Below, one piece after another: positions 1 to 33,583 of a DNA stretch of 33,583 nt; the first letter of the stretch is position 1, and the number at the start of each line of letters is the position of its first letter. The position numbers were made by a program, and so were the translations under genes. The DNA comes from Clostridia bacterium (lineage in GTDB: Bacteria; Bacillota_A; Clostridia; Christensenellales; Aristaeellaceae), in the NCBI GenBank assembly GCA_017509065.1, contig JAFWQM010000172.1:1-33583 (forward strand), written 5' to 3'. The notes below the pieces were generated by a model, which saw only the letters and a list, made by a program, of their open reading frames with translations, was not told where the DNA came from and ran no database searches.

Positions 1-120
1 ATTCAGATGCGGGATGAGAAATCGTTCCAGACAAGGAACGAAACCGCAGGAATACTGGAGGTATTTCAAGGTTGAGTGACGCAGGATGGACCGATTTATC
101 GCCCGCAGATAATTCATGAT
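1..120. repeat. Structured intergenic element at left edge
   Basis: I see no credible gene in the first 171 bases. The stretch can fold as a multi-branched structure. An outer stem pairs TGCGGG (8-13) with CCCGCA (102-107), continued by AAATCG (19-24) with CGATTT (92-97). Inside are two hairpins: GTTCC (24-28) with GGAAC (35-39), and GGAATAC (49-55) with GTATTTC (61-67, one G-T pair). It could be an interspersed palindromic repeat or a structured RNA. It may also continue to the left of the window. Its identity is unknown. Confidence 0.35.
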
Positions 121-171
121 TTAGTTGGGCGAGCAATAATCTAATCTTTTTTTACTATGGCATTCCGACGC

Positions 172-1665
172 TTACATAGCTCCTTTTCTGCTCACCACCG
201 CCCAGACGGTGCGCATCAGGATTTTGATGTCCAGCAGCAGAGACCAGTTTTCGATGTATTCGCGGTCGAGCTGCACCACCTTATCAAAATCCCTGATCTT
301 GCTGCGGCCGCTGACCTGCCACATGCCCGTGATGCCGGGCTTCGTGGACATCCGGCCGCGGTGATAGGGCTTATAGCGTTCCCATTCGTCCACCGTAGGC
401 GGACGGGTGCCCACCAGGGACATATCGCCCTTGAGCACGTTAAAGAACTGGGGGAACTCATCCAGTGACAGATCCCGGATCCAGCCGCCGATGCCCTTTT
501 TCCATTTGCCGTTCGGCAGCTGCTTCTGGCCGATGATGCGGGGATCGTGTTCCATTTTGAACATCAATTCGTCCTGCTGCCCGGTGGAAGCGGCTATCTC
601 CATCTTGCGCTTTTCCGCGTCCATATACATGCTGCGGAATTTGTACATCCAGAATTTGCGCCCGTTCTCGCCGATGCGCTGCTGTTTGAAAAAGATGGGA
701 CCGGGAGAAGCGATACAGATCATCGGCCCCAGCACCAGCGTGAGCAGCACAGTGAAAAAGCTGCCGATCAGGCCGCCGATCACGTCCATGATTCGCTTCA
801 AAAGCAGGTCGCGCCCGGATACATAGCCCAGGCTGGTGGTGAACGTGACCTGGCCGCAGAGCCATTCCACGTTCTTGTTGCGCGCCTCGATCTGGTCCAT
901 GCTGTTGATGGCCACGTGCACCGTGATGCCCATGCCCATGATTTCATTGATCAGGTCCACCGGCAGGTTCTGGTCAGTCGGCGTATCCAGATAGATTTCG
1001 TCCACCCAGCTGTTGATGAGGTACTGGATCAGGCTATCCCTTGTCGCAACCACGTGCAGGTCGCTGATTTCCGTGTCCCCGTGCTTGATGTGGCTCAGGT
1101 TTTCTTCAGCCAGGGGGATGTTCGGATGATCGTCCAGCAGCGCCACGCCCACGAAACGGTAGCTGCCGTAGTTATGGTTGAACATCCGCGTGATCAGATC
1201 GTGCAGCCGGTCGGTATTGGCCAAAATGAGCATGCTGGTGTTGTTCTTCATATGCAGTCTGTGGCGCAGGTGCTCCCGCCACAGTACGCGCATGTTGAAG
1301 CACATCAGCGCATAGAAGGGAATGGACGGCATGAGGATGTTGAAAATATTCAGGTTGTCCACATGCATCATAAAGATAAAAAGGACGATGCCAATCGTCA
1401 GATACGCCGTCTGACTCATCAGCATCCGCAATTCCATAAAAATATCGCGGCGGATCACGTTGTGATATGAGTCCATCAGCACCATGATCATCAGATCGAT
1501 AAACCCCGCAGCAATGCACAGCGACCAGAACACCCTGTTGTTCGACAGCGGCTGAAAGCCAAAATGCATAGCAAAACCAAAAATCAGAGACGCCTCCAGG
1601 CACAGGATATCCAGTGCCATAAAATCCAGATGCTGGGACCAACCTCTCGTTTTCCTGCGATACAT
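172..1665 (-). CDS. Polyprenyl-phosphate sugar-1-phosphate transferase (exopolysaccharide initiation)
   Basis: This 497-residue membrane enzyme belongs to the polyprenyl glycosylphosphotransferase family. Such enzymes move a sugar phosphate from a nucleotide sugar to undecaprenyl phosphate, the first step of exopolysaccharide or capsule repeat-unit assembly. The N-terminal third is hydrophobic, with about four membrane helices, followed by a central nucleotide-binding-like region. The C-terminal third is the bacterial sugar transferase domain: KRIMDVIGG, a long hydrophobic helix, FFKQQRIGENG, MYKFRSM, DEFPQFFNVLKGDMSLVGTR and KPGITGMWQVSGR are all visible. The start at 1665 is chosen because GGGGCAGG lies just upstream. 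An in-frame ATG at 1752 would add 29 basic, non-conserved residues. The sugar substrate cannot be read from sequence, and no other polysaccharide genes are in the window. Confidence 0.9.
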   Translation of the reverse strand: MYRRKTRGWSQHLDFMALDILCLEASLIFGFAMHFGFQPLSNNRVFWSLCIAAGFIDLMIMVLMDSYHNVIRRDIFMELRMLMSQTAYLTIGIVLFIFMMHVDNLNIFNILMPSIPFYALMCFNMRVLWREHLRHRLHMKNNTSMLILANTDRLHDLITRMFNHNYGSYRFVGVALLDDHPNIPLAEENLSHIKHGDTEISDLHVVATRDSLIQYLINSWVDEIYLDTPTDQNLPVDLINEIMGMGITVHVAINSMDQIEARNKNVEWLCGQVTFTTSLGYVSGRDLLLKRIMDVIGGLIGSFFTVLLTLVLGPMICIASPGPIFFKQQRIGENGRKFWMYKFRSMYMDAEKRKMEIAASTGQQDELMFKMEHDPRIIGQKQLPNGKWKKGIGGWIRDLSLDEFPQFFNVLKGDMSLVGTRPPTVDEWERYKPYHRGRMSTKPGITGMWQVSGRSKIRDFDKVVQLDREYIENWSLLLDIKILMRTVWAVVSRKGAM

Positions 1666-1782
1666 TGTTATTCCTGCCCCTCTCTGACGCGACTGTACCT
1701 TAAAACTTTTTCCTCCGCGGCGCCATACCAAAAGAACACGCGGCGGATTCATCTATGTGAAATTAACAATTTTTCCTTTTCT

Positions 1783-1811
1783 ATTATGAGTCACATACAC
1801 AAAAAAGTCAA
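1783..1811 (-). promoter_or_regulatory. Sigma-A-type promoter for the sugar transferase gene
   Basis: Read on the minus strand, TTGACT (1806-1811) and CATAAT (1783-1788) are separated by 17 bases. Transcription would start near 1776, giving a leader of about 110 nt before the ATG at 1665. Confidence 0.5.
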
Positions 1812-1928
1812 TACCGCTTTTCCTGTTGGAGCATATTCTTTTTCCGGGTGAAAGGCTTTCGGTATGTATGATTCTGCTGCCATGCGCGCATACTATGCCC
1901 GAACTCAGAAAAAGGAGGCTTGATATCT

Positions 1929-2132
1929 ATGGTGGATAAAATCGCGCTGCTGCTGGTAATCATCGGGGCAATCAATTGGGGCCTGATCGGCGTTTTCCAG
2001 TTTGATCTGGTCGCGTATCTTTTCGGAGGACAGGGCGCGCTGATCAGCCGGATCATTTACACCCTGGTCGGCGCGGCGGGCCTGTGGAGCATTTCGCTGC
2101 TTTTCCGCGACCGCGACCCGGTGAAGGAGTAA
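1929..2132 (+). CDS. DUF378 small membrane protein
   Basis: This 67-residue protein matches the DUF378 family of small inner-membrane proteins of unknown function. The N-terminal half, with IGAINWGLIGVFQFDLV, is the family hallmark, followed by a loop rich in Gly and Gln and a second hydrophobic helix. It therefore has two membrane segments and a short charged tail (FRDRDPVKE). AAGGAGG at 1912-1918 sits 10 bases before ATG 1929. An in-frame TTG at 1920 is too close to that site to be the start. It is a single gene, convergent with uvrC. Family assignment is firm; function is unknown. Confidence 0.85.
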   Translation: MVDKIALLLVIIGAINWGLIGVFQFDLVAYLFGGQGALISRIIYTLVGAAGLWSISLLFRDRDPVKE

Positions 2133-2262
2133 GGTGGAGGGATTAGGGAATAGGCAATAGGGATTAGGCAATAGGAAAAAATGCTTGACTTCTGATTTTT
2201 ATACGCGGCTTTCGTCTCGTTCCCCTAATCCCTTTTCCCTAATCCCTCGTCCCCACCCCATG
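2133..2262. repeat. Degenerate GATTAGG repeats with inverted copy between convergent genes
   Basis: After the DUF378 stop come short imperfect direct repeats (GGGATTAGG, GGAATAGGC, GGGATTAGGC, 2137-2176). About 45 bases later, CCCTAATCCC and TTCCCTAATCCC (2221-2246) repeat the motif inverted, and this right side runs into the last codons of uvrC. The two sides can pair over roughly 25 bases with a few mismatches. The long hairpin could serve as a two-way terminator for the convergent genes. Confidence 0.5.
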
Positions 2263-4074
2263 CGCCCAGTCGTACACCGCCTGAGCGGCGGGGGCGCTTA
2301 TGCCGGAGACTTGTTTCAGCTCGTCCAGACTGGCTTCCTTGATGGCTTTAATGGATTTGAAGTATTGCAGCAGCGCCGTTCTCCGCGCCGGGCCGATGCC
2401 GGGAATATCGTCCAGTGCGCTGTGTACGCTTGCCTTTCCGCGCAGGCCGCGGTGGTAGGTAATGGCGAAGCGGTGGGCCTCGTCGCGGATGCGCTGGATA
2501 AGGTGCAAAACAGGCGAATGATGGTCAATGAGGATGGACTCCTCCCGCCCCGGCAGGAAGATTTCCTCCAGCCGTTTGGCCAAGCCGAACATGGGTACGT
2601 CCGCCCCCGCTGCCAGCATGGCTTCCCTTGCGAACTGCAATTGCTCCGGGCCGCCGTCGATAAGCACCAGGTCGGGCAGGGGCCAGCGCTCCTTTTCGTC
2701 CTCAGCGAAGCAACGGCGGAACCTGCGGCCCAGCACTTCGTTCATGGCGGCGAAATCGTTGGCCCCCTCAAAGCTCTTGATGCGGTAATGCCGGTATTCC
2801 TTGGGCGCGGGCTCGCCGTCGATGAACACCACCATGGAGGCCACGTTCTGGGCCCCCTGGGTGTTGGAAATGTCGTAGCCCTCGATGCGGCGGGGTACGG
2901 TGTCCATGCCGATGGCCTTCGCCAGCTCCTCCACCGCGCCCAGCGTGCGTTCGTACTGCACCTGCTTTTTCGCGTTGCGCTTTTCCAGCGCGTCCCGGGC
3001 GTTCTTCTCGGCCAGCAGGGTCAGCGCCCGCTTGTCCCCGCGCTGGGGGATGGTCAGGTCGCAGGCCCCGCCCCGGCGCTGGCGAAGCCATTCTTCCAGG
3101 TCGGCGCTGATCTCCCCCGGCAGGCCGGGGCACAGGATTTCCCGGGCGGGCTTGCGGTCGCCGTCGTAGAACTGCACGATGAAATCGAACAGCACTTCGC
3201 CGGGTTCCTCTTTTCCCTCCCTGGGCAGAGCGAAGGAATCCCCGCCTAAAATGTGGCCGTTTCGCACATATAGAACCTGCGCCATGGCGTCCAGGTCATC
3301 CTGGGCCAGGGCGAACACGTCCTGTTCCACGCCGCTGGTCTGGATGGCCTGCTGGCGCTGCATCAGGCCTTGAATATCTCGTATTTGGTCACGCAGCTGC
3401 GCGGCCTTTTCAAATTGCAGGGCCTTCGCCGCCTCGCGCATTTCCCTGTCAAGCTCGTCCGTTACGTCCTGATACTTGCCGTTCAGGAACGCGATCACCC
3501 GCCGCACCACCGCGCGGTACTCCTCCTCCGTGCATTTACCGCAGCAGGGGCCCAGGCACCTTCCGATCTCGTAATTCATGCAGGGCCGCTTGGGGCCGTG
3601 CTCCGGCAGGTGATGGCTGCACGTGCGCAGAGGGAACAGCTTCTTTAGGTGCTCCAGCACCTCCCGCACCGCCGTGGCCCCGATGTACGGGCCGAAGTAC
3701 TTCGCTCCGTCCGCCGTCTGACGCCGGGCCAGCGTGACCCGCGGGAACGGCTCGTTCAGGTTGATACGGATATAAGGGTAGTGTTTGTCATCCTTTAGAA
3801 GAATGTTGTAGTACGGCTTGTAAAGCTTGATTAAATTGCACTCTAAAATCAGCGCTTCCAGGTTCGTGCGGCACAGGATGATATCGAAATCCGTGATATG
3901 CGAAACCATGGCCGCAACCTTCGGTGTGTGGTCGTGGCCATGGAAATAGCTTCTTACCCGGTTTTTTAAATTGACTGCCTTGCCCACATAGATGATCTTC
4001 CCGTTCTCCTTCATTTGGTAGCAGCCGGGAGAGTCAGGCAGGAGGCGGAGCTTTTGGGAGATGGTTTCGTTCAT
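2239..4074 (-). CDS. uvrC: Excinuclease ABC subunit C
   Basis: UvrC (611 residues) makes the incisions on both sides of a DNA lesion in nucleotide excision repair, together with UvrA and UvrB. The N-terminus carries the GIY-YIG nuclease domain (SPGCYQM, then IIYVGKAVNLKNRVRSYF). Next come the cysteine cluster around CMNYEIGRCLGPC, a UVR UvrB-binding motif near residue 200-235 (DQIRDIQGLM), and the RNase H-like 5' nuclease domain (IEGYDISNTQG). It ends with tandem helix-hairpin-helix motifs (DIPGIGPARR and VSGISAPAAQ). Length is normal for the family. ATG 4074 matches family N-termini (MNETISQKL), but it has no ribosome binding site. A 21-bp hairpin repeat begins 13 bases upstream. An ATG at 4101 lies inside that hairpin and is unlikely. 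Confidence 0.95.
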   Translation of the reverse strand: MNETISQKLRLLPDSPGCYQMKENGKIIYVGKAVNLKNRVRSYFHGHDHTPKVAAMVSHITDFDIILCRTNLEALILECNLIKLYKPYYNILLKDDKHYPYIRINLNEPFPRVTLARRQTADGAKYFGPYIGATAVREVLEHLKKLFPLRTCSHHLPEHGPKRPCMNYEIGRCLGPCCGKCTEEEYRAVVRRVIAFLNGKYQDVTDELDREMREAAKALQFEKAAQLRDQIRDIQGLMQRQQAIQTSGVEQDVFALAQDDLDAMAQVLYVRNGHILGGDSFALPREGKEEPGEVLFDFIVQFYDGDRKPAREILCPGLPGEISADLEEWLRQRRGGACDLTIPQRGDKRALTLLAEKNARDALEKRNAKKQVQYERTLGAVEELAKAIGMDTVPRRIEGYDISNTQGAQNVASMVVFIDGEPAPKEYRHYRIKSFEGANDFAAMNEVLGRRFRRCFAEDEKERWPLPDLVLIDGGPEQLQFAREAMLAAGADVPMFGLAKRLEEIFLPGREESILIDHHSPVLHLIQRIRDEAHRFAITYHRGLRGKASVHSALDDIPGIGPARRTALLQYFKSIKAIKEASLDELKQVSGISAPAAQAVYDWAHGVGTRD

Positions 4075-4087
4075 GAAATGGAATTTT

Positions 4088-4150
4088 CTGGGGGAAACCA
4101 TTCTTTGGAGGCCAAAGAATGGTTTCCCCCAGACCCCCTTCCAAGAAAGC
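4088..4150. repeat. Long hairpin repeat, copy A
   Basis: Two perfect 21-base inverted arms (4088-4108 and 4112-4132, core GGGGGAAACCATTCTTTGG) are separated by a 3-base loop AGG. A conserved tail ACCCCCTTCCAAGAAAGC follows to 4150. Compared with copies B and C, two base pairs in the stem are changed (GC to AT), and both changes are matched on the opposite arm. It lies between the DUF1292 gene and uvrC, directly in front of the uvrC start. Confidence 0.85.
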
Positions 4151-4218
4151 CGTAAAGGGAAGCCGTATCATTACGCACTTCCGCATCTCATTCTTTTGGC
4201 GATTATTTTATGTACCTG

Positions 4219-4518
4219 TTATTCTTCCTCGTCCTCTTCGTCCATGTCAAACGTGGCTTCGGCGACTTCGATCAGCTGATCCATCAGATCCTCGTCCACG
4301 GGCACGAATTCTTCCATGTCCTCGTTGCCCTCGCCCTCCATGGGCTGCACCTTCATCACGTAGCGGGAGATTTCGTCCTCGTCCTCCACGTCGCAGGCGT
4401 CGCTGAGCAGCACGTATTCATCGCCGTTGTAGAAAAAATAGCGCTCCACGACCAGGCGGATCGGCTCGCCGTCGTCGCCCTCCAGTTCGATGATATCCCA
4501 TTCTTCCTGATTGGCCAT
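4219..4518 (-). CDS. DUF1292 domain protein
   Basis: This 99-residue, very acidic cytosolic protein matches the DUF1292 family found across Bacillota. Visible family traits are the opening IIELEGDDGEPIRLVVERYF, then YNGDEYVLLSDAC, and a closing acidic helix (LIEVAEATFDMDEEDEEE). Members often sit near core genes, but the biochemical function is not established. AAAGGAGGG lies 10-12 bases before ATG 4518, so the upstream in-frame ATG at 4548 is rejected. The gene follows the peptide transporter operon with a 64-base gap and may be co-transcribed with it. A short GACGC/GCGTC hairpin (4542-4554) lies in that gap. Confidence 0.85.
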   Translation of the reverse strand: MANQEEWDIIELEGDDGEPIRLVVERYFFYNGDEYVLLSDACDVEDEDEISRYVMKVQPMEGEGNEDMEEFVPVDEDLMDQLIEVAEATFDMDEEDEEE

Positions 4519-4582
4519 GTGAGAATCCCTCCTTTTATTCTGACGCATAGCGTCCGCGTTGAAAACGGCTGAACAAGAACAT

Positions 4583-4753
4583 TCAATGAGTAAAAAGCAG
4601 GAATGTGACGCCGACGATGATGAGAATCAGCAGCAGGCATGGCAGGCCGATGACCAGAAAACCGGAAAAGTACATGGCCAGCAGGTCTTTCTTTTCCAGC
4701 TGCGGCAGCTCGCCGTCCAGCATGTCCTGCCTCTCCCGTTCCGAAGCGCGCAT
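4583..4753 (-). CDS. 56-residue single-pass membrane miniprotein, transporter-linked
   Basis: This small ORF has a charged N-terminus (MRASERERQDMLDGELPQLE, then KKDLL). One long hydrophobic helix follows, about residues 27-54, including LVIGLPCLLLILIIVGVTF, and it ends FLLFTH. AAAGGAG lies 9-10 bases before the ATG, inside the end of oppF. Only two bases separate the oppF stop from this start, so translation is probably coupled. The layout suggests an accessory subunit of the peptide transporter with its N-terminus in the cytosol. I do not recognise a family. Confidence that it is translated rests on the site, the spacing and the coherent membrane segment. Confidence 0.6.
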   Translation of the reverse strand: MRASERERQDMLDGELPQLEKKDLLAMYFSGFLVIGLPCLLLILIIVGVTFLLFTH

Positions 4754-4755
4754 GG

Positions 4756-6360
4756 TCAGGACTCCTTTTTCGGATGATGGATGTCAAAGAGGTAGTTCTT
4801 GTTTTCGTCCAGCTTGCGTTCCGGGTAATGGCAGGCGCAGAAGTGATTGGGCTCGATTTCCACCAGCGGCGGGCTAACGCGGCGGCACTTATCCGTCGCC
4901 ATATAGCAGCGGGTGCAGAATTTGCAACCGGCCGGGGGATTGACGGGACTGGGGATATTGCCTTCCAGGATGATGCGCTCCTTGTCGGCGGAACCGGCCT
5001 CCGTGGTGGGGATGGAGGAGAGCAGCGCCACGGTGTAGGGATGGCGCGGGTCCTGGAAGATGGTGTTCTTGTCGGCAAGCTCCACGATGCTGCCCAGGTA
5101 CATGACTGCGATGCGGTCCGAAATAAACTTGACGACCGACAGGTCGTGGGAGATGAACATGTAGGTCAGGTGCTGCTTTTCCTTCAGCTCCTGCAAAAGG
5201 TTGATGATCTGGGACTGGATGGACACGTCCAGAGCGGACACGCACTCGTCGCACACCACGAACTTCGGCTGCACGGCCAGGGCGCGGGCGATGCAGATGC
5301 GCTGGCGCTGGCCGCCGGAGAACTGGTGGGGATAGCGGTGGAGCATGTATTCCTGCAGGCCGCATTTCTCCATGGTGTCCACGATGTAGGCGCGCATCTT
5401 GGGAGAGCCGTGCTTGAAGAAGTGGTGGGTCACCAGGCCCTCTTCAATGATCTGGCCCACGGTGAAGCGGGGATTCAGGCTGGAATAGGGGTCCTGGAAG
5501 ATGATCTGCATGTTCTTGCGCAAGGCGCGCATTTCATTGCTGCTGAGGCGGGCCAGGTCGATGCCGTTGTCGAGCATGGCTTCGTATTTGGCGAACTCGG
5601 CGTCGTCCTTATACTTCGCCTTGACCGCGGCGAGCTGGCTTTGCAGGCCGGCGATGCGCTGGTCGTATTCGGCTATAATGGCGTCGATCTTCTCCAGCGC
5701 GGCGGCTTCTTTGTCTTTGTTCCGTTCCAGACCGGCCTTTTTGCTTTCCTTCGCTTCGGTGATGCTGTGCTCGAAGTGCTCCAGGTTTACCTGGTGAGTC
5801 TTCCGGTTTTCCAGCACGGCGTTGCGCTTTTTGTTTTCCTCGTAGAGCTGCAGCAGCAGGGACATTCCTTCCGGATCGTCCTTGGCGTAAAAGCCGCCTA
5901 AAATCTTGACGATGTTGCTCAGGTGGGTCTGCTCGTCGCACTGGGCGATATTGCATTCCTGCAGCAGATAGAAATCCGCGCCGTCCTCGCCGCCTGCGGC
6001 CTGCACCTTCTGTTCCAGATCCCGAGCCTTGGCGCTGGCCTTGTCCAGGGCCTTGCGGTATTTCTTCTCGTTCTTGATAGTGTCGCGCATGTAGCCGGGG
6101 GTCAGCTCGTCCAGGGTGACGCCGTAATACAGCGTGCAGCCCGCCGTCTGGGGATAGAGCTGGAGCAGCACGCGGCCCAGCGTGGATTTGCCGCATCCGG
6201 ATTCACCCACGACACCCAGGGTTTCACCCTCGTAGATGTCGATGGTGATGTTCTCGTTGGCGCGGACATACAGCCGGTTCCGCTGGAAGATGGAGGATTT
6301 GGCGACCGGAAAATACTTTTTCAGATTAGTAATGGACAGTAATTTTTTTGTGTTCGCCAT
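4756..6360 (-). CDS. oppF: Peptide ABC transporter ATPase (OppF/DppF type) with large helical insertion
   Basis: This ATPase subunit (534 residues) powers peptide uptake with OppD. Walker A GESGCGKST is at 52-60, the Q-loop FQDPYSSLNPR at 288-298, the signature SGGQRQR at 348-354, Walker B FVVCDE ends at 372, and the switch histidine is in SHD (404-406). The C-terminal oligopeptide/dipeptide domain has several cysteines (GCKFCTRC and FCACHYPE). Ordinary members are about 320-340 residues. The surplus is a charged, probably coiled-coil segment of about 195 residues (around 78-272) between Walker A and the Q-loop. Cys replaces the usual Pro after the catalytic Glu (DEC). AAGGAGG precedes ATG 6360, and the first 35 bases overlap the end of oppD. 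The 53-residue in-frame upstream extension is an artefact. Confidence 0.93.
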   Translation of the reverse strand: MANTKKLLSITNLKKYFPVAKSSIFQRNRLYVRANENITIDIYEGETLGVVGESGCGKSTLGRVLLQLYPQTAGCTLYYGVTLDELTPGYMRDTIKNEKKYRKALDKASAKARDLEQKVQAAGGEDGADFYLLQECNIAQCDEQTHLSNIVKILGGFYAKDDPEGMSLLLQLYEENKKRNAVLENRKTHQVNLEHFEHSITEAKESKKAGLERNKDKEAAALEKIDAIIAEYDQRIAGLQSQLAAVKAKYKDDAEFAKYEAMLDNGIDLARLSSNEMRALRKNMQIIFQDPYSSLNPRFTVGQIIEEGLVTHHFFKHGSPKMRAYIVDTMEKCGLQEYMLHRYPHQFSGGQRQRICIARALAVQPKFVVCDECVSALDVSIQSQIINLLQELKEKQHLTYMFISHDLSVVKFISDRIAVMYLGSIVELADKNTIFQDPRHPYTVALLSSIPTTEAGSADKERIILEGNIPSPVNPPAGCKFCTRCYMATDKCRRVSPPLVEIEPNHFCACHYPERKLDENKNYLFDIHHPKKES

Positions 6361-7339
6361 TATTCCGTTCCTCCTTGTTGGGATAGAAGCACCGGATCGC
6401 CTGGTTGTCGCTGACCTTTGTGAGCGGCGGTTCCTCGTCGATGCATTTCTGCGTGCAGTATTTGCAGCGGGGGCCGAACTTGCAGCCCTTGGGCAGCGCC
6501 AGCGGATGCGGCACCACACCGGGGATGGGCTCCAGGCGGTCGCTTTCGATTTCGAGGCGCGGGATGGAGAGCATCAGGCCCTCGGTGTAGGGATGGCTGT
6601 TTTTGGAATCCTGGAAGATCACGTCCGCCGGGGCCTGCTCCACCACCTGGCCGCAGTACATCACGGCCACGTCGTCGGCCATCTCGTTGATGACGCCAAG
6701 GTCGTGGGTGATGAAGATAATGGCCGTGCCGGTGGACTGCTTGAGCTCGTTCATCAGCCGCAGGATCTGGGCCTGAATGGTCACGTCCAGAGCGGTGGTC
6801 GGTTCGTCGGCAATCAGGATTTTCGGCTTGCAGGCCAGCGCCATAGCGATCATTACGCGCTGCCGCATACCGCCGGAAAGCTGGTGCGGATACTGCTTGA
6901 TGACCACTTCGGGGTTGGGAATCTGCACGTCGTAGAGCATTTGCAGGGCTTTTTCGTGGGCCTCCTGCTTGTTCATGCCCTGGTGGACCATGAAGGGCTC
7001 GGACAGCTGCCTGTCCACGGAGAACACGGGGTTCAGGCTGGTCATGGGTTCCTGGAAAATAACGGAAATCTCATTGCCGCGGATGCTCTGAATCTCCTTG
7101 AGGGACAGCTTCGTAAGGTCCCTGCCCTCCATGATGATCTCGCCGCTGTCGATGTAACCGTTGCCGTCCAGCAATTGCAGGATGCTCATGGCGGACACGG
7201 ATTTGCCCGAGCCGCTTTCGCCCACGATGCCGATGGTCTTGCCGCTTTCCAGAGAGTAGGACACGTCGTTGACCGCTTTGACGATACCTTTTTTCGTAGT
7301 AAAGAAGGTGTGAAGATTTTTTACTTCCAGCAAAGGCAT
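6326..7339 (-). CDS. oppD: Peptide ABC transporter ATPase (OppD/DppD type)
   Basis: This is the first of the two cytosolic ATPases of the importer, 337 residues, the normal length. Walker A GESGSGKS is at 40-47, the Q-loop [12 protein letters not shown] begins at 95, the signature LSGGMRQR is at 154-161, Walker B ILIADEP is at 174-180, and a switch histidine lies in THDLG. The C-terminal peptide-transporter domain keeps its cysteine cluster ([15 protein letters not shown]). That region is known to bind an iron-sulfur cluster in some relatives; here this is only inferred. AAGGAGGG lies upstream of ATG 7339. The gene starts 15 bases after oppC and overlaps oppF. Unlike oppF and oppC it has no insertion. 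Confidence 0.95.
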
Positions 7340-7354
7340 ATTCTCATTCCCTCC

Positions 7355-9334
7355 TTACTTATCATTGGTGGACTTGGGATCCATCACGTCGCGGAGCGTA
7401 TCGCCGATGGTGTTGATGCACACCGTGGTGGTGATGAGGATCGCGGAGGTGAACACCCACTGCCACCAGAAGTTGATGGCGGCCACGGCGTTGCTGGCGC
7501 GGGAGAGCATATTGCCCCAGCTGGGCTGCGGATAGGTGACGCCGAAGCCCAGGAACGACAGGGACGTTTCCGTCTGCATGGAGGCCGCGAAGCTGAGCGT
7601 GATATTCACCAGAATCACGGAGACGATGTTCGGCAGGATATGCTTGAAGGCGATGCGGCTGGACTTGACGCCCATGGCCTGGGCTGCGGTGACGTACTCG
7701 CTTTCACGGGCAACCAGCACCTGGGCACGGGTGATATAGGCAAAGCCGGGCCAGCCCAAAACGCCCAGGATCACCATGATCATATACAGCCGCTGGTCGG
7801 TGGTCAGGGACACCTGGGCCAGCAGGGAGGTCAGAATCAGCAGGAAGGGATACAGCGGGATGGAGCTGATTACCTCCGCCACACGCATCAGGAAGATATC
7901 CACCCAGCCGCCGGCAAAGCCCGCCGTCAGGCCGATGGTGACGCCGATGATGATTTCAATGATGACGGCCACCGCGCCGACGGTCATGGTGATGCGTCCA
8001 CCGGCGATGACGCGCTCGGCGATGTTCGCGCCGCGGTCGTCCGTGCCGAAGAGGTAGCCCTTCAGGCCCCACTTGTTGATCAGCTTGCCGTTTTCATCTA
8101 CGGCGTAGCTCTGGAAGGAACCGGCGTAAATCTTCGCCGCGCCCTCCACCTTAGGCGCTTCTGCCTGGCGGTAATGGTCGCCGCCGAAGGAATACACATG
8201 GCCCAGATTGGTCAGGCCCGTGAAGTGGTAGTTGCCCGCTTCGATGTCGATGAAGCGCTCGCCCTCCTGGAGGGTGGGCACTTCCACAAAGTCGGCGGGG
8301 AAATCGCCGGTGAGGGCGATGCTGCCATCGTCCAGCAGCAGGCAGACGGAGGTGGTGGTGGCGCGCACTTCGTTGATCTTCCGGCCGTCCAGGAAATCGG
8401 ACATCTTCTTGGTGTCAGTGCCGCCGATGACGGTCTTGGCCTTGGTATACAGGCCCTTGGTGCCGGTATAAACGCTGGTCTGCTTTTCGTCCAGGCCCAC
8501 CACGTAGTTGAGGGTGAAGTCCACGTCCACAATGTTCGTGCGGCCGATGAACTTATCCAGGTTGGCGTAGGCCTGCTTGTTGCCCCAGATATACAGTGTG
8601 CCGTCATCCATCAGGATGGCGGAAGCCTGGTAGCCGCAGGTCACTTTTTTGATGTGGGAAACATCCAGCTGACCGCCGGAGACTTCCTCGGGTATGGGCG
8701 CCAGGTTTGGGTTGGCAAGCACTGCTTCCGTGGCCTCGTACTGGCCGAAGCGGTTGCTGCCCCAGCCGTAGAACGCGCCGTCCTCGCCGATGGCGATGAT
8801 GTGATCCTGGCCGGCGGCGACGAAGGCGATCTTCGCGTTCTTCACTTCGTCGGGAATCTTCTTGACGTCAATGCCCGTTGCGCCGATTTTGCCGATACCC
8901 CAGACGTAAACCTTGCCGTCCGTGGACAGACCCACGGAGAAGCTGGAGTAGCTGTCAATTGTTTTGATTTTTCCCGCCAGTTCCCCGGGGACGTTCATAA
9001 AGTCCAGGGTGGGGGGCAGGTCCTTCTGGGTGGTTTCAGTGAAGGCGTCGTAATACTTGGTCATGAAGTGAGGCGCGATGAACACCACGCAGAACATCAC
9101 CACGACCACGATCACGGAAAACACCGCGAACTTGCGCTCGATAAACCGATTGAAAATCTGCCGCGCCGGGCTGACGATCAGCTCGGAATCGTCCGGCACA
9201 CCGTCCTTGAATTTGATTTCGGCAGGCGCGTCCTTCTCCTTTTTGCCGAACCATTTCTCTTCATACTTCAGGCCGAAGATCCAGCGAACGAACCAGCGGG
9301 CCAGGACGCGGAACACGTTTTCTTTCTTCTTCAT
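7355..9334 (-). CDS. oppC: Peptide ABC transporter permease (OppC/DppC type) with inserted RCC1-like beta-propeller
   Basis: This 659-residue permease is about twice the usual 280-320. Residues 1-68 are cytosolic and charged, and the first membrane helix is about 69-88. Residues 118-435 hold seven repeats of RCC1 type, each with a glycine-rich turn and a WG or FG ending: LSTDGKVYVWGIG, IGEDGAFYGWGSNRFGQ and MDDGTLYIWGNK are the clearest. The seventh runs into the permease motif LFGTDDRGANIAERVIAGGR. The core follows with five more helices and the ATPase-docking motif EYVTAAQAMGVKSSRIAFKH (about 546-565). By family topology the propeller faces outside, where the binding protein docks. Seven repeats fit one closed seven-bladed propeller. 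A GGGGGG site precedes the ATG. The reading frame is unbroken, so this is a true fusion. Confidence 0.93.
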   Translation of the reverse strand: MKKKENVFRVLARWFVRWIFGLKYEEKWFGKKEKDAPAEIKFKDGVPDDSELIVSPARQIFNRFIERKFAVFSVIVVVVMFCVVFIAPHFMTKYYDAFTETTQKDLPPTLDFMNVPGELAGKIKTIDSYSSFSVGLSTDGKVYVWGIGKIGATGIDVKKIPDEVKNAKIAFVAAGQDHIIAIGEDGAFYGWGSNRFGQYEATEAVLANPNLAPIPEEVSGGQLDVSHIKKVTCGYQASAILMDDGTLYIWGNKQAYANLDKFIGRTNIVDVDFTLNYVVGLDEKQTSVYTGTKGLYTKAKTVIGGTDTKKMSDFLDGRKINEVRATTTSVCLLLDDGSIALTGDFPADFVEVPTLQEGERFIDIEAGNYHFTGLTNLGHVYSFGGDHYRQAEAPKVEGAAKIYAGSFQSYAVDENGKLINKWGLKGYLFGTDDRGANIAERVIAGGRITMTVGAVAVIIEIIIGVTIGLTAGFAGGWVDIFLMRVAEVISSIPLYPFLLILTSLLAQVSLTTDQRLYMIMVILGVLGWPGFAYITRAQVLVARESEYVTAAQAMGVKSSRIAFKHILPNIVSVILVNITLSFAASMQTETSLSFLGFGVTYPQPSWGNMLSRASNAVAAINFWWQWVFTSAILITTTVCINTIGDTLRDVMDPKSTNDK

Positions 9335-9348
9335 GCTATCGTCCCCCC

Positions 9349-10389
9349 TTATTTACTGATGCGCACGCGGGGATCGACGAGGCCGTAGCACAGGTCGATC
9401 ACCAGATTGGCAAAGAGGCCCAGGAAGGTGTAAATCACTTCCATGAACATGATCATGTCATAGTCCGCCGTTCGCGTGGCGTTCAGGAACAGCAGACCCA
9501 TGCCCTTGAAGCCGAACATCTGCTCCAATATCATGGCGCCTGAGATCGTGTGGAAAAAACCGCCCACGATGATGCTCACCATCGGAATCAGGGCATTCCG
9601 CCAGGCGTGGCTGTAAATGACTACCTTTTCGGTCAAGCCCTTGGCCCGGGCGGTGCGGATGCAGTCCAGATTCAGCGCGTCGATCATGGAAGCGCGGGTG
9701 ATGCGCGTGATACCCGCCAGGGAGCCGAAGGTCAGGCAGATGGTGGGCAAAGTGACGTGCCAGAGCACGTCCAGCACCTCACGCCAGCCCGTGTAGTTCG
9801 CGCCTGGCGTTTTCATGCCGCTGACAGGAAACCAGCCGAGGATCGAACAGAAGAACACGATGAATACAATATAGATGATGAAGCTGGGGGTGGAGAAGCC
9901 GATCAGGGTGAAGAACTGGGTGAACCGGTCAAACCGGCTGTTCTTCTTCACGGCGCACTTGATACCCAGTGGGATCGTGATGCCCAGCACCGCAATTTCC
10001 GTGATCACGCCGATAATGAACGAGTTGCGCATATGAACGGGCACCACTTGCACCACCGGCAGATTGTAATCATAGGAGAAGCCGAAGTCTCCCTGGAAGA
10101 TGCCGGAATAATGGCCGTCGTAGAAGGGATACAGCCCCAGCCAGCGCAGATACAGCACCAGCTTGTTGTCGGTGTCCGTGCCGTAGAGACGCTGATACTT
10201 TAAGTACAGCTCATCAAACTTGGTGGCCTTTTCTTCTTCTGAAAGCCGTTTCATGGTCTGAATCTCGGTTCTTGCGTCCGTATACGCCCTGTTCGCAGGC
10301 ATCAGCTGATACAGCATGAACAGGATAAACGTCAGCAAAAAGAACACAACCACCATGTAGATCAACCTTTTTGCGATGTATCTTGCCAT
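9349..10389 (-). CDS. oppB: Peptide ABC transporter permease (OppB/DppB type)
   Basis: This is the first permease subunit, 346 residues, with six expected membrane helices (MVVVFFLLTFILFMLYQLMP is the first). The ATPase-docking loop is DCIRTARAKGLTEKVVIYSH, and the C-terminus ends with the family motif DLCYGLVDPRVRI. Between helix 1 and the conserved FQGDFGFSY motif there are about 30 more residues than in typical OppB (AYTDARTEIQTMKRLSEEE and onward). This outer loop would face the binding protein and the OppC propeller. AAAGGAG lies 8-9 bases before ATG 10389. Fourteen bases separate the stop from oppC. Confidence 0.93.
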   Translation of the reverse strand: MARYIAKRLIYMVVVFFLLTFILFMLYQLMPANRAYTDARTEIQTMKRLSEEEKATKFDELYLKYQRLYGTDTDNKLVLYLRWLGLYPFYDGHYSGIFQGDFGFSYDYNLPVVQVVPVHMRNSFIIGVITEIAVLGITIPLGIKCAVKKNSRFDRFTQFFTLIGFSTPSFIIYIVFIVFFCSILGWFPVSGMKTPGANYTGWREVLDVLWHVTLPTICLTFGSLAGITRITRASMIDALNLDCIRTARAKGLTEKVVIYSHAWRNALIPMVSIIVGGFFHTISGAMILEQMFGFKGMGLLFLNATRTADYDMIMFMEVIYTFLGLFANLVIDLCYGLVDPRVRISK

Positions 10390-10501
10390 GAGAAAACTCC
10401 TTTGCGCGGCGTTTCTCCGCGCGTTTATTTATATGCAATCGGCCGCGGCAGGGCCCCGACACGGTATTTCCGATATTCATCAGGCAAAAGCCTTAAAGTG
10501 A

Positions 10502-10540
10502 CAAATACATCCGGCGGCGGGACGCCGCCGGATGTATTTG
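10502..10540 (-). promoter_or_regulatory. 18-bp perfect hairpin between binding-protein and permease genes
   Basis: Arms at 10502-10519 and 10523-10540 are perfectly complementary (CAAATACATCCGGCGGCG) with a 3-base loop. The hairpin sits 40 bases after the stop of the binding-protein gene on the transcribed strand. No T-run follows. A stem here commonly stabilises the upstream message or partly stops transcription, giving more binding protein than permease. That role is inferred. Confidence 0.7.
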
Positions 10541-10580
10541 CCGGTTAGCATTCAAATTGTTTTGAACGCGCGGAGATCAA

Positions 10581-12797
10581 TTACTTGTTCAGCCACAGGA
10601 TGTCGGCATAGTCCTTGATGTAGTAAGCAGAATAGTCGTCATACATGGCGGGATCGATGGTCATGTTGAACGCGTAGTCATAAGCAGCGGAGCTGAAGCC
10701 GGTCGCGAAGTTGAACGCGCAGTACATGGGAGTGCCGGCATAGAAGCCATACACAGCCGCCTGATAAAGTTCGTCCAGCATGGGGCCGAAGTCGCCGATG
10801 GTGTTGTAAACTACCATACCAGCCTTGGCCACATTCTCATTGGCCTTCAGGCCGGTCTGCAGCAGGTCGGTGAAGGGGTTATCGGCAGTGCCATACCAGT
10901 TGATGACGAGGGGCATGAGGTACACGCCGTTCACTTCTTCGGTCTTGTAGGTACCGTCAACAGCCTTGTAGTTCTTGTCGTTTTCGTTGATCTTGTCAGC
11001 GGGGATGGCCTTGTAGCGCACGCCTTCGCCAGCGTAGGGAGTACCGTCGGCATTGTAGATCCAGCCGTCGGCTTCCAGCACTTCGATGGCAGCGTCAGCG
11101 GAAGTGGCATAGCTGTCCAGCAGCATGCCCTGGTCCACAGCAGCCTTGTACATCCAGGAACCGGTGTAGTAGGGGCCGTCCACAACGCCGCCGTAGCCGC
11201 CGGTGAAGTCCTTGGCGAACTGAGCGCGGTCCATGCACAGGGCGATGGCCTGACGGACAGAAGCGAACTGAGCGGGGCCGTAGTCGGCGCGGAAGCCCAG
11301 CTTGCCGTAACCGGCGCGGCTGTAGTGGGTGTACACGTACTTGCCTTCGGATTCGTCAGCGGTTTTCAGCGCTTCGTCAGTTTCAGCGCCGCCGGTGATG
11401 CCAGCGATAACATCCAGTTCACCGCTGGTGAAAGAAATCATCTGGGTAGCGGAAATGATCTTCTTGTAGATGATGGTACCGATCTTAGGAGTAGCGCCTT
11501 CATAGTTGCCCTTGTAATATTCGTTCTTCACCAGGGTGGCGGTGGAGTCGCTGTTGTCGAAGGATTTCACAACATAGGGGCCAGACCAGGGATACGCGGC
11601 GTAGTTTTCTTCGCTGGTATCTGTGCACAGCTTCTTGATCTTGGCAGCCTGGATGTACTTGCCATCGGCGTCCTTGGCATAGAATTCGTCAGACAGATAG
11701 CAGCCTTCGCCGTCGTCCTTGATTTCAACGCCTTCGCCCAGGAAAGCGGCGGCGTAGCTGGCAGAGAATCCGCCGTAAATGATCTTGTAGAAGTAGTTGG
11801 CATAATCCGGTAAGATGGACACGGAGAAGGTGTAATCATCGATCAGGTGGAGACCAGCCAAGAACTTGGTGCCTTCTTCACTGTCGGGGCCAGTGTACTT
11901 CTGATAAGCGCCCTTCCAACCGACCATAGTCGGCAGGCTCTTCTCACTACCTTGAGCTTCGGCGCCAACGGGAGAATACATCGCCATAGTGAAAGCCAGA
12001 TAATCCTTCGCGGTGACAGGACTGCCATCGGAGAATTTCAGGTCGTCCTTGATTTTGATGGTGTAGGTAAGAGATCCATCTTCGTTAATGGTTTCTTCGT
12101 GAGAATCCACAACGGTTTCGTTCCACTCGAAGCCGCCTTCCTTGGTGGTGGCGACGGTTTCCAGGCCACTGGTCAGGCCTTCCACGTCGTTATCGGAAGC
12201 GGCAGGATTGGTCTTTCCGAATGTGGCATAACGGAACTGGCCGGACAGTTCGGTGGTATTGCCCAGGATGAAGCTGTTATCTGCTTTCTCAGAGGACCAG
12301 TCAATCAGAGCAGACGCAGGGCTCCAGAAGGGGTTGGTGGGATATTCCGCAACGCCCTTGATATGCGCGTTGTACAGGTCGTAATATTCGTTGCTGTACA
12401 GGGGCACTTCGGGCAGCAGATAATTCCAGCGGGTGATATACAGTCTCCACCAGGCGGCGTAGACGTCGTCTTCGGTTTCGTAGTCACCGGCGGGGGTGGT
12501 GTTGTACACCATCGCCATGGTCAGGAAGTCCAGGCCCAGTTCGTACTTTTCGCCATCCACGGTGATGTAGGCGAAGCCGGTTTCCTCGTCTTCTTCCACA
12601 TCGGCGATGGTGATGTCCTTGCCGTACTTTTCGTACAGGGAGGTGTAATCCTCGCCATACTTGAAATTGCCCAGGGTCATGACCTGGAATTCAGGCGATT
12701 CCACGATTTTCGCGGCATCAACGCTTTCGGCGCCAGCAAAGCTGACAGCCGCCAGCACCATAACCAGCGTCATGAGCAAAGCTACCAGTTTCTTCAT
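10581..12797 (-). CDS. oppA: Peptide ABC transporter substrate-binding protein (SBP family 5), oversized
   Basis: This extracytoplasmic binding protein (738 residues) would capture peptides for the OppBCDF importer encoded downstream. The first 23-25 residues form a signal peptide (MKKLVALLMTLVMVLAAVSF, then AGAES), probably cut after AGA. There is no lipobox cysteine, although most Bacillota binding proteins are lipoproteins. Family-5 traits include LTYTIKIKDDLKFSDGSPVT, then AKDYLAF, and the later FASVRQAIALCMDRAQFA. Typical members are 520-600 residues. The extra length lies mainly in the N-terminal region before YTIKIKDDLKF and in acidic, Tyr-rich inserts. AGGAGG lies upstream of ATG 12797. 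Ligand specificity cannot be read. Confidence 0.9.
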   Translation of the reverse strand: MKKLVALLMTLVMVLAAVSFAGAESVDAAKIVESPEFQVMTLGNFKYGEDYTSLYEKYGKDITIADVEEDEETGFAYITVDGEKYELGLDFLTMAMVYNTTPAGDYETEDDVYAAWWRLYITRWNYLLPEVPLYSNEYYDLYNAHIKGVAEYPTNPFWSPASALIDWSSEKADNSFILGNTTELSGQFRYATFGKTNPAASDNDVEGLTSGLETVATTKEGGFEWNETVVDSHEETINEDGSLTYTIKIKDDLKFSDGSPVTAKDYLAFTMAMYSPVGAEAQGSEKSLPTMVGWKGAYQKYTGPDSEEGTKFLAGLHLIDDYTFSVSILPDYANYFYKIIYGGFSASYAAAFLGEGVEIKDDGEGCYLSDEFYAKDADGKYIQAAKIKKLCTDTSEENYAAYPWSGPYVVKSFDNSDSTATLVKNEYYKGNYEGATPKIGTIIYKKIISATQMISFTSGELDVIAGITGGAETDEALKTADESEGKYVYTHYSRAGYGKLGFRADYGPAQFASVRQAIALCMDRAQFAKDFTGGYGGVVDGPYYTGSWMYKAAVDQGMLLDSYATSADAAIEVLEADGWIYNADGTPYAGEGVRYKAIPADKINENDKNYKAVDGTYKTEEVNGVYLMPLVINWYGTADNPFTDLLQTGLKANENVAKAGMVVYNTIGDFGPMLDELYQAAVYGFYAGTPMYCAFNFATGFSSAAYDYAFNMTIDPAMYDDYSAYYIKDYADILWLNK

Positions 12798-12823
12798 TTG
12801 GTTTTCCTCCTGTTTTTAATAGT

Positions 12824-12844
12824 TGCACAAAACCATCTTGTGCA
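12824..12844. promoter_or_regulatory. TGCACAA/TTGTGCA inverted repeat in the oppA leader
   Basis: TGCACAA (12824-12830) and TTGTGCA (12838-12844) flank seven bases. The repeat lies between the oppA promoter and its ribosome binding site, just downstream of the predicted transcription start. It could be an operator or a short leader hairpin. Confidence 0.35.
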
Positions 12845-12859
12845 TGATGAACATATTAA

Positions 12860-12889
12860 ATAATACACCAGTTTTGCAATGATTGTCAA
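12860..12889 (-). promoter_or_regulatory. Promoter of the peptide transporter operon
   Basis: On the minus strand TTGACA (12884-12889) is followed after 18 bases by TATTAT (12860-12865). It is the only good sigma-A match seen upstream of oppA. It implies a leader of about 55 nt and transcription of oppA through oppF and the miniprotein. Confidence 0.65.
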
Positions 12890-12966
12890 GGTTAATTCAT
12901 GGCAGTTTATAATTCCTTCTTATTCAGCATTGTATTATTTTTGTATTTTCGTTCTTTTTTTGTATT

Positions 12967-13578
12967 TCACAGCGGTTTTGATTCGAAAGCCGCGTTCTCT
13001 CTTTCCGACAAATCAATGCTCCGCAGAAAGTAAACAGTGCCTGCGGACAGCATCCCGATGACCGCGCACGCTGCGATAAAATACCAGTCCTCCGGCAGGA
13101 ACAGCCAGTCGCCCAGAATGATTCTGTAAACAAACGACGCCAGCAATCCCGCAAACGCAAAGGCGCTCACGCCCACCGCGGAGCGGGATGCCCGGATAAA
13201 ACTATGCATATACTGGTCGCGGCGCATGGGCTTTCCCCGGAAAGGCAGCGAAAACACCCCCATCAGAAGATACAGCACCGGAAACAGCCCGGCCAGCAGC
13301 GGAAGCATGACCAGCAGGCTGCCGCTGCCGACATGGGTGAGCAGCAGCGACCAGATATAAGCCGCAATCAGAACGAACGCTGTGGCTGCCGCCGCATACA
13401 TCTTCGCCCGTGTGGCCGTGCCCGCGTCCCGAAGCACTGTCCATACGCCTGTGTACAGCGCTTTTTTGCGCATCCTGCCGTTTTTATCCTTTACTTCGAT
13501 GATCTCGAAATCGCCCACAAACCGTTTCAGGTCGCTGAATTTGCTGTCGCTGCTGAGAAAGCCGTCAAAAAGACCCAT
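12967..13578 (-). CDS. Four-helix membrane protein of unknown function
   Basis: I do not recognise a family for this 203-residue protein. The first 58 residues are charged and probably cytosolic (MGLFDGFLSS, then FEIIEVKDKNGRMRKKALYT). Four hydrophobic segments lie near 61-80, 88-110, 134-154 and 165-185. A basic patch, FRGKPMRRDQYMHSFIRASR, sits between the second and third. The tail is charged. GAGGAG lies about 10 bases before ATG 13578, and a strong promoter lies at 13626-13653. It sits between the transporter operon and the flotillin-like gene but has separate signals from both. Its reading frame and codon use match the neighbours, so it is a real gene. Confidence 0.75.
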   Translation of the reverse strand: MGLFDGFLSSDSKFSDLKRFVGDFEIIEVKDKNGRMRKKALYTGVWTVLRDAGTATRAKMYAAAATAFVLIAAYIWSLLLTHVGSGSLLVMLPLLAGLFPVLYLLMGVFSLPFRGKPMRRDQYMHSFIRASRSAVGVSAFAFAGLLASFVYRIILGDWLFLPEDWYFIAACAVIGMLSAGTVYFLRSIDLSERENAAFESKPL

Positions 13579-13625
13579 GAAGCCTTTCTCCTCTCCGCCG
13601 TTTTGATTCGGCTGAATCTATACTT

Positions 13626-13653
13626 ATTATATAATGAATGGAATCTCTGTCAA
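13626..13653 (-). promoter_or_regulatory. Consensus sigma-A promoter of the membrane-protein gene
   Basis: On the minus strand TTGACA (13648-13653) and TATAAT (13626-13631) are both perfect, with a 16-base spacer. The start codon lies about 45 bases downstream of the -10 box. Confidence 0.75.
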
Positions 13654-13670
13654 GCTTCTGCAGAACACAG

Positions 13671-13707
13671 AATTAAAATGCTCCGCAGCCGATCGCGGCT
13701 GCGGAGC
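13671..13707 (-). terminator. Rho-independent terminator after the flotillin-like gene
   Basis: A perfect 12-bp GC-rich stem (GCTCCGCAGCCG, 13680-13691, with 13696-13707) has a 4-base loop. On the minus strand it is followed by ATTTTAATT. It lies 15 bases after the flotillin stop. Confidence 0.8.
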
Positions 13708-13721
13708 GGGAGAAAACGGGA

Positions 13722-15146
13722 TTATTCTTCTTTCTGGTCTTTGCTGTCCGTATTGTCTTCCGCGGCGGCTTTGCCGACCAGCCCGCCCACGGACACATCG
13801 CGGAGCATCTTGGGGATATCCAGGCCCACAGCCTGCTTGACGGCCTCAAAGGTCTGCAGCATGGTGCCGGCGGTGTCGCGGGCCATGGAGGTGGCCCCGC
13901 CTTCGCCGAAGAGGATGATCTTTTCGGTCTTGCTGAGGGGCTCGCTGACAGACTGGGCGATTTCGGGCAGCTTGTCCACCACCATTTCCAGCATGGCGGC
14001 CTGGCCGTAGAGCTTCATGGCTTCGGCTTTCATGCGGATGGCTTCGGCCTCGGCTTCGCCCTTCATACGGATAGCCTCGGCTTCCTTCTGGGCTTCATAC
14101 AGCTGGGCGTCGGCCTGGGCCTGGCGCTCAAATTTCTCAGCCTCGGCCTGGAACTGGCGTGCGTCTTTTTCTGCGGCGGCCTTCTCGCGGATCTCCACAT
14201 TCAGGCGTTCGCGCTGGATCTCGACCTCCTGCTTTTTCAGCTCGGTTTCTTTTTCAAGGCGGGTCAGCTCTGCGGCGGCGCGCTCCTGCTCGAAGGTCTT
14301 GCGCACGCGCTCCTGCTCGATGCGGTAAGCTTCGTCGGCTTTTGCCTTTTCCTGGTCGGATTCGATCTGGTACGCGGCTTTGAGCAGCGCCAGCTCCTTG
14401 TCCTGCTCGGCGATGGCGGCCTGCGCCTCGATTTCGGCCTTGTGGCCTTCCTGCTGCGCCTTGGCGCGGGCGATGGAGGCGTCCCTTTCCTTTTCCACGA
14501 TCTTCTGGGTCGCCATGGTTTCGATCACCTGGCCGTCCTTGTCGGAGAAGTTCTGAATGGTCAGGTTGATGATCTCCAGGCCCATGTTGCTCATGTCGCT
14601 CATGGCGGCCTTGATGGATTCCTGGGCGAATTTGTCGCGGTTCTGCACCAGCTCGGCGATGGTCATCTGGCCGATGATCTCGCGCATGTTGCCTTCCAGC
14701 ACGTCCTTGGCCAGAGATTTGATCTGGTCGGCGTCATAGTGGAGCAGCTGCTCCGCGGCGGTGGCGATGGACAGGTCGTCCGAACCGATCTTGATGTTCG
14801 CCACGGCGTCCACCAGCACGGAGATGTATTCCTTCGTGGGCACGGGCTGGGCGGTTTTGATGTCCACCTGCATCAGGCACATGTCCAGTTGGTCGATGCG
14901 CTCAATCGCGGGGATGTAGAAGGTCGCGCCGCCGCGTACGATGCGGTAGCCGAATTTCTTCGCGGACACTGTGCCGTCGGGGTTCCTCACCTTGTAGGAG
15001 CGGCGCAGCAGGCCGGAGATGATCAGCGCCGTATCCGGGGGAGCGATCTTATACCGGGGCACCAGCCGGATCAGCACGATGAGGCCCACGATGCAAACCA
15101 GGATAAGCCACCATTTTTCCATAAGGAATTGAAGAACCATTTCCAT
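13722..15146 (-). CDS. Flotillin-like SPFH/band-7 protein
   Basis: This 474-residue protein resembles FloT/YuaG flotillins, which organise membrane microdomains. One N-terminal membrane segment (about 10-30, WWLILVCIVGLIVLIRLV) leads into an SPFH domain (about 50-200). A long Ala/Glu-rich coiled coil follows (about 210-400), including the family-typical repeated EAEAIRMKGEAEAEAIRMKA. The tail is flexible and acidic. ATG 15146 is preceded by AAGGAGG at 8 bases; 32 upstream in-frame codons are not conserved-looking. B. subtilis floT has an nfeD-type partner gene, but none is visible here. The neighbouring four-helix protein is not NfeD-like. It has its own terminator. Confidence 0.9.
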   Translation of the reverse strand: MEMVLQFLMEKWWLILVCIVGLIVLIRLVPRYKIAPPDTALIISGLLRRSYKVRNPDGTVSAKKFGYRIVRGGATFYIPAIERIDQLDMCLMQVDIKTAQPVPTKEYISVLVDAVANIKIGSDDLSIATAAEQLLHYDADQIKSLAKDVLEGNMREIIGQMTIAELVQNRDKFAQESIKAAMSDMSNMGLEIINLTIQNFSDKDGQVIETMATQKIVEKERDASIARAKAQQEGHKAEIEAQAAIAEQDKELALLKAAYQIESDQEKAKADEAYRIEQERVRKTFEQERAAAELTRLEKETELKKQEVEIQRERLNVEIREKAAAEKDARQFQAEAEKFERQAQADAQLYEAQKEAEAIRMKGEAEAEAIRMKAEAMKLYGQAAMLEMVVDKLPEIAQSVSEPLSKTEKIILFGEGGATSMARDTAGTMLQTFEAVKQAVGLDIPKMLRDVSVGGLVGKAAAEDNTDSKDQKEE

Positions 15147-15243
15147 GATAATACCCTCCTTGCTGTGTGGATGAAAGTCTTGTGTTCCCGTTCCGGACGG
15201 CGGTTCATAAAACCGTGTTTGGCTGCTCCCTTGCGACATCATG

Positions 15244-15272
15244 AGTATAACAGATTCTTCCGCGCTTTTAAA
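15244..15272 (-). promoter_or_regulatory. Possible promoter of the flotillin-like gene
   Basis: On the minus strand TATACT (15244-15249) is a good -10 box. The -35 match TTTAAA (15267-15272), 17 bases away, is weak. The implied leader is about 90 nt. Confidence 0.4.
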
Positions 15273-15336
15273 GTAGGCAGGCTGACAATCCAGACGTTTT
15301 TTCGGACAATTCAGGCGGGCTACGATTCAGATATCT

Positions 15337-15406
15337 CTGGGGGGGAAACCGCTCTTTGGAGCCAAAGAGCGGTTTCCCCCCAGACCCCCTTTCCGAGAAA
15401 GCTATA
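15337..15406. repeat. Long hairpin repeat, copy B
   Basis: Arms 15337-15359 and 15362-15383 share the core GGGGGAAACCGCTCTTTGG and differ by a single extra G in the left arm. The loop is AG. The conserved tail ACCCCCTTTCCGAGAAAGC continues to CTATA at 15406. The tail has its own small CTTTC/GAAAG stem. No T-run follows in either direction, so it is not an obvious terminator. Confidence 0.85.
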
Positions 15407-15496
15407 AGGAAGTTATTTCCATAAAGAATAGATCCTACCTGTAGGTACATGGTATACAGGAGGGCAAAAATCGTGACACAGAAACACAGGGAATAC

Positions 15497-15525
15497 TTGA
15501 CAACGGCGCGGGATTTACGGATAAT
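15497..15525 (+). promoter_or_regulatory. Promoter of the hydratase gene
   Basis: TTGACA (15497-15502), a 17-base spacer and GATAAT (15520-15525) lie about 65 bases before the start codon. Confidence 0.6.
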
Positions 15526-15588
15526 AAATATCGGTATGATTTACTTCTGACAATTATGCTCACCGACAAGGGAATGGAGGGTTTATTC

Positions 15589-17865
15589 ATGATAAAGCTG
15601 TACGATTCCGGGGTTTATCTCATCCATGGCCGCCAGGTGGTCCATGACGCGCAGGAAGCTGCGCGGCTGGCAGGCCGTCCTATTATTATGGAAGAAGCTG
15701 TTCAGGGCACCATCGCCTACGGCATCCTGAAAGCGCATAACAGGAGCGGGGACATGGAACGCCTGCAAATGCGCTTCGACAGCCTGACCAGCCATGATAT
15801 CACCTATGTGGGCATCATCCAGACCGCCCGCGCAAGCGGCATGACGGAATTCCCCATGCCCTATGTGCTCACCAACTGCCATAATAGCCTGTGCGCTGTG
15901 GGCGGCACCATCAACGAGGATGACCATATGTTTGCCCTCAGCGCGGCGCACAAGTACGGCGGCATTTACGTGCCCACCAACATGGCGGTCATCCACTCCT
16001 TCAACCGCGAAGTGATGGCGGGCTGCGGACGGATGATTTTGGGCTCCGACTCCCACACCCGCTACGGCGCTATCGGCACCCTGGCCGTGGGTGAGGGCGG
16101 CGGCGAGCTGGCCAAGCAATTGGTGGGCCGCACCTACGACATGGCAAGGCCCCAGGTGGTGCTGGTGTATCTGGATGGCGAACCCCGGCCCGGCGTCGGC
16201 CCGCAGGACGTGGCGCTGCAGATCTGCGGCGCGGTGTACAAGAACGGCTATGTGAAGAACAAGGTGATGGAATTCGTCGGCCCCGGCGTGGCGAAACTGC
16301 CCATGGAATACCGCAACGGCATCGACGTGATGACCACCGAGACCACCTGCTGGTCGTCCATCTGGGAGACCGACGAAACTACCGAAGAATATCTGACTAT
16401 CCACGGCCGGCCCGAAGCCTATAAAGAAATGAAGCCCGCCGACGTGGCGTACTATGACGGCTGTGTGTACATCGACCTTTCTTCCATTGAAAGTACCATC
16501 GCCCTGCCCATGCATCCCAGCCACGCCATCACCATTCGCGAGCTGCTGGAAAATCCGAAGGACATCCTGCATGAATGCGAGGAAAAGGCCAACAAACAGA
16601 TCGTCGGCGCGAAGGTCGACCTGGTGAGCAAGGTGCATGACGGCGGCGTATGGGTGGAACAGGGCCTGGTGGCGGGCTGCTCCGGCGGCACGTTCGATAA
16701 TATCTGCGCCGTGGCGGACATCCTGCGGGGTCAGTCCACCGGCAACGGAGCCTTCACCATGAGCGTGTACCCCGGCTCCATGCCCGCCTACCTGCAATTG
16801 ATGAAGAACGGCGCGTTGGCGGACATCGCCGCCGCGGGCGCGATCATCCGCGAATGCTTCTGCGGCCCCTGCTTCGGCGCGGGCGACACCCCCGCCAACG
16901 GCGAGTTCTCCATCCGCCACACCACCCGCAACTTCCCCAACCGCGAAGGCAGCAAGCCCGGCGAGGGCCAGATGAGCGCCGTGGCCCTGATGGACGCCCG
17001 TTCCATCGCCGCCACCGCCATCAATCACGGCAGGCTGACCCCGGCCACCGACCTGGATATCAAGTATCAGAAGTATCCTTATATATTTGAAAAGTCCTTG
17101 TACGACAAGCGCGTATACTTCGGCTTCGGCAAGGCGGAGCCCAAGCATGAACTCAAGTTCGGCCCCAACATCAAGGACTGGCCCGAGCAGCCCGCCCTGA
17201 CGGACGACCTGCTGGTGAAGGTCTGCTCCTACATCACCGACCCGGTGACCACCACCGACGAACTGATTCCCTCCGGCGAGGCGTCCTCCTACCGCTCCAA
17301 CCCCGAGCGGCTGAGCGAGTTTACGTTGAGCCGCAAAGATCCGGGATATGTGAGCCGCAGTAAGGCCGTGCGCGAGATCGAGCGCGACCGGATCGCGGGA
17401 AAGGGCCTGCCCGAGGAAGTCGAAAACGTATACGAGACGCTTTCCAATGTGGTCAAGGTCGATCCCGAACACACCGACATTGGCTCCACCATCTTTGCCG
17501 TGAAGCCCGGCGACGGCTCCGCCCGTGAGCAGGCGGCGTCCTGTCAGCGCGTGCTGGGCGCTTCCGCCAACCTGGCCAAGGAATACGCCACCAAGCGCTA
17601 CCGCTCCAACTGCATCAACTGGGGTATGGCGCCGCTGCTGGTGAAGGATGAAACCGCCTTCGCCCTGGACGACTGGGTGTTCATCCCCGGCCTGCGCAAG
17701 GCCGTGCTGGAAGGAACCCCGGAATTCATCGCCTACGCCGTGAAGCCGGACGGCACGCTGAACTCCTTCACCGTGAGCCTGGGCGACCTGACCCCCGACG
17801 AACGCCAGATCATCGCCGACGGCTGCCTCATCAACTATTACAGAAACCATCCGGTGGATGCTTGA
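15589..17865 (+). CDS. Aconitase-superfamily hydratase (YbhJ-like)
   Basis: This 758-residue cytosolic protein belongs to the aconitase superfamily and resembles E. coli YbhJ in length. Relatives use a [4Fe-4S] cluster to move a hydroxyl group on a hydroxy-acid. Likely cluster ligands are Cys364 (VAGCSGG) and Cys425/Cys428 (CFCGPCFG), matching the spacing of the aconitase cysteines. The superfamily motif GSDSHTRYGAIGTLAVGEGG is near residues 149-168. The last 140 residues (RYRSNCINWGMAPLL) look like the swivel domain. GGAGG lies 8 bases before ATG 15589. It stands alone under its own promoter, with no citrate-cycle or leucine-pathway neighbour, so it is probably not the housekeeping aconitase. 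The substrate is unknown. Confidence 0.88.
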   Translation: MIKLYDSGVYLIHGRQVVHDAQEAARLAGRPIIMEEAVQGTIAYGILKAHNRSGDMERLQMRFDSLTSHDITYVGIIQTARASGMTEFPMPYVLTNCHNSLCAVGGTINEDDHMFALSAAHKYGGIYVPTNMAVIHSFNREVMAGCGRMILGSDSHTRYGAIGTLAVGEGGGELAKQLVGRTYDMARPQVVLVYLDGEPRPGVGPQDVALQICGAVYKNGYVKNKVMEFVGPGVAKLPMEYRNGIDVMTTETTCWSSIWETDETTEEYLTIHGRPEAYKEMKPADVAYYDGCVYIDLSSIESTIALPMHPSHAITIRELLENPKDILHECEEKANKQIVGAKVDLVSKVHDGGVWVEQGLVAGCSGGTFDNICAVADILRGQSTGNGAFTMSVYPGSMPAYLQLMKNGALADIAAAGAIIRECFCGPCFGAGDTPANGEFSIRHTTRNFPNREGSKPGEGQMSAVALMDARSIAATAINHGRLTPATDLDIKYQKYPYIFEKSLYDKRVYFGFGKAEPKHELKFGPNIKDWPEQPALTDDLLVKVCSYITDPVTTTDELIPSGEASSYRSNPERLSEFTLSRKDPGYVSRSKAVREIERDRIAGKGLPEEVENVYETLSNVVKVDPEHTDIGSTIFAVKPGDGSAREQAASCQRVLGASANLAKEYATKRYRSNCINWGMAPLLVKDETAFALDDWVFIPGLRKAVLEGTPEFIAYAVKPDGTLNSFTVSLGDLTPDERQIIADGCLINYYRNHPVDA

Positions 17866-17896
17866 TTTAGTCTGGATTTGATATTTTTCTGCCTCC

Positions 17897-17963
17897 TATA
17901 GCTTTCTCGGAAAGGGGTCTGGGGGAAACCGCTCTTTGGCCTCCAAAGAGCGGTTTCCCCCAG
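17897..17963. repeat. Long hairpin repeat, copy C (inverted orientation)
   Basis: Perfect 21-base arms at 17919-17939 and 17943-17963 (core GGGGGAAACCGCTCTTTGG) have loop CCT. The conserved tail lies on the left as TATAGCTTTCTCGGAAAGGG, so this copy is inverted relative to A and B. It starts 32 bases after the hydratase stop. On the plus strand TTATTTTTT follows, so this copy may also terminate hydratase transcription. Confidence 0.85.
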
Positions 17964-17993
17964 TTATTTTTTGCAAATAAGGAGAAGGTTAGT

Positions 17994-18743
17994 ATGAGCC
18001 TGTTCGTCATCGGCGATCTGCACCTGCATTTCCAGTCCGAGCTGAAAGCCCGCGGCCAGCTGATCGCGCCTGTGTGGAAAAACCATGAAGAACGCTTCCT
18101 GAACAACTGCCGCCGCATGGTCGGCCCGCGGGACACGCTGGTGCTGGCGGGCGACCACAGCTGGGGGAGGAACATGGACGAATGCGCGCGGGACTTTGAA
18201 TACATCCTTTCACTGCCGGGACGGAAGATCCTGCTCCGCGGCAACCATGACATGTTCTGGGATGCGAAAAAAACCGCCGCGCTGAACGAGCGGTTCGCGG
18301 GCAGGCTGTTTTTCCTGCAAAACAATTATGCTTCCTATAATGATTACGCGCTGGTAGGCACCAAGGGCTTCACCTTCGAGGGCCCCTTTTATCTGGACAG
18401 GCGCGGCCGCGTCGTGGGCTGGGACGAGGAAGAGGAAGCCCGCGCGCGGAAGCTGGTGGAGCGCGAGGCGGAACGCCTGCGCGTTTCCTTCGAAGCGGCG
18501 CGGAAAGACGGATACCGAAAGTTCATTATGTTCCTCCACTACCCGCCCACCAACATGCTTGAAAAAGACAGCGCGTTCACCCGCATGGCTGAGGAATATG
18601 GCGCGGAGCATGTGATTTACGCCCACTGCCATGGTCAGTCCCGATTTCACGACAGCGTCATGGGTATGAAAAACGGCGTCCGGTACAGCCTGGCTTCGGG
18701 CGACTTTCTGGAGTGGGTGCCGCTGCGTGTGAAGGATCGGTAA
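17994..18743 (+). CDS. Calcineurin-like metallophosphoesterase
   Basis: This 249-residue cytosolic phosphoesterase has a two-metal site made of D8 and H10 (GDLHLH), D54 (LAGDHSWG), N84/H85 (RGNHDMFW), H182 (LHYPP), and H211 and H213 (AHCHG). All family motifs are intact, so it should be active. A Glu/Arg-rich helix (about 143-170) is inserted before the HYPP motif. The natural substrate cannot be inferred; relatives act on nucleotides, phosphoproteins or nucleic acids. AAGGAG lies 9 bases before ATG 17994. Hairpin repeat C lies immediately upstream. No separate promoter is obvious, so expression by read-through from the hydratase gene is possible. Confidence 0.88.
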   Translation: MSLFVIGDLHLHFQSELKARGQLIAPVWKNHEERFLNNCRRMVGPRDTLVLAGDHSWGRNMDECARDFEYILSLPGRKILLRGNHDMFWDAKKTAALNERFAGRLFFLQNNYASYNDYALVGTKGFTFEGPFYLDRRGRVVGWDEEEEARARKLVEREAERLRVSFEAARKDGYRKFIMFLHYPPTNMLEKDSAFTRMAEEYGAEHVIYAHCHGQSRFHDSVMGMKNGVRYSLASGDFLEWVPLRVKDR

Positions 18744-18762
18744 ATTCAGAGACACGTTCAGG

Positions 18763-18877
18763 CGCTGGCGGGGCAGAGTAGAGAATACAAAGTGCAGAGT
18801 TCAGAGTACAGATAATATAGTGATGACAACAGGAACCCCGCGAGCTGTCGGCTATATATATCTGTACTCTTTTTTTG
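18763..18877 (+). terminator. Terminator-like inverted repeat with degenerate CAGAGT repeats
   Basis: Short imperfect direct repeats (GCAGAGTAGAGAATAC, GCAGAGTTCAGAGTAC) span 18771-18810. AGAGTACAGATA (18803-18814) then recurs exactly inverted as TATCTGTACTCT (18859-18870), followed by seven Ts. This fits a terminator for the phosphoesterase transcript, although the loop of 44 bases is long. Confidence 0.55.
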
Positions 18878-19087
18878 CATCCTGTCAATCAACTCATTTT
18901 TTTAGTAGGTTATAAGCTCAAATACCACAATATATAGGAATGAATGGAATTATACCAAATCTTTGCATTGTGACACACCCGGAGGGGTTGACATGCTTCA
19001 TTCGGGAAAAGCGCGTGGGATGGGCGTTTGCGGGCAGGCGTTACGAAAAAAATAAGAAAAAAAGTTTGAAAACGGGCTGAAAAATGC
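18878..19087. other. AT-rich spacer upstream of the S10 promoter
   Basis: About 210 bases without a convincing gene. A 20-codon ATG ORF at 18993-19055 has GGAGGGG upstream, but its composition is uninformative and it ends before the S10 promoter. Otherwise only A- and T-runs are seen. Confidence 0.4.
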
Positions 19088-19116
19088 TTGCTTTTTTTTT
19101 GAAGTTGAGATATAAT
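19088..19116 (+). promoter_or_regulatory. Main promoter of the ribosomal protein cluster
   Basis: TTGCTT (19088-19093), a 17-base spacer containing a T-run, and perfect TATAAT (19111-19116). Transcription would start near 19123. Confidence 0.7.
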
Positions 19117-19122
19117 CGTAAA

Positions 19123-19348
19123 GCTGTCTGTTTAAGGGATGATGCATTAAGTTGCTGCTCAGGCCAGAGCAGGTAATTAATGCGGACCAGCCGGGGCATG
19201 ACCCCGACGAACGGACTCGAGCCGTGCGAAAAGGCACGGAAGGCGACGGGCTTCCCCTCAAAAAGGCGGCGCCGCCTGCGAAGCGCCGGAACAGAGGGAA
19301 AGACTCCCCCCGTTTAAGCCGTGAGTACGAAATCAAGGAGGAAAAACC
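19123..19348 (+). promoter_or_regulatory. Structured 5' leader of the S10 operon
   Basis: The leader is about 225 nt. It begins with a two-tier stem: GCATTAA (19144-19150) with TTAATGC (19177-19183), enclosing CTGCTC (19155-19160) with GAGCAG (19167-19172). Further hairpins are CGGGG/CCCCG (19192-19206), CCGTGC/GCACGG (19222-19239) and the palindrome AGGCGGCGCCGCCT (19264-19277). Such leaders often bind a product of the operon to control it. Which protein might bind is not evident. Confidence 0.55.
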
Positions 19349-19657
19349 ATGGCCAACCAGAAAATCCGCATCAAGCTCAAGGCGTACGAGCACAACCTGA
19401 TCGACCAGTCCGCCGAGCGTATTGTGGAAACCGCGAAGCGCACGGGCGCCCGGGTCTCCGGCCCGATCCCGCTGCCCACCGAAAAGGAGATCGTTACGAT
19501 CCTCCGTTCCCCCCATAAGTACAAGGACAGCCGCGAACAGTTTGAGCGCCGCACCCATAAGCGCCTCATCGACGTGCTGAATCCCAATCCCCGCACTGTG
19601 GACGCCATGATGAAGCTCGATTTGCCGGCCGGCGTCGAAATCGAAATCAAGCTGTAA
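19349..19657 (+). CDS. rpsJ: 30S ribosomal protein S10
   Basis: First gene of the S10 operon, 102 residues, the usual length. S10 sits in the head of the small subunit and also links NusB/NusG-dependent antitermination. Recognised by [40 protein letters not shown] and [22 protein letters not shown] is 8 bases before the ATG. It follows the long structured leader and begins a run of closely spaced genes. Confidence 0.98.
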
Positions 19658-19672
19658 GGCAGGAGGGCAATT

Positions 19673-20314
19673 ATGAAGAAAGCGATCGTTGGCAAAAAGC
19701 TGGGTATGACCCAGATTTTCCTGCCCGACGGCCGTCTGGTTCCCGTGACGGTCATTCAGGCGGGCCCCTGCACCGTGGTGCAGAAGAAGACCCTCGAAAA
19801 AGACGGTTATGAAGCTGTTCAGTTCGGCTTCGACAAGATCCCCGAAAACCGCGTTGCGAAGCTGGTCAACAAGCCCGATGCCGGCCACTTCAACAAGGCT
19901 GGCGTGGCCCCCACCCGCGCGCTGCGCGAGTTCCGGTTTGACGACTGCTCCGCTTACGAAATCGGCCAGGAAATCAAGGCTGACGTGTTCGAAGAAGGCG
20001 AAGCCGTGGATATCACCGGCATCACCAAGGGCCGCGGCTACACCGGCCCCATCTACCGCTGGAACCAGCACACCGGCCCCATGGCCCACGGCTCCAAGTA
20101 TCACCGCGGCGTCGGCTCCATGAGCGCCAACTCCGATCCTTCCCGCGTGTTCAAGAACAAGCACATGGCCGGTCATTACGGCGTGGAGCGGGTCACGGTT
20201 CAGAACCTGTCCATCGTGAAGGTGGACGCCGAGCGCAGCCTGCTGCTGGTGCACGGCGCGGTTCCCGGCCCCAAGGAAGGCCTGCTGCTCATCCGTAATT
20301 CCTGCAAGGCCTGA
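19673..20314 (+). CDS. rplC: 50S ribosomal protein L3
   Basis: L3 (213 residues) is an early-assembling large-subunit protein that reaches towards the peptidyl transferase centre. Family marks are the start [15 protein letters not shown], the central [11 protein letters not shown], and the extended loop with [12 protein letters not shown] followed by [12 protein letters not shown]. Length is normal. AGGAGG lies 7 bases before the ATG, and 15 bases separate it from rpsJ. Nothing unusual is seen. Confidence 0.98.
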
Positions 20315-20334
20315 TGAAGGAGGAAACAGAAACA

Positions 20335-20961
20335 ATGCCTAACATCGATGTGCTCGACATGCAGGGCAAGAAAGTGGGCAGCATGGAGCTGAGCGAGGAA
20401 ATCTTCGCTTCTCCCATCAACGTCCCCGCCATGCATCTGGTCGTTCGCTCCATTTTAGCCAATCAGCGCCAGGGCACTCAGAGCGCCCTCTCCCGCGGCA
20501 TGGTTCGCGGCGGCGGCCGGAAGATCTACCGCCAAAAGGGCACTGGTAACGCCCGCCATCATGGCAACCGCGCTCCCCAGTTCCGTCACGGCGGTGTGGT
20601 GTTCGCGCCTCAGCCCCGGGACTATGTGATCAAGGTGCCCAAGAAAGTGCGCCGTCTGGCCATGAAGAGCGCCTTGACCAGCAAATATAATGAAGGCTCC
20701 ATCATCGTGGTGGACGAAATCAAGCTCCAGCAGAGCAAAACCAAGCTGATGGCGCAGGTCCTCAAGGCCCTGGGCACCGACGAAAGCAAGGCCCTGCTCG
20801 TGCTGGCCGACCGGGACGAATCCGTCATCCGCGCCGGCAAGAACATCCCCACCCTGAAAGACGCTTATGTAAACACCATCAATGTGTATGACCTGCTGAA
20901 CGCCGATAAGATCATCGTGCTCAAAGGGGCCATGCAGGACCTCCAGGAGGTGTACGCATGA
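20335..20961 (+). CDS. rplD: 50S ribosomal protein L4
   Basis: L4 (208 residues) lines part of the exit tunnel. The extended loop is visible as RGGGRKIYRQKGTGNARHHG, and the conserved tail includes NVYDLLNADKIIV. ATG 20335 follows AAGGAGG by 11 bases. The upstream in-frame ATG at 20314 overlaps the rplC stop and lies before that site, so it is rejected. The last four bases overlap the start of rplW. In gamma-proteobacteria L4 represses this operon by binding its leader; nothing here shows whether that holds. Confidence 0.97.
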   Translation: MPNIDVLDMQGKKVGSMELSEEIFASPINVPAMHLVVRSILANQRQGTQSALSRGMVRGGGRKIYRQKGTGNARHHGNRAPQFRHGGVVFAPQPRDYVIKVPKKVRRLAMKSALTSKYNEGSIIVVDEIKLQQSKTKLMAQVLKALGTDESKALLVLADRDESVIRAGKNIPTLKDAYVNTINVYDLLNADKIIVLKGAMQDLQEVYA

Positions 20962-21254
20962 AGAACCCGCATGACATTATTCTGCGCCCCGTCCTGACGG
21001 AAAAAGGCTACGACGGCATCGCCGACAAGCGGTACGTGTTTGAAGTGGCCATCGACGCCAACAAGATCGAGATCAAGACCGCGCTGGAAAAGGTTTTCCC
21101 CGAAATCAAGGTCGCCCGGGTCAACACCCTGCGCACCCTGGGAAAAATGAAGCGCCAGGGCATGCACAGCGGCCGCACCCCCGAAGTCAAAAAGGCCTAT
21201 GTGATCCTGACGGAAGATTCCAAGCCCATCGAATTCTTCGAGGGCATGGTGTAA
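20958..21254 (+). CDS. rplW: 50S ribosomal protein L23
   Basis: L23 (98 residues) surrounds the tunnel exit and is the docking point for trigger factor and SRP. Family traits are DIILRPVLTEKGYDGIADKR, then YVFEVAIDANK, and VNTLRTLGKMKRQG. CAGGAGG lies in the end of rplD, and the ATGA overlap indicates translational coupling. Length is normal. Confidence 0.97.
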   Translation: MKNPHDIILRPVLTEKGYDGIADKRYVFEVAIDANKIEIKTALEKVFPEIKVARVNTLRTLGKMKRQGMHSGRTPEVKKAYVILTEDSKPIEFFEGMV

Positions 21255-21269
21255 GGGAGGAGAAGCAAC

Positions 21270-22100
21270 ATGGCAATTCGTGTTTATAAGCCGACTTCGT
21301 CCGCCCGCCGCTTTATGTCGGTGCTGACGTTTGAGGAAATCACCAAGAAGACCCCTGAAAAGAGCCTGATCGAATACAAGAAAAAGAACGCGGGCCGCAA
21401 TAAGCAGGGCAAAATCACCGTCCGCCACCAGGGCGGCGGCAACAAGGTAAAGTACCGCATCATCGATTTCAAGCGTGATAAGAAAGACGTGCCCGCGAAA
21501 GTGGCCGCCATCGAGTACGATCCCAACCGCACCTCCTTCATCGCCCTGCTGCATTACGCGGACGGCGAGAAGCGCTACATCCTGGCTCCTCTGGACCTGA
21601 AGGTGGGCGACACCGTGATGGCCGGCGAAAACGCCGACATCAAGCCCGGCAACGCGCTGCCCATGGCCAACATCCCCGTCGGTACCCTGATCCACAACAT
21701 CGAGATCAAGCCCGGCAAGGGCGGCCAGTTGGTCCGTTCCGCCGGCGCCTATGCTCAGCTGATGGGTAAGGAAGGCGGCTACGCACAGGTGCGTATGCCC
21801 TCCGGCGAATTCCGCAAAATCCCCATGAACGCCATGGCCACCATCGGCACCGTGGGCAACACAGACCACAGCAACGTGCGCGTCGGCAAGGCTGGCCGCA
21901 CCCGCCACATGGGCATCCGTCCCACCGTCCGCGGCGTGGTCATGAACCCCTGCGACCATCCCCATGGCGGCGGCGAGGGCAAGAGCCCCGTCGGTATGCC
22001 GGCGCCTGTGACCCCGTGGGGCAAGCCCGCGCTGGGCCTCAAGACCCGCAAGCACAAGAAATACTCCAATAACCTCATCGTTAAGCGTGCCAGCAAGTAA
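21270..22100 (+). CDS. rplB: 50S ribosomal protein L2
   Basis: L2 (276 residues) binds domain IV of 23S rRNA, helps join the subunits and is needed for peptidyl transfer. Recognised by [32 protein letters not shown] and the highly conserved [20 protein letters not shown] with its functional histidine. GGGAGG lies upstream of the ATG, with a 15-base gap from rplW. Normal length and no anomalies. Confidence 0.98.
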
Positions 22101-22129
22101 TAAGGCGCGGACAGGAAGGAGGAAACCGC

Positions 22130-22408
22130 ATGAGCCGTTCCGTAAAGAAAGGCCCGTTTGTACAGGAAGCGCTGTTTAAGCGCATTGTCGAAATGAACAA
22201 AACCGGCGCCAAGCAGGTGCTCAAAACCTGGAGCCGCGCCTCCACCATCTTCCCCGAATTTGTCGGCCACACCATCGCCGTCCATGACGGCCGCAAGCAT
22301 GTGCCGGTTTACATCACCGAGGACATGGTTGGCCACAAGCTGGGCGAATTCGCCCCCACCCGCACGTTCCGCGGGCACGCGGGTGAAAAGGCCACCGGCC
22401 GTAAATAA
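22130..22408 (+). CDS. rpsS: 30S ribosomal protein S19
   Basis: S19 (92 residues) pairs with S13 in the small-subunit head near the A site. The sequence opens [18 protein letters not shown] and contains [20 protein letters not shown] and [16 protein letters not shown], all family signatures. AGGAGG precedes the ATG. Twenty-nine bases separate it from rplB. Confidence 0.98.
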
Positions 22409-22426
22409 GGGAAGGAGAGAAAATAA

Positions 22427-22813
22427 ATGGCTACTCGTACCCGTGAAAAGGGAGCCGCCCGCGCTGAAAGCCGGGATAAGCGCCCCCAGGCACACGCCAG
22501 GCACATCCGCCTGTCTTCCCGCAAGGCCAAGATCGTTCTCGATCTGATCCGCGGCAAGAATGTGGATCAGGCGCTCGCCATCCTGCAGTTTACCCCCAAG
22601 GCTGCTTCCCCCGTGATCGCGAAGGTGCTTTCTTCCGCCATCGCCAACGCGGTGAACAACCAGGATCTGGACCGCAGCACCCTGTATGTCGCCGAGTGCT
22701 ACGCCAATCCCGGCCCGACCCTCAAGCGCTACGTAGCCCGCAGCCGCGGCAGCGCTTCCCCCATGCTCAAGCGCACCTGCCACATCAGCGTGGTGCTCGA
22801 CCAGAAGAAGTAA
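22427..22813 (+). CDS. rplV: 50S ribosomal protein L22, with charged N-terminal extension
   Basis: L22 (128 residues) lines the exit tunnel with L4. The conserved body begins at [20 protein letters not shown] and continues to ISVVLDQKK, including the tunnel hairpin ([17 protein letters not shown]). About 20 extra charged residues ([20 protein letters not shown]) precede the body, making it longer than the usual 110-115. GAAGGAG lies before ATG 22427, and no later ATG would fit the site better. The extension is probably real and surface-exposed. Confidence 0.97.
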
Positions 22814-22826
22814 AGGGAGGATTAAG

Positions 22827-23504
22827 ATGGGTCACAAAGTAAATCCCCATGGCGCTCGCGTTGGTGTCATTTTTGACTGGAGCACCCGCTGGTATGCCGG
22901 GAAGAAAGAATTCGCCGATAACCTGAACGAAGACTTCCGTCTTCGCAAAATGCTGAAAGAAAAGTACAATGCCGCCGGGATCAGCCGCATCGACATCGAG
23001 CGCAGCGCTGCCCGCATGACCGTGACCATTTTCGCCGGCAAGCCCGGCATGGTGATCGGCCGCAGCGGCAAGGGCATTGAAGAGATTCGCGCCGACGTGG
23101 AAAAGTTCTGCGGCCATGCCGTGAACATCCGCGTGCTGGACATCAAGAACCCCGACATCGACGCGCAGCTGATCGCCGAGAACATCGCGCAGCAGCTGGA
23201 AAAGCGCATCGGCTTCCGCCGCGCCATGAAGCAGAGCATTCAGCGCGCCATGAAGCTGGGCGTCAAGGGCGTCAAGATCGCCATCGGCGGCCGTGTCGGC
23301 GGCGCTGAAATCGCCCGCACCGAAAAGTACCACGAGGGCTCCATCCCTCTGCAGACCCTGCGCGCCAACATTGACTACGGCTTCTGCGAAGCGAAAACTT
23401 CCTACGGCCGTCTGGGCGTAAAGGTTTGGGTGTACAAGGGAGAGGTTCTCCCCAAGCCCAAGAAGGCCGCGCAGCCCGCTGCCGCGATCGAAGGAGGCAA
23501 GTAA
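22827..23504 (+). CDS. rpsC: 30S ribosomal protein S3
   Basis: S3 (225 residues) forms part of the mRNA entry channel. The N-terminal KH domain has its GXXG-type loop in [14 protein letters not shown]. The C-terminal domain shows [18 protein letters not shown] and [14 protein letters not shown]. The tail ends in a short Ala/Pro-rich stretch ([14 protein letters not shown]). GGGAGG precedes the ATG, 13 bases after rplV. The last codons contain the AGGAGG used by rplP. Confidence 0.98.
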
Positions 23505-23508
23505 TCCT

Positions 23509-23961
23509 ATGCTGATGCCGAAAAGAGTTAAGCACCGCAAGCAGTTCCGCGGTCGCATGAAGGGAACCGCCCATCGCGGCAATTTCGTCTCCAATGGCGA
23601 TATCGGCCTGATGGCCACCGAGCCCTGCTGGGTCACCTCCCAGCAGATCGAAGCCGCCCGTATCGCGCTGACCCGTTATACCAAGCGCGGCGGCCAGGTC
23701 TGGATCAAGATCTTCCCCGACAAGCCCGTTACTGAAAAGCCCGCCGAGACCCGCATGGGTTCCGGTAAAGGTACGCCCGAATACTGGGTGGCCGTGGTGA
23801 AGCCGGGCCGGGTGCTGTTTGAAATCGGCGGCATTGAAGAGACCGTGGCCCGTGAAGCCCTGCGTCTCGCCGCAGGCAAGCTCCCTCTGAAAACCAAGAT
23901 TGTGAAGCGTCAGGACGCTCCCAATCCCAACGAAAATATAGCGGGTGGTGAAAGCAAATGA
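23509..23961 (+). CDS. rplP: 50S ribosomal protein L16
   Basis: L16 (150 residues) contacts tRNAs near the A site and organises the peptidyl transferase centre. It begins [19 protein letters not shown], as in other Bacillota. [20 protein letters not shown] is the central hallmark. The tail is a few residues longer than usual ([13 protein letters not shown]). AAGGAGG lies at the end of rpsC. A second in-frame ATG at 23515 is possible, but the first matches family usage. It overlaps rpmC by four bases. Confidence 0.97.
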
Positions 23962-24149
23962 AGGCTAAGGATTTCGCAGCCATGAAGCCTGAGGAATTGA
24001 CCGCGAAGATTGCCGAGCTCAAAGAAGAGCTTTTCAACCTTCGTTTCAAGCTTGCCACCGGTCAGCTCGAAAACACCATGCAGATCGCCGCCGTCAAGCG
24101 TGACATCGCCCGTGCGATGACCGTGCAGACGCAGCAGAGCAAGGCTTGA
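23958..24149 (+). CDS. rpmC: 50S ribosomal protein L29
   Basis: L29 (63 residues) is a two-helix protein beside L23 at the tunnel exit. [20 protein letters not shown], then [18 protein letters not shown], is the family pattern. The ATGA overlap with rplP indicates coupling. The ribosome binding site (GGTGG) in the end of rplP is weaker than average for this cluster. Confidence 0.97.
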
Positions 24150-24177
24150 CCGATAAGCTGTGAAAGGAGTCAATACC

Positions 24178-24438
24178 ATGTCTGAAGTAAGAGGCATCCG
24201 CAAGACCCGCGTTGGCGTGGTCGTCAGCGATAAGATGGACAAGACTTGCGTAGTCTTGCTGTCCACCCGCGTGCGTCATCCCCTGTATGGCAAGTTCATC
24301 ACCCGCACCAGCAAAATCAAGGTGCATGATGAAGAAAACACCTGCGGCGTCGGCGACACCGTGAAGATCATGGAATGCCGTCCCCTGTCCAAGGATAAGC
24401 ATTGGCGGCTGGTGGAAATCATCGAAAAGGCCAAGTGA
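24178..24438 (+). CDS. rpsQ: 30S ribosomal protein S17
   Basis: S17 (86 residues) is an early-assembling 16S rRNA-binding protein of OB fold. [40 protein letters not shown] and [17 protein letters not shown] are typical. AAAGGAG lies 9 bases before ATG 24178, so an in-frame GTG at 24160 is rejected. Unlike most genomes, 269 bases separate it from rplN, and this gap holds palindromes. Confidence 0.97.
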
Positions 24439-24567
24439 GTCGTCGTTCGACGGCTTCGGTTGGCGGCTTTGCGCCGTCTCCGGGCAATCTTTCCGCTCTG
24501 CGGGCCTTGACGTAGCGCTGCTACGCCGGCGGCCCTTATCACGGAAATCTTACCCGGATTACGACTC
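24437..24567. repeat. Long imperfect palindrome inserted between rpsQ and rplN
   Basis: The two ends match as GAGTCGT (24437-24443) and ACGACTC (24561-24567). Inside, CCGGG...TTTCCG pairs with CGGAAA...CCCGG, then GGGCC with GGCCC. At the centre CGTAGC and GCTACG flank GCT. A side hairpin GTCGTCG/CGACGGC lies near the left end. The element begins at the rpsQ stop. It looks like an interspersed palindromic repeat carried into the operon. Confidence 0.6.
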
Positions 24568-24646
24568 AAATCCATCCAACCTCAGCCGTCTCGCTCCTCC
24601 TGATGGGCTGAACTGGACGGAGGAACGGGATTAAGCAAGCATCCGA

Positions 24647-24684
24647 CCTCTCATGGGGGCATTGCGTACCCACCATGAATGAGG
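24647..24684 (+). promoter_or_regulatory. Hairpin directly upstream of the rplN ribosome binding site
   Basis: CCTCTCATGG (24647-24656) pairs with CCATGA plus GAGG (24673-24684) with a 2-base bulge. The stem ends eight bases before the AAAGGAGG of rplN. It could modulate translation of L14 and the genes after it. Confidence 0.4.
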
Positions 24685-24707
24685 AACCTATAAAGGAGGA
24701 AACCCCT

Positions 24708-25076
24708 ATGATTCAGCCGCAAACGCGACTCAAGGTCGCCGACAACTCCGGCGCCAAGGAAATCATGTGCATCCGCGTGCTGGGTGGATCCTTCCGGCGT
24801 ACCGGCTCCATCGGCGATGTGATCGTCGCCTCTGTGAAGACCGCTACCCCCGGTGGCCAGGTGAAGAAGGGCGACGTGGTCAAAGCCGTCATCGTCCGCG
24901 TGCACCAGCCCCAGCGCCGTCCCGATGGCAGCTACATTCGTTTCGACGATAACGCCGCCGTCATCATCGGCAACGACAAAATGCCCCGCGGCACCCGCAT
25001 CTTTGGGCCGGTTGCCCGCGAACTGCGTGAGAAGGACTACATGAAAATCGTGTCCCTCGCTCCCGAAGTGCTGTAA
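24708..25076 (+). CDS. rplN: 50S ribosomal protein L14
   Basis: L14 (122 residues, the standard length) forms an inter-subunit bridge and is the binding site of silencing factor Rsf[21 protein letters not shown], then CIRVLGG, and [20 protein letters not shown] are diagnostic. ATG 24708 is chosen because AAAGGAGG lies about nine bases before it and the length matches. It restarts the spc operon after the gap following rpsQ. Confidence 0.98.
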
Positions 25077-25090
25077 GGAGGACAATGAAG

Positions 25091-25426
25091 ATGTTTGTAA
25101 AAGCAAAGGATCAGGTCGTTGTCATCTCCGGCAAGGACAAGGGCGCCAAGGGTAAGGTGGTCGCCGCCGCCCCCAAGACCGGCAAGATCGTGGTGGAAGG
25201 CGTGGCCATGGTCACCAAGCACCAGAAAGCCAGGCAGCAGGGCCAGCCCGGCGGCATCATCAAGAAGGAAGCCTTCATCGACGCTTCCAACGTGATGCTC
25301 ATCTGCCCCAAGTGTGGCAAAGCGATCCGCGTCGGCCACAAGATCGTGGAAGAAACCGGCAAGGACGGCAAAGTCACCAAGAAGAATGTGCGTGTGTGCA
25401 GCAAGTGCGGCGCGCAGATCGACTGA
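25091..25426 (+). CDS. rplX: 50S ribosomal protein L24 with zinc-ribbon cysteines
   Basis: L24 (111 residues) starts large-subunit assembly. The N-terminal KOW motif is seen in VVISGKDKGAKGKVVAAAPK. The C-terminal half contains ICPKCGKAIRVGHK and VRVCSKCGAQID, two CXXC pairs able to hold a zinc ion. Many bacterial L24 proteins lack these. ATG 25091 (MFVKAKDQ) lies nine bases from AGGAGG. The ATG at 25085 is only three bases from it and is less likely. Confidence 0.96.
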   Translation: MFVKAKDQVVVISGKDKGAKGKVVAAAPKTGKIVVEGVAMVTKHQKARQQGQPGGIIKKEAFIDASNVMLICPKCGKAIRVGHKIVEETGKDGKVTKKNVRVCSKCGAQID

Positions 25427-25444
25427 TAAGGAGGCAACAAGCAA

Positions 25445-25990
25445 ATGGCTACCCGTATCAAGGAAAAGTATTTGGCCGAAGCTGTGCCTGCCTTGCAGCA
25501 AAAGTTCGGCTATAAGAACGTCATGGAAATCCCCCGGCTGGAAAAGGTCATCATCAACATGGGCTTGGGCGACTGCAAAGACAACGCGAAAGCGCTGGAA
25601 TCCGCCGTCGCTGAGCTGACCCAGATCGCGGGCCAGAAGCCCCTGGTGACCAAGGCCAAGAAGAGCGTTGCCAACTTCAAACTCCGCCAGGGCATGAACG
25701 TCGGCGCGAAGGTGACCCTCCGCGGCGCGCGTATGGAAGAGTTCATGGATAAGCTGGTCAACATCGCTCTGCCCCGCGTCCGCGACTTCCGCGGCGTGAG
25801 CACGAAAGCCTTTGACGGCCGCGGCAATTATGCCCTGGGCATCAAGGAACAGCTGATCTTCCCCGAAATCGAATACGATAAGGTTGAGAAGATCCGGGGC
25901 ATGGAAATGATTTTCGTGACCACCGCCAAGACCGACGAAGAGGCCAAGGAGCTGCTGCGGCTGCTGGGCATGCCCTTCGCTCAGCAGTAA
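25445..25990 (+). CDS. rplE: 50S ribosomal protein L5
   Basis: L5 (181 residues) binds 5S rRNA and touches the P-site tRNA. Family signatures are [20 protein letters not shown], then [34 protein letters not shown] and [27 protein letters not shown] precedes the ATG at a good distance. Length is normal. In E. coli this is where S8 controls the spc operon; no comparable leader is visible in the 18-base gap here. Confidence 0.98.
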
Positions 25991-26006
25991 GGGAGGAGAA
26001 ACAACA

Positions 26007-26192
26007 ATGGCAAAAACCAGCATGAAGATCCGTCAGGCGCGGCCTGCCAAGTTCTCTACCCGCGCTTACACCCGCTGCCGCCTGTGCGGCCGGCCTCATT
26101 CCGTGCTTCGCCGGTATGGCATCTGCCGTATCTGCTTCCGTGAATTGGCCTACAAAGGCCAGATCCCCGGCGTGCGCAAAGCGAGCTGGTAA
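26007..26192 (+). CDS. rpsN: 30S ribosomal protein S14, zinc-binding type Z
   Basis: This 61-residue S14 is the short, zinc-binding form. The ligands are C24 and C27 (CRLCGR) and C40 and C43 (CRICF). The C-terminus [11 protein letters not shown] is fully conserved. It is the only S14 gene in the window. GGGAGG precedes the ATG, 16 bases after rplE. Confidence 0.98.
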
Positions 26193-26210
26193 GTGTAAGG
26201 AGGTAAAATC

Positions 26211-26609
26211 ATGGTTGTCAATGATCCCATTGCCGATATGCTCACCCGCATTCGCAACGCGCAGATCGCCCGCCACGACAGCGTGGTGATCCCCGCCAGC
26301 AACATCAAGAAGGCCATCGCCAAGATCCTGCTTGATGAGGGTTATATCAAATCGGTCGAAAATATCGCGGACGGCCTGCAGGGTTCCATCAAGATCACCC
26401 TCAAGTATCTGGACAAAAAGCAGCCCGTTATCGTTGGCCTCAAGCGCATCTCCAAGCCCGGCCTGCGGGTGTATGCCACCTGCGAAGAGCTGCCCAAGGT
26501 TCTGGGCGGCCTGGGCATCGCCATCGTTTCCACTTCCAAGGGCCTGATGACCGACAAGGCTGCCCGGAAGGAAAACATGGGCGGCGAAGTGCTTTGCTAC
26601 ATCTGGTAA
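26211..26609 (+). CDS. rpsH: 30S ribosomal protein S8
   Basis: S8 (132 residues) is a primary 16S rRNA-binding protein and in some bacteria represses the spc operon. [20 protein letters not shown], the middle [20 protein letters not shown], and the end [20 protein letters not shown] are diagnostic. AGGAGG lies eight bases before the ATG. Length is normal. Confidence 0.98.
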
Positions 26610-26634
26610 TCTGATCGTCAGGAGGTAAAAGACT

Positions 26635-27183
26635 ATGTCTCGTATCGGAAGGCTCCCGATTGCCGTTCCCGCGGGCGTGACGGTTACCATCGATGAAAAC
26701 AATCTGGTTACCGTGAAAGGCCCCAAGGGCACGCTGTCCCAGCAGATCAATCCCGATATCAGCGTAAAGCTGGAAAATAACGAAATCAAGGTTGCCCGTC
26801 CCAGCGACGATAAGCAGCACCGCGCCTGGCACGGCCTGTACCGCGCCCTGATCCACAACATGGTGGTCGGCGTGACCGAAGGCTTCTCCAAGACGCTGGA
26901 AATGGTCGGCACCGGCTACCGCGCCGCCGCCGAAAACAACGGCAAGACCCTGAATATCGCCATCGGCTTCTCTCACCCCGTGATCCTCGAAGCCGAAGAA
27001 AACATCTCTTATGAAACGCCGGTGCAGACCAAGATCGTGGTCAAGGGCATCGACAAGCAGCAGGTCGGCAGGATTGCCGCTGATATCCGCGCCATTCGTA
27101 AGCCGGAACCCTATCTGGGCAAGGGCATCAAGTACGAAGGCGAGCATATCCGCCGCAAGGAAGGCAAGGCCGGTAAGAAGTAA
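26635..27183 (+). CDS. rplF: 50S ribosomal protein L6
   Basis: L6 (182 residues) lies near the factor-binding site. [28 protein letters not shown], the central [20 protein letters not shown] and [20 protein letters not shown] are family marks. AGGAGG precedes the ATG. Twenty-five bases separate it from rpsH. Confidence 0.98.
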
Positions 27184-27201
27184 GAAAGGGAGTGAACGCA
27201 A

Positions 27202-27570
27202 ATGTTCAATAAGCGCGACCGTAATGAAGTGCGCGTGATCCGTCACGCCCGCGTCCGCAAAAAGATCAGCGGCACCCCCGAAATGCCGCGCCTGTGCGTC
27301 TACCGCAGCAACAAGAGCATTTATGCGCAGGTCATCGACGATACCAAGGGCGTGACCCTGGTATCCGCTTCCACGCTGGATCCCGCCATTCGCGGCCAGC
27401 TGGACGACAAGAGCAAGACCGGCGCTTCTGAGCTGGTGGGCAAGCTGGTGGCCGAACGCGCCATCGCCGCCGGGATCAAGGACGTCGTGTTCGACCGCGG
27501 CGGTTACCTGTACACCGGCCGTGTGGCCGCCCTGGCCGCCGCCGCCCGCGAAGCCGGGCTGAACTTCTAA
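27202..27570 (+). CDS. rplR: 50S ribosomal protein L18
   Basis: L18 (122 residues) delivers 5S rRNA to the large subunit together with L5. [20 protein letters not shown], then [14 protein letters not shown], and [20 protein letters not shown] are the conserved blocks. AAGGGAG lies nine bases before the ATG. Normal length. Confidence 0.98.
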
Positions 27571-27587
27571 GGGGAGGAAAACGTAAC

Positions 27588-28172
27588 ATGCCTATGAACG
27601 AAAACGATCGTCAGAACGACCGTAAAAACGATCGGCAGGATCGCCCCTTCGAGCGCCGCGACCGCCGGGACCGCCGGGACCGCGAACAGCCTGAAAGCGA
27701 ATGGAAAGAACGCCTGGTCGCCCTGAACCGCGTGACCAAGGTCGTTAAGGGCGGTAAGAATTTCCGGTTCGCCGCCCTGGTCGTGGTCGGCAATGAAAAG
27801 GGCCAGGTCGGCGCCGCGATCGGCAAGGCCAAGGAAGTGCCCGAAGCCATCCGCAAGGCCAAGGAAGCCGCCATGAAACATCTGGTCACCGTGCCTATGG
27901 CTGGCACCACCATCCCCCATGCCATCGACGGCCTGTTCGGCACCGCCAAAGTGGTGCTGCTGCCCGCTGAAGAAGGCGCTGGCGTTATCGCCGGCGGCGG
28001 CGCCCGCGCCGTGCTGGAGCTGGCTGGCGTCAAGGACATCCGCACCAAGACCTTCGGCACCAACAACCGCATCAACACCGTGAAAGCCACCCTGGAGGGC
28101 CTTAAGGGCCTGCGCAACGCGGAAACCGTCGCTCAGATGCGCGGCAAAGCGGTGGAAGATATTGTGGGCTAA
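27588..28172 (+). CDS. rpsE: 30S ribosomal protein S5 with Arg/Asp-rich N-terminal extension
   Basis: S5 (194 residues) helps decoding fidelity and forms the mRNA entry channel. The conserved body starts near [20 protein letters not shown] and runs through [20 protein letters not shown] and [20 protein letters not shown]. About 38 residues before it are low-complexity and highly charged ([19 protein letters not shown], then [12 protein letters not shown]). They are partly encoded by tandem GACCGCCGG copies around 27659-27680. GGGGAGG precedes ATG 27588. Confidence 0.97.
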
Positions 28173-28186
28173 GGAGGAGTGGAAAG

Positions 28187-28369
28187 ATGAAACTCAAGAT
28201 CACCCTGACCAAATCCCCCATCGCCTCTCTCCAGGTGCATAAGGACACCGTGGCCGCGCTGGGCCTGCGCAAGGTCGGCATGACGGTCATCAAGGAGGAC
28301 AATCCCTGCGTCCGCGGCCAGATCTTCAGGGTGAAGCACATGGTCAAGGTCGAGGAAGTAAACGAATAA
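28187..28369 (+). CDS. rpmD: 50S ribosomal protein L30
   Basis: L30 (60 residues) is a small rRNA-binding protein. KITLTKSPIASLQVHKDTVA, then ALGLRKVGMTVIKEDNPCVR, is the family pattern. AAGGAGGAG lies before the ATG, 14 bases after rpsE. Some bacteria lack this gene; here it is intact and in its normal place. Confidence 0.97.
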   Translation: MKLKITLTKSPIASLQVHKDTVAALGLRKVGMTVIKEDNPCVRGQIFRVKHMVKVEEVNE

Positions 28370-28387
28370 GTAAGGGAGGAAACCCCT

Positions 28388-28828
28388 ATGAAATTGCATG
28401 AGTTGCAACCGGCTGCCGGTTCGACGACTGCCCCGAAGCGCCTCGGCCGAGGCGTAGGCTCTCAGTTGGGCAAAACCTCCGGTAAAGGCCACAAGGGCGC
28501 CAAGGCGCGCTCCGGCGGCGGCAAGCGCCCCGGCTTCGAAGGCGGCCAGATGCCTCTGACCCGCCGCATCCCCAAGCGCGGCTTTACCAACATTTTCCGT
28601 AAAGAATACGCTGCTGTGAACGTGTCCGCCCTCAACGTGTTTGAGGATGGCACAGTCATCACCAACGAAGCGCTGATCGAAGCGGGCCTCATCAAAAAGA
28701 CCCTCGATGGCGTGAAGGTGCTGGGCGGCGGCGAACTGACCAAGAAGCTGACTGTGAGCGTGGACAAGGTCACCGAATCCGCGAAGCAGAAAATCGAAGC
28801 GATCGGCGGGAAAGTTGAGGTGAAGTAA
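28388..28828 (+). CDS. rplO: 50S ribosomal protein L15
   Basis: L15 (146 residues) binds 23S rRNA late in assembly. It begins [20 protein letters not shown] and continues with [20 protein letters not shown], the Gly/Lys-rich tail that threads into rRNA, followed by [26 protein letters not shown] lies upstream. Its last codons (GAGGTG) carry the secY ribosome binding site, so the two are coupled. Confidence 0.98.
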
Positions 28829-28830
28829 CG

Positions 28831-30102
28831 ATGTGGGAAACCCTGCGTAACGTCTGGCGGGTTCCGGAGCTCCGCAAAAAGGTGCTCTACACGTTCTTCA
28901 TGCTGCTGATCTTCCGTTTGGTCAGCGTAATTCCCGCTCCCGGCGTCGATGTGAAAGCCGTTCAGGACGCCATGGGCCAGTACGACATGCTGGGCCTGGT
29001 GAACATGATGACCGGTAACTCCTTTGGGCAGATGACCATCATGGCCATGGGTATTTCTCCCTACATCAACGCTTCCATCATCATGCAGCTGCTCACCATC
29101 GCCATCCCGGCGCTGGAGCGGCTGCAGAAGGACGGCGGCGAAGAGGGCAAGAAAAAGATCAATAAGATCACCCGGTACGTCACGGTCGGTCTGGCCGCGC
29201 TGCAGGCCATCGGCATCATCGCCGGTCTGGGCGCCATCAAGGCCACCTACAAGAACGTGTTCGGTTATCTGACCATCGGTATCATCATGGCCGGCGGTAC
29301 CGCCCTGGCGATGTGGATCGGTGAGCGTATCACCAAGAACGGCATCGGCAACGGTATCTCCCTGCTGATCTTCGCCGGCATCATCTCCAACCTGTTCAAC
29401 GGCATCGTGACCGCTACTGCCCGCATCTTCAACGGCGGCGGCATGGCGGCCGTGGGACAGCTGGCTGTCATCCTGATCTCCACGCTGGTGATCCTCGTGA
29501 TCGTTACGTTCGTGGATATGGCTGAGCGCCGAATCCCCGTCCAGTACGCCAAGCGCGTGGTGGGCCGGAAGATGTACGGCGGCCAGAGTACCCATATCCC
29601 GCTGAAGCTGCTGAGCGTCGGCGTGCTGCCCCTGATCTTCGCTTATTCCTTTATGGCGTTCCCGGGTACCATCTTCGCCATGTTCGGCACCAGCTCCGGC
29701 GCGTATAAGTGGTGGCAGGCCAACATGCATCAGGCTTCTCCCTGGTACATGATCGTATGCGCATTGCTTATCATCGCGTTCAGCTACTTCTACACTTCCA
29801 TCACCTTCAACCCCGAGGATATCGCCAAGAATATCCAGCAGCAGGGCGGTCACATCCCCGGTATCCGTACCGGCAGCAAGACCGTGGAATTCCTCAAGCG
29901 GACTTCCAACCGCCTGACCCTGTTCGCCGCCCTGTTCTTGGCCATCCTGTCCACCATCCCCTCCCTGCTGACGGTTTGGCAGCAAGTGCAGATTCCCTTC
30001 GGCGCTTCTTCCATCCTGATCGCTGTGAGTGTGGCCATCGAGACGGTGCGCCAGGTGGAGAGTCAGCTGGTGATGAGAAATTACAAAGGCTTCCTGGGTT
30101 AA
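28831..30102 (+). CDS. secY: Protein translocase channel subunit SecY
   Basis: SecY (423 residues) is the ten-helix membrane channel through which SecA and ribosomes push proteins. Opening residues WETLRNVWRVPELRKKVLYT, the PYINASIIMQLLTIAIP block, the loop WIGERITKNGIGNGISLLIF, the basic cytosolic loop (AERRIPVQYAKRVVG) and the end LVMRNYKGFLG are all typical. It starts two bases after the rplO stop. A 376-base gap full of hairpins follows, instead of immediate adk. Confidence 0.98.
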   Translation: MWETLRNVWRVPELRKKVLYTFFMLLIFRLVSVIPAPGVDVKAVQDAMGQYDMLGLVNMMTGNSFGQMTIMAMGISPYINASIIMQLLTIAIPALERLQKDGGEEGKKKINKITRYVTVGLAALQAIGIIAGLGAIKATYKNVFGYLTIGIIMAGGTALAMWIGERITKNGIGNGISLLIFAGIISNLFNGIVTATARIFNGGGMAAVGQLAVILISTLVILVIVTFVDMAERRIPVQYAKRVVGRKMYGGQSTHIPLKLLSVGVLPLIFAYSFMAFPGTIFAMFGTSSGAYKWWQANMHQASPWYMIVCALLIIAFSYFYTSITFNPEDIAKNIQQQGGHIPGIRTGSKTVEFLKRTSNRLTLFAALFLAILSTIPSLLTVWQQVQIPFGASSILIAVSVAIETVRQVESQLVMRNYKGFLG

Positions 30103-30113
30103 TCGAAAGATTC
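30101..30113. repeat. AATCGAAAGATTC mini-hairpin, first copy
   Basis: AATC and GATT flank a GAAA tetraloop, overlapping the last bases of the secY stop codon. The identical 13-mer occurs at 32636-32648 in the gap before rpsM. Confidence 0.5.
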
Positions 30114-30128
30114 ACTCACGGAATACGC

Positions 30129-30176
30129 GGAATGCACCCCTGGCGGGAGCGAAGGTTTCCCCAGGGGCGGCATTCC
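30129..30176 (+). terminator. Strong hairpin after secY
   Basis: GGAATGC (30129-30135) and CCCCTGG (30137-30143) pair with CCAGGGG (30161-30167) and GCATTCC (30170-30176). No T-run follows, so it may be an attenuator or an RNA processing or stability element rather than a full terminator. Confidence 0.5.
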
Positions 30177-30180
30177 ACGT

Positions 30181-30224
30181 TCTATGTATAGGCAATGTAA
30201 ATTGTGGTTGTTTTTATACATAGA
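30181..30224. promoter_or_regulatory. 10-bp perfect inverted repeat over the adk promoter
   Basis: TCTATGTATA (30181-30190) and TATACATAGA (30215-30224) flank 24 AT-rich bases. The repeat brackets the -35 box and ends directly before the -10 box of the predicted promoter. It could be an operator with two half-sites or an RNA stem. Confidence 0.45.
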
Positions 30225-30230
30225 TACAAT
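30202..30230 (+). promoter_or_regulatory. Possible internal promoter upstream of adk
   Basis: TTGTGG (30202-30207), a 17-base spacer and TACAAT (30225-30230). It would drive adk-map-KOW-infA-rpmJ and the alpha-operon genes independently of the upstream cluster. Confidence 0.45.
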
Positions 30231-30288
30231 ATTTGGGGTTTACTGATTTCTGGATTCAAAGAGCAGGCAATACCCGACGTACTCAACG

Positions 30289-30452
30289 GCTTTCTCGGAA
30301 GGGGACGAACCGCCGATGACCGCCAGTGGCGGGAATGTCATCGGCGGTGAGATCATCCGAAACAAGCAATCTCCGCAGTGCGGAGTTGCGCCGATTGAGG
30401 ATGCGGAAAAGGGGGAACCGCTCTTTGGCTTCTAAAGAGCGGTTCCCCCCAG
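30289..30452. repeat. Hairpin repeat copy D, split by other palindromes
   Basis: The hairpin core lies at 30411-30426 and 30434-30449 (16-base perfect arms, GGGGGAACCGCTCTTT). Relative to copies A-C, one A-T pair is missing from both arms. The family tail GCTTTCTCGGAAGGGG is found at 30289-30304, about 106 bases to the left. Between them lie an 11-bp stem (CCGCCGATGAC, 30310-30320 with 30337-30347, enclosing CGCC/GGCG) and the palindrome CTCCGCAGTGCGGAG (30371-30385). Confidence 0.65.
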
Positions 30453-30478
30453 AGAAAAACTTTCAAGGAGGTGCTGGT

Positions 30479-31111
30479 ATGAACCTGATTTTCCTGGGCC
30501 CTCCCGGCGCGGGCAAAGGCACGATGGCACAGCTGCTGATGAACGAAGTGGGCATCCCCCAGATTTCCACCGGCGATATGCTCCGTCAGGCGATGAAAGC
30601 GGGCACTGAAATGGGCCTGAGCGCCAAGCGGTATATCGAAGCGGGCGAACTGGTGCCCGATGAAGTGGTCATCGGCATCGTGAAGGACCGCCTCCAGGCG
30701 GAAGACTGCAAGAACGGCTATATCCTGGACGGTTTCCCCCGGACGGTTCCGCAGGCGGAAGCGCTGGCGCAGTTCGCCAAGATCGACGTAGCGCTGAACA
30801 TCGCCCTGGACGATGAAGTGATCATCAACCGCCTGGGCGGACGGCGCGTGTGCCTCAAGTGCGGCGCGACGTATCACATCAGCACCCTGAACGGCAGCGA
30901 TACCTGCGCGGCATGCGGCGAAAAGCTGGTGCAGCGCAAGGACGACGCCCCCGAAACGGTGAAGAACCGCTTGGCCGTGTACGCGGCGCAGACCGCTCCA
31001 CTCATTGACTACTATGAGAAGAAGGGCCTGCTCAAAACCGTGGAATGCGCGCCGAAGGCCACCGTGCAGGAAAACTACGCCAAAGTGCGTGAAACGCTGG
31101 GGATTGCATGA
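30479..31111 (+). CDS. adk: Adenylate kinase (zinc-LID type)
   Basis: This enzyme (210 residues) interconverts ATP plus AMP and two ADP. The P-loop GPPGAGKGT is at 7-15 and the AMP-binding TGDMLR at 31-36. DGFPRT is at 84-89. The LID has a zinc site of C125, C128, C143 and C146 (CLKCG and CAACG), as in many Gram-positive enzymes. AAGGAGG lies eight bases before ATG 30479. In-frame codons further upstream cross the hairpin repeat and are rejected. The stop overlaps the map start by four bases. Confidence 0.98.
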   Translation: MNLIFLGPPGAGKGTMAQLLMNEVGIPQISTGDMLRQAMKAGTEMGLSAKRYIEAGELVPDEVVIGIVKDRLQAEDCKNGYILDGFPRTVPQAEALAQFAKIDVALNIALDDEVIINRLGGRRVCLKCGATYHISTLNGSDTCAACGEKLVQRKDDAPETVKNRLAVYAAQTAPLIDYYEKKGLLKTVECAPKATVQENYAKVRETLGIA

Positions 31112-31887
31112 TCAGCATTAAGAACCCCATCCAGCTCTCCAAAATGCGCAGCGCGGGACACCTGCTGTATGACGTGCTCATGGCCACTCGGGAGATCATT
31201 CGTCCCGGCATCACCACCATGGATATCAACGCTTTTGTGGATGAATGCATTCGCAAGGGTGGCGGTATCCCCACGGAACTGGGCTACTGCGGGTATCCCG
31301 CCTCCATCTGCGCTTCCATCGACGACGAGGTGGTGCATGGCATCCCCTCGAAAAATGTGGAGCTCAAGGAAGGCAGCATCATCTCCATCGACGTAACGCT
31401 GGCCCTGGACGGCTGGCAGGCGGACAGCTGCTTTACCGCGCCGGTTGGAAAGATCAGCGCTGAAAAGCAAAAGCTGATCCGGGTCACGGAAGAATGCTTC
31501 TGGCGCGGCGCGCGGCAGGCGGTGAACGGCAACCGCATCGGCGATATCAGCTTCGCGGTGCAGAACCACGCGGAAGCCAACGGCTACGGCGTGGTGCGCG
31601 ACCTGACCGGCCACGGCATCGGAAAGGAAATGCACGAAGATCCTTCAGTTCCCAACTTCGGCGCTGCCGGCCATGGATCAAGAATCCGTCCGGGCATGAC
31701 CTTCTGCGTAGAACCCATGATCAGTATGGGCACGTGGAAGGTGCATCAGCTCAGCGACGGCTGGACGATAGTGACCAACGACCACGCGCCCGCAGCCCAT
31801 TACGAGCACACATTGGCCATCACGCCCAAGGGCCTGCCGGAACTTTTAACGCTTCCGGGCTTCAGTTGGAAGGAGCAGGAAGAATGA
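31108..31887 (+). CDS. map: Methionine aminopeptidase, type I
   Basis: This enzyme (259 residues) removes the N-terminal methionine of nascent proteins. The metal site is complete: D95 and D106 (SIDVTLALDGWQADS), H169 (TGHGIG), E202 (FCVEPMI) and E233 (HYEHT), with substrate-side H77 (VVHGIP) and H176. No N-terminal zinc-finger extension is present. ATGA overlaps link it to adk before and the KOW gene after, indicating coupled translation. Confidence 0.98.
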   Translation: MISIKNPIQLSKMRSAGHLLYDVLMATREIIRPGITTMDINAFVDECIRKGGGIPTELGYCGYPASICASIDDEVVHGIPSKNVELKEGSIISIDVTLALDGWQADSCFTAPVGKISAEKQKLIRVTEECFWRGARQAVNGNRIGDISFAVQNHAEANGYGVVRDLTGHGIGKEMHEDPSVPNFGAAGHGSRIRPGMTFCVEPMISMGTWKVHQLSDGWTIVTNDHAPAAHYEHTLAITPKGLPELLTLPGFSWKEQEE

Positions 31888-32192
31888 AACCGCCAATTTT
31901 GCCCGGTTACGCAGTTTTTTCAAAAAAAGGGCGTGACAAAGGCAGGTACTTTGTGGTATTATATACGTTGGACGCCGAATTTGTGATGATCGCCGATGGG
32001 GACACCCGGAAGCTGAATCACATGAAGAAAAAACGGCGCAAGCACCTGTGCGCGTGCCCCCATGAGTTTCCCGAGCTCCTGATGCTGCAGGAGAAAGGCC
32101 AGCTCAAGGACAGCGACATCCGCAAGGCGCTGTATTCCATCCAACGCAATGCCCATGGCGAAGAGACGCCGAACGAGAACAGGGAGGGTTAA
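31884..32192 (+). CDS. KOW-domain RNA-binding protein
   Basis: This 102-residue, basic protein begins MKPPILPGYAVFSKKGRDKG, then RYFVVLYTLDAEFVMIADGD, a KOW-type fold resembling the eukaryotic/archaeal L14e-L27e group. TRKLNHMKKKRRKHLCACPH follows and then a helical tail. Clostridia often carry such a gene between map and infA. Its start overlaps the map stop (ATGA), and infA starts five bases after its stop, so it belongs to this transcription unit. Binding to rRNA or ribosomes is likely by family, but its function is not established. Confidence 0.85.
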   Translation: MKPPILPGYAVFSKKGRDKGRYFVVLYTLDAEFVMIADGDTRKLNHMKKKRRKHLCACPHEFPELLMLQEKGQLKDSDIRKALYSIQRNAHGEETPNENREG

Positions 32193-32197
32193 TCTGA

Positions 32198-32419
32198 TTG
32201 TCCAAGGACGATGTCATCGAAATGGAAGGCAAGGTCATTGAGGCGCTGCCCAATGCCATGTTCCAGGTTGAACTGCCGAACGGCCATCGCATCATGGCCC
32301 ATATTTCCGGCAAGATGCGCATGAACTTCATCCGCATTTACCCGGGGGATAAGGTCACGATCGAGCTCTCCCCCTACGACTTGACCCGCGGCCGCATCAC
32401 GTGGCGCAGCAAGAATTGA
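32198..32419 (+). CDS. infA: Translation initiation factor IF-1 (TTG start)
   Basis: IF-1 (73 residues) is an OB-fold protein that occupies the A site during initiation. [20 protein letters not shown], then [20 protein letters not shown], and [13 protein letters not shown] are full-length matches. The start codon is TTG at 32198: GGGAGGG lies nine bases before it and no ATG or GTG fits. A weak start codon may hold down IF-1 output within this operon. Confidence 0.96.
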
Positions 32420-32445
32420 TTCTGACCCAAGGAGGTAGCACCGCT

Positions 32446-32559
32446 ATGAAAGTCCGTCCTTCTGTAAAGCCCATCTGTGAAAAGTGCAAGATCATCAAGC
32501 GCAAGGGCCGCGTGATGGTTATTTGCGAAAACCCCAAGCATAAGCAGCGCCAGGGCTGA
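32446..32559 (+). CDS. rpmJ: 50S ribosomal protein L36
   Basis: This 37-residue protein reads [20 protein letters not shown], then [17 protein letters not shown]. It is the zinc-binding form, with ligands C11, C14, C27 and H32. AAGGAGG lies about ten bases before the ATG. It sits 26 bases after infA, its standard place. A strong hairpin begins 17 bases after the stop. Confidence 0.97.
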
Positions 32560-32890
32560 CCCACCCTGAGCCTGTCGGGAGCGCCGTCCCGGACGTCCGT
32601 TTCGATCGGACGCCGGGGACGGCGTTCCCCGCGCGAATCGAAAGATTCGCAGCACACCGGAATCCCCTTCTTACCAATGCAGACAAGCCTGTGTGGGCGG
32701 CTGCCCCGACGCGGAACGCAACGGGGACCATGCATGCTGTCACATAAAATCCGCCTGGGTTGCGGGCGGAACACACCGCGGGCCGCGCGCCTGAAAGGAC
32801 AAGTTATCTACGCCTTGCCCGAGTCAAGGAAGCAGACGGCCCTTGTACCCCAACATTTCCCACAGAATCATTTGGAGGTGTAACCAACAC
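32560..32890 (+). promoter_or_regulatory. Structured 331-base gap before rpsM
   Basis: No gene is seen. H1 (32577-32629) is a long stem: GGGAG with TTCCC, CGCCGTCCC with GGGACGGCG, then GG/CC and CGTCCG/CGGACG, giving about 22 pairs with two single-base bulges. H2 (32633-32650) is GCGAATC/GATTCGC with a GAAA tetraloop. A smaller CCGCC/GGCGG stem lies at 32751-32769. No T-run follows H1. The region could be a leader controlling S13 and the alpha operon, or an inserted palindromic repeat. Confidence 0.5.
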
Positions 32891-33262
32891 ATGGCACGTA
32901 TTGCGGGTGTTGACCTGCCCCGAGAAAAGCGCGTCGAGGTTGGCCTGACTTACATCTACGGCATCGGCCCGGCTGTGAGCAAGCAGATCCTTGAAGTGAC
33001 CGAAGTAAATCCCGACACCCGGGTCAAGGACCTGAGTGAATCGGACGTGAGCAAGCTGCGCGAATACATCGAACATCACCTGAAGGTGGAAGGCGATCTG
33101 CGCCGCGAAGTCTCCCTGAATATTAAGCGTCTGGTGGAAATCGGCTGCTACCGCGGCGTCCGCCATCGCCGCAACCTGCCCGTTCGCGGACAGAACACCA
33201 AGCAGAACGCCCGTACCCGCAAGGGCCCGAAGCGCACTGTCGGCGGCAAAAAGAAGTCTTAA
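32891..33262 (+). CDS. rpsM: 30S ribosomal protein S13
   Basis: S13 (123 residues) lies in the small-subunit head and forms bridges to the large subunit. [20 protein letters not shown], then [13 protein letters not shown], and the C-terminal [20 protein letters not shown], then [15 protein letters not shown], are diagnostic. TTTGGAGGTG precedes ATG 32891. Sixteen upstream in-frame codons are rejected because they precede that site. It is the first alpha-operon gene after the long gap. Confidence 0.98.
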
Positions 33263-33355
33263 CCTTGAATCACCGGCGTAAGACCGCCGCGTGATTTCCA
33301 TCAATCGCTAATCATCCAAAAGGACGCCCCGAAAGGGGTTCGGAGGGATAATAGA
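33263..33355 (+). promoter_or_regulatory. Hairpins between rpsM and rpsK
   Basis: AATCAC plus CGGCG (33269-33279) pairs with the CGCCG-type arm and GTGATT near 33284-33297 with a bulge. CCCC-GAAA-GGGG (33327-33338) then forms a tetraloop hairpin just before the GGAGGG of rpsK. These genes are usually closer together. Confidence 0.4.
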
Positions 33356-33583
33356 ATGGCTCCTAAGAAAGCGCTGAAGAAGGTATCGCGCAAGCGCCGT
33401 GAAAAGAAGCTCGTGGAGCGCGGCGTGGCGCACATCCGTTCTTCCTTCAATAATACCATCGTCACCATCACTGACGTGCAGGGCAACGCCCTGTCCTGGG
33501 CTTCCGCCGGCGGCATGGGTTTCCGCGGCAACAAGAAGTCCACCCCCTTCGCCGCTCAGATGGCCGCCGAAACGGCTGCCAAG
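33356..33583 (+). CDS. rpsK: 30S ribosomal protein S11 (cut by the window end)
   Basis: The first 76 residues of S11 are present; about 130 are expected. [20 protein letters not shown], then [40 protein letters not shown] and [14 protein letters not shown] are clear. GGAGGG lies upstream of ATG 33356. S11 binds the platform of the small subunit near the Shine-Dalgarno helix. The gene is open at the right edge, so its 3' part and the expected rpsD-rpoA-rplQ lie outside. Confidence 0.97.

Follow-up and report, generated by a model that had tools for sequence, protein, structure and literature searches.

The window, the whole 33,583-nucleotide stretch of Clostridia DNA analyzed here, encodes an Opp-type importer whose OppC permease subunit has, in the outer loop that joins its first two membrane helices, an insertion predicted to form a seven-bladed RCC1-like propeller. 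The same operon encodes a substrate-binding protein whose segments, aligned with those of relatives, are circularly permuted. The components are of known kinds; it is their combination that is new. Features of the OppC gene are as follows.

7355..9334, minus strand: OppC with inserted RCC1-like propeller, 659 aa (frame, Pfam, AlphaFold2)
9065..9133, minus strand: helix 1, residues 68-90 (DSSP on the AlphaFold2 model)
8051..9007, minus strand: inserted stretch, about residues 110-428, flanked by the PPT and GTD motifs found in ordinary OppC, with predicted strands at 123-423 (pairwise alignment with L188, model, Pfam)
7367..8059, minus strand: OppC permease core with BPD_transp_1, residues 426-656 (Pfam, fold match)

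The minus strand of the interval 7355..9334 is open throughout, a single frame of 659 codons free of stops; the plus-strand translation of the same interval is unrelated. The original prediction had the unbroken 659-residue frame right and made no mention of the strand, of the permutation in the binding protein or of the insert in OppF. Pfam models match the protein, from N-terminus to C-terminus, in the order OppC_N (residues 55-108, E 2.2e-7), RCC1 repeats, and BPD_transp_1 (residues 464-654, E 1.6e-30), each above its curated cutoff. The repeats are found by RCC1_2 (E 9.3e-28, four stretches, 95.7 bits against a cutoff of 22) and by RCC1 (E 2.1e-9, 38.2 bits against 21.7). Model WD40_RLD, for RCC1-like domains, scores 109.1 bits (E 4e-31), under its cutoff of 150, and for this reason the domain is called RCC1-like and left outside that Pfam family.

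In the AlphaFold2 model (mean pLDDT 87.7) a helix spans residues 68-90, close to the 69-88 first estimated for membrane helix 1. All 278 of 278 residues of Escherichia coli OppC (8z21_B) align with the model at 2.0 Å, so that the predicted structure has the fold of solved OppC proteins; together with the BPD_transp_1 match, this agrees with the claim of a complete OppC core. Membership in the OppC/DppC group is also indicated by the operon, which supplies OppB, two ATPases and a family 5 binding protein, and the substrate of the importer is presumably a peptide. Among NCBIfam models the core is best matched by Opp4C (E 4.5e-78, 262.3 bits, under the equivalog cutoff of 350 bits), whose length of 278 leaves no place for the insertion; no named equivalog applies, as all the OppC models listed score under their own cutoffs.

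Seven sets of three strands lie between residues 123 and 423 of the model, with pLDDT of 88-96 per ten-residue block, and in a fold search the predicted domain matches the solved propellers of BLIP-II (beta-lactamase inhibitor protein II) and UVR8. The seven RCC1-like repeats originally proposed to follow helix 1 are matched by seven strand triplets and by two Pfam models. The pairwise alignment with L188, an OppC whose loop is short, runs through residue 109 and resumes at 429, the lone exception in the gap being a four-residue block at 359-362 that is set by gap placement. These break points place the insert between the motifs DLPPT and FGTD, in the loop from helix 1 to helix 2, and in OppC and DppC that loop is on the outer side. 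Net charge is +6 over residues 1-70 and -11 over residues 91-427, which fits an N-terminus inside the cell and a propeller outside. The location of the propeller on the outer face of the membrane, as first suggested, is well supported by loop position and charge.

Four residues of the repeats, H178, Q236, H370 and Q408, are nearly invariant. In RCC1 folds such residues point into the central channel, and the propeller might bind substrate or a small outer ligand directly, raising its local concentration or choosing cargo before the binding protein does. We consider this rather unlikely: the same residues are part of the general RCC1 repeat motif, and no other part measured changes as fast as the propeller, whose mean distance is 1.41 against 0.58 for the core.

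Solved importers of this class provide a direct comparison. E. coli OppBCDF (8z21) and DppABCDF (8z1y) and Mycobacterium tuberculosis OppABCD (8j5q) share the OppC fold and the subunit set of the window, but lack a propeller between helices 1 and 2, and whole-chain alignment leaves none over. Pneumococcal AmiC-type permeases have a large outer domain, but on the OppB side, in an enlarged Opp subunit, and of another fold. BLIP-II (1jtd, 3qhy, 3qi0) has the closest fold, but is a separate protein rather than an insert in a membrane-protein loop, and is absent from the 39 sequences found at E 0.01 or better by PDB sequence search. UVR8, HERC2, RPGR and RCC1 provide the eukaryotic RCC1-like domains, mostly of cytosolic or nuclear proteins and with no link to transport. 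None of the titles and abstract openings searched describes a propeller in an Opp permease, or natural circular permutation in a binding protein of this type. RCC1-like proteins of Hepatoplasmataceae are described in PMC10928387.

Among 5.8 billion proteins searched, 784 are relatives of the window's OppC. Among the best 120 of the 784, the window's own protein included, all 119 others have the same five Pfam domains, at 82-96% identity. In an alignment of 25 relatives chosen as full-length (34-86% identity), the domain and its WG motifs are retained. Within the family of the nearest genome, 25 of 150 genomes have a match across propeller and core (defined as covering the query from at most residue 51 to at least residue 655); reading of the sequences added a 26th, G035 (locus L037), and two more, G126 and G037, have interrupted or cut frames. 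From the phylum at large, 14 of 398 genomes drawn have a match at E 1e-70 or better, counting G001. A named collection contains at least 80 propeller OppC loci from at least 591 relatives, mainly from gut metagenome bins, many of them ruminant. Relatives occur across Bacillota, with cultured isolates among them: Hungatella effluvii, Falcatimonas sp., Dielma fastidiosa, Erysipelothrix inopinata and Anaerococcus sp. Four loci (L108, L104, L115, L094) were scanned with Pfam; RCC1_2 and BPD_transp_1 exceed their cutoffs in all four and OppC_N in three, falling marginally under in L108. These near relatives suggest that the window comes from a gut Clostridia relative.

Fusion of two genes by an assembly or frame error, an event named in the original prediction as fatal to it, and formation of a chimera were both rejected. 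Recurrence of the architecture in the 119 listed relatives and in cultured isolates refutes such an error, whose probability is now negligible. Propeller OppC operons occur also in bins labeled Treponema (L094) and Anaerolineaceae (L088), which may reflect either gene transfer or misbinning.

All 43 propeller-bearing rows group in a single clade (support 100/100) when 78 OppC cores are placed in a tree. A branch supported at 96/92 unites this clade with five OppCs (frames of 593-712 aa) that have no propeller match and with L102, a 300-aa OppC whose placement is weakly supported (88/79). The propeller is present in 43 of 43 rows of the clade; the loci were retrieved with propeller-bearing queries, and losses inside the clade may be under-sampled because of it. 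Large unrelated inserts occur in the same outer loop of OppCs adjoining the clade, at L150:6696-8474 and L151:7917-9695, where no RCC1 match is found. The family genome search also gave 28 OppC frames of 576-755 aa that match the core only. Five of the 28 were checked as possible diverged propellers, and for these five the idea was rejected, with a propeller match in none: sequence reading and Pfam scan show an unrelated insert in L038 and L039, and L155-L157 have a long N-terminal part. Among short-loop OppCs, core identity is highest, at 44%, in L188 and L189, both without propeller; they come from the 150-genome family search and stand outside the tree. A further OppC of the nearest genome, L006:1495-2886 on the minus strand, has in its outer loop a weak match, under the Pfam cutoff, to SH3_3 (bacterial SH3).

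That OppCs with short loops function without a propeller, and that a sister group fills the same loop with an unrelated long insert, would suit a propeller that is a mere passenger, stiffening or shielding the loop. Its retention throughout the clade, with the sampling as given, and its purifying selection (omega of 0.16-0.47 in four pairs) argue against this reading, which we hold to be very improbable.

The remaining transport genes of the operon, apart from the binding protein, are as follows.

9349..10389, minus strand: OppB, 346 aa (Pfam BPD_transp_1, 2.6e-35)
6326..7339, minus strand: OppD ATPase, 337 aa (profile matches)
4756..6360, minus strand: OppF ATPase, 534 aa, with a long insert between Walker A and Q-loop (profile matches)
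5566..6138, minus strand: OppF insert, about residues 75-265, roughly 190 residues, boundaries approximate (read from the sequence)

Wherever loci are long enough to show all five, the binding protein, OppB, OppC, OppD and OppF recur together; in L108 and L112, OppF stands ahead of OppD. Profile matches in the window's OppF resume near residue 263-268, and its best-scoring stretches in PDB searches fall outside the insert. Spacing from Walker A to Q-loop in OppF is at least 140 in 69 of 73 measured RCC1 operons (those with the propeller OppC), and at least 190 in 64; it is 45-58 in the other four (L059, L061, L068, L106). Beside short or other long OppCs, the spacing is 41-47 in 16 of 16 measured OppFs, none with the long insert; a seventeenth entry, L119, was left out of this set as a truncated RCC1 operon. 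L188 is accompanied by an OppF with spacing 47, and no OppF was found in the L189 stretch. In OppD the spacing is 45-76 (106 measured). This insert, largely limited to RCC1 operons in the sample, raises the question of whether docking on the outside is coupled to the ATPase inside.

The binding protein has three features of note.

10581..12797, minus strand: substrate-binding protein, 738 aa, circularly permuted, with a signal-peptide-like start that lacks the lipobox cysteine
12303..12542, minus strand: segment of residues 86-165, C-terminal in canonical relatives (comparison with relatives)
10611..12290, minus strand: main body, residues 170-729, in the same order as in canonical relatives

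A score of 110.9 bits for SBP_bac_5, against a cutoff of 32.4, identifies it as a member of family 5 (cluster C). Its segments depart from the canonical order, yet the predicted fold is still family 5-like. Against the solved peptide-binding protein OppA (9p48), residues 406-560 match OppA 177-320 (49.2 bits), residues 196-277 weakly match 21-96 (5.9 bits), and residues 111-165 match the C-terminal 505-556 (19.7 bits), so the order differs. Fold search alignments are sequential, and the permutation appears in them merely as unaligned C-terminal parts of the partners: alignments with solved family 5 binding proteins start at about residue 148-175 of the window's protein and leave the C-terminal parts of those proteins over. 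The permutation escaped a profile of ordinary binding proteins, even when the sequence was doubled, and came to light in comparison with closer relatives. These alignments show a family 5 protein that has undergone natural circular permutation. Of 66 binding proteins examined from RCC1 operons, 23 are permuted (that of the window and 22 of 65 others) and 43 canonical.

A lipobox is found by pattern in 49 of 70 binding-protein frames from RCC1 operons, and on reading in two more (L069 and one of L097); it is absent from 11 of the 70, as from the window's, and eight cut or unclear frames were set aside. Lgt occurs in 58 of the 60 nearest-family genomes sampled. In five genomes (L120-L149), 29 of 31 family 5 matches were examined, five of them in RCC1 operons; of the 24 outside RCC1 operons, 22 have no lipobox by pattern, and the remaining two, although flagged, resemble AxA sites on reading. 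The propeller as a substitute for a lost lipid anchor was rejected as a specific explanation, since 49 of 70 frames have a lipobox and other binding proteins lack it too.

We then compared pairwise distances among propeller, OppC core, OppB, OppD, OppF and binding-protein body as partial correlations, each with the other parts held constant. The analysis used 61 operons, then 59 after removal of L102 and L105, which have odd OppD rows; the values stand as computed, before any significance test against the shared tree. Core and OppB, a heterodimer from which a high value is expected, correlate at 0.77-0.80 (61 and 59 operons). The propeller's strongest partner overall is the binding protein, at 0.47-0.51, with other propeller pairs at -0.11 to 0.20, and among the 22 permuted operons, the window's lineage, the value is 0.56. 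In the 37 canonical operons it is 0.19, behind propeller-OppB (0.22) and propeller-OppF (0.32), and it is 0.12 in the 28 left when nine deep-branching ones are removed. The core-OppB control also drops there, to 0.43 (37) and 0.28 (28), so the test has less power in the canonical set. The whole set and the window's lineage show the link clearly; the canonical operons do not. The suggestion that the propeller might hold the binding protein is accordingly upheld in the first two and not in canonical operons alone. The lineage split, or fast change in both parts, may account for some of the overall signal.

We slightly favor the reading that the propeller is a docking platform, on the outer face, for the binding protein of its own operon. 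This reading draws on the protein-binding habit of BLIP-II, the closest fold, on the correlation with the binding protein, and on the remodeling of the binding protein itself. The seven-bladed propeller, taking the place of a short outer loop in the OppC half, would serve as a fixed platform that holds or positions the large binding protein above the OppB/OppC pore, and contact between the two may aid capture or delivery. Alternatively, the propeller could bind something else outside the cell (a peptidase, an enzyme of the cell wall, or the wall itself), doing no more than anchor the importer or couple it to that partner. PDB titles have BLIP-II bound to beta-lactamase, and the SH3_3 match in the loop of L006 would be in keeping with this; the correlation points instead to the operon's binding protein, and we judge such a partner unlikely.

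The docking platform reading has a more elaborate form, less likely than not: a distinct kind of importer in which a dedicated binding protein would have its permanent receptor in the OppC propeller. In the window's lineage, permutation would have moved the N-terminus, and with it any lipid anchor, altering the seat of the binding protein on the propeller, and the OppF insert would be a third specialization, on the inside. The four RCC1 operons without that insert and the canonical majority of binding proteins argue against full interdependence.

Usual descriptions of such importers make the binding protein the chief element of recognition outside the cell. With a propeller built into the permease there would be two outer parts, and the occurrence of the propeller in cultured isolates makes its role testable. 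Permuted binding proteins, with canonical relatives in sister operons, amount to a natural experiment, in which docking can be compared with the termini and the membrane anchor in different positions. Upstream of the operon, positions 12967-13578 of the minus strand encode a 203-aa protein without Pfam match that contains hydrophobic stretches.
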